The position numbers were made by a program, and so were the translations under genes. A DNA stretch of 48,660 nucleotides from a virus: IMG/VR virus record IMGVR_UViG_3300031539_000055, positions 1 to 48,660 of that record. The stretch is one strand, 5' to 3'. The notes below the pieces were generated by a model. The model was not told the origin of the DNA and did no database searches. It was given only the letters and a program-made list of their open reading frames with translations. Shown here one piece after another: positions 1 through 48,660 of this stretch. How positions within the stretch are numbered: position 1 is the first letter of the stretch; the number at the start of each line of letters is the position of its first letter.

Positions 1-71
1 TTTCCGCCATTGAGGCCGGTCAGGGCAGGGCACCACCCCCACCTTCACCCGGCAGTTCAGAACAGGATCGA

Positions 72-143
72 CGGGACCAACCGGAATCGAACCGGCCTTT
101 TCGCCGTGACGGGGCGAACGATGACCCAGCCTCTTCTGGTCCC
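72..143 (-). tRNA. tRNA-Asp (anticodon GUC), degenerate D arm, C33
   Basis: The acceptor stem GGGACCA/TGGTCCC pairs perfectly. The anticodon stem TCGCC/GGCGA encloses the loop CCGTCAC, giving anticodon GUC. The T arm GCCGG-TTCGATT-CCGGT is normal. Position 33 is C instead of the near-invariant U, and no good D stem can be drawn. It is the last gene of the tRNA array, 39 nt beyond tRNA-Gly. No CCA is encoded. The identity is clear; whether it is functional is uncertain. Confidence 0.75.
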
Positions 144-182
144 AATGTCCCCGGTCTATTTGTGCGCCGGCCGGGAGGCGCA

Positions 183-255
183 AGCACGAGACGGGCATCG
201 AACCCGCAACATTCGGCTTGGAGGGCCGACGCTCTACCGATTGAGCTACTCGTGC
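183..255 (-). tRNA. tRNA-Gly (anticodon UCC), C33
   Basis: The cloverleaf is complete: acceptor GCACGAG/CTCGTGC, D arm GCTC/GAGC, anticodon stem TCGGC/GCCGA with loop CCTCCAA, and T arm GCGGG-TTCGATG-CCCGT. The anticodon UCC reads GGA. Position 33 is C, not U. No CCA is encoded. Confidence 0.88.
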
Positions 256-261
256 ACGGTA

Positions 262-333
262 CGGATCGGGCGGGACTCGGACCCGCGCACAACAGATTAA
301 CAATCTGCCGCTCTGCCGCTGAGCTACCGATCC
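262..333 (-). tRNA. tRNA-Asn (anticodon GUU)
   Basis: All four stems pair: acceptor GGATCGG/CCGATCC, D arm GCTC/GAGC, anticodon stem GCAGA/TCTGT with loop TTGTTAA, and T arm GCGGG-TCCGAGT-CCCGC. It lies 6 nt from tRNA-Gly and 5 nt from tRNA-Tyr, so the array is processed from one transcript. Confidence 0.9.
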
Positions 334-338
334 AACGA

Positions 339-418
339 TGGGGGACCCAGGAATCGAACCTGGCAAGCCGGAGCGCTCGGTTTACAGCCGAGCCGGGATC
401 CCAGTCCACTTGCCCCCC
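339..418 (-). tRNA. tRNA-Tyr (anticodon GUA), long variable arm
   Basis: The anticodon stem CTCGG/CCGAG encloses CTGTAAA, giving GUA. A long variable arm follows, as is usual for bacterial tRNA-Tyr. The T arm is CCAGG-TTCGATT-CCTGG. The acceptor GGGGGGC pairs with GTCCCCC with one G-U. The D arm is less standard. Total length is 80 nt. Confidence 0.85.
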
Positions 419-422
419 GTGG

Positions 423-497
423 GGCTCCGAGCCGGCTTCGAACCGGCGGCCTCCTGCTTACCATGCAGGTGCTCTGCCATGACTGAGCTATCGGAGC
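423..497 (-). tRNA. tRNA-Thr (anticodon GGU)
   Basis: Acceptor GCTCCGA/TCGGAGC, D arm GCTC/GAGC, anticodon stem CCTGC/GCAGG with loop ATGGTAA, and T arm GCCGG-TTCGAAG-CCGGC all pair. It is the last tRNA before the 590-nt interval that carries the HNH gene. Confidence 0.9.
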
Positions 498-547
498 ACG
501 GCGGTCCACCGGGGGCCGGTCTCCGTCCTTCCCGGCACCTGGCTCCA

Positions 548-563
548 GACGCGCGAGCGCGTC
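548..563 (-). terminator. Small GC hairpin downstream of the HNH gene
   Basis: GACGCG and CGCGTC form a perfect stem with a 4-nt loop, about 55 nt past the HNH stop codon. No U-tract follows in the minus direction. It could be a weak terminator or a processing hairpin between the HNH gene and tRNA-Thr. Confidence 0.25.
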
Positions 564-617
564 CTCGGCTACCCCTCCCAGCGAGCCCGCCTAGCGCGTC
601 CGCCAATAGCGGGTCAC

Positions 618-1070
618 TCACCCGATGTACCGCGAGTCTGGCGCGCACCAGCCTTGTTCCATCGCAGTCTTGCGCCGATGGCAGTTGGCGCAACGGACTT
701 CGCACTTACTCACTTCTCGAAATACTGCCGCAAGGCTGAGCCGACGGCTTGTCATATCAGAGACGTTCGCGGCCTTCCCGGCATCCGGCTTGTGATCAAA
801 TTCCAGGACTACTGGGTCCGATTCGCCACAGTCTACGCATGGGTGCGACGCAAGGTAATCGTATATGGCCGTCCGGTTACGAACCTTGATCCGCGCCGAT
901 GTTTCACGATGACCTTGCCGCCTTTGCTTTATGTGTTCGCGGTCCCACTTACGGTGATACTCGCGATCACAGTCACGGCATCGGCCTACGATTTGCGTCC
1001 GCCCACGCTTTAACTGACTGCGGAATTCGTTGAGCGGCTTAGTTTGCCCACAGGCGACACAGGTCTTCAT
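618..1070 (-). CDS. HNH homing endonuclease inside the tRNA array
   Basis: A 150-residue HNH-type nuclease starting at MKTCVACGQ. An N-terminal CxxC pair (CVAC) and a second pair (CRDC) form a zinc ribbon. The C-terminal half carries CVDCGESDP, then LEFDHKP (metal-binding His) and CANCHRR, the usual HNH/McrA-like layout. The longer upstream reading frame is only the antisense of tRNA-Pro, tRNA-Arg and tRNA-Trp, so the ATG at 1070 was chosen. Such proteins are free-standing homing nucleases that cut a target lacking the insertion. The interval looks less GC-rich than the flanking tRNAs. The otherwise tightly packed array (3-10 nt gaps in most places) suggests insertion between tRNA-Pro and tRNA-Thr. 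Activity is inferred from the family. Confidence 0.85.
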   Translation of the reverse strand: MKTCVACGQTKPLNEFRSQLKRGRTQIVGRCRDCDREYHRKWDREHIKQRRQGHRETSARIKVRNRTAIYDYLASHPCVDCGESDPVVLEFDHKPDAGKAANVSDMTSRRLSLAAVFREVSKCEVRCANCHRRKTAMEQGWCAPDSRYIG

Positions 1071-1087
1071 ATGAATCAAATGTACCA

Positions 1088-1160
1088 CCCGCACGCCTGG
1101 ATTTAAACCCACGGTCCCGCCACCCCAAGGCGGTGCGCTACCGGGCTGCGCCACGTCCAG
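1088..1160 (-). tRNA. tRNA-Pro (anticodon GGG), damaged T arm, possible pseudogene
   Basis: The 5' part is a good tRNA-Pro: D arm GCGC/GCGC and anticodon stem CCGCC/GGCGG with loop TTGGGGT. The 3' part is poor. The T stem GTGGG/CCAGG has about two mismatches, and the acceptor CTGGACG/CGTGCGG has a G-G mismatch. The damaged side faces the HNH gene, whose start codon lies 18 nt away. It may be a tRNA altered by the HNH insertion, or a divergent phage tRNA. Confidence 0.6.
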
Positions 1161-1167
1161 TTGGAAG

Positions 1168-1240
1168 TGCCCCGAGCGCGACTCGAACGCGCGACTTCTG
1201 GCTTCGGAGGCCAGCACTCTGTCCGCTGAGCTATCGGGGC
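1168..1240 (-). tRNA. tRNA-Arg (anticodon CCG)
   Basis: Acceptor GCCCCGA/TCGGGGC, D arm GCTC/GAGT, anticodon stem CTGGC/GCCAG with loop CTCCGAA, and T arm GCGCG-TTCGAGT-CGCGC all pair. It reads CGG. Confidence 0.9.
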
Positions 1241-1243
1241 AAG

Positions 1244-1317
1244 CGGGACCGGAAGGAATCGAACCCTCGACCTCCCGCTCTGGAGGCGGGCGCTCTACCA
1301 ACGTGAGCTACGGACCC
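1244..1317 (-). tRNA. tRNA-Trp (anticodon CCA)
   Basis: D arm GCTC/GAGC, anticodon stem CCCGC/GCGGG with loop CTCCAGA, and T arm GAGGG-TTCGATT-CCTTC. The acceptor GGGTCCG/CGGTCCC has one U-U mismatch. Only 3 nt separate it from each neighbour. Confidence 0.88.
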
Positions 1318-1320
1318 AAG

Positions 1321-1393
1321 TGTGGACCCCCGGGATCGAACCGGGATCTCCGGTGCTTCAGGCCGGTGCCTTGACCACGTCGGCCAGATCCAC
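1321..1393 (-). tRNA. tRNA-Phe (anticodon GAA)
   Basis: Acceptor GTGGATC/GGTCCAC and T arm CCCGG-TTCGATC-CCGGG are sound. The anticodon stem CCGGC/ACCGG has a C-A mismatch next to the loop CTGAAGC; the central triplet GAA makes it Phe. The D arm GCC/GGC is short with a large loop. The mismatch lowers certainty about identity and function. Confidence 0.7.
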
Positions 1394-1396
1394 GTA

Positions 1397-1469
1397 CGCC
1401 CCCACGGGGAGTTGAACCCTCGTCCTGCGGCTTGAAGGGCCGCCGTCCTGACCGGTAGACGATGGGGGC
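1397..1469 (-). tRNA. tRNA-Glu (anticodon UUC), C33
   Basis: Acceptor GCCCCCA/TGGGGGC and the Glu-like D region TCGTCTA...AGGA are clear. The anticodon stem GCGGC/GCCGC encloses CCTTCAA, giving UUC. The T arm is GAGGG-TTCAACT-CCCCG. Position 33 is C, where typical Glu loops have CUUUCAC. Confidence 0.85.
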
Positions 1470-1479
1470 CACAACCTCA

Positions 1480-1552
1480 TACGACCAGCCGGATTCGAAC
1501 CGGCATCCCCACCGTGAGAGGGTGGCGTCCTGCCTGGTTAGACGATGATCGC
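1480..1552 (-). tRNA. tRNA-Glu (anticodon CUC)
   Basis: The anticodon stem CCACC/GGTGG encloses CTCTCAC, giving CUC with a normal U33. The T arm is GCCGG-TTCGAAT-CCGGC. The acceptor GCGATCA/TGGTCGT pairs with G-U pairs. It is the first tRNA of the array to be transcribed. Confidence 0.88.
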
Positions 1553-1599
1553 GTTGCGGGGCCGGCAGTAGAGGTCTCACCCCTTGCCTACGGCCGGTC

Positions 1600-1628
1600 C
1601 CTTCTTCCCTCAAGACCTGAGCTGTCAA
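1600..1628 (-). promoter_or_regulatory. Possible promoter for the tRNA array
   Basis: On the minus strand a perfect TTGACA occurs at 1628-1623. Seventeen bases on lies AGAAGG, a poor -10 element. It sits about 50 nt before the first tRNA and after the hairpin at 1650-1689. Only the -35 match supports it. Confidence 0.2.
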
Positions 1629-1649
1629 TCAGCTGTTCCCTCAAACGTC

Positions 1650-1689
1650 AAGCGCCCCGCCTCCTGCTGCTTCCGGGGGCGGGGCGCTT
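1650..1689 (-). terminator. Strong 12-bp inverted repeat, probable terminator
   Basis: AAGCGCCCCGCC and GGCGGGGCGCTT form a perfect 12-bp stem with a 16-nt loop. It lies between the end of the lysis region and the tRNA array. There is no clear U-tract on either strand, so factor-independent termination is not certain, but its strength and position suit a transcription stop or an RNA 3' end stabiliser. Confidence 0.5.
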
Positions 1690-1716
1690 CGTTCGCGCTT
1701 CCTGGTGCGGGTCCTC

Positions 1717-1899
1717 TCAGATCCCGCCCCCTCGGTCGCCCCGCTTACCCGTCAGTCGCTCGGCTCGCGCTTCATGCCGCCCGGCGTTCGGGTTGCGGGG
1801 CCACCGCATCGGTGTGATGACGCACGATGCGTCGGTCGTCGGCTGCCGATAATCGGCGCCCGCTGGCCTGGCGAATCGGGTTGAACTTCTCGCGTTCAT
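1717..1899 (-). CDS. Doubtful 60-residue ORF
   Basis: An ATG at 1899 is preceded by AAGGGG at a usable distance. The product (MNARSSTRFARPAGADY...) is Arg-rich, has no domain I recognise, and could be a chance open frame in GC-rich DNA. Listed only because it is the best candidate in the interval. Confidence 0.15.
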   Translation of the reverse strand: MNARSSTRFARPAGADYRQPTTDASCVITPMRWPRNPNAGRHEARAERLTGKRGDRGGGI

Positions 1900-2524
1900 C
1901 GTTGCCCCTTGGTGCGGCGTTTCCTGCATGAGCCTTCATGATACGTTGCGCCTGCTCGAATGTAAAGGATCATCGCGAAAGTCGTTCGCGCGCCACGTTT
2001 TTCTTTTCCTTCTTCTGGGCATGCGGATACCGTTTAACCGTCGTGATGGACCAACAACGCCGCTGACTGTAGATTGCCGAGAAGGAGGCGTCGTCCCGGC
2101 CGCCACTGGTCGCTGCCAGCTCCCGGGCATGGACAAGCCCGCCTAAGCATGACCTCCCGGTCGGCTGGGAGGCTCTACGGCGGCCCCCTGTAAAGGAAAA
2201 ACCGGCGTCAACGACGGACCACGTCGCTCGGCAGCGTTGCGTGGATTTGGTGAGGCGCCGTTCCTTACGTCATCCCGTTGGATGCGGTCCCCTGGGCGGG
2301 GTTCCCCCGATAACGGTGTCAGAACTCGGGTCATGGGCAAAGCGAAGGCCCCCGAACCATGCGCTCCAGGCTCCGTCAGGGGCCTCCCCGGCAGGGCCGG
2401 GACATGATACAGGGGCCTACACCAAAGTCTTCTAAATCTGACGGATTAAGAAGCACTCTGAGCCGTGGCCCAGGGTTGGCACCTATACGTTAAGGGTTTC
2501 TCCCCGGCGCGTAAAGTCCCCTGC

Positions 2525-3190
2525 CTACGGCCTGGGACAGAACGCGTAGCACAGCACGCCGCCGATCGCCGCCGGCGGCAGGGCCCGCAGCACCTTCATC
2601 CCCAGTGTGGGCTTCGCCGCCCTTCGCCATGCGTCCGTCGCCCGGACCTGGGCGGCCAGGGCCTCGTTCAGCCTGGCCACCTGCGCCGTGCTCGCCGTCC
2701 ATCCGCTGTCGGCCTGGGCCCACAACCCCCGCCACGAGTCACGCTCGGCCTTCAGGGGCGCGAGGAGGGCCGTGGCCGCCCCTACCTCCCGGATCGCCGC
2801 TGCCAGGGCTCCACGGGCCGCCTCGTAGGTCTGGCGCGGCACCACCGTGGCGGTGTCGGCGAGCAGCCGTTCCAGGGAATCGGACCGAGCCGTCAGCACC
2901 ACCCGCTCCGCGCGTCGGGCTTGGGCCTCGGCTGCCAACCGGCCCTCAGTGGCAGTCAGCGCCGCAGTCTGCGCCATGCTGGCCACCCGCTCGGCCAGGT
3001 AGGTCATCCGCATCTCGGCTATCACCGCCGAGTCCAATCGTACCGCTATGCGGAGATCGTTCGCCACACGCTCGGCCTCCTCGGCCCGCCCGCGCTGCTT
3101 GGCGTTGCGCGAGTCTGCCACGAAGGCGCCGGCCAGGAACCCGCCCACCGCGCACGCCACCAGCACCCACCAGGGGACCGTGATCTTCAT
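2525..3190 (-). CDS. Spanin-like membrane-anchored coiled-coil protein
   Basis: A 221-residue protein starting MKITVPWWVLVACAVGG. One transmembrane segment (residues about 6-24) with few N-terminal charges is followed by a long Ala/Arg/Glu-rich helical region (about 30-185) and a short hydrophobic C-terminus. One N-terminal anchor plus a periplasmic coiled coil is the architecture of Rz-type inner-membrane spanins, which help disrupt the outer membrane at lysis. Its place at the end of the late operon, near small membrane proteins, fits. I chose the ATG at 3190, just past the stop of the upstream phosphoesterase gene. No separate outer-membrane spanin lipoprotein was found, so this is a structural guess. 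Confidence 0.55.
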   Translation of the reverse strand: MKITVPWWVLVACAVGGFLAGAFVADSRNAKQRGRAEEAERVANDLRIAVRLDSAVIAEMRMTYLAERVASMAQTAALTATEGRLAAEAQARRAERVVLTARSDSLERLLADTATVVPRQTYEAARGALAAAIREVGAATALLAPLKAERDSWRGLWAQADSGWTASTAQVARLNEALAAQVRATDAWRRAAKPTLGMKVLRALPPAAIGGVLCYAFCPRP

Positions 3191-3194
3191 GCGG

Positions 3195-4274
3195 TTACCA
3201 ACCCTCCGCCTTCCGGTCGAGCAAGAACACCGGGGCATACGTACTGATACCGTGCTCGGGACTGTTGAGCCACAACGATGCCACCGGCTCTTCGAAGGGC
3301 AGGTTGCAGGCGTAGGCGAACTCGTTGTACCCGATTGTGCTACCGCCCACGATCAGCCCGTGCAGGAAGTAGCTTTGGTGGAAGTGTCCCATGACCAGCA
3401 CGTCCCACGGCTGCGCGGTCGCGGTGTCCCTACCACGCTTCCTGTGCGAGCCCAGCATGAGCGGGGTGAGGAAGCCTGAGATACCAGAGCCCCCGTGGAA
3501 CTGGTCCCCGTGCGTCAGGCAGTACCGCGTCCCGTAGACCGGGAAATGCAGGTCCGCCCCCGTGGCAACCTGCATCGTCACGCGCGCATCGTCCCGTAGT
3601 TCTCGGGCGACCAGCTGGTAGACCAGGCCATCGAAGCTGTCCCGCGCCTTGCCCTTGGCCCTCGGCTTCTTCGTCGTGCGCCCGTGGTTGCCCACCACCG
3701 CACCGACATGGATCTTCCCGAAGTAGTCGGCGAGCAGGCGGATCAGTGCGATGACCGGATCGAGCACGCCTATCACGCTCTCCGTCACATACTCCGTGTT
3801 CGTCTCCCGGAGTTCGTCGTGGATTTCGCCGCCGAGCAAGTCGCCGCCGAGCATGAGGTTGAAGCCATCGTACTCCACGCCGGTCAGGTAGTCGCGCGCC
3901 AGCTTGATCGCGCCATCGCCCGCCCGGTGGATGCGCTGCTCCGCGATCTTCGTATCGTAGCAGTTGACCCCGCCGATCTCCTCGGGCCGCACGCGCTCGC
4001 CCCAATGCACGTCGGTCAAGATCATGCTCGGGATGACCTTGTGGGCCCCACGCTTGCGCTTGGGCGGAACCAGCCACTTCGGGGGAGACAGGGCTGCGGC
4101 ATCCAGCGCCTCGAATACCCCCAGGCGCCGACGTACCTCCGTCAACTCCTCCTCGCGGGCATGGAGCGTGACGCGCAGCGTGCGGTTGTCTCTTGCGATC
4201 TCCTGGTTCTCCGAAAATCTGGCTTCACCCTGCTCCGCCACGAAGGCGTCCAGTGACTTCGCGTCTCCGTTCAT
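3195..4274 (-). CDS. Calcineurin-like metallophosphoesterase
   Basis: A 359-residue protein with the full metallophosphoesterase motif set: LTDVHWGE (Asp88, His90), GGDLLGG (Asp145), VVGNHGR (Asn196, His197), LTHGD (His255) and GHFHQ (His297, His299). These residues bind the two-metal centre in this superfamily of phosphomonoesterases, phosphodiesterases and nucleases. The N-terminal 60 residues look helical and are rich in Glu/Arg. The start at 4274 lies 2 nt after the stop of the preceding 81-residue gene, with GGGGAGG just upstream, so the two are probably translated together. The substrate is unknown; a DNA or RNA processing role is as plausible as a lysis-related one. Confidence 0.88.
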   Translation of the reverse strand: MNGDAKSLDAFVAEQGEARFSENQEIARDNRTLRVTLHAREEELTEVRRRLGVFEALDAAALSPPKWLVPPKRKRGAHKVIPSMILTDVHWGERVRPEEIGGVNCYDTKIAEQRIHRAGDGAIKLARDYLTGVEYDGFNLMLGGDLLGGEIHDELRETNTEYVTESVIGVLDPVIALIRLLADYFGKIHVGAVVGNHGRTTKKPRAKGKARDSFDGLVYQLVARELRDDARVTMQVATGADLHFPVYGTRYCLTHGDQFHGGSGISGFLTPLMLGSHRKRGRDTATAQPWDVLVMGHFHQSYFLHGLIVGGSTIGYNEFAYACNLPFEEPVASLWLNSPEHGISTYAPVFLLDRKAEGW

Positions 4275-4276
4275 GG

Positions 4277-4522
4277 CTAGTGCCTCCCCGAGTAATGCGC
4301 GTCCAGGTCCGCATTGGTGACGGTCGCGCCCACCACCGTGATCAACCACTCAAGTTGATCAGCGCGCTTGACCTTCCGATCCGTGGCCCGCCGCAACTGG
4401 TCCCTGATGTCTTCCGCCAGATGGCACACAGGGCACTCCGCCCTCCGCCTGTCTTGCATGAAATCTACCAGAGACTTCACCGGCTGCGGTTCCGCCGTGT
4501 TTCCTGCTCCAGGCTTCGACAT
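4277..4522 (-). CDS. Small protein with one CPVC motif
   Basis: An 81-residue protein (MSKPGAGNTAEPQPVKS...). The middle (RRRAECPVCHLAEDIRDQL) has one CxxC followed by His, and a charged helical stretch follows. It is tightly coupled to the metallophosphoesterase downstream (2-nt gap), suggesting a partner role. I do not recognise the family. Confidence 0.7.
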   Translation of the reverse strand: MSKPGAGNTAEPQPVKSLVDFMQDRRRAECPVCHLAEDIRDQLRRATDRKVKRADQLEWLITVVGATVTNADLDAHYSGRH

Positions 4523-4539
4523 AGTCGCGTTCCCCCTTG

Positions 4540-4812
4540 TTAGGTGGTACCGTCCTTACACAGGACCCGCACCTTGCGTAGCATGGCAGCCATGATCGTG
4601 GTGCCATCCCGCGCGTCACCCTCGACGTGTCCGCTAAGAAATATCTCGGAGTGGATCGTGAGCGCCCGGGCCGTCCTCTCCCAGACCCAGCCGACCGTAC
4701 GCACCCGTACAGGTGGGAGGTGCGCGCCCTTCTCGATGCTGTCCCCGGCCGCGTCCATCCACTCAACGATGACCAGTTGACCGGGCCGCAAACGTACCGG
4801 GACGCGTTTCAT
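4540..4812 (-). CDS. Small conserved-type phage protein, unknown
   Basis: A 90-residue protein (MKRVPVRLRPGQLVIVEW...). Alternating hydrophobic and charged stretches suggest a small beta-rich fold: a valine-rich strand about residues 12-18, then VRTVGWVWERTARALTIHSEI. Small proteins of this style occur among phage accessory genes, but I cannot name a function. It lies between a membrane protein gene and the CPVC protein gene on the same transcript. Confidence 0.65.
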   Translation of the reverse strand: MKRVPVRLRPGQLVIVEWMDAAGDSIEKGAHLPPVRVRTVGWVWERTARALTIHSEIFLSGHVEGDARDGTTIMAAMLRKVRVLCKDGTT

Positions 4813-4822
4813 CTCGTTGCCT

Positions 4823-5284
4823 TCACCATGTCTTCTCGCTCCAGCCGAAGTGCGGCACCAGCCACGCGGCCACCGTCGCCCCAGCGATCACACCGAGGGC
4901 CAGGGCTGGGGAGGGGCCGAAAACGTCCGCGAAGTTGTGGCGCAGGATCAGCCCTACCACCACGCCATCGAAGATGCCCGACCCACCGGCCAGGCCCTTC
5001 CACGATAGCACGCCCTTCGTGCCGGGCCTCGCCTGCTCGGCCACGTACCGCCGCCATTGCGACAGTGTCTTCGCCCGGCGTGGGTCCTTGTCGTCGCGCA
5101 GGTCGATCACCCCGGCGATCTCCAGCGGCAGGAAAGCGGCGTACAGCCATGTGTACCACGTGAGCGTGAAGGCCCCGCCCATGACGGGTGGCACCACGAA
5201 CATCCCGGCCAGCCACGCCAGGTGCCACAGCGCCCACGGCCAGAGCCAGAACCCGGCCAGACTGATCCTCGCCTCGGTTGTCAT
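4823..5284 (-). CDS. Polytopic membrane protein, possible holin-like
   Basis: A 153-residue protein with about four hydrophobic segments (residues about 8-30, 33-58, 100-116 and 122-142). A charged loop in the middle includes DLRDDKDPRRAKTLSQWRRY. The start overlaps the stop of the DUF5675 gene in an ATGA arrangement, so translation is coupled. Placement beside a putative peptidoglycan-active protein and other small membrane proteins suggests a role in lysis or envelope access. Holins vary too much for sequence to confirm this. Confidence 0.65.
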   Translation of the reverse strand: MTTEARISLAGFWLWPWALWHLAWLAGMFVVPPVMGGAFTLTWYTWLYAAFLPLEIAGVIDLRDDKDPRRAKTLSQWRRYVAEQARPGTKGVLSWKGLAGGSGIFDGVVVGLILRHNFADVFGPSPALALGVIAGATVAAWLVPHFGWSEKTW

Positions 5285-5736
5285 GCGGGCTCCCGGTCAG
5301 AAAGGGTGATGCTCAGTTCCTTGCGCTCCGCCGCGTACACGACCAGCGGATACAGCCGCTCGTAGGCGGGCACCGAGCGCTGGACGGTGAACTCCTCCCC
5401 GCCGCTCATCTGCGGAGTCTCGCCCACCAGCACGCAGCCCTCCGTGTCCATGCGCGTGTTTCCGCAGTGGATCAGGATGTACTCGAAGCCCGGCACGTCG
5501 CGGATCCAGAGCATGCCGCGATGCCACTCGCCGAACCGCTTGGAGTAGCGCTGGTGGAACCCGCCCTCGGTGCGCAGCGTCACCATGTACGTGCCCGCCG
5601 GGATGCACGTCTCCCCGGGCACCTTCATGTGGCGCCGGGCGTCCTCCAGCGTCCAGCACACCGGCTCGCCGTTGAGGTACACCCGGCCCAGCGTGCTCTT
5701 CCGCCCGAGCCCCATCCGTTCTACGAATAGCTTCAT
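5281..5736 (-). CDS. DUF5675 family protein, candidate peptidoglycan-active enzyme
   Basis: A 151-residue protein matching the DUF5675 pattern: CWTLEDARR, GETCIPAGTY, RFGEW, VPGFEYILIHCGNT and DTEGCVLVG. The pairing of ILIHCGN (His90) with a nearby TEGC (Cys101) recalls the catalytic His/Cys signature of L,D-transpeptidase-like folds. DUF5675 is frequent in phage and prophage lysis regions. It overlaps both neighbours by ATGA junctions, between two membrane protein genes. No other endolysin is recognisable in the window, so it is a candidate for that role. Family assignment is fairly secure; enzyme activity is inference. Confidence 0.8.
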   Translation of the reverse strand: MKLFVERMGLGRKSTLGRVYLNGEPVCWTLEDARRHMKVPGETCIPAGTYMVTLRTEGGFHQRYSKRFGEWHRGMLWIRDVPGFEYILIHCGNTRMDTEGCVLVGETPQMSGGEEFTVQRSVPAYERLYPLVVYAAERKELSITLSDREPA

Positions 5737-5942
5737 GGGTTGTCCTCCAGCCCAGGGTTGCGGGCTTCACCCCGATTGTCGCGTAGTGCGTTGGTCAGGT
5801 GCCCGCCTCCCAACGCGACCATGCAGATTTCGCCGAACACCTTGATCGCCTCGACGGAGTCCTTCGTCACGGCCAAGTAGAAGCCTGCCCCCATCGCCAA
5901 GATGGACAGCACCAACCACCGGGAGGCGAGCCATCTGTTCAC
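5733..5942 (-). CDS. Small two-segment membrane protein, holin-like
   Basis: A 69-residue protein with GTG start (GTGAACAGATGG) sharing a GTGA overlap with the stop of the preceding 52-residue ORF. Two hydrophobic stretches (about residues 8-24 and 38-53) and a charged C-terminus (RDNRGEARNPGLEDNP) give a class II holin-like layout. Its first seven residues MNRWLAS recur in the 15-residue ORF upstream at 6109-6156. It overlaps the DUF5675 gene by ATGA. Confidence 0.7.
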   Translation of the reverse strand: MNRWLASRWLVLSILAMGAGFYLAVTKDSVEAIKVFGEICMVALGGGHLTNALRDNRGEARNPGLEDNP

Positions 5943-6097
5943 AGGAGAGTCGCCAAAAGAAGGATCACGAACACGCCGATTGCTACGACGCGGAGAAGCC
6001 TCTGGTCCCGCTTGTCCTCAAGGACGTGCGCGTTCACCAGCTCCACCAGCACGCCCACAATGACAGCAGCGCCAGCGATGACGGTGATCTGGATCAT
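5939..6097 (-). CDS. 52-residue membrane protein
   Basis: Starts MIQITVIAGAAVIVGVL after an AAGGAG ribosome site. The N-terminal hydrophobic segment (residues about 4-20) and C-terminal segment (about 36-51) flank a charged loop LEDKRDQR. The stop overlaps the GTG start of the holin-like gene. It may be a second holin or antiholin component. Confidence 0.65.
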   Translation of the reverse strand: MIQITVIAGAAVIVGVLVELVNAHVLEDKRDQRLLRVVAIGVFVILLLATLL

Positions 6098-6108
6098 GGT
6101 GCAACTCC

Positions 6109-6156
6109 TTATCTGAGGAACCTCGACAGCACTACGGAGGCGAGCCAGCGGTTCAT
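6109..6156 (-). pseudogene. 15-codon relic of a holin-like gene start
   Basis: ATGAACCGCTGG at 6156 encodes MNRWLAS, then VVLSRFLR and a stop. The first seven residues match the start of the holin-like gene at 5942. Its ATGA overlaps the stop of the upstream TM protein, just as for intact genes here. It looks like a leftover of a duplicated and deleted gene, although a translated coupling peptide is possible. Confidence 0.45.
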
Positions 6157-6533
6157 GGTAGACGACTCTCCACAGTGTAGCGCCACCTCTCCAGCTCCTG
6201 GAGGCGTTGCAAGATCACGAGCTGATTGCCGATGATCGTGTTCACGGTTGTGGTCGATGGCATGATCTGTTCCAGCCTCGATGTCCTGTCATCAATCCTG
6301 CGCGTCCAGACGAAGCCGCCGATGATCGCGGCAGCTACCAGCGTGCACAGCACCTTCATCGCGCCGCCCCACAGGCGCTTGCCGTTACCGTTACCGCTGC
6401 CGCCCTTCTTGGTGGCCTCCAGAAGTTCCCGAGTCGTCTTCGCCTCTGCCCTTACCTCTCGCAGCAGTTCCGCGATGGGATCCAGGTCTCCGGCGTGCAG
6501 GCGGGTGATCCGTTCACGCTCTGACTCGCCCAT
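6153..6533 (-). CDS. Membrane protein with single TM segment
   Basis: A 126-residue protein starting MGESERERITRLHAGDL. A charged N-terminal half (to about residue 45) is followed by a Gly/Asn-rich spacer (GGSGNGNGK), one hydrophobic segment (VLCTLVAAAIIGGFVW, about residues 60-75) and a helical C-terminal domain. The start at 6533 was chosen because GGGAAGG lies 9 nt upstream; an ATG 9 nt earlier sits against that site. It overlaps the gene before it by 20 nt. The layout resembles small phage proteins of lysis regions. Function unknown. Confidence 0.65.
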   Translation of the reverse strand: MGESERERITRLHAGDLDPIAELLREVRAEAKTTRELLEATKKGGSGNGNGKRLWGGAMKVLCTLVAAAIIGGFVWTRRIDDRTSRLEQIMPSTTTVNTIIGNQLVILQRLQELERWRYTVESRLP

Positions 6534-6678
6534 TGGAAGCATCCTTCCCTCGACGGTCGAGGCAGTAGTATGTGCGGATCTCCTGCAAGAGCGCACGCCA
6601 TTCCACCACCACCTGGACCACGGCGGGCGGAACCTCCCTATCTGGCGGTGTCATTGGCTTTCTCCGTTCGGGCACCAT
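6514..6678 (-). CDS. 54-residue hypothetical protein
   Basis: Starts MVPERRKPMTPPDREVP, with GGAG 8 nt before the ATG at 6678. A second ATG in frame at 6654 also has GGAG before it, giving 46 residues. The remainder (VVQVVVEWRALLQEIRTYYCLD) looks like an amphipathic helix. Just upstream a 14-codon frame (6682-6726, MLRVFNLPIPIFGV) without a good ribosome site may be chance. Confidence 0.5.
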   Translation of the reverse strand: MVPERRKPMTPPDREVPPAVVQVVVEWRALLQEIRTYYCLDRRGKDASNGRVRA

Positions 6679-6733
6679 GGCTCAGACTCCGAAGATCGGG
6701 ATGGGCAGGTTGAAGACGCGCAGCATGGTCGGG

Positions 6734-7162
6734 TCACTCGGTAGGAGGCTTCAGGTGGGGCCGCCGCGTCGTGCGACCACCCGTATGCCCGCTCGATCCC
6801 TCACCTGCCTTGGGTCCCGAAGGACCCTTCTCGCCCAACTGACTGAACGAGCCCGCAGGGCCGCTTGCCCCTGGATCACAGGGTCCGGGTCCCATCACAC
6901 CCGTGGTCCCGGGGGTGCCCACCTCGCCAACCTCTCCCAACTGCCCCACAGGGCAGCCAGGGCCCGTCTGCTCCACGTAGATCGAGGCCACCGCCGGCTC
7001 GACGGGCAGTCTGATCCCCCGAGCAGCCTCGTACGCTGCCGGGTCGCCCTCCACCCCGTAGAGGGTGCCGTTGTTGAGCAGCTCCGTCAGCTTCTGGGCC
7101 GTGGTCAGGTCGGTGACCATCAAGAGCACCCGGCCCTTCAGCTTCACATGGTATAGGATCAT
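6734..7162 (-). CDS. Tail-associated protein with short collagen-like segment
   Basis: A 142-residue protein. Residues 1-63 are globular (MILYHVKLKGRVLLMVTDL...). From about residue 64 to 130 it is Gly-rich with irregular Gly-x-x triplets (GTPGTTGVMGPG, GASGPAG, GEKGPSGPKAG), ending in a basic tail (RTTRRPHLKPPTE). Irregular collagen-like triplets suggest a short trimeric stalk, as in other phage fibre accessories. It follows the giant adhesin and an 82-residue gene and may cap or help fold the fibre. Confidence 0.6.
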   Translation of the reverse strand: MILYHVKLKGRVLLMVTDLTTAQKLTELLNNGTLYGVEGDPAAYEAARGIRLPVEPAVASIYVEQTGPGCPVGQLGEVGEVGTPGTTGVMGPGPCDPGASGPAGSFSQLGEKGPSGPKAGEGSSGHTGGRTTRRPHLKPPTE

Positions 7163-7172
7163 GATGCCCTCC

Positions 7173-7421
7173 TCAGATGAGCTTCGCGTACCGCCAGTCC
7201 TGCGGGATGCGCTCCTCGAACGTTACGAGCCCAATGTGGCCCGCAGCCGTCAGCAAGGCCACCGTCTCGGCCCTGCCTTCCTCCGTGAACTCGTGGCCGA
7301 GCAGTCCGCGCCGGTCCTTCACGCCCTCGGCCTCGTACAGCACCTCCACCCGCACGCCCACGAGCGTCTGCCCCTGGTAGGCTGCCGCTACCGCCGCCGG
7401 TCCCACGATGTAGAGTCTCAC
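7173..7421 (-). CDS. 82-residue hypothetical tail-region protein
   Basis: MRLYIVGPAAVAAAYQGQTL... is a small mixed alpha/beta protein without recognisable motif, 9 nt downstream of the giant adhesin gene and 10 nt upstream of the collagen-like gene. The location suggests a distal tail accessory role such as a chaperone. No family recognised. Confidence 0.6.
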   Translation of the reverse strand: MRLYIVGPAAVAAAYQGQTLVGVRVEVLYEAEGVKDRRGLLGHEFTEEGRAETVALLTAAGHIGLVTFEERIPQDWRYAKLI

Positions 7422-7430
7422 GTTTCCTCC

Positions 7431-10400
7431 TTAGACCAGCAGCGGATACAGCCGCTTCAGTTGCGCGTGGGCCAGTACCACGTCAGCCGGGTCGAGCGCC
7501 CTAGCCCACTCGATCACGTCGCCGATGTCGTCATCGTGGCCGTGGCCCGTGATCGCCAGCCGGATCGCGCCCAGCGTCTGCTCCGTCAGCGTCGTCGTGC
7601 CTGCGGGGGCGCCAGTTGTGCCCTCCGCCGCACCGTCCACGTAGACCGTGAGCGTGGTCATGTCCCACGTGATCGCCACCGAGCGGTAGCCGATGCCTGG
7701 GGCGGTATTGTTGCCGCTTGAGTAGACCGTCCCGGCGTCGTTCCGCACTCCCGCCTTGAACTTCTCGTCCGTGGTCAGCGCCAGGTAGATGTAGGGCTCG
7801 ATCGCACCCGGCACCGAGGCGCTCCAGATCACCCGCGTCGGCACGCCCCGGTTCGCTACGCTCGGCGCGGCCAGCGGAATCTGATACCACGTCAGGTCGT
7901 CCCAATAGCCGAAGCCGGGGTTCACGCACCACGGACGCATCGTGCGGTTCGAGCTGCTCGTCTCCCGCACCCCATAAGCGTTCATGGAGAGCGCAACCCC
8001 AGGCAGGGGGCTCTGCATATAGTTCCCGCCAGCAGTCGTGTAGACGGCCGCCGCCGCATACAACTCGCGCAGCCGGGTGCGGAACATCTGCCACAGCCCC
8101 TCGGTCGTGCCCACAGCCGCCGGGCTGGCGTATGCGCTGCTCTCGGTGAGGCTCTGCATCCACATGGAGTACGTGCCCCGGTCGGTGTACTGCCCCGGGA
8201 CGTACATGTAGAGGCAGCTCGCGTCGGTCTCCAAGAGCGCCTGCATCGTGGCGAGCGACTTCTCGGCACCGGAAGAGGAGACGCACTTGGTATGGGCGGA
8301 GTTGGCCGTTGCGTTGGTGCCCGCGTAGGCGACCTGCGCCGAGGCCCATGCCACCGGCAGGGCGAGCGTTCCGCCGAATGCACCGTCAAGGGTTGTGTCC
8401 TCGGCGGTCCCGTTGACGCTCAGGCCCACCGCGTCGATGGCGCCACTGGCGGCTTGGTGGAACCGCACCGAGTACCGATCCGACAGTGCCAGCGCGACCG
8501 TCCAATAGCCCGTGACCTCACTCACGCCGTTGTGGTAAGCGATCACCAGCCGAGCGGCGGCGGCCTCATAGTAGAGGCGAATGGCCGCCGTTGCTCCCGC
8601 GCCGTTTCCAAGGTTCCAGAACGTCCGGGCAGTGCCCTGGTTCGGCAGATCGCCGACGATCCCCTCCACGAGGTACGTCGCCGCCTGCGGGAGCGCGGAG
8701 TAAGCGTCCACGAACGAGTCGGCTGCCCTCACCTCGCTGGCGTCGAGGATGTCCTGCGGAGGGATGGCGTCGTTGAAGGCGTTGGCCCGGTAGAGGTACA
8801 TCGTCCCGACGCCCGGACAGACGAAAACAAAGTTCGCGTTGGCTCCCAGAACGCCCGCGGCGTTGAACGCGACCTGGTAGTAGCCACGCCCGGCGGGCTG
8901 CACAGAAAACAGTACGCCTGCACCGACGGCTGTGGACAGCACCGGCACCCCGGCGGTCCACGTCACGGTAACGTCGTGCCGCCACGCGGGTGTGTTGGCG
9001 TCATAGAGCCTGAGTGCACTCACCGGAGCGGTTCCTGCCCGGATGTAGAAACTCAGCGCCTTAGTCGCGTCACCCGTGAAGCCGATAATTCGAGATCTCG
9101 CATCCGCGCCCAGCACCGAACCCGTCAGCAGGTAGGCCCCCGTACCACCGAGAGGGTCGCCCTGCCCGGCGGTGACGCCGCAGGTCCCCTCCTCGGTCCA
9201 CGCCGCCAGATCGTCACTCGTGACGAGGTTGATGTACGCCCTTCCGAGCAGCGTCGTCCGGTACGTCACCCCGTCGTTCGCCGTCCACGAGTGGTTGTCC
9301 CGCAGGTGCCCCGCCGGGGCCGTGCGCGTCAGGTAGTCCACCCCGTCGTAGTACCTCGCCACGCCCGCCCGCGAGAACGTCTTGCGCGCCAGGTAGCGCC
9401 CGCGCCCGATCCGCTCCACGTCGCTCAGCGTCAGGTCTGCGGGGATGCGCCCGTCGTACCATTGCAGCGCGCCCGTCACCGTACCGTCCACGTCCGCGAG
9501 CTGCATGCCGGGGTGGTAGTGCGCGATGTCGGGCTGGGCCATGGCCCGCATCGTGGCGAGGGACTTCTCTGCGCCGCTCGCCGACTTCCACGAGCTGCAC
9601 CCAGAGTTGGCCGTGGCGTTGGCGCCCGCGAAGGCGACCACGTTTGCGTTCCAAGCCACCGGGAGTGCGAGCGTAGCCGCGAACGCACCGTCAAGCGTCG
9701 TGTCCTCGGCGGCCCCGTTGACACTCAAGCCCACAGAGTCTATCGCGCCGCTCGCCGCCTGATGGAAGCGCACCGCGATCTGGTCAACCAGCGCCAAGGT
9801 GACGGTCCAGTATCCCGTTACCTCAGAGACGCCGTTGTGATAGGCGATCACCAGACGGGCCGCAGCGGCCTCGTGGTAGAGCCGGATGCCTGCCGTCGCG
9901 CCGTCCCCGTTCCCGAGGTTGGCGAACGTCCTGGCCGTGCCCTGATTCGCCAGGTCACATACCACGCCCTCATAGAGGTGCGTCGCTTCCTGTGGCGTCG
10001 TCAGGCTGAGCGGCGTCGTCAGGCTGTCCGCCGTCGTGGCCTCGCTCGCGGCTAGCACGGACTCCGGTGGGACCAGCTCCTCGTACAGCGTGGGCCGCCA
10101 CACGTAGATCGTCTCCGTGCCTGCGGCATCCCAGGAGGCCGTGCCCGTGGCGTCGCACAGGTTCACGTAGACCAGCGAGTCCACCGTCACCTGCGAGGAG
10201 CCGAACAGCCGGAGCCTGATCCAATCGTCGGCCCGCACCACGCCGATCTTGCGCGTGTACCCGGCCAACCCCTCAGACGCCAGCAGCGCTCCGGTCGTCA
10301 GGTTGATCGCCGCTCGGTTGACCACTCCGTCTGTCGCGTTGTAGTAGGAGAGCGCCGCGTAGTCGTGCGTCCCGGGCTTCAGCCACACCTCGCCCGACAG

Positions 10401-13127
10401 CGGACCAATGGCCGTGTCCGAGGCGAAGCTGATCTCGTGTACGGCGTTCCCGATGTCAGCCGTGAGTAGGGCCGCCGTCGTGCCGCCGCCCGGATCAGCC
10501 TCAGCCACGCTCGTAATGACGATATTGGTCGGCGTCCAATCCGCCAGCGCTGCCGTCATCTTGTTCGTGTAGGCCCGCTCCAACAGCGTCACGAGGTAGT
10601 CCGCGCTGTCGTTGGCCCGCATGAAGTGCTTGTTCCGCAGCTCACCGCTCGCCGCCGCGCGCACTACCTGGTCCGCGTAGATCTGCGTGCCCGTGTCCGC
10701 CCTCGCGAACGTCGGCCTGATGATCTTCGTCGTCGGGCAGTCGGTGTCGTTGTACTGGCGGTCGTAGGTCGTCGCCCCGCCAGCCGACTCCGACAGCGTC
10801 CACCAGTGGTCGGGGTAGGGTGCTCCGCTCTGCGTGCCCCAATCGCGTTCATCGGTGGGCAAGCAGGCGTTGAGCTGCGCGATGGTGGGGACGTTGGACA
10901 CCCACAGGCGCGTGTCGTCGATCAGGCCCTTGAAGTAGCCTGCCGCGTCGTTGTTCGAGCCCGCCGTCATGTTCGTCGCGCCCACGGGCGTCCACACGTA
11001 GGCAGGGATGGCAGAACCCGAGAACGCCAGCGTCACCTCTGCGGGCGTAATCAGCCGTCCACTTTCCTCTTCGAGTGATGCCAGCCCGACCTTCAGCCGA
11101 TCCGCATCAGCCGCGCCCGCTCCGTCGAACAGGACCCACGCCATGTACCACGTATCGCTCGCCAGCGCCGTTGCGTATTCTGCTATGGCGGCAGCGGCCC
11201 CGTCCCACAGCGTGACCGTCAGCTTTGCGGTGGCTCCGATGCTGATCTGGTACTGCTTCTTCGAGTCGTCGGCCACGTCCCAACGCGCCTCAATGACCTG
11301 AGCCGCCGCTGGGGCCATCGTGCTCGTCTTGAAATACACCACCTTGGCGAAGGCCACGGCACCATTGAGCGCCTTGACCTCGCCGAACGAAACGGTGTCG
11401 TTCACGCCGTCGAAGTACCGCGCACCGTTCCGCGTCCACCGCTCGAAGGCACCTTTGCCGTGGCGCCCGTCGTCCACGTAGGCAGGGGTCCCGGTCCAGG
11501 TCGCCGTGAGGCCCGCGATCATCTCCGTTCCGTTCCCGTCGAAGGGCCACCAGTAGGTGAGGCCCGCGGGGTTGGGCTCGTTGATGAGGTCGGCTGCGGC
11601 CTCGGCGGCGGTCAGAGCCTTGCCGTTCCAGATGCGGATGTCGTCGAGCTTGCCGTCGAAGGTGACAGAACCAATTGCTGCCCCCACCGTATATCCAAGG
11701 GCCGACCCTCGAAGTGCCACGGGAATGACCCCCGTGACGGTGGGTGCGGCCGTGGCCACGGCACCGTACCGCCCCGTGACGGAATCGTAGGTGGCGTAGT
11801 AAAGTGCGAGCGTGCCGGCGTTGTAGGTAACGATGCCCTTGTACCGCGCTCCGGCGGACTGCGGCACCGCAAATATGACGTAGTTCGCCGCGTCGTTCCC
11901 GGCGTCGGACACATAGACGCGGATTCCGGTCGCGGTGACCCGTGCTACCAAGAACTGATTGTCGGCAGTATCCCATCTTCCGACGATGACTGGACTCACG
12001 GCCACCTCGTCCGACTCCCACGCGATGCCCCAGGAGGCTGCCGTGAGTCCATCGGCCCCTGCCCCTGGGTCCGCCGTCGTCAGGTAGTTGCCCGACGAGA
12101 TGTCCACGCGCCCCGTGGCCGTGCCCGCCAGCATGTCGGTTGCCGCGCTGTACGTCTCCGCCTGGATCGCCGTGCCCGCCGCGTTGCCCCCGACGTGCAG
12201 CACGAGGTTCTTGCCGTGCCGCGCCATCCAGCCGTCGTCACCGGCCAGTGCCATTCCGGCCCCGGCGTTGAAGCGGTCGGTGATTGGGTTCGCGGAGCCG
12301 CCGTTGTCGGTGATGAGGAGATTGACCGCGCCCTCAACATGGACCGAGGACCCGTACTGCGCCCCGACCTGAGCCGAGTAGCTGCCGGCGGTCAGCGGGT
12401 CCGGGATCATCTCCACGTCCGTCTCCAGCACCGTATCGCCGTTCGTGTCGGCGTAGGCCGTCAGCACTCCACCGCAGAAACGCACGCCCCAGAAGGTCGG
12501 AGTACCAGCCACGAACGGCACGACCAGCGCCACCGCGTAGGTGTCCACCCCGTTCACGAGGTAGCAGGTCAGTTGCGTACCTGCGTTCTTGGTGAACATG
12601 ACGCGGGAGCCCACCCCAAGGTACAGGTCGAGCAGGCAATGCTGGTGCCCGTCGTCGTAGTCCCAATCGGGGATGAACCACGCCGACATAGTCCAGTTGT
12701 TCGGTGGGAACGTGGCCGGCACTGCCCACCGAAGGTTGCAGCCCACGTCCACCTGCACGCCATATTCGGCTGCAAGATTCGTTACCCCAGCCAGCGAGCG
12801 CGCATCGAACACGTCCGAGCCGTCGTGGATCTTCACCGCGGCCATCACGGTGAACGGCGCCGCCAGGCTGACGGGCGCGTCGGCGATCTCCACCCGGTCG
12901 TCCCCGCCGAACGTCAGCGCCCGGGGCCACGCGGTCCACGTCGGGTCGGCCGCGTCCGCGCCGACGCCGGAACCCAGGATGCCGTCCACGCCGAGCGCAC
13001 GGCTCTCGGCCAGGTCACCGTCAGCCGTCTCTACGGGGATGTAGTGGCGGATGATGTCGGCGTCGTAGGGTAGCGTCATCCGCGTCTTGCGGTGCGGGTG
13101 CCAGGGGCTGCGGAGTGAGGTCAGCAT
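7431..13127 (-). CDS. Giant lectin-domain tail adhesin (1898 residues)
   Basis: A very long protein with several concanavalin A/LamG-like jelly-roll domains. Signatures include FDGKLDDIRIWNGKALTAAEA, FKGLIDDTRLW and, near the C-terminus, TLTVYVDGAAEGTTGAP. N-terminal residues DADIIRHYIPVET probably attach to the tail. A block of about 150 residues occurs twice, at about 1050-1200 and 1485-1634, with NQGTARTF, IAYHNGVSEVTGYWTV and SGAEKSLATM conserved. Such lectin arrays bind cell-surface glycans, so this is the likely receptor-binding protein. The ATG at 13127 lies 4 nt after the upstream stop; an ATG at 13079 is an alternative. No catalytic domain is evident. Confidence 0.8.
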   Translation of the reverse strand: MLTSLRSPWHPHRKTRMTLPYDADIIRHYIPVETADGDLAESRALGVDGILGSGVGADAADPTWTAWPRALTFGGDDRVEIADAPVSLAAPFTVMAAVKIHDGSDVFDARSLAGVTNLAAEYGVQVDVGCNLRWAVPATFPPNNWTMSAWFIPDWDYDDGHQHCLLDLYLGVGSRVMFTKNAGTQLTCYLVNGVDTYAVALVVPFVAGTPTFWGVRFCGGVLTAYADTNGDTVLETDVEMIPDPLTAGSYSAQVGAQYGSSVHVEGAVNLLITDNGGSANPITDRFNAGAGMALAGDDGWMARHGKNLVLHVGGNAAGTAIQAETYSAATDMLAGTATGRVDISSGNYLTTADPGAGADGLTAASWGIAWESDEVAVSPVIVGRWDTADNQFLVARVTATGIRVYVSDAGNDAANYVIFAVPQSAGARYKGIVTYNAGTLALYYATYDSVTGRYGAVATAAPTVTGVIPVALRGSALGYTVGAAIGSVTFDGKLDDIRIWNGKALTAAEAAADLINEPNPAGLTYWWPFDGNGTEMIAGLTATWTGTPAYVDDGRHGKGAFERWTRNGARYFDGVNDTVSFGEVKALNGAVAFAKVVYFKTSTMAPAAAQVIEARWDVADDSKKQYQISIGATAKLTVTLWDGAAAAIAEYATALASDTWYMAWVLFDGAGAADADRLKVGLASLEEESGRLITPAEVTLAFSGSAIPAYVWTPVGATNMTAGSNNDAAGYFKGLIDDTRLWVSNVPTIAQLNACLPTDERDWGTQSGAPYPDHWWTLSESAGGATTYDRQYNDTDCPTTKIIRPTFARADTGTQIYADQVVRAAASGELRNKHFMRANDSADYLVTLLERAYTNKMTAALADWTPTNIVITSVAEADPGGGTTAALLTADIGNAVHEISFASDTAIGPLSGEVWLKPGTHDYAALSYYNATDGVVNRAAINLTTGALLASEGLAGYTRKIGVVRADDWIRLRLFGSSQVTVDSLVYVNLCDATGTASWDAAGTETIYVWRPTLYEELVPPESVLAASEATTADSLTTPLSLTTPQEATHLYEGVVCDLANQGTARTFANLGNGDGATAGIRLYHEAAAARLVIAYHNGVSEVTGYWTVTLALVDQIAVRFHQAASGAIDSVGLSVNGAAEDTTLDGAFAATLALPVAWNANVVAFAGANATANSGCSSWKSASGAEKSLATMRAMAQPDIAHYHPGMQLADVDGTVTGALQWYDGRIPADLTLSDVERIGRGRYLARKTFSRAGVARYYDGVDYLTRTAPAGHLRDNHSWTANDGVTYRTTLLGRAYINLVTSDDLAAWTEEGTCGVTAGQGDPLGGTGAYLLTGSVLGADARSRIIGFTGDATKALSFYIRAGTAPVSALRLYDANTPAWRHDVTVTWTAGVPVLSTAVGAGVLFSVQPAGRGYYQVAFNAAGVLGANANFVFVCPGVGTMYLYRANAFNDAIPPQDILDASEVRAADSFVDAYSALPQAATYLVEGIVGDLPNQGTARTFWNLGNGAGATAAIRLYYEAAAARLVIAYHNGVSEVTGYWTVALALSDRYSVRFHQAASGAIDAVGLSVNGTAEDTTLDGAFGGTLALPVAWASAQVAYAGTNATANSAHTKCVSSSGAEKSLATMQALLETDASCLYMYVPGQYTDRGTYSMWMQSLTESSAYASPAAVGTTEGLWQMFRTRLRELYAAAAVYTTAGGNYMQSPLPGVALSMNAYGVRETSSSNRTMRPWCVNPGFGYWDDLTWYQIPLAAPSVANRGVPTRVIWSASVPGAIEPYIYLALTTDEKFKAGVRNDAGTVYSSGNNTAPGIGYRSVAITWDMTTLTVYVDGAAEGTTGAPAGTTTLTEQTLGAIRLAITGHGHDDDIGDVIEWARALDPADVVLAHAQLKRLYPLLV
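8224..8676 (-). repeat. Second copy of the ~150-residue lectin module
   Basis: It encodes the stretch from about EGIVGDLPNQGTARTF to SGAEKSLATMQALLETD of the giant adhesin, homologous to 9526-9981 in both protein and DNA. Edges are approximate. This points to an internal duplication in the adhesin gene. Confidence 0.75.
9526..9981 (-). repeat. First copy of the ~150-residue lectin module
   Basis: It encodes EGVVCDLANQGTARTF through SGAEKSLATMRAMAQPD. The match to the copy at 8224-8676 is strongest in IAYHNGVSEVTGYWTV and FHQAASGAID, and weaker at the ends. Edges are approximate. Confidence 0.75.
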
Positions 13128-13131
13128 GGGT

Positions 13132-13611
13132 CTATGCCTTGAACGTGATTGCGATGTCGTCCAGCGTGGCGTCCGTCACCGCCGGGGCCACCACCGTCAG
13201 CCAGTCGCCGGCCACCAGCGCTACCGCCGCGCCTGTTGTCACGAACGTGGCCGTAGTGGCACCCAGCGCGAACGTGATCGTGCCCACCGGGGCGCCGTTG
13301 AGGTTGACCGTGAACACGGCCGCCCCCGTGGCAGCCGTCAGCGCCTTGGCCTCCGAGCCCGCGAAGTCGTCGGCCAACGTGAGCGCCCGCACCGCCACGA
13401 ACTTCAGCACCACCTCAGAGCCCATCGGTCGGCCCGGGAAGAAGCCCGTGATGTCGTAGGCTACCAGCGTCGCGGCGATCTCCGCCAGCAGGTCCGTGAA
13501 GATCGAGTCGGGGAAATTGCGCAGCCCCGTGTCCGCGTTGATGTCGTTGTACCCACGCCCGTCCGTGCCGATGAACATGGCGGCGGTGTAGGTGTGCCCG
13601 TTGAGCACCAT
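13132..13611 (-). CDS. Distal tail/baseplate structural protein
   Basis: A 159-residue protein starting MVLNGHTYTAAMFIG at the ATG 2 nt after the upstream stop. The first part (GRGYNDINADTGLRNFPDSIFTDLLAEIAA) is followed by a beta-rich C-terminal domain (LADDFAGSEA...FTVNLNGAPVGTITFALGATTATF...GDWLTVVAPAVTDATLDDIAITF). That C-terminal pattern recurs in tail and baseplate proteins of many siphoviruses. It lies just before the giant adhesin gene and may form its attachment platform. Exact family not named. Confidence 0.7.
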   Translation of the reverse strand: MVLNGHTYTAAMFIGTDGRGYNDINADTGLRNFPDSIFTDLLAEIAATLVAYDITGFFPGRPMGSEVVLKFVAVRALTLADDFAGSEAKALTAATGAAVFTVNLNGAPVGTITFALGATTATFVTTGAAVALVAGDWLTVVAPAVTDATLDDIAITFKA

Positions 13612-13613
13612 GG

Positions 13614-14474
13614 TCAGAAGTCCTCGGTCAAAGAGTATGCCTGCCCCATCCACGCCCAATACGGCTCCTCGAGCGCCGACAACTCGCGCAACGTGGCCGG
13701 GAACGAGCGCCGGTGCAGGTGGTAGGTGTCCGCCGGGTTGTAGAGGAAGAAGAACTGCTCGTCGAGCCCGTGGCGGCGCGTGATCTCGAACAGGTACACG
13801 AGCGCCTCGTCCGCCGGCACCACCTCCAGCCGGAAGTTGAGCGCGCGCCGCTCGGGCCGCGTCAGGAAGAACCGTCGCCCTCCTGGCATCTCGCTCACCA
13901 CCGTGCCGGTCATCCAGCCCAGCGTCAGGCCGGTGCTGAAGTTGACGGTAGGCGGATACCCTGAACCGACCCACGCGCGCCCCATGTCCACGTACCCTGC
14001 CGCGTTGGTCGTGTCGTCGATCTCCACACGCACGTACCGCCCCAGCGTATCCGCGGGCACCACAAGGATGTAGTCCTGCCGATAACCGGCCAGCCGATCC
14101 GTCTCCGCCAACTTGCCGTCCCAGAACCCGGGCGCACCAAAGAGCAGTACGCCGTCGGGATAGATCAGCGGGTATGCCGTCAGCCACCCGGAATCGTAGG
14201 TGGTGGTGGCGAAGTTGCTCACCGTCGAGACGCGCACCCGGATCAGCGCAGCCAGCGTCATGGAGTGCTTCAGCACGGCCACCACCCGGATGGGATAGCC
14301 GGTCAGCAGGTCGGCGTCGAACTTCGTGGACCCCACCGTCGCGTCCGTCGAGCGCGCCACCTGGTCGAGGTACCGCGTCTTCAGGTTGTTGAGCGGCAAC
14401 GTGGCAACGTAGGACCCGTTCGACAGCGTCGCACCGTCGAGGAAGTTCGGGTAGCTGAACATGCAGTTGCTCAT
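13614..14474 (-). CDS. Tail structural protein
   Basis: A 286-residue protein starting MSNCMFSYPNFLDGATLSNG. The fold looks beta-rich, with strands such as YPIRVVAVLKHSMTLAALIRVRV and GRYVRVEIDDTTN that resemble a galactose-binding-like beta sandwich. The second half has LTLGWMTGTVVSEMPGGRRFF and NFRLEVVPADEALVYLFEI. Proteins of this kind lie between the tape measure protein and fibre genes in phages with this tail order. It overlaps neither neighbour but is closely spaced. The role in distal tail architecture is inferred. Confidence 0.65.
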   Translation of the reverse strand: MSNCMFSYPNFLDGATLSNGSYVATLPLNNLKTRYLDQVARSTDATVGSTKFDADLLTGYPIRVVAVLKHSMTLAALIRVRVSTVSNFATTTYDSGWLTAYPLIYPDGVLLFGAPGFWDGKLAETDRLAGYRQDYILVVPADTLGRYVRVEIDDTTNAAGYVDMGRAWVGSGYPPTVNFSTGLTLGWMTGTVVSEMPGGRRFFLTRPERRALNFRLEVVPADEALVYLFEITRRHGLDEQFFFLYNPADTYHLHRRSFPATLRELSALEEPYWAWMGQAYSLTEDF

Positions 14475-14481
14475 CGCGCTC

Positions 14482-14838
14482 TCACCCCCAACACGTCAGC
14501 GTAACTGACTCGTTCGCCGCGTCCGTCATGATCCCAAGCACCAGGAAGTTCTTGCCCGCCGTCAGCCCGTACCGCGAGTGCTCCAGCTTGATCGTGTCCC
14601 CCAGGTCGATGGCCGCCGTCGTGGCCGTCAACGCAATGACCAACTCCAACCTGTCGCGCTTCACCCCACGCACCGTCTGCCGCCGCGTAGCCTCAGTCAG
14701 CCCATCAGCCGCCGTGGTCAGGCACGACTCCTCCACGGTCTGCGGGGCCAGTCGGTGCGTCACAAGCACGGCCAGGTCCTCCGCGATGGCCTCACGCCAT
14801 TCAGCCGAAAGGAACGCCACACGGGCCGGGGTCGGCAT
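14482..14838 (-). CDS. Tail protein, unknown subfamily
   Basis: A 118-residue protein (MPTPARVAFLSAEWREA...). The C-terminal pattern GDTIKLEHSRYGLTAGKNFLVLGIMTDAANESVTLTCWG is one I associate with distal-tail proteins encoded after the tape measure gene. The start lies 6 nt after the stop of the glycosyltransferase-methyltransferase gene. Assembly role inferred from position only. Confidence 0.65.
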   Translation of the reverse strand: MPTPARVAFLSAEWREAIAEDLAVLVTHRLAPQTVEESCLTTAADGLTEATRRQTVRGVKRDRLELVIALTATTAAIDLGDTIKLEHSRYGLTAGKNFLVLGIMTDAANESVTLTCWG

Positions 14839-14844
14839 ACTACG

Positions 14845-16572
14845 CTACGCCTCCTTCCTGTTCCATACGCCCATGATGTACTGGTCCCGCGCGTAGGGAC
14901 CCTGCTTCCACGTGCCTGACATCTCGTGCTCCAGCGTCCAGTCCGCAAATGCGTCGCGGAAATCTTCCGCCTGGAAGCGGTGCAGGTGAAGCTCGTCCGT
15001 CTTCACCTCCAGCCACTCGAAGAGCCGTACCTTCAGGCCCCACCGCTTTGCGTTCTCCATGATGAGCCGCGGGTCCTGCGTGTGCTGGAGGCAGTTGTAG
15101 ATCCATACCTCGTCGAAGGGCTCGCCGTCGTACTCCCAGGTCTCCGCTGGCGTGATGGCTCGCGTGATGCCGCGAGCCGCGTACAACTCTTCGTCCTCAA
15201 GCCGGAACGTCAGCGGATCAAGCGCCACGGACCCCTCTGCCACATCGTACAGCAGCATGAGCGACTCCGGCCCGCACCCGATGTCGAGGATGCGCCGTCC
15301 TTCCGCCGCCTCCCAGGTGATGCCCATGATGGCCGCGTACTGCTGCCGCTTCTGGCGCTCATAGGGTCGGCAACCCATGGCCAAGTGGAAATCTCGCTCC
15401 TTGCGCTGGGCCGCCATCCATGCGCCCTCTGCGGCGGCCTCCTTCTTTGCCGTCACCACGGCGGGCCCGAACACGCTGCGTGCCGTGTAGAACCCGCGCC
15501 CCTTCAGGTCCGCGATCATGTCGAATGCCCGCTGGTAGCGCTCCGCGATGGGCTGGAATCCGTAGAGCCCTTGGGCCCGCCGCTGGATGTAGGTGCGGTC
15601 CAACGTAGGGGCCAACTCCAGCGCCGCGAGCCAATCGCCGAGCGTGTGGCAGCGGAACCCCGTCACCCGGTCCTCGATCGTCTCGGTGAACGCCCCATAT
15701 GACACGCTAAGAACCGGCGTGCCACCGCTCAGCATCGCCTCCACCGCCACGCCACCGAACGGCTCCGTGAACACCGTGGGCATTACGCATGCCCGCGCGT
15801 TCGCCAGGTATTCGCTGCGATCACGACCGGTGAGCGGGGGCTGGTACGTGAGGTTTGGCGTCTTAGGCGAGAGGTACGGGGCTGGGTCACCCTGGCCGCA
15901 CAGCACGAACTCCAGGTCAGGCCGCTGCCGTGCCAGCTCCACTATCGTGGGCACGCCCTTCACATCGCCGATGCGCCCCAGGAACACGACGCGCCCCATA
16001 TCGGGCTTCGGCACTGCTTGCCAATCGTCTATGTCGAAGTAGTTGGGGATCACCCACTCGTAATTACAGCCCGAGCGGTTGGCGCGCCCCTGGTGCCAGT
16101 GCATCCATGCGTAGCTTTCGAAGATCTTGTACGGAGCGGGATACAGCGTCGGGTAGCCAATGCCACTCTCCACCAACGTGAACCCCTGCCCGTTGACCGC
16201 TTCGCCGTGCCCCCAGCCGAACGGCAGCAGCACCAGATCCATCGGCCCCACCCGAGCGGCCAGCTCCTTGCGCAGGCGCGCATTGAACTCCTTGTAGAGC
16301 GGGTTGCCCGCGTCGGCATCATCACCGACGAACTTCGCCGCGTCCGTCCCATCGTGCCCGCGCAGCGCGTTCTGCTCCTCGCGCGTCATGATGTCCACAT
16401 GCAGCGAGGCAGCCGTGTCGGCCCCCTCAACTCCGTAGTGGATGACCTCGAACGGAGCGCCGGGTAGCGTCGCCATCATGGCAGGGAACTTGATGATTTT
16501 GCCTGTAAATGCGCAGTGGGAGAAACTGTTATTAGAAATGGTGTGCGCGAGCGCTAAAAGGTGCAATATCAT
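14845..16572 (-). CDS. Glycosyltransferase (GT4-like) - methyltransferase fusion
   Basis: A 575-residue protein of two enzyme domains. Residues 1 to about 360 form a GT-B glycosyltransferase: VVFLGRIGDVKG (donor side), FVLCGQGDP and EPFGGVAVE (EX7E motif, Glu270 and Glu278) are the GT4 signature. Residues about 385-575 form a class I SAM-dependent methyltransferase with motif I RILDIGCGP (about 427-435), then VALDPL and the acidic PFDEVWIYNCLQH. One polypeptide could therefore add and methylate a sugar. The ATG at 16572 overlaps the GIY-YIG stop (ATGA), and its ribosome site GGAGGG lies inside that gene. It sits among tail genes, three genes after a Thr-rich collagen-like tail protein, so tail glycosylation is a good guess. 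Substrate unknown. Confidence 0.88.
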   Translation of the reverse strand: MILHLLALAHTISNNSFSHCAFTGKIIKFPAMMATLPGAPFEVIHYGVEGADTAASLHVDIMTREEQNALRGHDGTDAAKFVGDDADAGNPLYKEFNARLRKELAARVGPMDLVLLPFGWGHGEAVNGQGFTLVESGIGYPTLYPAPYKIFESYAWMHWHQGRANRSGCNYEWVIPNYFDIDDWQAVPKPDMGRVVFLGRIGDVKGVPTIVELARQRPDLEFVLCGQGDPAPYLSPKTPNLTYQPPLTGRDRSEYLANARACVMPTVFTEPFGGVAVEAMLSGGTPVLSVSYGAFTETIEDRVTGFRCHTLGDWLAALELAPTLDRTYIQRRAQGLYGFQPIAERYQRAFDMIADLKGRGFYTARSVFGPAVVTAKKEAAAEGAWMAAQRKERDFHLAMGCRPYERQKRQQYAAIMGITWEAAEGRRILDIGCGPESLMLLYDVAEGSVALDPLTFRLEDEELYAARGITRAITPAETWEYDGEPFDEVWIYNCLQHTQDPRLIMENAKRWGLKVRLFEWLEVKTDELHLHRFQAEDFRDAFADWTLEHEMSGTWKQGPYARDQYIMGVWNRKEA

Positions 16573-17318
16573 ACGACCCTCCATCCTTTGTGGTGTGGAC
16601 GTTTTCCATTCACCACGAGATTCATCGCCGATGGAATGAGGTCATGTTTACCGCAGAACGATGAGAGCGAAATATCCACACTGTGTCTGATACCATTCGG
16701 ATCTATGAGCATCGGAAATGGTTTCCCTTTCCGCAATTTTGCCGAATGCGAAGTGCGATACCGCTCCGTTTGGTGCCCAAGTCTATTATTTAACAATGTG
16801 CATTTCCTATGTTCGCCCTCCCATGCCCGATGGCCCCATTCGATCGTCCGCTCCCGTTCTACCGGATTCATAAAGCGCGCTATCGCCTTCTCGCTGAGCA
16901 ATCTTTTTGTCTCAGGAGTATGGGTGTTGCCTTTAAAGTTCACTATCCCCCCCGCTGCGAGGAATGCCTTCCTATACCGCGAGAGTTTTGCTTTTGCTTC
17001 TTCGCTCATCGGAGAATATGTACCACCAGCCCGATGATTATAGCCATTCGGCGCTATCGTATTCTCAGTCATGATCCGGCGTTCTTCGGCGGCATTGACT
17101 TCTGCGGTAGACCCAAACGGTCCTTCAATAACAACAAAGTCAAATGCTTCCTCACCGTATTTGTTGAATGATCTTTGCAGAGATAAAGAATGATGCCTTC
17201 CCCTGCGCAAACTAGAAAGATGCGTGTACCAACGTTGGCGGACATCAGCAGCCTGCCCGATATACTGCTTGCCATTGATCATGTTGCGAATGCTGTACAG
17301 ATGCAGCGTGGTCACCAT
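16569..17318 (-). CDS. GIY-YIG homing endonuclease
   Basis: A 249-residue protein starting MVTTLHLYSIRNMINGKQYIG. LYSI and QYIG form the GIY-YIG core, followed by RWYTHLSSLRRG (catalytic Arg region) and AEERRIMTEN (catalytic Glu region). The middle (SEEAKAKLSRYRK, TPETKRLLSEKAIARF) resembles NUMOD3-type DNA-binding repeats. The end (SLSSFCGKHDLIPSAMNLVVNGKRPHHKGW) is a helix-turn-helix typical of free-standing homing nucleases. The DNA is visibly more AT-rich than its neighbours, consistent with transfer. A longer frame to 17393 exists, but the GIY-YIG domain begins directly after the ATG at 17318. Its end overlaps the glycosyltransferase start. Confidence 0.88.
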   Translation of the reverse strand: MVTTLHLYSIRNMINGKQYIGQAADVRQRWYTHLSSLRRGRHHSLSLQRSFNKYGEEAFDFVVIEGPFGSTAEVNAAEERRIMTENTIAPNGYNHRAGGTYSPMSEEAKAKLSRYRKAFLAAGGIVNFKGNTHTPETKRLLSEKAIARFMNPVERERTIEWGHRAWEGEHRKCTLLNNRLGHQTERYRTSHSAKLRKGKPFPMLIDPNGIRHSVDISLSSFCGKHDLIPSAMNLVVNGKRPHHKGWRVV

Positions 17319-17413
17319 GGCCTCCACGGGCAGGATTCCCCATCGATCCCGGAGACGCAGGTCGGCGGGTTGTAGAAGAACTCGCAGAGCCACATCAACA
17401 GTACGGCAAACAT
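17312..17413 (-). CDS. 33-residue hydrophobic protein
   Basis: ATG at 17413 preceded by GGAG at 6 nt; it encodes MFAVLLMWLCEFFYNPPTCV and ends at 17312, overlapping the GIY-YIG start by 7 nt. The N-terminal part is hydrophobic; the rest contains Cys and Pro. It may be a real small membrane peptide or the shortened remainder of a gene interrupted by the endonuclease. Unknown function. Confidence 0.45.
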   Translation of the reverse strand: MFAVLLMWLCEFFYNPPTCVSGIDGESCPWRPW

Positions 17414-17425
17414 CCGCTTCTCCGC

Positions 17426-17575
17426 CTAGTTGTTCTGGGGGGGCTGTTCGTCACCGCCGCCGCCACCACCGCCTCGGATGGAGGTGAACGGCTTCCGCCG
17501 CAGCGACTTGACGAGGACCCACCCGCAGGAGATCAACACGACCACGGCGACCAGAATGCCAATCCACTTGCTCAT
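17426..17575 (-). CDS. 49-residue single-TM protein with Gly-rich tail
   Basis: MSKWIGILVAVVVLISCGWV is a single membrane segment, followed by basic KSLRRKPFTSIR and a run of seven Gly then DEQPPQNN. The start at 17575 has GAGGAGG about 6 nt upstream. It directly follows the collagen-like tail gene (11-nt gap). Possibly a tail-injection or superinfection-related membrane peptide, but nothing in the sequence proves this. Confidence 0.6.
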   Translation of the reverse strand: MSKWIGILVAVVVLISCGWVLVKSLRRKPFTSIRGGGGGGGDEQPPQNN

Positions 17576-17586
17576 AACGCCTCCTC

Positions 17587-20253
17587 TTACCAGGAACCTG
17601 GATACCACACGATTGCACCACTCATGAACGCCAGCACGTCTCCATCATTGGGGCTGTTCTCGGGAGTGATGGAACCCGCCGGACCCGTCGCCCCCGTCGC
17701 CCCCTGATCTCCGCCGTCACCTGTACTTCCTGTTACGCCGGTGATTCCTGTTACGCCAGTGACCCCGAGACCTCCAGTCTCGCCAATCGGTCCCGAGATC
17801 CCCGTCGCTCCGGTCACACCTGCGCCCCCCTGCGATCCCTCGACACCGGTAGCACCTGTTGGCCCTGTTACACCTGTCACTCCAGTAACGCCGACAGGAC
17901 CCGCCTCGCCAGTTTCTCCAATCGCACCTGAGATGCCCGTTGCCCCAGTCACTCCCTGGCCACCGGCTGCACCTGCCTCACCTGTGGCACCAGTCACTCC
18001 AGTCACCCCTGTAACACCCGTGACGCCCGGTGTGCCCGTCTCTCCGATCGGCCCTGAAATGCCGGTAGCGCCAGTAACCCCTGCATTTCCTTGAGAACCT
18101 TCAACCCCTGTCGCGCCAGTAGGGCCAGTGACGCCCGCAGAACCCGTCACGCCTGTGGGACCGGTCACCCCGGTCGCACCCGGGTTCCCGGTCTCTCCAA
18201 TCGGCCCGGAGATGCCCGTCGCTCCGGTTACGCCTGCACCACCCTGAGAGCCCTCTACCCCCGTGGCTCCCGTGGGGCCCGTAACGCCCACCCCCGTTAC
18301 ACCCGTTACACCCGTGGGACCAGGGACGGTACTAGTCTCCCCAATGGGACCTGAAATGCCCGTGGCTCCTGTTACGCCCGCATTCCCTTGCGAGCCTTCT
18401 ACCCCCGTCGCCCCTGTAGGCCCTGTGATACCAGTTGGACCCGTCACTCCTGTTGGGCCCGTCACACCCGTCACACCCGGGTTCCCCGTCTCCCCGATGG
18501 GGCCCGAAATACCGGTAGCTCCGGTTGCGCCTGCATTCCCCTGTGACCCTTCAACACCAGTGGCACCCGTGGGACCCGTCGCGCCCACCCCTCCATCCGC
18601 GATCAGGTCCCACTCAGCAGGATAATCCGGGGGAAAGTGGTTTGTATTCTCCGCGGTGCAGTAGAAGCTGGCGAAGCTCAGGTCAATCCGCTGTACGGCC
18701 ACCCCGTCATTCGGGACGTACGTCACAATAGCCGACCAGTCCCCCTTCCAACTCACCCCCACCGCGCCGGTTGGTCCCACCGCGCCGGTTGGTCCCACCG
18801 CGCCGGTTGGTCCGGTTATGCCTGTAATGCCCGTGATACCCGTGACGCCGGTCACCCCCGTCACACCGCTAACTCCCGTGATCCCGGTGATCCCCGTCGG
18901 TCCAGTTATGCCCGTCGGCCCCGTAGCGCCCGTAGGCCCAACAACACCCGTGGGACCCGTCACCCCCGTGATCCCTGTCGGCCCGGTAATGCCTGTGATT
19001 CCCGTGATCCCCGTGATTCCGGTAATGCCAGTGATTCCAGTGACGCCCGTCACGCCGTCCAGCACGTAGGTGCTCTGGATCGTGTAGTTCCGCGCGTACT
19101 GCACGATGGTCCGGTAGCTGGGCAGTCCGTACCCGTCGTCGCGCGTCAGCGGGATGCGCTTCAAGGGCTGGCGCAGATCGTACTCCGTGATCGTGGCCAC
19201 CGACGCCACCGCCGGAGCCCCGAGCTGCTTCAGCCGGAACACGCCCAGCCGGTCAGCGCCCCACCAGCACCACCCGCTGTTCACGATCGCATCGAGCACC
19301 TCCATGTACGAGACCTCTTCGTCAAGCCAGATCCCGCATTCGTACGGAGCCGCGATGTCCAGCGCCGTCACGTCCGCCGCCGACCACGCGCCTGCGCCGA
19401 ATCCTGCCCGCGTGAACAGCACGACGGAGAGCTGGGCGATGGTGCGGTTCGCCACCGCAGCACCCTGCGCCGCGTCGCACGTGATGATGCCCACGGGCGA
19501 GGAGCCGATGCGGAAGTACCCGCCCGCCAGATAGACCTTATAGCAGCCCGCAGAGGGGGCCTGAAGGTCGTCGAGCAGGTCGGCCTCCGTAGCGTACGCC
19601 GCCTCGGGCGTCAGCGCCTCGGCGCGGTCGTAGACCCCGGAGATGGCTGCCAGCGCCTCGGCCGACACCTGATAGATCAGTTTCGCCGTGTTCACGATGG
19701 GCGGCGCGATGTTCGTCACTAGCCCGAACAGCAGCGGCTTCGGCTTGCCCTTCAGGTCGCCTTCGACGCCCTCCAGCCCATCAGGCAGTACGTTGTCGCC
19801 CGCGTACTTCGTGCCCTGGACCGGCTTATCCAGCTTGAACTGTTCATCCCTCAGCCGGATCACCACCCTGTCCAAGTCCACGTCGGGCTGCTCCATCGAC
19901 CCGATGAACACGACGGTGAAGTCCGTCGGGTAGACGGTCGCCGCCGTGATCGCAGCGATCTGCCGCACGATGATGCTGCGCCCCGAGAACCCGTAGGCTA
20001 GCATGTAGTCGAGCGCCCCATCTTCGTTCTTCAGCACGAGATCGCCAACCCCGGCGACGCTGTGCCCACCGAATGTCACCCCAGCCTTCAGCACATTGCG
20101 CTGCACGTCGAGCGCCTGCGACAGCCGGTCGTCAATGAACGTGCTGATCGGCGTGTCCGTGGGCCGCGTCTTGAACGGGTGCGTGCTGAAGTACAGCGCC
20201 ACCTCCGCTGCCGTGCCAGGGTTGTACGGGGTCATCTCAGCGACGTAGATCAT
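17587..20253 (-). CDS. Tail protein with two collagen-like blocks and a carbohydrate-binding-like module
   Basis: An 888-residue protein. Residues 1 to about 398 are a globular tail/baseplate domain ([53 protein letters not shown]), similar in style to hub-adjacent tail proteins. Residues 400-499 are Gly-x-Thr collagen-like repeats. Residues 500-554 ([20 protein letters not shown]...[15 protein letters not shown]) resemble a small carbohydrate-binding module of the CBM5/12 type. Residues 555-860 are a second, longer collagen-like block built on [19 protein letters not shown] units. Residues 861-888 form a C-terminal cap ending in IVWYPGSW. Collagen-like blocks in phage tails form trimeric stalks. 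The Thr-rich triplets could be glycosylated. It overlaps the tape measure gene by ATGA. Confidence 0.85.
17674..18591 (-). repeat. Collagen-like repeat block 2
   Basis: About 300 residues of Gly-x-x triplets with a longer-period unit around [24 protein letters not shown] repeated roughly six to seven times. The DNA is repetitive but codon choice varies between units, which limits recombination between them. Unit boundaries are approximate. Confidence 0.85.
18757..19056 (-). repeat. Collagen-like repeat block 1
   Basis: About 100 residues of simple Gly-x-Thr and Gly-Pro-Thr triplets ([20 protein letters not shown]). The last part shows exact tandem DNA units encoding GPTGAV. It is separated from block 2 by the carbohydrate-binding-like module. 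Confidence 0.85.
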
Positions 20254-23200
20254 TCTGCGAGCCCCCGCTTCACGGTCGTGCCCACACCAGATACCGCGGT
20301 CTCCACTGCCCCCAGACGCTCAATAACCGAGTTGAACCCGGCCTGGAGTACGCGCACGCTGGTCCGTACCTCACTAGCCACCGTATCCACGCCAAAGTTG
20401 ATGTTCCCCAGCCACGTGTTTGTCGTTTGCTGCGCCGTATATTGCGCCGTAAGTATGGGAAGTGTCGCATTGAACTCATCGGCCCAGGCAGCCAACTGGT
20501 CATCGCGGAACTTGTTGATGGCATCGATCTGCAACTGCGCAAGTTCAAGAGCCAGTTCCCGATCCTTGGTCAGTTGGTCAATCTGCTCCTGCTTGAACGT
20601 CTCCAGCCGCTCGACTTCCTCCTTGGCGATCTCCCACGCGGCATCGTAGACGGCCTGTGCATCCTTCGTGGCCTGGGCCGCAGCGGCGTTCAATGCCTCG
20701 ATCTGCGCTGCGGCGCTGATGGCTACCTGCTCGCGGGCGGAAACCAACTCGTCGATCTGGGTGCGCAGCGATGCGGTATGTGTCTGAAGTTCGACAAGTA
20801 CGCTTTCCTCCGCGCCCAACTTACCGGCGAACTGTTCACGTACCGCCGCTACGATCTGCTGCACCCGGGCGAAGTCCGTTGCATAGCCCAGGTTTGAGGC
20901 ATTCACGGCGCGCGATGCAGTCAGCAGATTGCGCGCCGCCTCAGGCAGTCCTGCCCCCGCCTCCACGTTACCACCCATCGCCGCTGCCGCCATGTCCTCG
21001 AACTGGCGGCGCGCCTCGGCAAGTTGCTGGATAGGGGACAGCGGGCTGTATTCGCTCAGCACTATCGCGTTGGCGAACTCATCCAGTGCCTCCACGACGC
21101 GACGCGTCTCTTCGACCAACTGCTGCTGTGCATGAAGTTGGTCCTCGGCCACGCGCAACTGATCCTGTGCCACCCGGATCTGCGTATCGTAGGCGGCCTG
21201 CTGGGCTGCCGCGCCCGCCTGGATCGCGGATGTCTGAGCCGCCAGAGCCTGCCCACGCACCAGTGCGTCGCGCTCCAGTCCCTGCACCACGTCGAGGAAC
21301 CCGAGCATGATGGGGTTGTCCCGGAACTGCGCGCGTTCGGCCTGATGCTGCCAACCCATCTCTAGGATGTCGGCCTCACCGCCGCGCCCCGTAACCCTCA
21401 ACCCCCGGGCCATCACGCTCCGGGCGAAGTCGCGCGCGGCGATCTCACGCTCGATGGCCGCGATCTGCTCGTCGATGGCCTTCACCTGAGCTGCGGTCGC
21501 TTCCTCAATCGCCTTGATCTGATTGTTCGTCGCTACGTCAAGCTCGAACACCCGCCGCTCGAAGTCCTGTACGGCCAGCATGAGGTCCTGGGTAGCCTGC
21601 GGTAGATCCTCCATGCCGATGCGCTCACGCCGTTGCGTGAACGCCAGCGAAGCACGTGCAGCTGCATCGCTCTGACCCGTGGCCGCGAACCCGCGTACTA
21701 TCAGGTCCTCCACAATCACGCGCCGAGACTCGGCCAACGCATCGTCAAATGCCTTCAGCGCGGCGATCGTCTCATCGTTGATGACGCCCGTGAACTCAGT
21801 AAGTTGTGCGGTCGTGATAAATCCGGCCTCTGCCAACTTCGTAAGTTCCGCGATCTCCTTCGCCGCCGCCGCCTCCCGGCGAATACGCATGGCCTCCCTA
21901 TCGTCACCTCGCAGCGTAGCAGCGCGGGCGGCGAAGTCGGGCACGACCTGTTCCTGAATATACTTCCGCGCTTCCTCTATCACGTCCCCGAGAACTTTGT
22001 ACAGCTTTTCCCACTCCTCCGCCGACAGTTTCCAGATGTTCTCGATCTCCATCCCATACCGCTTCGCGACTTCTATGATCGTCGCGACACTCGGCCCGCC
22101 CGTCAGGTCCGCAGGCTGCTGACCGGTCATGAATCCGGCCATCTGCCACACGGCACGAGCGTCCTGCACCTGGGCTACCGACATCCCAGCCAGTTGTCGG
22201 CCGTAGTCGTCAAGTGACTTCGCGACGCGGTCGAGGGCCTGCGTATTCGCCTCCTGGGCACGGCGCAGCTCTTCGGCCTGTCTTCCTGCGTCGTCGTCCC
22301 CACCGAATAGCTCCCCCAAAAGGGCGTTGACGCTCATCCCTATAATCCCGGGTAGTGCACCTCCCGTTCCTGCGCCGACGAAGTCCATCGCGTCAAACGC
22401 CTCGCCCGCTTTGTCGGCTGCGAGCTTCGCGGCCCGCCCCATCACGAAGAACTGCGCCACTACCTGGCCGATATCGCCGGCCAGGCCACCCAACTGCTGG
22501 CCCATTGCCTCAAGGGCCATGCCGACGACGTCAAACTGTCCCGTCGCCTTGTCACTGAAGTCCTCTATTTCGAAGTTGATCCGCGCGATCACCTCAGCCA
22601 CCTGCCTTGCCCGTTCCGCAGCCTCGGGCATGCCGGCGGCCATAGCCTGGGCGGCGGCGGCAACGCCCGCCTCCGTAATGGCCAGCTCACGTACTGCCTT
22701 CGCCCCTTCTTGCGTGGCGACTAGCAGCGCCTTACGCGCCTCCAGCTCCTTGTCGAGCGAGATCAGCGTGCCGGCCGCTCCGCTTATCCCCTCCATGGTG
22801 GTCTCGAGCGGCTTGATCAGCTCGCCCATCTTGCGCTTCTGCTCTTCCAGGTCCACGAGCGCGCGCTTCTGGGCGTAGATCGCCGCCGTCATGCCCTGCA
22901 GCGCCTTCGCCTGCGCTGCCGACACCCCCTCGGCTGCCTTGGCCAGCGCCTCCTTCTCCTCGTACCGAAGGTTCAGCAGCGCCATCTCGTGCTCTGTCGA
23001 GCCGAACGCCTTGACCAGCGCCGTCTGCTTCTCAAGCTCTAGGCCAAGCTCCTTCTGTGCCTCCTTGGCTGCCTCCGCCTGGGCGGCAGCCGCCGCAGCG
23101 GCCTTCTCCTGGGCGTCGATCCGCTCCCAATACGCCTTGTTCGCCGCATCGAAGGCAGCGGTCTCCGCCTCTGTCATGCCGGCGGTCTTGAGCACCTTCG

Positions 23201-24254
23201 CCAGATACTTGTCCAGCGCCGCGTTGGCCGCCACGGCAGCCAGCACCAAGATCGTGATCCAGCCGCCCAGCGCAGCCCACGCCCCCTTGGCCGCTACCGT
23301 GAGCGCCTCCAGGGAGAACGTGGTAGTCCCCGCCGCTGCCGCCGTCGCCTTGAGCGCCAGGTTATACCGCACCAGTGCTGCCGTGCCCATGGACACGCCC
23401 TTGCCCACCATGACGGCCATCAGGGCTGCAATGGCAAAGCTGATTTCCTTGGCCCAGAACCCCACGAGCTTCAGTACCTCGGCGTACGCGAACACCGCCT
23501 TGGTGTACGCCGGCTGGAACGCCTCTGAGACCTTGACCTTCGCGTCCTCCAAATACCGCTTCGTGCTCTGGATCTGCTTGCCGGCCGTCTCCATCGCGGC
23601 CTCGTACGATCCGGCGATGCGCCCGCCAGCCTCCATCACCGCGTTCACCCGCGCCTGCGTCTTCTCCTGCTCCGTCAGTGCGTCGGCGTTCTTGTTCAGC
23701 GTCTTGGCTGCCTTGGCGTAGGCGCTCTCGAAGTTCACCATGATGCCGATGGTGCGCAGGATCCGTGTGTTCGCCGTCTGTACGCCGTACACCAGGTTGG
23801 CGAACGCCTCCGAGCTGTTCATGTTGCCGATCACGGCGGCGTCCTGCGCCACGCGCGCCAACTTAGTGGCGTTGCTCAGTTCCATCTCGGCCTGCACCAT
23901 GCGGGCGATGTTGCTCCGGGCCTCGATCATGCTGATGCCGGTCTTGCGCAGGTCGCTCTCCAGGGCGCGCATCTCCGTGGCGCTCTTGTTCACGTTCCGC
24001 CCCAGCCGGTCCACTACCACGCCGAGCGTCTCGTACCGGGCGCCGAGCGTCAGCACTTCCTTCGCCATCTGCACCGCCTTGTACGCCCCAAATGCCAACC
24101 CCAGCGTGGCGGCCGTCTTCGTCAGCGTGGCCATCGCACTATCGGTACGCTTGGAGGCCCCCTCGACACCCGTGAGAGCTTGCTCCGCTGCACGCCCCTG
24201 CGTCACCACCTTCGTGGCGTCGAGGTCCATCCCGATGGTGACGATGTCGGCCAT
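20250..24254 (-). CDS. Tail tape measure protein
   Basis: A 1334-residue protein, the second longest gene. It begins [20 protein letters not shown], typical of tape measure N-termini, and is largely helical with Ala/Glu/Gln-rich coiled coils. Hydrophobic stretches occur near residues 266-335 ([36 protein letters not shown]). Tape measure proteins set tail length at roughly 0.15 nm per residue, which would give about 200 nm. It follows the two-part chaperone genes directly, as in lambda. No peptidase or lysozyme domain is evident. Confidence 0.9.
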
Positions 24255-24257
24255 GGC

Positions 24258-24716
24258 TCAGTTCTCGTCCTTGACGAAGACGGGCACCACCCCAGGCTTC
24301 CGCTTCGGCCACTCGCGCTGTGGCGGGGGCTCCGCATCCGCCGCCGTCGCCTCTGTCTTCTTCTTCTCCACGCTGCTCGCTGACAGTGCCGTGTCGATGG
24401 CCAGCAAGGCCGCTACCTCACTCGGCGTGAGCCGCACGTTTCGCAGTACGGCCCACGCCGCGATGGCCTCGTACGTCAGCGGCGCCAGCCCGCTCATGCC
24501 GATCCCGCTGCGCCCGTGAAGCTCCAGCGCCCACCGCCACAGGTACTCCACGCAGTCGGGATACTCCGGAGGGGTCAAGCGGGCGATGGCTGCCTCGTTC
24601 CCGCCGCGGGCCGACGCCTCCCAGTGGTCGCGCTGGGGCGTACCGTCAGGCGCCGCCCGGTTCAGCTCGGCCACGTGGGAGGCGAGCATGATCAGGTCTC
24701 CGACCGCGGCTTGGAA
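24258..24716 (-). CDS. Tail assembly chaperone, GT-like extension made by -1 frameshift
   Basis: The frame from 24716 to 24258 (152 residues) continues the upstream chaperone after a -1 shift. Its core PPEYPDCVEYLWRWALELHGRSGIGMSGLAPLTYEAIAAW is typical of the second part of G/GT-like chaperones located before tape measure genes. The only convenient start (ATG at 24690) has no ribosome site, and the frame overlaps the first chaperone. The likely product is therefore a fusion ...HADF-FQAAVGDLI.... The C-terminus is charged (REWPKRKPGVVPVFVKDEN). These proteins bind the tape measure and recruit tail tube subunits. Confidence 0.75.
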   Translation of the reverse strand, partial: FQAAVGDLIMLASHVAELNRAAPDGTPQRDHWEASARGGNEAAIARLTPPEYPDCVEYLWRWALELHGRSGIGMSGLAPLTYEAIAAWAVLRNVRLTPSEVAALLAIDTALSASSVEKKKTEATAADAEPPPQREWPKRKPGVVPVFVKDEN

Positions 24717-25102
24717 AAATCCGCGTGCCCCGAGACGGCCGCCTCCACCTGGCTCAGGATGTGCGGCGCGCGCAGCAGCTTGCGCACATTCTCCGGCGTG
24801 CACTCAGCCAGCGTCTCGCCGATCGTCCAGCCGGACCACCGCGTCACCGCGGCGGATGCCCGGAAGATCCGGTTGTAGAGGATGTCGGCCGGCTGCAACC
24901 GCTGCGAGCGCTGGTGCAGCATGCGCCGCTGCGTGGCCGTGTCCGCGTCCATCACCCGCTTCGACTCCTCGCCCACGACCGTGATGGTGCAGGGCGTCTT
25001 GCCGTCCGGCGCCAGGTACGGCTCGCCGTTCTTCTGGTAGATCGGGACGTCGACCTCCTGCTCGTCGAGCGCGATCACCGCTTCCATCTTCCCGATGTCC
25101 AT
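24692..25102 (-). CDS. Tail assembly chaperone, G-like
   Basis: A 136-residue protein starting MDIGKMEAVIALDEQEVDVP, with AGGAG 7 nt before the ATG at 25102; ATGs at 25117 and 25087 are less well placed. The acidic, small globular domain followed by a helical part (ESKRVMDADTATQRRMLHQR) fits phage tail chaperones encoded between the tail tube and tape measure genes. The final codons GAT TTT TCC contain the probable -1 slip site, producing a longer fusion with the next frame. Confidence 0.75.
   Translation of the reverse strand: MDIGKMEAVIALDEQEVDVPIYQKNGEPYLAPDGKTPCTITVVGEESKRVMDADTATQRRMLHQRSQRLQPADILYNRIFRASAAVTRWSGWTIGETLAECTPENVRKLLRAPHILSQVEAAVSGHADFSKPRSET
24714..24720 (-). promoter_or_regulatory. 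Probable -1 ribosomal frameshift site
   Basis: On the minus strand the sequence A-TTTTT-C lies in the chaperone overlap. In the first frame it is read GAT TTT TCC. A Phe-tRNA on TTT can slip back one base onto TTT and continue TTC CAA in the -1 frame. The heptamer does not match XXXYYYZ in the A site, so slippage would depend mostly on the P-site tRNA. Confidence 0.55.
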
Positions 25103-25149
25103 GTGCGTGCTCCTCATGGTTCGGCTCAGCCCCCCGACCCTGGCACGCT

Positions 25150-25172
25150 CCTGGACCGTCCTACTGTCCAGG
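25150..25172 (-). terminator. Hairpin between tail tube and chaperone genes
   Basis: CCTGGAC and GTCCAGG form a 7-bp stem with a 9-nt loop in the 149-nt gap after the tail tube gene. No U-tract is present. It may reduce read-through so that the abundant tube protein is made in excess, or protect the mRNA 3' end. Confidence 0.35.
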
Positions 25173-25251
25173 CAGGGCCGGAGGGACAAAGCCTGTGTTC
25201 CGCTACCTCTCACTCAGCGCCCGGAGGGCGTGCGCCCCAGGGGTCCTTCGC

Positions 25252-26733
25252 CTACGCGCCGCTCGAAACGATCTTGACCGGCGTGGCTTCCAGCGTCGAA
25301 GTGGCCACCGAGCTGCCGATCAGCAGCGACCGGGTCTCGATCTGCGCTCCGTCGCCGCCCAGCGGTGCGTCCACCCCACCGATCTTCACGCGCGGCAGGT
25401 ACAGGCTCACGCACGGCTTCGGCGCCGTCACAGGCTCTTCGAGCTTGATAGCGATGGAGAACTCCTCCTCCGCGTCGTAGTCGATCAGGTTCTGGAAGTC
25501 GCTGCGCAGGCCAGTGATGCTGCCCGACATGCTCAGGTCGTTATCGAAGATGTCCGGGCTCGTCAGGTTGCCGATCGTCGGCTCGCCCTTCGCCGCGATC
25601 GTGAAGTCCAGGTCCATGCCAGTGAACGTGGTCACCGCCACGCCATCCTTCAGGATCACCGAGTCGTCCGCCACCACCGAGATGCCCGTGGTGACACCCG
25701 GCAGCGTGAACCACGGCGAGGTGCCGACGAGCAGCAGCGTGCGGTCCATGCCCAGGAACGTCCACGTGATGGTCGCGTGCGCGCCGGGCTTGAACGAGAA
25801 CTTCACACCGACCAGTCGGCAGCCGAGGAACAGCTCCGTCAGGTCCATGTCCTCGTTGTACTGCTCGATCGTGTGAGACACGCGCACGGGCGTGGTGGGC
25901 AGGACGAGCTTCTTCAGCCGGCTCAGCGTGCAGGCCACGTCCGCGACCTGGATGGTCAGCGGGGTACCCACGACGGTCAGCGTGTTCGCCGCCACCGTGG
26001 CCACGCGCAGGTTGATGTCGTTGTTCAGCACGTTGCTCATCCCCGCCAGCCGGATGATGTCGCCAACGTAGATCACGCCGACGAACGAAGTCGTCCCAAC
26101 CGAGACGATCGTGTTGGTGGCCGTGATCTCCAGCGACTCGTGGGTCGGCGTGCCCGCTCCTGCATACGTCAGCACCTTGTTCAGCCGGGTGATCGTGCAG
26201 GCGATGTCCGCGCCTTCAACGGTCAGCGGCGTGCCGGCAATCGTGAGCACGTTGGCCGCCACAGCCGTGATGAGCAACTGAATGCCGTTGTTCGCCTCAC
26301 TGGTCATGTTCGACAGCACGATCACGTCACCCACGTAGAACACGTCGACGAAGCTGTCCGTGCCGACCTGCGTCAGCGTGCTTGCGTCGGTCACCTCCAA
26401 CGACAGGTGCGCAGCGGTGTTGTCGTAGGTCTTCGTGATGTCCGTGGACCAGACCGTGCGCAGCAGCGCAGCGAGCAGCATGTCGATGGCGCCGCCCACG
26501 CTCCACTCCGAGTTGAGCGAGCCGTCCACGGTCTTGAACCCAAGCCGCGGCATGGGCCGGATCATCGCGTCGTTGCGCTCAGCGCTCTGGATGTTGGCGC
26601 GGTTCAGCTTCAGTCCGGGGCTGTCTACCGTCCGCAGCACGCAAGCGCCGAATTCGGTCGCGGCCACGCCCGGGGTTGCGGCGACCTCGCGCTTGATCGC
26701 CACCAGGTAATTAGAACCTGTCTGGAAAGCCAT
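25252..26733 (-). CDS. Major tail tube protein with duplicated inserted domain
   Basis: A 493-residue protein starting MAFQTGSNYLVAIKREVAATPGVA, the usual start of phage tail tube proteins. The core is split by two homologous 80-residue modules at residues 109-188 and 198-277. Both follow the pattern HxSLEVT...SFVxVxYVGDxIxLxxM...NNxIxLxxxxVAANxLTxxGTPLT...ACTxxRLxK. The C-terminal half (VRVSHTIEQYNEDMDLTELFLGCRL, GATITWTFLG-like stretches) resumes the tube fold. Position after the tail terminator gene and before the chaperones supports the call. The modules probably decorate the tail surface. A strong ribosome site (GGAGGGAG) fits high expression. Confidence 0.85.
   Translation of the reverse strand: MAFQTGSNYLVAIKREVAATPGVAATEFGACVLRTVDSPGLKLNRANIQSAERNDAMIRPMPRLGFKTVDGSLNSEWSVGGAIDMLLAALLRTVWSTDITKTYDNTAAHLSLEVTDASTLTQVGTDSFVDVFYVGDVIVLSNMTSEANNGIQLLITAVAANVLTIAGTPLTVEGADIACTITRLNKVLTYAGAGTPTHESLEITATNTIVSVGTTSFVGVIYVGDIIRLAGMSNVLNNDINLRVATVAANTLTVVGTPLTIQVADVACTLSRLKKLVLPTTPVRVSHTIEQYNEDMDLTELFLGCRLVGVKFSFKPGAHATITWTFLGMDRTLLLVGTSPWFTLPGVTTGISVVADDSVILKDGVAVTTFTGMDLDFTIAAKGEPTIGNLTSPDIFDNDLSMSGSITGLRSDFQNLIDYDAEEEFSIAIKLEEPVTAPKPCVSLYLPRVKIGGVDAPLGGDGAQIETRSLLIGSSVATSTLEATPVKIVSSGA
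25903..26409 (-). repeat. Tandem duplicated domain in tail tube gene
   Basis: Two copies (26409-26170 and 26142-25903) encode homologous 80-residue modules separated by about nine residues. They differ at many positions, so the duplication is old. A related module occurs in the next-upstream tail gene (27421-26753, residues about 24-100). Confidence 0.8.
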
Positions 26734-26752
26734 GTGAGTCTCCCTCCTGCGT

Positions 26753-27421
26753 TCAGGAGTTGATGGTGGTCATGCGCAGGGGGATGGTCACAGGTACCGT
26801 GGCCCACCCCGACTTGCGTTGGATCGACTGGCCCCGGTATGGGGCCGGATCACCCCTGACCCGCAGCACGTCGCCGTTGGCTAGGGTCATCGTTGAATGC
26901 GGCTTGAACAACTTCAGCAGCGCGTCCGTGTATGCGTTCACCGCGTCCGTCCCCACGCCCTCGGGCACGTTCACGCGCACGATGTAGAGCGGCGTCAGCT
27001 CCAGCCAGCCCAGCGCCTTGCCGAGCGTGATCTGCACCGCAGGGCCGGGCACCAGCTCCTCCTCTACGTAGGGACTGCCTGTGGTGGGCGCGAACGCCTC
27101 GTTCTCCCACTCGCGCCCAGCCGGCAGTCCGACCGTCAGCGTCTTGCCGGCGGCTGCCACCTCTACGCCAAGCGTGCGCGTCACGGTCAGCGTGAGCGCC
27201 GAGACGGCCTTCACCACGGCCACGCCGTTGTTGCCGGCCACGGTCATCCCAGCGGCCACGATCTCCATGCCCGCGTAGAACCCATCGGTCAGGAAGGAGC
27301 CCGCTGCGCGCACGTATGCCGTTGTGGTCGCGCTCATGTTGATGGCACCAGTCGTCGCGACCGAGAGCGTGATGAGCTGCGCCCGAAGCGCCCGCTGCAC
27401 CTGGAGGTAGCTGACGCTCAT
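26753..27421 (-). CDS. Tail terminator / tail completion protein
   Basis: A 222-residue protein starting MSVSYLQVQRALRAQLITL. It overlaps the upstream gp10-like gene by ATGA and precedes the tail tube gene, the classical position of the tail terminator. The ends fit that role (NAYTDALLKLFKPHSTMTL near the C-terminus). Residues about 24-100 (SFLTDGFYAGMEIVAAG...GNNGVAVVKAVSALTLTV) look like an inserted copy of the module that is duplicated in the tube protein. Name assigned by position and general resemblance. Confidence 0.7.
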   Translation of the reverse strand: MSVSYLQVQRALRAQLITLSVATTGAINMSATTTAYVRAAGSFLTDGFYAGMEIVAAGMTVAGNNGVAVVKAVSALTLTVTRTLGVEVAAAGKTLTVGLPAGREWENEAFAPTTGSPYVEEELVPGPAVQITLGKALGWLELTPLYIVRVNVPEGVGTDAVNAYTDALLKLFKPHSTMTLANGDVLRVRGDPAPYRGQSIQRKSGWATVPVTIPLRMTTINS

Positions 27422-27792
27422 GGTCCACCGCCCTTCAGTACCTCGGCCACGCTTGCATCCACCAGTCGTTGGAACCCCGTGCGCGTCAGCGCCCGAGAGT
27501 GGAACCCGCCCACCACAGAGCGTAGCGTCAGCTTGCCGTACGGCCCGATGCCCTCCTCGATGGCCGGCGCGTATTCCAGCCCGGAGGCCGAACGCGCATG
27601 CCACTCCTCGGGGAACGTCAGTTGCCAGGACCGGCGCAAGTCGCCCGTCTGCTGCGGCTGCCCAGGCGAGGCCGTTACGTCAGACCCAAACACCAACGAC
27701 TCCTGCATCTTTTCGGCTACACGCACGAATAGGCGCCGCTGCCGCTGGTGGATCATCGCCACCACATCCGCGATCGGAGGATTGATGCTCAT
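27418..27792 (-). CDS. HK97 gp10-like head-tail/tail completion protein
   Basis: A 124-residue protein (MSINPPIADVVAMIHQRQRR...). The motifs GDLRRSWQLTFPEEW and LEYAPAIEEGIGPYG match the HK97 gp10 pattern (G.LR.S, YA..vE.GT). These proteins form part of the neck where tail joins head. Overlaps both neighbours by ATGA. Confidence 0.8.
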   Translation of the reverse strand: MSINPPIADVVAMIHQRQRRLFVRVAEKMQESLVFGSDVTASPGQPQQTGDLRRSWQLTFPEEWHARSASGLEYAPAIEEGIGPYGKLTLRSVVGGFHSRALTRTGFQRLVDASVAEVLKGGGP

Positions 27793-28145
27793 GCCGCTAC
27801 CACCACCCTACCGAGCAGCAGGGTGCCTCCAGGTGCGATGCCCTTCGTGTGCTTGACCGTGTACGTGGTCCCGTCCCACGCTACCGTCATCCCAAGCGTA
27901 GGCAGCGAGTACCCGGCGTCGGGCGCGAGCAGCAACGTTACCGCAGCCGCACCGATCAGCTTCAGCGCCTCGTACAGCTTCTCGCTGCCTGGCGTGGCGA
28001 TCGCGTAACCCGGAACCGTCGTTACCGACACCGTGCTGCCTCCCGTCGCGTGGTCAACCGTGGTCGTCAGCCCGGTGAACGTCACCCGGGCCCCAGCCCT
28101 CTGTACCTGCCTGTACGCCCGCGCTCGCGTGGCAGCGTAGCCCAT
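27789..28145 (-). CDS. Head-tail connector (stopper-like) protein
   Basis: A 118-residue protein (MGYAATRARAYRQVQRAGAR...) with beta-rich content (VTFTGLTTTVDHATGGSTVSVTTVPGYAI, GMTVAWDGTTYTVKH). Its place between the adaptor and gp10-like genes and its size fit a head-closure or stopper protein. The call rests on synteny. Confidence 0.65.
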   Translation of the reverse strand: MGYAATRARAYRQVQRAGARVTFTGLTTTVDHATGGSTVSVTTVPGYAIATPGSEKLYEALKLIGAAAVTLLLAPDAGYSLPTLGMTVAWDGTTYTVKHTKGIAPGGTLLLGRVVVAA

Positions 28146-28149
28146 CGCC

Positions 28150-28734
28150 CTAGCACCGCATCAGCGTCAAGCCCGTCTTGCTGGGCTCCAGAAGCGCAGC
28201 GATCCGAGCCATCACTCGCGGGTACCGCACCAGGCCAGTGGCCCGCTGCGACTGCCCCACAAATACCGTCTCCAGCACGTCCGTCACGCTGGACTTGATG
28301 TTCGTGTCCGGGTCCAGCCCCGCTACGTCCTCAGTCCCGGCGCGCAGGAACTCCAGCGCCAACTCGATCTGCGCTTCCTTCACCCGCCCGGGTACGATGG
28401 TCGTCAGGTAGTAGACGATTGTGCTGAATGGCTCCTCCAGGTCCCGGTACCCGCTCACGAGCAGCCCCTCGTTGTCCGGGTCGTCCGGGTCCGGCACGTA
28501 GTCGCGCGGCCAGCTGAGCGCCTGCGTTGTGTTCACGCGACGCCCCTTCCAGACGCCCAGGTTGCTCAGCTCGCGGCATGCTTCCAGCAATGCCGTGTTC
28601 TGGTCATCAGCCGACGCCCCGGTGAAGGCCGTGGCGTTCAGCCTCGCCGATAGGTACAGCGTGGCCTCTGCAAGCGTGGCGAACGTGTTCGCGTCCGCCG
28701 CCCCAACCGTCGGGACCAATGCCGGAGGTGCCAT
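28150..28734 (-). CDS. Head-tail adaptor (DnaT-like connector family)
   Basis: A 194-residue protein. The pattern ADANTFATLAEATLYLSARLNATAFTGA...ALLEACRELSNLGVWKGRRVNTTQALSWPRDYVPD...EPFSTIVYYLTTIVPGRVKEAQIELALEFL matches the phage connector family annotated as DnaT-like ssDNA-binding protein, which acts as the adaptor beneath the portal. It ends 4 nt before the next connector gene. Confidence 0.75.
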   Translation of the reverse strand: MAPPALVPTVGAADANTFATLAEATLYLSARLNATAFTGASADDQNTALLEACRELSNLGVWKGRRVNTTQALSWPRDYVPDPDDPDNEGLLVSGYRDLEEPFSTIVYYLTTIVPGRVKEAQIELALEFLRAGTEDVAGLDPDTNIKSSVTDVLETVFVGQSQRATGLVRYPRVMARIAALLEPSKTGLTLMRC

Positions 28735-28746
28735 CCATCAGCCTCC

Positions 28747-29112
28747 CTATTCCTTGGGGAACTTCCGCGGCCGACCTGGCCCGCGCTTCACTCCTGGTGC
28801 CGGGATCTCGATGGGGTGGGCCTCTGTGGCCGCCCCCAACACCAGCGGAACCGCTACCTCCCCGGTGCTCAGGGGATGGACCTTCGCACTGCCCACAGGC
28901 GTGCCCTGGGGCTCTGGTACGCTTTCGGCGACCACCACTGGCGCCCCCTCCTCGCTGGCAGGGGGCGTCAGGGTGTACTCGCCGTGCGCGACCATCCCTC
29001 GGGCGTCTACGGGCCACCGTTCGATCGCTTCACCTGTAACGACATGGTACAACGTCACCTTGCCGGTCGGGTTCGCGCCGAATATCAGCGTCTTGCCGAA
29101 GACGTCCGCCAT
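28747..29112 (-). CDS. Small protein with AT-hook-like basic end
   Basis: A 121-residue protein (MADVFGKTLIFGANPTGKVT...). The first 40 residues look beta-rich. The middle is Pro/Ala/Val-rich and disordered, and the C-terminus VKRGPGRPRKFPKE contains the AT-hook core GRPRK. It lies among capsid and connector genes. It may be a minor head protein contacting DNA, or a decoration-related protein; unproved. Confidence 0.6.
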   Translation of the reverse strand: MADVFGKTLIFGANPTGKVTLYHVVTGEAIERWPVDARGMVAHGEYTLTPPASEEGAPVVVAESVPEPQGTPVGSAKVHPLSTGEVAVPLVLGAATEAHPIEIPAPGVKRGPGRPRKFPKE

Positions 29113-29116
29113 GGTA

Positions 29117-29566
29117 CTACGCCTTCAGCGCGCAGTGCGCCGTGTACGTGATGCCCGTGTTCGTGCCGGTGATGATGTTGTAGAGCCGCAGGTACTGATA
29201 CGCGGTACCGTTCTGCTCGTTGGTGAACGCGATCTCGTAGTGGCCGACCACGTCCAGGGCCGCCCCGTCCCCGCGGGTCGTGTGCCCACCGGCAGAGCCG
29301 ACGGACAACTGGCCGAGGTTCTGGATCGCCGCGCCGAACGTGGAGCTGCTCGAGCCCTGGACTACGATGTCGTCCAGCTCGTCGTTGTCGCCAACGTCCA
29401 TCACGGTGATGTCCACCATCACCCGCCCGTCGATGCGGACTGCCGCGCCGAGGTTGATGATCTTGGCGGCTGCCCCGACTTCTGCGGGCGCGGACGCGGC
29501 GCACAGCACCCCGTCGCTCATCAGCATCGCATAGTCGAAGGTTGCGTCCTTCATGTTCCTGGTCAT
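29117..29566 (-). CDS. Bbp16-like capsid decoration/cement protein
   Basis: A 149-residue protein (MTRNMKDATFDYAMLMSDG...). The pattern VMVDITVMDVGDNDELDDIVVQGSSSSTF...GHYEIAFTNEQNGTAYQYLRLYNIITGTN resembles the Bbp16 family of capsid cement proteins from podovirus BPP-1 relatives. Its location just after capsid genes agrees. Not confirmed by search. Confidence 0.6.
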   Translation of the reverse strand: MTRNMKDATFDYAMLMSDGVLCAASAPAEVGAAAKIINLGAAVRIDGRVMVDITVMDVGDNDELDDIVVQGSSSSTFGAAIQNLGQLSVGSAGGHTTRGDGAALDVVGHYEIAFTNEQNGTAYQYLRLYNIITGTNTGITYTAHCALKA

Positions 29567-29646
29567 GGCCTGCGTCCTCCGTCAGAAGTAAGTGCGAGGA
29601 CCCACCCCGCGTCTGGCACGTCTCCGTGTCACCGTGCTTGTCCTGC

Positions 29647-29675
29647 CCGGGGGCGAGCGCAATGCCCGCCCCCGG
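29647..29675 (-). terminator. GC-rich hairpin after the large structural gene
   Basis: CCGGGGGCG and CGCCCCCGG form a 9-bp perfect stem with an 11-nt loop, starting 11 nt past the stop of the 479-residue structural gene. In the minus direction no U-tract follows (GCAGG). A terminator or a 3'-end stabiliser separating highly expressed capsid genes from connectors is likely. Confidence 0.5.
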
Positions 29676-29685
29676 TTTCCTAGCC

Positions 29686-31125
29686 TTACGTCAGTACTGC
29701 CGGAGGTGCAGCCGTGACCGGCAGGTCGTAGAAGTTGAACGCCGCCGCATTCGCGGCACCTGCGCCAACAGCGATGTTCGAGGTGTTCGCTGTCCAAGCG
29801 ACACCAGCGTTGCACTGGACGGTGAGGTACCCGAGCTGCGTGTTGAGGGCGGTCACGGCAGGAAGCGCCGCGATGGCCGCAGCCTCGTCCGCGTAGTTCT
29901 GATCCGCAGCCGGGCTCACGGTCGAAACCACACCGGGGTCCGTCGTCTGGATCAGCCAGATGCCCCACCACGATCCGCCGTTCGGGGTGACGTTGATCGT
30001 GTCAGCCGCCGAGAAGGCGATGGGGTCTTCCGCCACCTTGGAATAGTGCAGGCCCGCGCGCCGGAAGATCGTGGTGGTTGTGGTCTGGAACGATGTGGTC
30101 GGCGCACCCGATACCAAGAGGGTTGCGATGGTCGCCATCCCATCCGCGATGTAGCTGCGGATGCCGTTGAGCCACGTCAGCAGCGCAGCGGCGAAGTTTG
30201 TGCTCTGGATCACCGGCGTGAGCACCTGCACGTACACGTCCAGCGCTCCAGCCGTACCGGCTGCCGTGATGGTCGCCCGCACGTTTTCAGCCGCAGGGAT
30301 GCGGATGAGCCGCGACGCGCGATCACCGATGATCCACGCACCGGCCATGAAGTCGTCCACCACGCTGTTGATGACGTTCGTGGTGCCGATGTCGATGTCC
30401 GGCCCGCCCGCAGCGGCCTCCGTGGCCACCACGGTCACCAGCGCCAGCCGCTCGTGCGTGGCGTCGGCTGCCAGGATCTCCAGCGGCGACCCGGCGGCAT
30501 GGTCCACCGCCACCGCTGCCACCGTGTTGTAGCCCAGCGCAACGGCGGGTATCGTTCTGCCGATGACCGCATTGTCCGCGATAATCGGGGCCGTCACGCA
30601 CTTGGCCTGCAGCTCGTTCGTGCCGATGTCGTACCCGCCCTGGCGCACGGTCCACATGATCTGCCCGAGGGTCGCCGACTTCACCGCGATGCGCCCAACG
30701 ATCTGGATAATCGAGTCCGCCGCAGTCGGAGCCGTCAGCGTCCAGCCGCCTGCCGTCTCGGACAGGTAGACGGGATCGTCTACCGTGCCCGCGTTGGTGT
30801 TCAGCGTCGCCACGCTCAGCCCGCTTGTGTAGGCGAGCCCCGTTGCCCCGGCCAGCAGGGCATTCGGCAGGTAGAACAACGCGGCAGCACTGTCCACGTT
30901 GGCGTCGGCCAGGGCGACTTCACTTACCCCGCCCGTTACCCCGGTCACGTAGACCAGCGCGTCGCGCGCCATGTCCACGCCCGTGTTGTTCACTACTACA
31001 GTGGCCTCGCCAGCGCCGCCGGGGCCAACAAGGACCCCCTGCTGCACCTCCACGTCCACGTCCTGGCGAGCCCGTCGTCCGGTCCCGGTATCCACCCACC
31101 CGGGGAACGTCACAGTCTGCGTCAT
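29686..31125 (-). CDS. Capsid-associated structural protein (decoration or head fibre)
   Basis: A 479-residue protein starting MTQTVTFPGWVDTGTGRRARQ, with GGAG before the ATG. N-terminal residues 1 to about 100 hold VVVNNTGVDMARDALVYVTG, resembling a DUF2190-like capsid-side domain. The rest is rich in Ala, Thr and Val and predicted beta-rich (GGSWWGIWLIQTTDPGVVSTV). No catalytic motif. Its position two genes after the major capsid gene suggests a head decoration or fibre protein. Confidence 0.6.
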   Translation of the reverse strand: MTQTVTFPGWVDTGTGRRARQDVDVEVQQGVLVGPGGAGEATVVVNNTGVDMARDALVYVTGVTGGVSEVALADANVDSAAALFYLPNALLAGATGLAYTSGLSVATLNTNAGTVDDPVYLSETAGGWTLTAPTAADSIIQIVGRIAVKSATLGQIMWTVRQGGYDIGTNELQAKCVTAPIIADNAVIGRTIPAVALGYNTVAAVAVDHAAGSPLEILAADATHERLALVTVVATEAAAGGPDIDIGTTNVINSVVDDFMAGAWIIGDRASRLIRIPAAENVRATITAAGTAGALDVYVQVLTPVIQSTNFAAALLTWLNGIRSYIADGMATIATLLVSGAPTTSFQTTTTTIFRRAGLHYSKVAEDPIAFSAADTINVTPNGGSWWGIWLIQTTDPGVVSTVSPAADQNYADEAAAIAALPAVTALNTQLGYLTVQCNAGVAWTANTSNIAVGAGAANAAAFNFYDLPVTAAPPAVLT

Positions 31126-31137
31126 GGGAATCTCCTT

Positions 31138-31641
31138 TCAGCCAGTGTTTGAAATGGGTCCGCGCCGGTTCAGAACACTCAACCGACGCTTGATGTCTTC
31201 GCGTTCGATGACCACGTCAGGATCAAGTGCTGGCGCTCCGCCCCGGATGTGCAGATAGGGCTTCTGCGTGCGCCCGATCCCCCGGAACTCAAGCGCCAGC
31301 CGTGCCTGATCCCGCTTGATGACCAGATACGGAAGCACGGCCCGCAGTACTACCTCTGCCTGATGGCCATAGACCACCCAATCGTACCGGGTCGCCCACT
31401 TCCCCGGGTTCGTGTTCCGGCTCATCTGTCGCCCACTGCCGAACGTGTCGATCAGCCAAACCATGAGCGCTTCGCTCGTGTTGGTGACCGACATGCGCAG
31501 CGCGTGCGACACGTTCCGGGAGTTCGGGGCCTTGGTGGAGGTGATGTTGATAGAACCTTCACCATCAATAATCCCCGCCAGATACGCCAAGAGCGCGGGA
31601 TCATCCGGTAAGACCGTGCGAGGCAACCGCGGGCCGCCCAT
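31138..31641 (-). CDS. Single-motif LAGLIDADG homing endonuclease
   Basis: A 167-residue protein starting MGGPRLPRTVLPDDPALLAY. The motif LAYLAGIIDGEGSINI is a LAGLIDADG helix with the catalytic acidic residue. MSVTNTSEALMVWLIDTFGSG and RYDWVVYGHQAEVVLRAVLPYLVIKRDQARLALEF follow, as in small single-motif phage enzymes that act as dimers. The ATG lies 2 nt after the major capsid gene stop, so it is translated from the capsid transcript. Insertion beside the most conserved head gene is typical of free-standing homing genes. Confidence 0.88.
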   Translation of the reverse strand: MGGPRLPRTVLPDDPALLAYLAGIIDGEGSINITSTKAPNSRNVSHALRMSVTNTSEALMVWLIDTFGSGRQMSRNTNPGKWATRYDWVVYGHQAEVVLRAVLPYLVIKRDQARLALEFRGIGRTQKPYLHIRGGAPALDPDVVIEREDIKRRLSVLNRRGPISNTG

Positions 31642-31643
31642 GT

Positions 31644-32588
31644 TCAAACCACCACTGCGGCATTGCTGATTCCGCCGAGGCGCGCAGCGGCGCGGCCGTG
31701 CTCGATGCACAGCCCGGCGAACCACTCGACCCGCGTGCGGAACAGCGGGCTGTCGTCCAGCTCCCCGAGGTCACGCACGTCCATGATGCCGTTCTGGATG
31801 CCGGTCACCAGGCCATCGCCGAACCCGACGCAGTAGATCGACGTCGAGGTGGCACCGCCCGGCGTCCCGAGGATGTCGCCTTCCTCGTCGAACAGCAGCG
31901 GCTCGGTGCCGCCGTTGTCGCTGTACGCCACGAGGATCGGGATGTCGTTGTACCGGGTCACCCGACGGCCGAACGCGTCCAGGTCGTAGGTGATGTATCC
32001 GCCCACCGTCGCCAGGCGTGCGGCGGCGCTCAGGCGCCGGCGGATCGTCCGGTTCATGATGAGGGCGGAAGGCTGCGTCACCGCGTCGACCAGCTCGTCC
32101 AGCTTGGCGAGTGAGAGCGCATCGCCAGCGTCCGTGGTGCCAGCAGCGATGAGCTGCGTGCCGGTCAGCCGCGCCTGCAGCCCGTCGAACTCGCGCGGCT
32201 GCGTGGCGCTGTCGCCCTTGATGATGACGCGCGTCAGCTCAGCAGCCAGCGCCTTCACCTTCATCTCCTCATGTGCGGCCCGCACCGCGGAGCCGCCCGT
32301 GCGCATGATGAAGGTGTCCACATCCAGGTCGCCGCCGCAGATCCTCAGCGACTCGACCAGCGGGTTGATCGTACCGGTGCTCGCCGTGTAGCTCTCGTTC
32401 ACGCCCCGGAACGCGACGGCGGGCAGCGAGCCCTCTCGGTTGTAGGCGTAGGCGTTGCCCGCGATGTCCTTCATGGGCAGCGCCATCAGAATATCGGAAG
32501 CCCGTGCGAACATGCTGATGACGGAGGCGCGAATAGTCTCGCCCCCATTGGCCATGAGCTTCGCGGCCTCTACCAAGGTGAGTGACAT
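31644..32588 (-). CDS. Major capsid protein, HK97-fold
   Basis: A 314-residue protein (MSLTLVEAAKLMANGGETIRASVISMFARASDIL). Residues AYNREGSLPAVAFRGVNESYTASTGTINPLVESLRICGGDLDVDTF form the N-arm/E-loop region seen in this capsid group. MNRTIRRRLSAAARLATVGGYITYDLDAFGRRVTRYNDIPILVAYSDN and GLCIEHGRAAARLGGI are its P- and A-domain signatures. Position after the scaffold gene and expected size support the call. No N-terminal protease-processed delta domain is seen. Preceded by a 272-nt leader with several inverted repeats. Confidence 0.85.
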   Translation of the reverse strand: MSLTLVEAAKLMANGGETIRASVISMFARASDILMALPMKDIAGNAYAYNREGSLPAVAFRGVNESYTASTGTINPLVESLRICGGDLDVDTFIMRTGGSAVRAAHEEMKVKALAAELTRVIIKGDSATQPREFDGLQARLTGTQLIAAGTTDAGDALSLAKLDELVDAVTQPSALIMNRTIRRRLSAAARLATVGGYITYDLDAFGRRVTRYNDIPILVAYSDNGGTEPLLFDEEGDILGTPGGATSTSIYCVGFGDGLVTGIQNGIMDVRDLGELDDSPLFRTRVEWFAGLCIEHGRAAARLGGISNAAVVV

Positions 32589-32660
32589 TGTCGTGCCCTC
32601 GTGGTCAGATGGTTAGCCTTGATGGCCTCCACCCTCTCGGGCCCGACAACGTGCGGTGAA

Positions 32661-32748
32661 ACCGAGGGGATTCGGCCCTTCCTGTTCACCAACCCCGCGC
32701 GCTCGGAGGATCCCCCTCTGGCACTCAGGTTGGGCCGAATCCCTCGGT
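32661..32748 (-). promoter_or_regulatory. Long inverted repeat in the capsid gene leader
   Basis: The 18-nt arm at 32661-32678 and the 17-nt arm at 32732-32748 are reverse complements apart from one extra G. They enclose 53 nt. In the minus-strand RNA this gives a long stem upstream of the major capsid gene. It could stabilise the capsid mRNA, terminate scaffold transcription in part, or bind a protein. Confidence 0.6.
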
Positions 32749-32772
32749 CCACTACCGTCACTCGCCCTGTCA

Positions 32773-32791
32773 CCGCGGTATCCCACCGCGG
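32773..32791 (-). promoter_or_regulatory. Short hairpin in capsid leader
   Basis: CCGCGGT and ACCGCGG pair perfectly with a 5-nt loop. Directly adjoining another hairpin on the downstream-coordinate side, it is part of a structured spacer between scaffold and capsid genes. Confidence 0.5.
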
Positions 32792-32815
32792 GAGCGATTC
32801 TATCGGCGATCGCTC
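32792..32815 (-). promoter_or_regulatory. Second short hairpin in capsid leader
   Basis: GAGCGAT and ATCGCTC pair perfectly around a 10-nt loop, immediately next to the previous hairpin. It lies 46 nt after the scaffold stop codon in the transcript. Confidence 0.5.
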
Positions 32816-32860
32816 GACTGCTGCCGTTACCCGGCCAGGATCCCCCCGGCCGCCCTGTCC

Positions 32861-33571
32861 CTACTGGTGTGCCGCTGCCCGCGCAGCCGTCGCGGCTGCC
32901 GCAGGGTTCCTCAGCACGTCATCCACCGTGGTGCCGCCCACCGGCTTGCCGTCAGCCGTGTACGCCCCACCCGTCCCGCCGCCCGCTGCCATCGAGCCCC
33001 GGAAGAACTCCGGGAACCGCTTCTTCAGCTCCGTCCTGGCGAACTGGTCGATCGTCATGCCCGGGTGGTTCACCAGCTTCGGCTTCCCGTCCTCGGTCAG
33101 ATCGTACTCGTGCGACGTCAGGATGAACAGCGCATCCACCCGCTCATGCCGAACCTCGGCATCGAGCAACTGCTTCTTGACCTTGGTGTCCAGCTTCAGC
33201 ACCCGGTTCTCTTGATGGACTCCCTTCAGCGCGTCGATCTCCGCCTGCTTGCGCTCCAGCTCTTCGGCGCTCTCGGCCTGGAGGTCCTTGCGCACCTGGG
33301 AGCGCAACTCCTTCAGCGCCGCCTCCGTGATGCCTGCCGTCTTGGCCGTGAGCTGGTCAGCCAACTCCTTCGCCAACTTCTCCGCGGCCTTGCGCTTGTC
33401 CTCTTCCGTCTTGGTGGCCGCGCGTTCCTTCTCGATGGCAGCGCGCAGTTCCTTGTGATCGTCTGCTGCTACCGCCGCCGCCTTCGTCACTACCTTGCCT
33501 TCCTTCTCCTCATACAACTCCCGGAACGGCTCCGGTACGTCCTCGAGCTTCGCGAATTCTGGCAGTGCCAT
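32861..33571 (-). CDS. Capsid scaffolding protein
   Basis: A 236-residue, highly charged helical protein. Residues about 20-125 form a coiled coil (KAAEKLAKELADQLTAKTAG, EELERKQAEIDALKGVHQENRVL). A helix region LDTKVKKQLLDAEVRHERVDALF follows, and the C-terminus is Gly/Ala-rich. This composition and the place immediately before the major capsid gene are diagnostic of scaffold proteins. GAGGAG lies before the ATG at 33571, and a candidate promoter lies 50-80 nt upstream. Confidence 0.85.
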   Translation of the reverse strand: MALPEFAKLEDVPEPFRELYEEKEGKVVTKAAAVAADDHKELRAAIEKERAATKTEEDKRKAAEKLAKELADQLTAKTAGITEAALKELRSQVRKDLQAESAEELERKQAEIDALKGVHQENRVLKLDTKVKKQLLDAEVRHERVDALFILTSHEYDLTEDGKPKLVNHPGMTIDQFARTELKKRFPEFFRGSMAAGGGTGGAYTADGKPVGGTTVDDVLRNPAAAATAARAAAHQ

Positions 33572-33622
33572 CGGTCTCTCCTCAAATGCGGCTCGCGCGT
33601 GCGACGCGCCTCAACTGAGCCT

Positions 33623-33651
33623 AGTTTAACCCTATACCCTTCAAGCGTAAA
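33623..33651 (-). promoter_or_regulatory. Candidate promoter for scaffold-capsid genes
   Basis: In an AT-rich island of this GC-rich genome, the minus strand reads TTTACG (33651-33646), a 17-nt spacer and TAAACT (33628-33623), close to sigma70 elements. It lies just upstream of the scaffold gene, in the only gap of this gene block with such composition. Confidence 0.4.
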
Positions 33652-33663
33652 GACTTTGATGCT

Positions 33664-33861
33664 TCAACTACTTGCTCCCGTGGTGGGAGCCCCAGGTTCG
33701 GCTTCACTTACCGGCTCGAATCTGATGCCACTATCTCCCGGGTACGGTTCCGTGTGGTCGTGCTCACCCGTAATGATCTGTTCGGGGATTCCGTCCGGAA
33801 ACGCTTCGCACTCCGACAGGCCCAGGTAGTGCTTGCATGAAGGGCACTGATAACTGGTCAT
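33664..33861 (-). CDS. Small zinc-ribbon-like protein
   Basis: A 65-residue protein starting MTSYQCPSCKHYLGLSECEAFPDGIPEQI. CPSC plus a later Cys and HDHTEPYPGD suggest a small metal-binding fold seen in head-gene regions of other phages. It overlaps the MuF-fusion stop by ATGA. Role unknown. Confidence 0.7.
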   Translation of the reverse strand: MTSYQCPSCKHYLGLSECEAFPDGIPEQIITGEHDHTEPYPGDSGIRFEPVSEAEPGAPTTGASS

Positions 33862-35672
33862 TTTCCGAGCCCCCTCGTTACCTCCATGAACGCCTCCAGG
33901 ATCTTCGCCGGTATCTCCGACTGCCTACCTTCGGCCACGAGCGCGCCCACCTCAGCAAACAACTCGGTTGCGCTACTCGCACCGTACTCCGACACAGCGT
34001 ATGCCTCCAGTGACCCGGCACCCGTCCCACGCTTCGCCAGCGCCGTCCTCCATTCGTTTTCAAGCCGGTACCGGAAATAGACGGTGTGGCTTACTTCATG
34101 GGCTACGGTCGAACGGAACGGAACGCTCGACCCTTCGCCAACTGTCCACCGGGTAGCGACCCGCAACGAAGCTAGTTTCTTCTCGTTAAAGGGGCGAATG
34201 GCGAACCTCTTGGGATCTGCCAGGTTCGCTTCGGCTTTCTTGAGCGCAGCCGCGTGACTGAGGCCGTAAGTCACCTTCGCCTGCGCGTGCTCCTTCGCGA
34301 GGTTCCGCACGTAGGTCTTCTGCAATGCAACGGCGGTATCTCCGTTTCTCCTATCTATCGCAATAGCCCAAGCCCGCCGCTGTCTTTTTGTGGTCTTGAA
34401 CCCGATCTCATTCACTACATGGCCATACGGCACCGCCGCATTGTGGGCGCCTTCCATGAGGGCCTGTAGGTCTTCCAACTTCACCGCCGCCACTAGGTCC
34501 GGGTCAAGGTCTCGGATGAATGTCCGGGAGAACGCCACGGCTTCTTCCTTTGTGGCGAACTTCGGCACTCTGCCGCTCACCGGACGCGACTCCTCAACGA
34601 CTGCCTCTTCCACGGGCGGTATATGTGGCTGTACAGGAACGGCGGGCGGAGCGACCGGGGGCACCGGGGCCTGTCCCTGGACGGAACGCGGGCCCTGGCC
34701 AGCGCCGAACCGCTCGCCCGTCGCGTCCTCGAATAGGATTTCAAAACAGCGGCACCCAAATTCGCTTTCACCTACCACCATTTCACCGGAACTATAGAGT
34801 TCGTCGAAACGCCGCACCTCGCCGTCCCATTCCACATGCTCGTCCCGCACCTTGCCGTCCCTCATGCTCACGCGCTGCTTCCACAGGTTCGCCCGGTCCA
34901 CTACGCCCTTGCCTATCGCGTCCTCCCAGGCCAGCCGCTGCCCTGCCCTCTGTGCGTCGTTCGCCAGCGTGCGTGCCTGTGTGTTGGCGTTGAACGCGAC
35001 CATCTTACGGCGGTACGCGTCCCCCATCGTCTTGATCTGTGCCTCGCTCAGCCCCTTGCCACCTGGACCTAGTAGGCGGTTCAGCGTCGCGTCGTAGCGC
35101 TTGTCCCTCAGTGCGCGGGAGAGCGCCGTTCGGTCTCCGGCCCGAAGCATCTCCTCGAAGTGCCTGACCGCCTGCTCCTGGTTCGGGGCCAGCCCGATGC
35201 TGTCGCGTAGGGTCTTGGCGATCGCCTTCGAGCCCTTGCCTGCCTCCATCCCGGCCTTCACCACCTGGCGCATGGTGGCCGCGGCGTCCTTCGTGAGTTG
35301 GTCCGTCGCCCGGGACTTCATCGTCACCATCGCAGCGGCGATGCGCGGGTTCGACAGGTCGATGCCCAGCTTCACCGCCGCTCGTGCGTCGCGGGGCAGC
35401 TCCACTGCATACTGCCGTGCGCTCCGTAGCGTGATGTCCTGCGCTCCGGTGCCTACGCCCGTCAGTGCCTGCTTGAACCATGGCTCATGTGTCAGGGCCG
35501 ACGCCACTCGCTCAGCCGATGCCCCGCTCTTCAGTAGCGCCCCGATCTCCGCGTCCGTCATGCTGGTGCGCATGATCTCGTACGCACGCAGGATACGCCC
35601 AGCCATCGCGGGCTTGAACGTGGCCGCGTAGCGCTCCAGGCGTGCGAGCAGGAGGTCGGTGGCGGTACTCAT
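33858..35672 (-). CDS. MuF-type minor head protein fused to an HExxH metallopeptidase-like domain
   Basis: A 604-residue protein. Residues about 120-312 form the Mu F/SPP1 gp7 head morphogenesis domain, ending KVRDEHVEWDGEVRRFDEL...FGCRCFEIL. A proline-rich linker (about 325-360) leads to a separate C-terminal domain. There HEVSH (residues 525-529, in TVAHEVSHTVYF) is a zincin zinc-binding motif, and YGASSATELFAE supplies Glu570 or Glu574 as a third ligand. MuF proteins sit inside the head near the portal and can carry C-terminal effector domains delivered with DNA. The fusion may be an ejected protease acting in the host or on head proteins. Fold identity beyond HExxH is inference. Confidence 0.82.
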   Translation of the reverse strand: MSTATDLLLARLERYAATFKPAMAGRILRAYEIMRTSMTDAEIGALLKSGASAERVASALTHEPWFKQALTGVGTGAQDITLRSARQYAVELPRDARAAVKLGIDLSNPRIAAAMVTMKSRATDQLTKDAAATMRQVVKAGMEAGKGSKAIAKTLRDSIGLAPNQEQAVRHFEEMLRAGDRTALSRALRDKRYDATLNRLLGPGGKGLSEAQIKTMGDAYRRKMVAFNANTQARTLANDAQRAGQRLAWEDAIGKGVVDRANLWKQRVSMRDGKVRDEHVEWDGEVRRFDELYSSGEMVVGESEFGCRCFEILFEDATGERFGAGQGPRSVQGQAPVPPVAPPAVPVQPHIPPVEEAVVEESRPVSGRVPKFATKEEAVAFSRTFIRDLDPDLVAAVKLEDLQALMEGAHNAAVPYGHVVNEIGFKTTKRQRRAWAIAIDRRNGDTAVALQKTYVRNLAKEHAQAKVTYGLSHAAALKKAEANLADPKRFAIRPFNEKKLASLRVATRWTVGEGSSVPFRSTVAHEVSHTVYFRYRLENEWRTALAKRGTGAGSLEAYAVSEYGASSATELFAEVGALVAEGRQSEIPAKILEAFMEVTRGLGK

Positions 35673-35673
35673 G

Positions 35674-35958
35674 CTACAGGGTCCTCGCCCCCCAGATGAT
35701 CACGCTGTCTCCGGCCTGTAGGATTGGGGCACCCGGTGCCATTTCTGATCGCGGCGATCGCGCCATGAACCGCATACCACACTTGGGGCATGGGGTGCTG
35801 TACCATCTGTGATATACCCTGACCCGCACTTCGGCCGGGACCTCATGGCCACATCTCATGCACTTGAAGGCAAGGGCGTTCCCTTTAGGATACAGGACAC
35901 CCCTCGACCGGGTGCGTCGCCAACCTAGCGATCTGAGAATGCGTCTGAAAATGTTCAT
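35674..35958 (-). CDS. Zinc-ribbon protein
   Basis: A 94-residue protein starting MNIFRRILRSLGWRRTRSRG. The basic N-terminus is followed by CMRCGHE and CPKCGMRF, forming a four-Cys zinc ribbon. The ATG at 35958 was chosen for the strong GGGAGGAATC leader, which shares 17 nt with the leader of the gene upstream. It may bind nucleic acid; function unknown. Confidence 0.65.
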   Translation of the reverse strand: MNIFRRILRSLGWRRTRSRGVLYPKGNALAFKCMRCGHEVPAEVRVRVYHRWYSTPCPKCGMRFMARSPRSEMAPGAPILQAGDSVIIWGARTL

Positions 35959-35960
35959 GA

Positions 35961-35977
35961 TTCCTCCCGTGCAAGAG
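35961..35977 (-). repeat. Shared 17-nt leader, copy 1
   Basis: The minus-strand sequence CTCTTGCACGGGAGGAA includes the ribosome site of the zinc-ribbon gene. It is identical to 36445-36461 in the leader of the preceding gene. Confidence 0.7.
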
Positions 35978-35991
35978 GTGGCACTGCTCAT

Positions 35992-36438
35992 TCAGGACAC
36001 GGAGGCAGCGAAGGCGATGGCCATACGTTTGGCGTCGTTCAGAGTGAGCGCCTTGAATCCCACCGGCAACACGTTGTCGTCAGGGTGATCCTTCAGGTAC
36101 TCGTCCGTCCACCCAGACGTGGCGCACAGATCGCCCTCTTCCACCACGTCACCGATCCCAAACCCGAAGATCGCCCGGTGCGACCATCCGTACCACTTCT
36201 GCTCCCGTTCGCTGAAGCCGACCGAACAGGTGTTACTCGTGCCCGTGCGTAGTTCGGGTCGGATGCCCCGCAAGACACAGAGTCGGTGGGCGTCCCTCAG
36301 CGTTCCGATGTACGCCCCATCCGGCGTTGTCGCCCACCGCATCGGCGTCCAATGGTCACCCTCACCACGCCGCCACTTCCCAGTATGGGCGTCGTAGCCA
36401 GCCTTGTAATGCGTGGTGCGTTCGATTTCCTGTTCCAT
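35992..36438 (-). CDS. 148-residue hypothetical protein
   Basis: Starts MEQEIERTTHYKAGYDAHTG at the ATG after the GGGAGGAAAGC leader. The middle (EGDHWTPMRWATTPDGAYIGTLRDAHRLCVLRGI) and end (TLNDAKRMAIAFAASVS) show no motif I recognise. The composition suggests a soluble single-domain protein. It lies in a block of small genes between portal and MuF genes. Confidence 0.6.
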   Translation of the reverse strand: MEQEIERTTHYKAGYDAHTGKWRRGEGDHWTPMRWATTPDGAYIGTLRDAHRLCVLRGIRPELRTGTSNTCSVGFSEREQKWYGWSHRAIFGFGIGDVVEEGDLCATSGWTDEYLKDHPDDNVLPVGFKALTLNDAKRMAIAFAASVS

Positions 36439-36444
36439 GATGCT

Positions 36445-36461
36445 TTCCTCCCGTGCAAGAG
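36445..36461 (-). repeat. Shared 17-nt leader, copy 2
   Basis: Identical to 35961-35977 and containing the ribosome site of the 148-residue gene. Identity over a non-coding leader suggests a recent duplication or a gene-cassette exchange point. Confidence 0.7.
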
Positions 36462-36473
36462 AAGATCCTACAC

Positions 36474-36698
36474 TCATCCTAGATGCTTCAATTCGACTTC
36501 GTTCCCCTCGAAGAGCGGGGCCCAGCCCCTACCGTCGGAGGACCAGCGGAACCCGCGCAGCGCCCAATTCAGGACCGGCACACAGGCGCGGGCAGGGAGC
36601 CCCAACCAGACTAGTGGAGGCAGACACTTCGTCGCCAGCCGCCAGCGCCAGCCGATCTTGAGCCGGATGGTGATCGTGAGATTGTCGATGTTCGCCAT
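36474..36698 (-). CDS. 74-residue hypothetical protein
   Basis: Starts MANIDNLTITIRLKIGWRW, with GGAGG 7 nt before the ATG at 36698. Central stretch LPPLVWLGLPARACVPVLNW is hydrophobic; the rest is mixed. It may be a small membrane-associated protein. Unknown function. Confidence 0.55.
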   Translation of the reverse strand: MANIDNLTITIRLKIGWRWRLATKCLPPLVWLGLPARACVPVLNWALRGFRWSSDGRGWAPLFEGNEVELKHLG

Positions 36699-36700
36699 CG

Positions 36701-36961
36701 TCATTCCTCCTTGCACCTATTGGCTGCGCTCCACGCCTCAGTTTCTGCGGCAGCATCCCGATAGTCCTGTTCCCGCTCCATCAGTTCCGCATACTCGCCC
36801 ACGTCATGCCCGGCCTCGTGGTAGTACTTCATGGCGATGGCGTAGTGTTGGCCGTCGTCCAGGTATACGTCGCCTTCCTTCGGCGTAGTGAGGGCGGCGC
36901 AGACAGCAATGAGCACGTACTTCCCGTCAGCACCTCGAACCCTACGCAGGCGCATCGCCAT
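36701..36961 (-). CDS. 86-residue hypothetical protein
   Basis: Starts MAMRLRRVRGADGKYVLIAV, with GAGGAGGG before the ATG. The C-terminal half is acidic and helical (YYHEAGHDVGEYAELMEREQDYRDAAAETEAW). No domain recognised. Its stop overlaps the translation start region of the next gene. Confidence 0.55.
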   Translation of the reverse strand: MAMRLRRVRGADGKYVLIAVCAALTTPKEGDVYLDDGQHYAIAMKYYHEAGHDVGEYAELMEREQDYRDAAAETEAWSAANRCKEE

Positions 36962-36963
36962 CG

Positions 36964-37191
36964 CTATCCCTCCTCAGGTGCCCAGCAGAACGTCGCCGGT
37001 GGCTCGCCCTGCGCTACGTACGCCCCCACCCGCTCGTATCCGTCTGAGGGCTCGCCAGGGCCCGGTACGGGGCCCAACGGCTGAAGGAATGCCGCCGGCG
37101 TCATGCGCGTCAGTATGATGGTCCGCACCGTGTCGTCCAGGTTCGCGCGGTCACCGTCGAATGGGCCGCCGCCCGTCAGTTCTACGATCAT
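36964..37191 (-). CDS. 75-residue hypothetical protein
   Basis: MIVELTGGGPFDGDRANLDD... starts 4 nt after the portal gene stop. Pro/Gly-rich second half (PLGPVPGPGEPSDGYERVG). The opening hydrophobic residues followed by GGPFDG recall small phage proteins with the same start near head genes. Unknown function. Confidence 0.55.
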   Translation of the reverse strand: MIVELTGGGPFDGDRANLDDTVRTIILTRMTPAAFLQPLGPVPGPGEPSDGYERVGAYVAQGEPPATFCWAPEEG

Positions 37192-37195
37192 CGTC

Positions 37196-38887
37196 CTAGT
37201 TCCCCCCGGTCAGATCGATGCCTTCCTCCTCATCGGCCACTGCTTGCTTCTGTCCGGGTGGCAGGGTGGGCGGGCGTGCTGCCTGTGCAGATGCCAGCTT
37301 GGCAGCGATCTCCGCCTTCGCGGCCATGGCACCCAGGATCTCCATCTCCAGCGCGTCGATGTCCGTGTCAGGCGGCAACCGGCCGCCTGCCTTCCATGCC
37401 TCCAGCAGCACCCGGGGCGGCACGTCCGCGTTCTTCACGGCCTGTACCCACACGCTCATGACGCCCGCTTCCATGGCGATGGCATCGTAGTCGCGGTTGA
37501 TCCTCAGCTCAGGTACCCCGTCCTTCGGGATGTCCATGTACCAGCCGTGGATCTCGAAGGCGTAGTTCGCGCAGTCCTCGATGCCCTGCGAGGCAGTCGC
37601 CAGCGTTGAGTTTTCTGCCGTGGCGTCCAGTCGCTTCGCCTCTGCCGTCTCTGCTGTGCGTTTGTCCCGTGCCAGGAAGCTCATGCCCAGCGCGGCCATC
37701 GCCTCCATCTTCTCCTCGCAGCCGGCGATCAGTGGCTCGAATGCCTCGACCGGCGGGGCCACGTACTTGAACTCGGCCGGCGCCTCCCCGTCCGCGCTCA
37801 GGTGGACGACGACCAGAGGCCCGAAGCGCATCCTGCCGGGCACCATCCCCGGGTTGCCCGCCGCGTCCACGCCCTTCTCCTCATCCAAATTCCCGAGTAG
37901 TGAGGGCTGAGGGAAGGCGGCCAGCTCACGGTAGAACCGTAGATTCGACGCCTGCTGCCAGTGGCCCAGGTTCGCCCATGCCACGCCTAGCAGCGGGATG
38001 CTGGCTACCAGTGGGTCGCCCTCGGGCTTGCCCACCGTGGCCACTGCTACAGGCAGGAACGGCATCGCCAGCCCCTTCACGCTCCGGTACGCCCCCCGGT
38101 CTGTCACGCGGAATTGTTCCGGGGTCGCTGGGTTCGGCACCGTCGCCTCCCAGACCTCCCACAGTGCCTGTGGCTCGGCGGGTGTGCCGTCCATGTTTGG
38201 CTGTGCGCCCTCGGGTACCGCCAGGAAGATCCGGCGCCAACGTGTCTTCTTCTCGATGCCGAAGGTGCCGGCCGCCGTTACGCTCGGCTCTGCCAATACG
38301 ATCTGCGTCAACGTCTGCCGGTTGTTTACCGTATCGTAGCGCCACGACAGTATGTTCTCTCTGGGATAGCTGGCCCACCGCGGCCTCAGTCCCAGCCGCT
38401 CGTCCATGTCAGCTGTGACCTGGACAGGCTTGCCCTTCTCGTTCACCGGCGGCTTCGGATGGTCAACTACGATCACCCCGGTGCCGTCCCGGATCGTCGC
38501 CTCGGCGAATCGCTTCAGGAATACGTCGCCCTTGGTGCCCGCTCCGTCGATGTTGTCCCAGTGCTCTTCGATGCGCGCGGCTCCCTGGTTCCAAGTGATC
38601 TCGGGTGGCCGACTGAATAGCATCCCCACTGCGGCGCTCAATGTTCGGCCCAGCCCCTCGAAGACCTGCTCACAGCGCGACCGGATCTTGTAGACGTCCT
38701 CGTCCTCGTCCGCCCATATCCGGATATACAGTCGCGCCTTTCGCCACATGCGGCGGGTGCCGGCCAGCAGGTCCTCCATCAACGTCAGGTCCAGTAGCCG
38801 GTCCGTCAACTCGGGTCGGACGTACGTGGGTAGGTTGGTCGAGACTTTGGTGTCTGCCGATGCGGCTGTTGTCGGGATGGTGGCCAT
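37196..38887 (-). CDS. Portal protein (DUF4055-like)
   Basis: A 563-residue protein starting MATIPTTAASADTKVSTNLP after GAGGGG. The motifs WRKARLYIRIWADEDEDVYKIRSRCEQVFEGLGRTLSAAVGMLFSRPPEI, WASYPRENILSWRYD and LGVAWANLGHWQQASNLRFYRELAAFPQPSLLGN fit DUF4055 portals. The C-terminal helix region includes MSFLARDKRTAETAEAKRLDATAENSTL, the portal clip/wing helix pattern. The dodecamer it forms is the DNA gateway in the capsid and the docking site of terminase. A longer upstream frame (to 38998) lacks a ribosome site. Confidence 0.85.
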   Translation of the reverse strand: MATIPTTAASADTKVSTNLPTYVRPELTDRLLDLTLMEDLLAGTRRMWRKARLYIRIWADEDEDVYKIRSRCEQVFEGLGRTLSAAVGMLFSRPPEITWNQGAARIEEHWDNIDGAGTKGDVFLKRFAEATIRDGTGVIVVDHPKPPVNEKGKPVQVTADMDERLGLRPRWASYPRENILSWRYDTVNNRQTLTQIVLAEPSVTAAGTFGIEKKTRWRRIFLAVPEGAQPNMDGTPAEPQALWEVWEATVPNPATPEQFRVTDRGAYRSVKGLAMPFLPVAVATVGKPEGDPLVASIPLLGVAWANLGHWQQASNLRFYRELAAFPQPSLLGNLDEEKGVDAAGNPGMVPGRMRFGPLVVVHLSADGEAPAEFKYVAPPVEAFEPLIAGCEEKMEAMAALGMSFLARDKRTAETAEAKRLDATAENSTLATASQGIEDCANYAFEIHGWYMDIPKDGVPELRINRDYDAIAMEAGVMSVWVQAVKNADVPPRVLLEAWKAGGRLPPDTDIDALEMEILGAMAAKAEIAAKLASAQAARPPTLPPGQKQAVADEEEGIDLTGGN

Positions 38888-38954
38888 GCGGTTCCCCTCT
38901 ATACGTAGATGCTTGCTTGCTCTGCCCTGACCATATGGATGCGGGAGGCGTAGC

Positions 38955-39179
38955 TCATGTAGCCACCGTTGGCCGGTCGACGGGCACCGGCTCACCATTC
39001 CGCGTCACCCCGATGAATGCCACGCCAGGCGCGCCAGTGAACAGCGCCAGGAGCGCGTCGCCTGCCACGACGTCCACGGCCGAGCCGTTCCAAAGGAGGA
39101 TCCGGCCGTCGTCGGCCGTCCACTCGACGGGACGAAGCACGCCACCGTAGATCCAGCGGTTCGGGTGGGAGATTCTCAT
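38955..39179 (-). CDS. 74-residue hypothetical protein
   Basis: Starts MRISHPNRWIYGGVLRPVEW. Its ATG overlaps the upstream stop as TAATG, so translation is coupled to the zinc/HTH regulator gene. Beta-rich, no known motif (DDGRILLWNGSAVDVVAGDALLALFTGAPGVAF). Function unknown. Confidence 0.6.
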   Translation of the reverse strand: MRISHPNRWIYGGVLRPVEWTADDGRILLWNGSAVDVVAGDALLALFTGAPGVAFIGVTRNGEPVPVDRPTVAT

Positions 39180-39646
39180 TACGTCACGCGCTCCTTGCCC
39201 CTACAGCGCCCTCGGTGGAACGCCGGCTTGCCACACCGGCACGTCAACGTCTTGCCTTCAGCCTCCAGCGCACGACGCACCACGTATACGCTCTGACGTG
39301 ATACCCCAACCTCTCTCATGATGGCTGAGGCAGGCGTACCCCGCAGGATGGCTGCCCGCACCTCGGCCCGGCACGCGCGCGGCGCGGGCTTGGATGCTGG
39401 CGCGATCTTCGGTTGCGCAGTGGAGCGAACGAACGGCAGGCCGAATGCAGTATGGACCCCGCGCCCGCATGCCCGGCATGGGCCCGGCGTCTCGACCAGG
39501 TGCCCGTTGCCGTCCGTCTCAATGCGTAGCCTGATCTTCGAGCCGCACCGCACGCAGTAGCCGCCCGTCTCATCGTAGGCCGCTCCGGAGCCACCACCGA
39601 AGTCGAGCCCGGCCAGGATGGCGGGGTCAGTAGTCCGGCTCTTCAT
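39179..39646 (-). CDS. Zinc-ribbon/helix-turn-helix DNA-binding protein
   Basis: A 155-residue protein. CVRCGSK (about 31-37) and CRACGRG (about 57-63) form a zinc ribbon. A homeodomain-like helix-turn-helix follows: EVRAAILRGTPASAIMREVGVSRQSVYVVRRALEAEG (about 94-130). A final CRCGKPAFHRGRCRG adds a second Cys-rich end. The arrangement suggests a sequence-specific DNA-binding regulator, perhaps of the late genes, or a packaging-site binding protein given its place between terminase and portal genes. Target unknown. Confidence 0.7.
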   Translation of the reverse strand: MKSRTTDPAILAGLDFGGGSGAAYDETGGYCVRCGSKIRLRIETDGNGHLVETPGPCRACGRGVHTAFGLPFVRSTAQPKIAPASKPAPRACRAEVRAAILRGTPASAIMREVGVSRQSVYVVRRALEAEGKTLTCRCGKPAFHRGRCRGKERVT

Positions 39647-39848
39647 TGACGTCCAGGACGTGCTTCACCGCGAGACCGTCAGCTACCGCCCGCGCCAGGG
39701 CCGCGCCGGCTGCGTCCTTGCATTCCAGGATGTAGCGGCTGGCGTTCGTGGGCTGCGGAACCTCCATCACCACGATGTTGACGTCTGCCACCTGCTCGGG
39801 CTCCCTGCCCGGGGCGGGCGCCATCGTCACCTTCAGGTTGAGGATCAT
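39627..39848 (-). CDS. 73-residue hypothetical protein
   Basis: MILNLKVTMAPAPGREPEQVADVNIVVMEVPQ... overlaps the next gene by 20 nt. A small alpha/beta protein with YILECKDAAGAALARAVADGL near the middle. Function unknown. Confidence 0.55.
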   Translation of the reverse strand: MILNLKVTMAPAPGREPEQVADVNIVVMEVPQPTNASRYILECKDAAGAALARAVADGLAVKHVLDVNEEPDY

Positions 39849-39881
39849 GGCCTGGCCCTCCTCTTACTTCGTGTACCGCTC

Positions 39882-40469
39882 CTACAGCGCCCACCCGCAG
39901 TTGGGGCAGACGCGACAGGACGGCTCCGGCTTCGGGGCGCCGGTTACCTCCTGTACCGCTTCCTGCACGATCTCGTTCGTGACCTTGCCGCCGGCCGCTT
40001 TCTTTACGGCCATCTTCCATGCCTTGCGCTGCTGCTTCGGCTCAAGCGGCGTCAGCGGCCGGATGACTTTCTCCTGCGTGGGCAAAGCGGAACCCCGGGT
40101 TCCACTTCCTAGGTTTCCTACTACTGCCGCAGCGATTATCTGCCGGTTTGCATGCTGCTTTGTCATGCCAAACTCATCGTTCACGAATGCGTCCCACGAC
40201 CGGTGCGTCTGTCGGTACAGTCGTCTATCCCGTATCTCCGTCAGTGCGGCGGCAACGTCGAAGAACGTGCGGAGCCCAGACCGCACGCGATCCTTCAGGA
40301 CCTCCAACTCGGCCATCTCTGGGGGCGTGAGTGGCGCAAGTTCGGCCACCTGGTCAGCGACCGCGGCAGCCTTCCCGCCTACCTTCGCCGCCTTCTGTGC
40401 CCGTGCCCACTGCGCCTCGCGCGCCGCCCTCATCGCCGCTACCTTACCGCCTCCGTCTTGGTGACTCAT
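39882..40469 (-). CDS. ParB-like / DUF3102-like DNA-binding protein
   Basis: A 195-residue protein starting MSHQDGGGKVAAMRAAREAQ; the ATG overlaps the upstream stop by ATGA. The core LEVLKDRVRSGLRTFFDVAAALTEIRDRRLYRQTHRSWDAFVNDEFGMTKQHANRQIIAA, followed by PLTPLEPKQQRKAWKMAVKKAAGGKVTNEIVQEAV, is a known pattern in plasmid, ICE and phage DNA-binding proteins with two helix-turn-helix-like segments. It ends in CRVCPNCGWAL, a small zinc motif. Perhaps a regulator or a helper in packaging. Confidence 0.65.
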   Translation of the reverse strand: MSHQDGGGKVAAMRAAREAQWARAQKAAKVGGKAAAVADQVAELAPLTPPEMAELEVLKDRVRSGLRTFFDVAAALTEIRDRRLYRQTHRSWDAFVNDEFGMTKQHANRQIIAAAVVGNLGSGTRGSALPTQEKVIRPLTPLEPKQQRKAWKMAVKKAAGGKVTNEIVQEAVQEVTGAPKPEPSCRVCPNCGWAL

Positions 40470-40576
40470 CCGAAGATCCACCTGAGTACGAGGAAAACTA
40501 CGCCCAGGTCAAGGGTGATACGTACCCAGCGCGGAAGGCGTCCCCATAGGTCCCACGGATCCTTGTCTTGGCTCAT
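40466..40576 (-). CDS. 36-residue membrane protein
   Basis: MSQDKDPWDLWGRLPRWVRI precedes one hydrophobic segment (TLDLGVVFLVLRWIF). It starts 3 nt after the terminase large subunit stop and overlaps the next gene by ATGA, so it is almost certainly translated. Role unknown. Confidence 0.6.
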   Translation of the reverse strand: MSQDKDPWDLWGRLPRWVRITLDLGVVFLVLRWIFG

Positions 40577-40579
40577 CCC

Positions 40580-43069
40580 TCAGATCCTCACGTGCGAGAA
40601 CCGGATCGTTGGCGCTGCGGGGCGGAGTACTCGGAACTCCTCCCAACAAAGATAATCGTTTGCATCCAGAATATGATCTAGTCCGCTCGCCTTGTCACGG
40701 ATGCTCGTGCCCTCCTTATACGTCAGCCCACCAAGCGCTCGGATCAGCGCCTTGGCCCGGGGATGGATGCGGATGCGCCGGCGTGTGCCCTGGCAGAGCA
40801 TCGCCTGCGTGTTGTTCACTCGGTCCACGACCAGTGGCGCCGCTTTAGGCGCTCGTACGTCAAAGCCCGCGCGCTGTAGGATGGTGAAGTCCGTCATCCC
40901 TACCGGGGAGCTACTGTGCCGGGCCCGCCCGCTCGGGTCAGGGCAGATCACGATCTTCCGGCCCGGGTAGCGCCGCCTCAGCTCGCCGGCTACCTCCTCC
41001 GTGTTCGATGTCTGGATCTCCAGCGCATCCAGGATGTGCAGCTCGTCGGCCACCTTCACCCCGATCACGCTGGCCATCGGGTTCACGTTGAAATCCTGCC
41101 CGACGAAGATCTCGGCGCCCGTGTCCACCACGCTCGCATCCACGTTACCGGCGGGGAACGGTGCCTTGCTGAAGCTGCTGTAGACCAGCCCCTCCACATC
41201 GTCCAGTAGCTCACCGTGGATCTCCTGCCGGCCCAGGCGCGTCCCCTCGTAGGCCGCCAGCGTCTGCGTGAACCACTCCGGCGCCAGGTTGGCCCGGTTC
41301 TCGTAGCTGCTGCCCGTCACCACTACGGTGGTCGGCTGCTCCTCGATCTCCGAAAGGATCGGCACGGGCCGGGGCGTCGTGCTGATGAATATACGCGGGC
41401 GATCAGCCGAGACCTCGCGCATCCCGAACTGGAGATTTTCCCAGACCTCCCGACAATTTTTGTACTTGGCATACTCATCCAGCCATGCCGTATCGCCTGA
41501 GAACCCACGCAGTCCGTCCGGCTCTTCCGAGCTGAAGACCGTCGCCCACGAGCCGTTCGGCCAGGTGATGCGCCGCTTCGAGGGCTCATACTTCGGCCAG
41601 GGACCGTTCGGGGCGTCCAGGCACCAGAGCGGCGGGTTGCGTAGCACGCCCGCAGGCCCCTCGATCATGTAGTCTCGGGCGTCGGCCGGGGTCTTCGCCA
41701 CAAAGGCCATCCACCGCCCTGGCTCCTGCTCTGCCCGCTCGTGTACCCAACCGGCCCCGGTCGCCGTATTGTGCGTCGGGACCATACCCAGACCAGCCAG
41801 ATAGAGGTGCGAGCGCGAATCCACGGCAAGGCACCGCACTGGCTCGCTAGGGACTGGATCCACCGCCACGATGTACCGATGCGTCGTCCTGTTCCGCTGC
41901 GCCGTCTCACACCGCACGCGCTCGGCCTTCCGCCGGAGTCGAAACACCTGAGTCCTTGGCGTCCATTTCACGCGCCACTTCGGCCCCACTATTCTACCAT
42001 AGATTGTGGCCACACCTTCCGCCTTCACCGGCTTGTGCCCGAGCGATACAGCCAACTCCACTACTGCATCCGCGAGCACTTCCTTCGTGGATGTAAACTC
42101 GACATTTCCCCCAGGGGCGATGAACCCGTCCGTATCCAGGAGGCCCGCCAACAGAGCCGCGCGCTGTTCGATCGAACCCCTGAGGTAGGCAGCAGGTACA
42201 TGCTTATTCTTGAGGACGCCAAGGGTACGTAGAGCGCTGTGAAGGGACCCATTCGCCATCATCGCCCCTGTCACCGCATCCCGCTTGGCTGGCTTTCCAC
42301 CCAACGGATAGGTCGCGCAGAACGCACCCGGTTTACGGCACGGCTTCCCACTTAAAGCCACTCCGGAGGCAGCCAACATGCCAAGAAGTTCATTGGCGTC
42401 CGTATCACCTACCGTGACCGCCCCTTTTGCGCTAGACCCGTCCCCGAGCCAGACGCCCAATACGTAGGGGTCCACTGGCAGCGGCGCGACGGGAAGATCG
42501 AGTGGCGCCGCTAGAGGGATACTGTGATTCCGCTCCCGGGCATTCGCCATCAGGGTGGAGCGGATCTCCTCCGTCGTACGAGTGCCCGGAGCAGAACGCG
42601 GGTGTACGGCGCGGCCCATGGCCTTCCTATACCGCTTGTCCCATGTCAGCCAACGGTGGTCGGCGTCTGCCACGACCTCCGAGCCGTCGTCAAACCGCAC
42701 CACATAGCAGGGGCGCCCGACCTGGACCTCCGTGGCGAACGTCACCCGGCATGGACGCCCGCCCTCGTCGAATAGTCGGTCGCCTACCCGAACCTCGCCC
42801 ATCGTGGTCCAGCCATCAGGGGTAGGCAGCGGGGTGTCAAGCGCTAGGGCTTTCCCGAATCCGCGACCCGTCCTCAAAACCCAAGTCAGCCAGTCGCCCG
42901 GAGGCGGTAGCTGCTTGGGCCGGGCCCAGAAGTGCCAGTCGTGCTCAACGACCCGAAGCTCTGTCCCCGTTAGTGTGCCCAGGAACGCTCGCCATTCCGA
43001 CTCCGGTAGGCTGGCCAGCAATTCGGCTTGCGATCCCGGAAATACGGTTGGTGATGCGGTTGCGGACAA
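40580..43069 (-). CDS. terL: Terminase large subunit interrupted by an intein
   Basis: An 829-residue precursor. The extein has the ATPase P-loop TGRGFGK (residues about 67-73) continuing as TATGAGW after the intein, a Walker B segment GDTAWLDEYAKYK, motif III ISTTPRP, and C-terminal nuclease residues FVGQDFNV (Asp), ICPDPSG and LDHILDANDYL. It drives DNA packaging and cuts the concatemer. Splicing of residues 74-434 restores GRGFGKT. The start is a TTG at 43069, 6 nt after GAGGAGG; a second TTG at 43075 abuts the same site, and no ATG is available before the intein. It overlaps the small subunit gene by 125 nt. Confidence 0.92.
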   Translation of the reverse strand: MSATASPTVFPGSQAELLASLPESEWRAFLGTLTGTELRVVEHDWHFWARPKQLPPPGDWLTWVLRTGRGFGKALALDTPLPTPDGWTTMGEVRVGDRLFDEGGRPCRVTFATEVQVGRPCYVVRFDDGSEVVADADHRWLTWDKRYRKAMGRAVHPRSAPGTRTTEEIRSTLMANARERNHSIPLAAPLDLPVAPLPVDPYVLGVWLGDGSSAKGAVTVGDTDANELLGMLAASGVALSGKPCRKPGAFCATYPLGGKPAKRDAVTGAMMANGSLHSALRTLGVLKNKHVPAAYLRGSIEQRAALLAGLLDTDGFIAPGGNVEFTSTKEVLADAVVELAVSLGHKPVKAEGVATIYGRIVGPKWRVKWTPRTQVFRLRRKAERVRCETAQRNRTTHRYIVAVDPVPSEPVRCLAVDSRSHLYLAGLGMVPTHNTATGAGWVHERAEQEPGRWMAFVAKTPADARDYMIEGPAGVLRNPPLWCLDAPNGPWPKYEPSKRRITWPNGSWATVFSSEEPDGLRGFSGDTAWLDEYAKYKNCREVWENLQFGMREVSADRPRIFISTTPRPVPILSEIEEQPTTVVVTGSSYENRANLAPEWFTQTLAAYEGTRLGRQEIHGELLDDVEGLVYSSFSKAPFPAGNVDASVVDTGAEIFVGQDFNVNPMASVIGVKVADELHILDALEIQTSNTEEVAGELRRRYPGRKIVICPDPSGRARHSSSPVGMTDFTILQRAGFDVRAPKAAPLVVDRVNNTQAMLCQGTRRRIRIHPRAKALIRALGGLTYKEGTSIRDKASGLDHILDANDYLCWEEFRVLRPAAPTIRFSHVRI
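41768..42850 (-). mobile_element. Class 3-like intein with LAGLIDADG endonuclease in the TerL P-loop
   Basis: A 361-residue intein. Residue 1 is Ala (ALALDTPLPTPDGW) instead of Cys/Ser. The C-terminal junction is VPTHN followed by Thr+1. Block B has DHRW (Trp140) and block F has VRCLAVDSRSHLYLAG (Cys413); with Thr432 in PTHN these match the Trp-Cys-Thr set of class 3 inteins, in which the block F Cys starts splicing. A two-motif LAGLIDADG nuclease is present: LGVWLGDGS (about 204-212) and LLAGLLDTDGF (about 306-316). The insertion is between Lys and Thr of the ATPase P-loop, so splicing is required for packaging. Confidence 0.88.
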
Positions 43070-43448
43070 CGACAACCTCCTCTACCTGGATGGGGCCACC
43101 GTCTGCACCTGTGATCTCATGTACGCTCGTCTCGCGCCAGCCGGCCTGCGTCTTCAGATAGAAGCACATCGCCCCAAGGTTGCCACTGCGCGCCGCCTGG
43201 AGTAGCGAGCCGGCTATGGTAGTGATCGCCTTTGCGCGTCCCTCTTTATACGCTAAGGAGATTCGTGGGTCCCTTCCCATAGCTGCGTGAAATGTCGGCA
43301 CGGTGATGCCGAAGTAATCCGCCACCTGGGTCTGGTTCAGTACAGCCGCCAACGTGGCGATCTCCTGGATCTGCTTATCCGTGGGCGCCCAGGGCTTCGG
43401 ACCCCGCTTTGCCCCGTTCCCCTTCTTGCCGTTTGACCCGTTAGCCAT
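42945..43448 (-). CDS. terS: Terminase small subunit
   Basis: A 167-residue protein. A basic start (GKKGNGAKRGPKPWAP) is followed by a helix-turn-helix (DKQIQEIATLAAVLNQTQVADYFGITVPTFHAAMGRDP), a helix block (YKEGRAKAITTIAGSLLQAARSGNLGAMCFYLKTQAGWRET) and a C-terminal tail. This matches terminase small subunits that recognise the packaging site. It overlaps the upstream ParB-methyltransferase gene by 8 nt and the large subunit downstream. Confidence 0.85.
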   Translation of the reverse strand: MANGSNGKKGNGAKRGPKPWAPTDKQIQEIATLAAVLNQTQVADYFGITVPTFHAAMGRDPRISLAYKEGRAKAITTIAGSLLQAARSGNLGAMCFYLKTQAGWRETSVHEITGADGGPIQVEEVVVVRNRITNRISGIASRIAGQPTGVGMASVPGHTNGDRASGR

Positions 43449-44676
43449 GCTTCACCTTCCTCGGCTCCAGCCCCATTGCCGCCATCCGCTCAAGAATAAC
43501 GGCGCAATAGCCCTCGCTTATCTCAATGCCGTAGCAGACGCGGCGCTCGTTCTCGGTTGCGACCATCGTGGTGCCCGAGCCGAGGAATGGATCAAACACG
43601 ACTGCGCCGACCGAGGCGATTCGGCGGGTAATATCGGCCACTACAGAGAGCGGCTTGACGGAACCGTGCCACCCTGCATCTGCCCCCAGCTCACCAGATA
43701 CTTCCGGGAGGTAGTAGCAGTCATGAACGTAGGGGTGCGCGTCCTGCCACGCGCCGTTGCCAACCTCAGATACCAGGATGGATTCTGAAGTCAGAATCCA
43801 TCCTCGCCACGGGAACGTGCATTGCGCTGCCTTGTAGAGCCACAACATCCGGTGGAACTGATGCCCCGCCGCCCTTATCGCATCTAGCCAGACGGGGAAC
43901 GTCCGCGTGCCCTGAAAGGCCACGACAATGGCGTTTTCCACTGGCAGGTTTGCAACGGCACCGCGCACTGTCCCATCCAGCAACTCAGGGGCGTCGTTTA
44001 TGACTCCGGGCTGGCTGATTCCGTAGGGCGGATCGGTAAGCACGGCTTCCGCACTCTCGCCCCCCATCAGCCGCCCCACGTCCCCCGCGCTCGTCGAGTC
44101 CCCGCACATGACCCGATGTGACTTGCCCGGCACCGCCTTGCTCGGGATCTCCCACACCTGGCCGCGCTCGGTGCCCCACTTCTTCTGAAGCTCGGCGGCA
44201 CGATCTACCTGTGCGCCGGGGTCCTCGGGCTTGTCCATCTCGCGGCCGAGGTCGGCAAGCAGCTCATCCAGCGCGTCCGCGTCATAGCCCGTGCCTTCAA
44301 GCGAGCCCGCATCGGCCAGGATCTCTTGCAGCAACGCCACCAGTTGCTCGGGATCGTCTATGCCGAGCCGGGTGGTGCGGTTGTCAGCCAGGAGGATGCG
44401 GAGCGCCGTCGCGTCGTCCACGTCCACCCAAGCCACCGGCACGTCCTTGGCGCCCATCTGCTGCGCTACCATGAGGCGATGATTTCCCACCAGCACGCGT
44501 CCGGTAGACCGCTGTGCCACGATGGTCCCGTAGAAGCCGTTGACCGCTACGCTCTCATGGATCGCCCCGAGGTCGCCCTGGTTCACGTTGCGCGGGTGGA
44601 GCGTCAGGTCCGCGACCGGCACAAGTTCCACGGCCTCATTGAGTACCCGCATTCCGTTCGCCTTGGGCTTCGCCAT
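43441..44676 (-). CDS. ParB-domain - DNA methyltransferase fusion (adenine/N4-cytosine type)
   Basis: A 411-residue protein. The ParB/Srx-like N-domain (LTLHPRNVNQGDLGAIHESV...GRVLVGNHRLMVAQQMG, residues about 20-75) precedes the methyltransferase. Motif IV is TDPPYGI (DPPY 215-218) and motif I FDPFLGSGTT lies near the C-terminus (about 361-370), an order typical of beta-class N6-adenine or N4-cytosine methyltransferases. It probably protects phage DNA from host restriction. No restriction endonuclease gene is adjacent. Start at 44676 has no strong ribosome site. Confidence 0.88.
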   Translation of the reverse strand: MAKPKANGMRVLNEAVELVPVADLTLHPRNVNQGDLGAIHESVAVNGFYGTIVAQRSTGRVLVGNHRLMVAQQMGAKDVPVAWVDVDDATALRILLADNRTTRLGIDDPEQLVALLQEILADAGSLEGTGYDADALDELLADLGREMDKPEDPGAQVDRAAELQKKWGTERGQVWEIPSKAVPGKSHRVMCGDSTSAGDVGRLMGGESAEAVLTDPPYGISQPGVINDAPELLDGTVRGAVANLPVENAIVVAFQGTRTFPVWLDAIRAAGHQFHRMLWLYKAAQCTFPWRGWILTSESILVSEVGNGAWQDAHPYVHDCYYLPEVSGELGADAGWHGSVKPLSVVADITRRIASVGAVVFDPFLGSGTTMVATENERRVCYGIEISEGYCAVILERMAAMGLEPRKVKHG

Positions 44677-44688
44677 GATGAAGTCAAG

Positions 44689-46413
44689 CTAACCCGTTTG
44701 GGCTGCTGGCGTTAGGGTCATGTCGGATAGTTCAGCTTCAGCGACCATGATTCTGTAGGCGATCCAGTTCACGACCGATACCGTAACTGCATTCCCACAG
44801 AACCTGTACCTCGGCCCGTCAGCCATGTCGCAGCGGGTGCCGTCCTCGCGGGTGCCGTAGGCGGTCCAGCCTGGCGGAAAACTTTGGAGTGCCTCGCACT
44901 CGCCGGGGGTCAATCGGCGAGGGATGGCCCCCTCCATGACCTTCGGCTGGTGGTGTCCTCCGTGGGTGTTGCTCGAATGCGCCAGCGTCGGCACGGCTGC
45001 ACCAGGGGGCACGATTTGATCCTGTTGGGCGCCCCCCTGAAACGCCACCACACACGGCGGTTGTCCCATCTCGAAGCCCGTGCCCAACTTGAGGGTGGGC
45101 GATAGATCATCCATAACCAGCGGGGAGGAGTCCTGTGTCACCACAATCGGCGTCCCCCGTCCCGTCCCGTCCTCGCTGGCGTCGAAGCCTTCGGCACGGA
45201 GGGTGTGGGCGAGGACCGCACCGCAGCCCATACCGGCCCGCCCCCCGCTCGGCGTAAGGATGGCGTTGGCTAGACCGTCGGTGCCTAGTTCCGCCTGCGG
45301 TGTCCCGTCGCGCCCACGGATCGCTAGGCTCTGGGCGACTAGCTGGTTCGTGCCGTTGTCGTCGCTCACGGCAAGGGGGCCTAGTCCCTCTCGGTAGAAG
45401 CCGTCGCCCGTTGCTTGAGCGCCGACGCCAGCGCCTCCGGCAGTTCCTTCCTCCGCTTCTCGGCTCGGCGCAGGATGCCCATACAAGCCTTCGGAGAGAG
45501 CAAGTATTTCGGCGGCACGTTCGCCTCTAAAATCTGCGACAATGAACACGCGGCGCCGTCTCTGGGCCACGCCGAAGAATTGGCTGTCCAGGACTCGCCA
45601 CGCGATGTCCAACGCCCCGACGTTTGCCAGTTCAGCGAGAACGACAGCAAAATCGTTTCCGCCGTTTGACGAGAGCAGTCCCGGGACGTTCTCGAAAAGA
45701 GCGAAGGTTGGACCGACTCCGGCATCTTGAAGCTCCTTGATGATCCGCATGGCCTCAAAGAACAGCGACGACCGCTTGCCCTCAATCAGTCCAGCCCGAC
45801 GACCGGCCACCGACAGGTCTTGGCAGGGCCAGCCGCCGCAGATCACATCGACCGGCTCGACAAGTAGCGTTGCGCCGCATCCACAAAGGCGGCGTCCTCG
45901 ATGATCGGAAGGTGGATGTTGCACCCGTGGCAGAGCAGCCCCCTCACCTCCCCCGTCACGTGGCAGTGATCCACCACCCACCGCCTCGGCACCTTCCCGC
46001 AGATCGCACAGACCCCGCTTTGCCGTTCCTTCATCTCGGCAACCTGCTGCGGAGTCAGCCCGTACCTCCCGGCCAACTGCCACTTGTGGCGCTGTTCCGG
46101 CGTCCCGGCCTTCCTCGTCCCCGCAACCCGGTTCGCGTGGTCGTATGCCAACTGGCACTTCTTGCACCACGCTTGGAGCCCGTCCCCCATGTCCGACTTC
46201 CGGTAGAACTCGCTTCGCGGTTTTGTCTCCGCACACCTCGCACACCGCTTTGACATCATGCACGTCCTCCCAGTGGGGAACATCCGGCCAATGCCTCCTC
46301 AGCACCGCCCGGCATTGCGGGTCCAACTCCACGCTCCACGCTGGCGTTAGCCCGGCACGTTCTAGGGCTAGGTCGAAGCCACCAACGCCGGCGAACAGGG
46401 AGCCGAACCGCAT
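44689..46413 (-). CDS. C5-cytosine DNA methyltransferase (Dcm-like) with a large insertion
   Basis: A 574-residue protein starting MRFGSLFAGVGGFDLALERA (motif I). Motif IV CGGWPCQDLS places the catalytic Cys at 197, motif VI is FENVPGLL, motif VIII AQRRRRVFIVA, and the C-terminus has RRLTPGECEALQSFPPGW and FCGNAVT. In typical relatives the catalytic Cys lies near residue 75-80. Here about 120-130 extra residues (about 54-186), rich in Gly/Arg/Glu, separate motif I and IV. That segment is the overlapping frame of an endonuclease VII-like gene. The long region 345-480 may be target recognition. The start at 46413 lies 1 nt after the stop of the preceding gene. Activity with the insertion is uncertain. 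Confidence 0.88.
   Translation of the reverse strand: MRFGSLFAGVGGFDLALERAGLTPAWSVELDPQCRAVLRRHWPDVPHWEDVHDVKAVCEVCGDKTAKRVLPEVGHGGRAPSVVQEVPVGIRPREPGCGDEEGRDAGTAPQVAVGREVRADSAAGCRDEGTAKRGLCDLREGAEAVGGGSLPRDGGGEGAALPRVQHPPSDHRGRRLCGCGATLLVEPVDVICGGWPCQDLSVAGRRAGLIEGKRSSLFFEAMRIIKELQDAGVGPTFALFENVPGLLSSNGGNDFAVVLAELANVGALDIAWRVLDSQFFGVAQRRRRVFIVADFRGERAAEILALSEGLYGHPAPSREAEEGTAGGAGVGAQATGDGFYREGLGPLAVSDDNGTNQLVAQSLAIRGRDGTPQAELGTDGLANAILTPSGGRAGMGCGAVLAHTLRAEGFDASEDGTGRGTPIVVTQDSSPLVMDDLSPTLKLGTGFEMGQPPCVVAFQGGAQQDQIVPPGAAVPTLAHSSNTHGGHHQPKVMEGAIPRRLTPGECEALQSFPPGWTAYGTREDGTRCDMADGPRYRFCGNAVTVSVVNWIAYRIMVAEAELSDMTLTPAAQTG
45843..46259 (-). CDS. Endonuclease VII-type HNH nuclease nested in the methyltransferase gene
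   Basis: A 138-residue protein starting MMSKRCARCAETKPRSEFYR, in the +1 frame relative to the methyltransferase. CARC and CKKC form a zinc site. The core CAICGKVPRRWVVDHCHVTGEVRGLLCHGCNIHLPIIED is the recombination endonuclease VII pattern (DHCH, RGLLC..CN). GGAGG before the ATG gives it its own ribosome site. The stop TGA lies within the methyltransferase VDVICGG region. This is a homing-type insertion that leaves the outer frame open. Confidence 0.88.
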   Translation of the reverse strand: MMSKRCARCAETKPRSEFYRKSDMGDGLQAWCKKCQLAYDHANRVAGTRKAGTPEQRHKWQLAGRYGLTPQQVAEMKERQSGVCAICGKVPRRWVVDHCHVTGEVRGLLCHGCNIHLPIIEDAAFVDAAQRYLSSRSM

Positions 46414-46414
46414 C

Positions 46415-46660
46415 TCAGTCCTTGATCTCGCCCGTGCTCTTGTCCAGCCCGGTGAACATGTCTTCCGGCTCGTCACCGATCGCCACCTTGCAGCGATCCA
46501 GCGTCTCGATCGCTGTGTCGGCCGTGAAGGTCGAGAGACCAAGGTTCTCCATCTTGCTGCGCACCTTCTCCAGGTCCTCGCGGCGGCCGGCGATGGCGCG
46601 GCGCACCTCCTGCAATTCCTCCAGGTCGAAGCGAACGTTCACGCCAGTGCTTTCCGTCAT
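46415..46660 (-). CDS. 81-residue coiled-coil-like protein
   Basis: MTESTGVNVRFDLEELQEVRRAIAGRREDLEKVRSKMEN... is charged and helical in the first half; GEEP-like acidic residues follow (CKVAIGDEPEDMFTGL). It ends 1 nt before the methyltransferase start and may be co-translated with it. Function unknown. Confidence 0.65.
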   Translation of the reverse strand: MTESTGVNVRFDLEELQEVRRAIAGRREDLEKVRSKMENLGLSTFTADTAIETLDRCKVAIGDEPEDMFTGLDKSTGEIKD

Positions 46661-46693
46661 GGGAGGCGAACTCCTCGTGGGTAATGGGGTTGT

Positions 46694-47119
46694 TCAGTCA
46701 TAGAGGCCCGCCGCTATCGCCCGGACCATGAACTGCCGACACAACTCGCTGTGGGCGTAGGCGAAGCGTTCCTCGTCTTGGTTCACTGAGTCGTCGTCTT
46801 CCAGCCTCTGCCAATTGAAATGCGTCCGTCGTCCCCAAGCTACAGCAGCATGCAGCATCTCGTGCGTCACGATGCCCATGACCAGGGCCGCCCGATACAT
46901 GTTCACCTCAGCGATGCAAGGGTCACGGCGCATCCTTCGATCACAGTTCACCTTCCAACTACTGCGCTCCTGGCAGTAGCCTTGCCGCTTGTCCCACGTC
47001 CCGCCGCCGAAGCGCGCGTCGGTGGTGCGCCAGTATTCCCGCATCGCCTTCTTCGTGCGGTGGACGTTCACCCTCACGTAGAGCGTGCGGCCCGGTTCCG
47101 GGTAGAGACGAAACGTCAC
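46694..47119 (-). CDS. Predicted HExxH metalloprotein (zincin-like)
   Basis: A 141-residue protein with GTG start overlapping the upstream stop (GTGA). A beta-rich first half (VTFRLYPEPGRTLYVRVNVH, with GTG read as Met) leads to a helix with HEMLH (His86, Glu87, His90) in MGIVTHEMLHAAVAWG. EERFAYAHSELC about 30 residues later offers Glu116 or Glu117 as a third ligand. This layout fits small SprT/minigluzincin-like metallopeptidases found in phages. A longer frame upstream overlaps the preceding gene and was rejected. Substrate unknown. Confidence 0.7.
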   Translation of the reverse strand: MTFRLYPEPGRTLYVRVNVHRTKKAMREYWRTTDARFGGGTWDKRQGYCQERSSWKVNCDRRMRRDPCIAEVNMYRAALVMGIVTHEMLHAAVAWGRRTHFNWQRLEDDDSVNQDEERFAYAHSELCRQFMVRAIAAGLYD

Positions 47120-47298
47120 CACGTTGCGGGCTCGTGCTCCACGACCGCCGTAAACGAGCGCAGCGGCCCCTTGCCTTTGGAGCGTTTGCACTTCTCACAG
47201 CGGAGCAGCCAGTAGCGGAGCGGCTTCTCTGTGGGCGGGTGGCGGTGCGTGTAGGTGTGACCGCAGGAGCCGACGTAGCGGGTGGCGATGAGGGTCAT
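47116..47298 (-). CDS. 60-residue Cys/His-rich protein
   Basis: MTLIATRYVGSCGHTYTHRH... contains CGHTYTH and CEKCK, a likely zinc-binding mini-domain. It overlaps both neighbours by ATGA and GTGA. May bind nucleic acid; function unknown. Confidence 0.6.
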   Translation of the reverse strand: MTLIATRYVGSCGHTYTHRHPPTEKPLRYWLLRCEKCKRSKGKGPLRSFTAVVEHEPATW

Positions 47299-47534
47299 GG
47301 AGCCGGCACTCCTCGTTGGTCACTCCCACACGTCGGGCAGGGATACGACTTCCCACCCTCAACCGCCCGGTGCGCGGACATGGGCACCCCAGCCGCACCG
47401 GGGCGCAGGACACCGAACCCGAAGCAGTCCGGACAGTTGTCGTAGTGCCGGACGTCGCAGGTTGTGCAGACGCGCAGGGGTTGGCCGTCATGGCCCATGC
47501 CCGGGGCATTGGCGCGTGCGGTCTCGATGTTCAT
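47295..47534 (-). CDS. Small double zinc-knuckle protein
   Basis: A 79-residue protein starting MNIETARANAPGMGHDGQPL. CTTCDVRHYDNCPDC and CPTCGS form DnaJ-like Cys pairs, with GFGVLRPGAAGVPMSA between. The leader GGAGGATCCGATG is shared with the neighbouring small genes. Function unknown. Confidence 0.65.
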   Translation of the reverse strand: MNIETARANAPGMGHDGQPLRVCTTCDVRHYDNCPDCFGFGVLRPGAAGVPMSAHRAVEGGKSYPCPTCGSDQRGVPAP

Positions 47535-47576
47535 CGGATCCTCCTGGGCATGAGCATACGGCGTGTCGACCCCCTC

Positions 47577-47879
47577 TCAGTCATATCGACTCACCCGCGC
47601 GGCCAGTTTATGTGCCTCTCGGATGCGGTCAGCGGTGGGCCACCGCCACCGCCACACATTTAGGAGAAAACGGCGGTCGGGGTGTCGCTCCAGGGCCCCC
47701 AACCGGAATGCTAGGCGATGGAATGCCCGGCGTATGCCCATCACGTTGTGCGCAATCCAACCACCGGGCTCCCATGGGGCGACGGAGAGAAAGAAGTACT
47801 CGACAAAGAACGGACCAGGGATTGAGGGCGGGCGCCGGATATAGGAACGTAACTCCGCGCACTTACGATTCTCGATCAT
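47577..47879 (-). CDS. 100-residue hypothetical protein
   Basis: Starts MIENRKCAELRSYIRRPPSI after the leader GGAGGATCCGATG. Rich in aromatic and basic residues (FFVEYFFLSVAPWEPGGW, HPDRRFLLNVWRWRWP). The stop codon of the 56-residue gene overlaps its start by ATGA. No family recognised; the Trp/Arg content suggests nucleic-acid or membrane contact. Confidence 0.6.
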   Translation of the reverse strand: MIENRKCAELRSYIRRPPSIPGPFFVEYFFLSVAPWEPGGWIAHNVMGIRRAFHRLAFRLGALERHPDRRFLLNVWRWRWPTADRIREAHKLAARVSRYD

Positions 47880-48046
47880 CGGATCCTCCGGCATCGCTCG
47901 TGGAACACCAGGGGCGGCTCCCGTATCATCGAGGCTGAATCGTACCAGAACTCCTCGCCCACGAGGATCGGCTTGCCGCAGACCTTGCAACTGTTGTCAT
48001 CGCCGTGGTACTTGTCGAGTGCCTTCGTCCAGACGGGGATGCTCAT
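47876..48046 (-). CDS. 56-residue zinc-ribbon-like protein
   Basis: Starts MSIPVWTKALDKYHGDDNSC after GGAGGATTCG. CKVCGKPILVGEEFWYD and a final FHERCRR match a common small phage protein with one CxxC pair plus His/Cys. It overlaps the next gene by ATGA. Function unknown. Confidence 0.65.
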   Translation of the reverse strand: MSIPVWTKALDKYHGDDNSCKVCGKPILVGEEFWYDSASMIREPPLVFHERCRRIR

Positions 48047-48062
48047 CGAATCCTCCGAGGAG

Positions 48063-48182
48063 TTACCTCTCCAGCCATTTCCTGTACTCATCGTTGGCCT
48101 TGGCCTTTTCGTATACTAAAACCCCCATGCACACGAGGGCGACGACAAACAGCGCCAGCGCTACCCAATCACCGAGCGTCAT
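48063..48182 (-). CDS. 39-residue single-TM protein
   Basis: ATG at 48182 after GGAGGATCAG. MTLGDWVALALFVVALVCMG is one hydrophobic segment, then a charged end (EKAKANDEYRKWLER). Overlaps the upstream gene stop by ATGA. Possibly an envelope-modifying peptide; unknown. Confidence 0.6.
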   Translation of the reverse strand: MTLGDWVALALFVVALVCMGVLVYEKAKANDEYRKWLER

Positions 48183-48640
48183 CTGATCCTCCGGGGCCAC
48201 CAATCGGGGTGGGGCGTGAGGTCCTCACCGTCCAGCATGTCCGCAGAGAACGTGACGCCCATGGGCTCGGGGTTCCGCTTCACCCCAGCCACATACGTCT
48301 TGCCCTCCCGGGTCACCCACAGCCGCTTCCAGCCGCTGTCTAGGTCGTTCACGCCCATGCGGCACTCGAAGGGGGCCGTGGCGCTGTAGGTGGGGCGGTA
48401 CACGTTCTTGCTGTTCCCCACGGAGAGCATTGAAGGCGAGTCGAGGTAGAACGTCGCCCCGGCGAACTCCACCACCCAGGACTCGTCCGTTGGCCCGGTC
48501 GGGCCGGTTCGCGAGGCGGGGTCCTCACCCGGCATGAAGTCGTGTGCAAACCCGAGCGGCACTCCTGGCTTCAGTCGCTCCAGTAGCGCAGGAGTGAACG
48601 ACAAGACCGCCAGTGCCTTCAGAAAGTCGGTGCGTCTCAT
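48179..48640 (-). CDS. 153-residue protein with signal-like start
   Basis: The ATG at 48640 has GGAG 5 nt upstream. MRRTDFLKALAVLSFTPALL resembles an N-terminal signal or anchor with a twin Arg. The rest is beta-rich, with RTGPTGPTDESWVVEFAGATFYLDSPSM and SGWKRLWVTREGKTYVAGVK. It may be exported. No catalytic motif or family recognised. Few nucleotides remain upstream in the window, so its promoter is not seen. Confidence 0.6.
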   Translation of the reverse strand: MRRTDFLKALAVLSFTPALLERLKPGVPLGFAHDFMPGEDPASRTGPTGPTDESWVVEFAGATFYLDSPSMLSVGNSKNVYRPTYSATAPFECRMGVNDLDSGWKRLWVTREGKTYVAGVKRNPEPMGVTFSADMLDGEDLTPHPDWWPRRIR

Positions 48641-48660
48641 CAAAACTCCTTTGGCGGCCT

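Follow-up and report, generated by a model that had tools for sequence, protein, structure and literature searches.

How does a phage package its DNA when the gene for its packaging motor is interrupted in the middle of the ATP-binding loop? This is the question raised by terL in the window, by which is meant the whole analysed stretch, a viral contig 48,660 bases long. The reading favoured here, which we put at a probability of about 95%, is that the interruption is a class 3 LAGLIDADG intein, lodged between the Lys and Thr of the TerL Walker A motif, which is predicted to splice by means of its block F position 4 (F:4) cysteine and to home into empty P-loops.

The intein lies at 41768..42850 on the minus strand, running from Ala1 to Asn361 as a stop-free insert of 361 amino acids (residues 76-436 of an 831-aa ORF), as delimited from motifs, alignment, phmmer, an AlphaFold2 model and structural alignment. 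Its junctions, marked here by a slash, are GRGFGK/ALALDT on the N side and PTHN/TATG on the C side, such that an N-extein tail of ...WVLRTGRGFGK is parted from a C-extein head of TATGAGWVHER. In other words, the insertion splits the Walker A motif GRGFGK/T of a Terminase_6-type TerL, with its Lys on one side and its Thr on the other. The initial annotation had given these boundaries, which prove exact to the base, with both junctions as described, and the Ala1, the HN/T junction, the block B Trp, the block F Cys and the Thr of PTHN that it named can all be located; its numbering of the block F residue as Cys413 needs correction, since the residue is 415 of the ORF as listed and 340 of the intein.

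The motif residues were assigned by alignment of 118 inteins, namely that of the window, 19 from IMG/VR, 18 from phages and 80 from bacterial genome loci, in which Trp67, Cys340 and Thr359 fall in the B:12, F:4 and G:5 columns of their relatives. Trp67 (42650..42652, minus strand) is the block B position 12 member of a Trp-Cys-Thr (WCT) triplet and ends the motif DADHRW, which also holds Asp62 and His65; Cys340 (41831..41833, minus strand), at block F position 4, is the proposed first nucleophile; and Thr359-His360-Asn361 (41768..41776, minus strand) make up block G and the C-terminal splice junction. By sequence and model, the insert has the Hint fold, the terminal Asn, the Thr+1 and the precise insertion at a conserved site that are expected of a self-splicing intein.

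The host gene, terL (40580..43075, minus strand), is an 831-aa precursor ORF with a TTG start as listed, which overlaps the upstream terminase small subunit gene, terS (42945..43448, minus strand; phrog_309, 8.8e-18); genes for the portal protein and the major head protein are on the same strand as terL. From alignment with uninterrupted homologues, the N-extein (42851..43075, minus strand) ends in the GRGFGK of Walker A, and the C-extein (40580..41767, minus strand; Pfam, PHROG and alignment) begins at Thr+1 and contains the remaining ATPase and the RNase H-like nuclease; both domains of a Terminase_6-type TerL are present. Terminase_6N matches residues 437-631 at 1.4e-10, the exteins match several PHROG TerL profiles, and PF03237 scores 41.7, above its cut-off of 22, with PF17289 (Terminase_6C, 0.00072) slightly below its own, at 20 against 22.6.

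A scan with the C-extein gave 28 loci, of which L058 is the same phage again. All nine close homologues (L050-L057 and L059), which align along almost all of the C-extein at 65-73% identity, have an uninterrupted GRGFGKT or GRGFGKS, the sequences of L050 and L051 being identical at the insertion site; the empty site is at the same codon, as the claimed insertion in GRGFGK/T would have it. Because 9/9 of these homologues keep Walker A whole and the insert splits its Lys from its Thr, packaging would very probably depend on splicing: an unspliced TerL, its ATP-binding loop broken between these two residues, is not expected to power the motor. The same argument is made for TerL inteins in general in section 9 of PMC5050341. 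As a separate observation on these proteins, the TerL of L060, L061, L063, L069, L070 and L071 have a nuclease half of 57-67% identity to that of the window, and an ATPase half without a match and with a different P-loop of the GxSGK type; here there are signs, in the sequences, that the terminase ATPase and nuclease halves have been exchanged.

To the left of the junction, the DNA of the empty sites agrees with the occupied allele at 11-14 of 15 bases, and to the right at 7-10 of 15; because these flanking bases are common to both, the empty alleles are reasonable candidates for homing targets. The LAGLIDADG homing endonuclease domain itself covers about intein residues 120-275 (42026..42493, minus strand; PF14528, 7.6e-6). 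A phmmer search with just the nuclease portion finds PI-SceI at 2.9e-8, with LGDG paired to IGDG, DTDG to DSDG and KHVP to KNIP, and Asp137, Asp241 and Lys216 of the intein line up with the PI-SceI motifs. The two LAGLIDADG motifs reported earlier are identified in this alignment as VLGVWLGDG (42437..42463, minus strand; LGVWLGDG is residues 131-138, with Asp137) and LAGLLDTDG (42125..42151, minus strand; residues 234-242, with Asp241), giving two LAGLIDADG helices with their acidic residues. The PI-SceI counterparts of Asp137 and Asp241 we take to be metal ligands.

To judge from its motifs, the nuclease looks intact, and because of this and of the empty site in close relatives, the earlier proposal that the intein is still mobile is plausible. 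It may instead be that the intein splices but that its endonuclease is inactive, the element now being vertically inherited with homing lost. In keeping with such a loss, the insert was found in a single lineage (two nearly identical records), the Pfam LAGLIDADG_3 score of 26.5 passes its cut-off of 22.5 by a modest margin, and 11 of the 118 aligned inteins are without Asp at position 137, so decay does occur in the family. The intein nonetheless retains Lys216, the acidic residue of each motif and blocks C, D, E and H, and the empty site in 9/9 close homologues would be expected of a recent arrival, although loss from the others would have the same effect. We consider the loss of homing unlikely, if still a serious contender. 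The motifs give no support to a broken nuclease, and the enzyme may be active. Separately, Microbacterium phage Big4 (L048) has a class 3 terminase intein at a site other than the P-loop, and its two LAGLIDADG motifs have decayed to LGKQP and LVDARQ.

A different nuclease is found elsewhere in the window. An endonuclease VII ORF of 146 residues (45843-46283, minus strand; PF02945, 4e-16) lies in another frame inside a methyltransferase ORF (44689-46542, minus strand), a C5-cytosine methylase gene. The methylase frame is itself free of stops across the embedded stretch (residues 87-233). The best-matching phage methylases for the most part align from about residue 225-231 onwards, just past the embedded endonuclease VII, and the match to Virus Rctr41k (residues 42-617) comes in two pieces that together make up 73% of the query, as expected if the endonuclease VII stretch is an insertion. 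Such a hidden endonuclease in a phage methylase is described in PMC11855218, where a similar insertion is of the HNH type but the nuclease of the window is of the endonuclease VII type. The insert may be a second homing element of the phage. Among the other genes, an 888-aa protein (17587-20253, minus strand) has collagen triple-helix repeats in eight stretches (PF01391) and a 1898-aa protein (7431-13127, minus strand) has a laminin G-like end (PF13385); both are likely virion surface or tail proteins.

A further question is whether splicing of the terL intein is conditional. Cys48 (codon 42707..42709, minus strand), from alignment the counterpart of the redox-active Cys48 of DnaBi1, shares both its number and its surrounding residues, GRPCYVV, with the cysteine of 6BS8. 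In DnaBi1, according to the available text of PMC6195587, a Cys48-Cys118 disulphide forms and H2O2 stops splicing. By extension, oxidation could join Cys48 to the catalytic Cys340 in the present intein, such that TerL would be inactive until reducing conditions are met. In favour of this idea, besides the homology, Cys48 is kept in 101 of the 118 aligned inteins, comprising 21 of the 38 viral or phage rows (that of the window included) and 80/80 of the bacterial rows, these last having been picked by similarity to the set. Against it, this conservation can reflect a need in folding or catalysis: Cys48 of DnaBi1 is termed non-conserved in PMC6195587, yet every substitution tried there abolished splicing. 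On balance, conditional splicing of this kind seems doubtful.

Cys48 also varies with position 7 of block B, being found in 95 of the 98 rows with Asp at B:7 against 6 of the 20 with another residue, and it is absent from each of the six rows in which B:7 is Cys. Among the 38 viral or phage rows, the split is 16/3 against 5/14, with a Fisher p of 0.0008. When the covariation was put to a test on the tree, the sign test was not significant (median p 0.5 to 1, with only three independent supported pairs); kinship may explain the covariation, which is kept as a lead only. In the model, strands 48-53 and 58-62 are consecutive and hairpin-like, and from the strand limits positions 48 and 62 are probably neighbours. 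The more general proposal, that packaging is redox-gated through class 3 inteins in the TerL P-loop, in which Cys48 is a widely kept part of the core tied to the B:7 Asp and a Cys48-Cys340 disulphide holds the motor unspliced until reducing conditions return in the cell, is speculative and we think it improbable. Were Cys48 to act as in DnaBi1, phage DNA packaging would come under post-translational redox control.

The favoured reading, of a class 3 intein that splices from F:4, depends on the class assignment, for which section 12 of PMC5050341 provides the definition, namely Trp, Cys and Thr at B:12, F:4 and G:5. The terL intein has Ala at position 1, and hence no Cys or Ser nucleophile there, and has the complete triplet in alignment with its 117 relatives. 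Across the 118 rows, F:4 is Cys in every one, B:12 is Trp in 117 and G:5 is Thr in 117, with the full triplet in 116; the two departures are a Ser at G:5 in L014 and an Asn at B:12 in Vibrio phage 1.245.O. The top PDB matches of the splicing domain by phmmer are 6BS8 (M. smegmatis DnaB, 2.6e-34) and 6RIX (2.2e-32), and the M. chimaera DnaB inteins 6RIX and 6RIY are among the best solved relatives by both sequence and fold. The AlphaFold2 model of the intein, from a 20-row alignment, has a pLDDT of 85 and a pTM of 0.85, only residues 168-199 being below a pLDDT of 50. With this model Foldseek returns PI-SceI structures first, followed by VMA inteins and class 3 DnaB inteins, and VIA-align superposes it on 6BS8 with a Z of 21.8 (1.2 A over 125 residues, 58% identity) and on PI-SceI 1EF0 with a Z of 27.6 (3.5 A over 332 residues). 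In sequence and fold, the best PDB matches over the splicing domain group the intein with proven class 3 inteins rather than with class 1.

Class 3, as first proposed, is thus well supported by sequence and model, being borne out by every available sequence and structural test; the suggested check on whether alignment would place the intein in class 1 or 2 instead finds the WCT triplet present and class 3 DnaB inteins nearest. The accompanying description of splicing as non-canonical is right for the mechanism but does not make the intein unusual among those of phage TerL, since 15 of the 16 intein-bearing terminase or terminase-like genes counted among 18 inspected phage proteins have WCT. 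A class 1 or 2 identity, in which the WCT residues only look alike by chance and another residue is the first nucleophile, is extremely improbable: Thr at G:5 by itself also occurs in the class 1 intein gp41-1 (PMC7664689, in the part available), but residue 1 here is Ala and not Cys or Ser, F:4 is Cys, the whole triplet is there, the DnaB class 3 match is 2.6e-34 against 0.025 for the sole listed gp41-1 entry, itself an engineered triplet mutant, and the structural Z is 21.8 with class 3 DnaB against 17.7. Chance motifs are ruled out by the phmmer value, the quality of the model and the structural alignments, and a class 1 or 2 assignment by residue 1, F:4 and the structural ranking. Separately, the inteins of L021 and L035 (Acidovorax phage ACF1 TerL) have Cys1 together with a complete Trp-Cys-Thr triplet, and may represent a step linking the chemistry of class 1 to that of class 3.

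From the scheme of class 3 steps in section 12 and the supplement legend of PMC5050341, a course for the reaction can be proposed by analogy. The Cys-His65-Thr triad described for MchDnaB1 (PMC7664689) is present here as Cys340-His65-Thr359. Cys340, aided by His65 and Thr359, would attack the Lys-Ala1 bond to form a branched thioester, after which the acyl group would pass to Thr+1, Asn361 would cyclise with the help of His360, and an O-N shift would generate GRGFGKT and with it an ATP-binding TerL. In a mixed infection the endonuclease would, as in its family, cleave related phages at their uninterrupted P-loop codons, and repair of the break would then bring in a copy of the intein.

As to where the intein came from, L001, an IMG/VR record from a 63,365-base contig, belongs to the same phage, differing at one position in 9,083 bases and at none in the intein, and both L001 and L029 repeat the window. 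The alignments leave aside 8 of the 27 IMG/VR loci other than L001: L012, L017, L020 and L022-L025 were judged copies or near copies of kept rows by their junctions and match figures, and L028 is incomplete. Of the 50,697 records in the phage collection, 404 match the intein, always at less than 60% identity, and 18 of the 404 were inspected in detail, along with L046 and L047, phages without an intein at terL. The genome rows are the best 80 of 581 confirmed places, and the counts lean towards query-like sequences. A tree of 72 inteins, in which 34 of the 80 genome loci were kept after thinning at 62% identity (the other 46 being excluded), has 29 weak branches among its 69 inner ones. In this tree the intein of the window is without a supported sister, and therefore no donor can be named.

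There are at least 12 switches in the set between Gly-Lys/ and other insertion sites, and 97 of the 118 aligned inteins sit after Gly-Lys and before Ser or Thr, their hosts including TerL, DnaB, an AAA_10 protein and dCTP deaminase. In dCTP deaminase, a non-P-loop-ATPase, class 3 inteins occur at EGK/SS (L081, L082, L086, L104, L109, L141 and similar loci; identified by Pfam for L081 and judged by junctions for the rest) at a Gly-Lys/Ser address that resembles that of the P-loop inteins, and they cluster together, with support, in the tree. From a cyanophage, a dCTP deaminase intein that excises itself has been published (PMC6293099). The terL intein strengthens the picture of class 3 inteins that move among unrelated ATPases at one Gly-Lys/Ser-or-Thr address, and its occupied allele and the nine close empty alleles, from uncultured phages, would be useful for testing homing into TerL P-loops.

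TerL P-loop inteins have already been published (Kelley 2016), and the terL intein adds a new example to an already described kind. In the sections of PMC5050341 available, TerL1-a inteins separate the Lys of the P-loop from its Thr, some TerL inteins of mycobacteriophages are of class 3, and splicing was shown for five terminase inteins and cutting for two. In the open-access PMC literature, no description of this phage or of a Terminase_6 P-loop class 3 intein was found. The proposed search for other terminase P-loop inteins with the same motif does have an outcome, in mycobacteriophage Toto and IMG/VR contig L009. Toto TerL (RKNGK/A...PTHN/T, with the full triplet) places both class and site in public phage genomes; the protein, gp9 (JN006061), agrees with that of the window in its Walker A Lys/Thr insertion, Ala1, WCT triplet and LAGLIDADG, but its intein is 37.7% identical and its host is of the TerL1 family rather than Terminase_6. 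We assign Toto to site a from our reading of its sequence; those sections of PMC5050341 give site a with its class unstated. L009 (IMGVR_UViG_3300036784_000148), whose junction is AGRGWGK/T, has, like the window, a Terminase_6N/6C TerL, the WCT triplet and LAGLIDADG, but differs in having Cys for Asp at B:7, Ala for Cys at position 48 and a length of 412 aa; L078, a Chloroflexi MAG, also has a Terminase_6 class 3 P-loop intein, at AGRRWGK/T.

Outside the terminases, PI-SceI (the VMA intein; 1EF0 and 1LWT), presumably a class 1 intein, is likewise a two-domain intein with a LAGLIDADG nuclease (Z 27.6), but belongs to a yeast ATPase subunit and is 19% identical. The inteins Msm DnaBi1 and MchDnaB1 (6BS8, 6OWN, 6RIX and 6RIY) share Ala1, Asp62, His65, Trp67, Cys48, the F:4 Cys and Thr-His-Asn with that of the window, with Asp62, His65, Trp67 and Cys48 at the same numbers in DnaBi1 (PMC6195587), and DnaBi1 is also inserted in a P-loop before Ser/Thr; they are, however, without a nuclease domain and reside in a replicative helicase, whereas the intein of the window carries LAGLIDADG and resides in TerL.

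Follow-up and report, generated by a model that had tools for sequence, protein, structure and literature searches.

How can a nuclease gene lie inside a DNA methyltransferase gene whose own reading frame stays open from end to end? The question is raised by a locus in a tailed-phage genome (IMG/VR record IMGVR_UViG_3300031539_000055, positions 1 to 48,660; this whole analysed stretch of 48,660 nucleotides is called the window), in which terminase, portal, head and tail genes were identified. The two frames involved are as follows.

44689–46413, minus strand: cytosine-C5 DNA methyltransferase (MTase) frame, 574 aa (PF00145, E=1.1e-48; dcm TIGR00675, E=4.8e-46)
45843–46259, minus strand: Endonuclease VII-type HNH ORF, 138 aa, in the +1 frame relative to the MTase (PF02945 Endonuclease_7, E=3.4e-16)

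The MTase frame is Dcm-like and open for 574 codons from 46413 to 44692, with its stop at 44691–44689, and it carries the motifs FAGVGG, PCQ (Cys197), ENV and QRRRR. The first-pass annotation of this DNA had described an HNH ORF in the +1 frame between MTase motifs I and IV, crossed by the MTase frame without a stop, and both statements held; the ORF lies between motifs III and IV. Two other genes of the window were noted in passing. The gene downstream of the MTase (43441–44676, minus strand) encodes a protein in which a ParB-like domain is joined to an N4/N6 DNA methyltransferase, and the terminase large subunit (40580–43075, minus strand, 831 aa) is probably interrupted within Walker A by an intein, at about residues 76–436 (GFGK, then ALALDTPLPTPDGW...VPTHN, then TATGAGW), which contains a LAGLIDADG_3 domain (303–348) and appears to begin with Ala, the usual residue being Cys or Ser.

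The nested ORF also matches PHROG 2633, 'endonuclease VII' (E=8e-36), and keeps all the catalytic and zinc residues that are invariant across 36 relatives (C6, C9, C32, C35, C84, C87, D97, H98, R106, C110, C113 and N114). These include residues of the Endonuclease VII motif (F-CphI / DHHRN), found here as D97, H98, H100, R106 and N114 with zinc ligands C84, C87, C110 and C113. The motif occupies residues 64–133 of 138 and is thus at the C-terminal end, a position that serves as a criterion for homing or restriction endonucleases rather than the resolvase clade (PMC6083498). Although a longer ORF of 146 aa is possible from an ATG at 46283, we favour a start at 46259/46256 because the relatives begin M-(x)-K-x-C, which gives the N-terminus usual for the family. 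The predicted structure has a pLDDT of 90, and, judged from its sequence, the nuclease is complete with its catalytic residues intact. Foldseek searches with this model returned weak matches only, led by Hpy99I and T4 EndoVII; Hpy99I is also the closest solved structure by sequence, being the PDB entry that the family profile matches best (E=8.7e-17). Free-standing relatives of the nuclease are scattered among phages. In Synechococcus phage 7B11-B (L090, 1368–3361), three genes called 'recombination endonuclease VII' and a single HNH gene lie within 2 kb, in a cluster that surrounds a small terminase gene.

The phage contig of a close relative, L007 (IMGVR_UViG_3300044698_000123), carries the same MTase without the insert, and near the site the two are about 90% identical in nucleotide sequence. 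Comparison with it, the route that the first-pass annotation had proposed to the edges of the insert, divides the gene as follows.

46246–46413, minus strand: 5′ part of the MTase, residues 1–56, motifs I–III (86% amino acid identity to L007)
45862–46245, minus strand: inserted DNA, MTase-frame residues 57–184, defined against the empty allele L007 (edges ± about 15 nt)
44692–45861, minus strand: 3′ part of the MTase, residues 185–574, comprising motif IV onwards, the target-recognition region and motifs IX–X

The L007 protein reads DVHDVGAHNLAPVDLICGGWPCQ, and that of the window reads DVHDVKA, 128 further residues and VEPVDVICGGWPCQ. Relative to L007 the net insertion is +378 nt, or 126 codons, which bears out the claim that the inserted length is divisible by three. 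The catalytic Cys does lie at residue 197, as claimed; its counterpart in L007 is residue 71, so that the excess is 126 residues and not about 130. MTase loci were located by BLAST coordinates, and the insert edges were taken from BLAST and the raw sequences, since a MAFFT alignment of the DNA misplaced the short L007 exon. The 3′ part of the MTase has tblastn matches in 80 viral loci, and its residues 185–336 are 89% identical to L007. When 8.8 kb of L007 were compared with the window by blastn, similarity was confined to the MTase gene. Within it, identity was about 0.9 across the 81 nt that precede the site and the 405 nt that follow it; beyond this block it was about 0.7 upstream and, downstream, 0.67 for one bin and then about 0.3. 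This profile fits a block exchange around the site and does not in itself prove co-conversion.

Because this empty homologue exists, the comparison establishes that the nuclease gene was inserted within the MTase gene, and the insert holds essentially the nuclease coding region only. More distant empty sites were seen in L009, L017, L044, L181 and L195. A second IMG/VR record, IMGVR_UViG_3300031566_000026 (L002/L006), has the same arrangement and is nearly identical, with one mismatch in 7,969 nt. The first-pass annotation had proposed to look for the insert in related phages. Apart from this record, searches of viral contigs with the HNH, the MTase and the site pattern, and of genome contigs, yielded no occupied allele, which leaves one occupied species beside empty relatives that include L007, L181 and L195. 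Nor did we find a homologue with the same loop and no HNH frame, which the first-pass annotation had named as a refuting case. Two distant phage MTases, L010 and L039, have other inserts of in-frame length at the same motif III–IV site (at about 3760–4001 and 3800–3990, respectively), and these differ in content, consisting of out-of-frame DNA that resembles the C-terminal part of other MTases; the L039 insert shares 78% nucleotide identity with L034 over 113 nt.

The true coding frame of the insert is, on both composition and modelling, that of the nuclease, with the MTase-frame loop a by-product. Its GC content at the three codon positions is 0.58/0.50/0.85 when read as HNH, which is the pattern of other genes in the genome, and 0.85/0.61/0.48 when read as MTase. 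This composition, the protein family matches, the invariant residues and a pLDDT of 90 against about 30 for the loop lead us to read the insert as a nuclease gene. The loop, described as Gly/Arg-rich in the first-pass annotation, is of low complexity and predicted to be disordered. In the MTase model the first 50 residues reach a pLDDT of about 95, and the conserved segments after the insert are mostly modelled well, the variable target-recognition stretch excepted.

The signals from which the nuclease might be translated lie at the two borders of the insert.

46265–46271, minus strand: GGGAGGA, resembling a Shine-Dalgarno site, 6 nt ahead of the HNH start, in MTase codons Trp-Glu-Asp
45843–45846, minus strand: GTGA, in which the HNH stop TGA overlaps an MTase-frame GTG (Val190)

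The GGAGG at 46270–46266, 6 nt upstream of the ATG at 46259, had been described as the nuclease's own ribosome site. It is present at that distance, but GGAGG, ATG and TGA all belong to MTase codons and not to the inserted DNA: the upstream signals and the ATGATG start region span Trp-Glu-Asp-Val-His-Asp-Val, and the TGA falls in Val-Ile. At the Shine-Dalgarno position the empty allele L007 has CGAGGA. L007 reads CGAGGACGTGC-ATGATGTCGGAGCGCACAACCTCGCGCCCGTGGACCTGA, which amounts to a 12-codon mini-ORF (ATGATGTCG...CCTGA) in the +1 frame with a weaker Shine-Dalgarno, all of it in MTase sense codons. The nuclease thus seems to have been dropped into start and stop signals supplied by host codons, and the GTGA overlap might permit reinitiation of the MTase frame.

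Taken together, these data make it likely that a homing-type nuclease was inserted without an intron or intein, and that the nuclease is translated internally while the MTase is read through with a loop. Under this scheme a compact nuclease gene of the Endonuclease VII / F-CphI type would have entered a conserved site of a phage cytosine-C5 MTase gene. It would be translated from the internal GGAGG-ATG, and its product would cut the empty MTase alleles of coinfecting phages, whose repair would copy the element in. The MTase would be translated straight through as 574 aa, and its extra 126 residues would form a loop, disordered and placed between motif III and motif IV. If this place tolerates inserts, the host gene would not be destroyed and splicing would not be needed; the inserts of in-frame length at the same site in L039 and L010 make a read-through MTase with a tolerated loop more plausible. 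We infer homing because the EndoVII family includes homing enzymes, an empty allele exists and free-standing relatives are scattered among phages; among proteins with the Endonuclease VII motif at the C-terminus there are both proven homing enzymes and intron-encoded ones (PMC6083498). With one occupied species found, the element's own mobility stays at the level of inference, and selection in the two frames is not measurable. A more specific version, in which a bare nuclease homed into the cryptic mini-ORF, is expressed via host codons while the MTase is read through, and is under selection in both frames, is possible and put forward tentatively. If true, it would let a nuclease gene persist with almost no harm to its host gene and without an intron.

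As a kind, the arrangement, which the first-pass annotation had set against homing nucleases lying beside genes or within introns or inteins, has already been published as the ShiLan domain (PMC11855218). In the ShiLan domain a phage methylase conceals an HNH in another frame, the host frame is open and splicing signals are absent; examples are mycobacteriophage ShiLan gp65 and, second, Pacc40 gp60, and its distribution among related methylases is disjunct (PMC9957025, PMC11855218). The window case is of the same kind (published 2023–2025): in both, an HNH lies out of frame in a phage methylase with a stop-free host frame, no intron or intein is detected and the loop is predicted away from the enzyme core. 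The families of nuclease and of MTase are different, as are the insertion site, the frame and the translation signals. ShiLan gp65 is a PF01555 methylase whose HNH has 195 aa in frame +2, whereas the window has a PF00145 MTase and a PF02945 EndoVII-type HNH of 138 aa in frame +1; the ShiLan HNH has a GTG start inside the insert with no ribosome site found, whereas in the window the ribosome site, ATG and TGA are in host codons. BLASTP of the ShiLan HNH against that of the window gave no similarity, and the two elements do not appear to be homologous.

In cluster J mycobacteriophages (Schatzie, MK524521, and relatives) an HNH ORF also lies in a PF00145 MTase with an open host frame. Unlike the window element, it is of the HNH_3 family, lies after motif VIII and is in another relative frame, and the Schatzie MTase is, in addition, broken further on by a frameshift, which the window MTase lacks. 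At the Schatzie locus (L003, 1980–3864) the HNH_3 ORF has 205 aa, and 9 phage records carry this HNH at 99% identity or higher. The F-CphI / DHHRN homing endonucleases resemble the window nuclease in being phage-borne with a C-terminal Endonuclease VII motif (PMC6083498), but the window case is without an intron. There is also a split-gene precedent, and here the host frame is by comparison continuous. MobE in nrdA of phage Aeh1 is an example of 'genes in pieces', a homing-type nuclease in a coding gene without an intron, in which the host gene is divided between two polypeptides and its function is reportedly retained.

The openness of the MTase frame could have a simpler origin: an insertion that merely disrupted the gene, in GC-rich DNA where a second frame is open by chance, leaving an MTase that is non-functional or made as a C-terminal fragment through reinitiation at GTGA. 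Of synonymous HNH recodings that followed the genome's codon usage, 4.2% had an MTase frame free of stops, and of the 133-codon stretches in real genes of the window 13.5% were likewise open in that relative frame; either value is to be multiplied by one third for the chance that an insert's length is divisible by three. The MTase-equivalent frame was open in none of 86 EndoVII relatives, and among those with GC of at least 0.60 the other frame was open in 4 of 13. In the scanned relatives none was nested in an open frame reaching far into a host gene, and a few GC-rich ones had a chance-open frame ending near the ORF. The open frame alone is therefore suggestive at most, not far beyond chance in a GC-rich genome. 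The parallel cases lean in the same direction, with corresponding probabilities of about 1.5% (Schatzie) and 4% (ShiLan), and these values must not simply be multiplied, because ShiLan and the window were both noticed for their open frames. The loop also sits in the AdoMet-binding half of the enzyme, an MTase carrying it may be inactive, and the two occupied records are nearly identical, so that decay is perhaps too recent to show; the window MTase could have been inactivated recently. Against simple disruption, the catalytic motifs and conserved columns are kept (8 of 92 family-conserved columns are altered, against 7–13 in insert-free relatives), the frame has neither stop nor frameshift, ShiLan and Schatzie are parallel cases with open frames, and inserts at this site are tolerated in other MTases. 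We regard disruption as unlikely.

It is less probable still that the HNH is a Hpy99I-type restriction enzyme encoded within its cognate MTase. Its similarity to Hpy99I fits such a pair, and Hpy99I-like genes of Helicobacter adjoin a methylase (PMC6083498); yet the close MTase relative L007 has no nuclease, the inspected nuclease relatives adjoin terminase, RNA polymerase or internal virion genes with no neighbouring MTase, free-standing phage members are usually regarded as homing enzymes, and no PADLOC restriction model matches the nuclease. Least probable of all, and by our estimate very improbable, is that an undetected intron or intein-like element removes the insert by splicing, even though the Schatzie depositors assumed an intron in their comparable case ('unable to determine intron boundaries') and cluster J phages carry unusual group I introns (PMC3706429). 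A group I intron found no support: an Rfam covariance search near the insert gave no match near threshold even at a relaxed setting, and RNA folding of the insert was no better than that of shuffles (z=-0.76). Nor did an intein: no splicing-domain profile was found in the MTase frame, where Pfam and NCBIfam give only the MTase. The HNH coding region, moreover, fills the whole insert and leaves no room for a separate ribozyme core, and the MTase frame is open throughout. The view that the MTase holds neither intron nor intein, already taken by the first-pass annotation, is supported by these searches.

With an intron-less homing-type insertion and a read-through MTase as the preferred reading, the window offers an independent and unrelated occurrence of the recently described 'hidden HNH' arrangement, in methylase and HNH families other than the published ones. 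It and Schatzie together suggest convergence, in which nucleases of different families enter phage MTases with no intron and the host frame remains open. Unlike ShiLan, the window case has an evident start of translation, and on paper this explains how the nuclease of such a locus could be produced; the occupied window and the roughly 90% identical empty L007 form a testable pair. In annotations, loci of this sort may appear as introns, as split genes or as single, unusual MTases.
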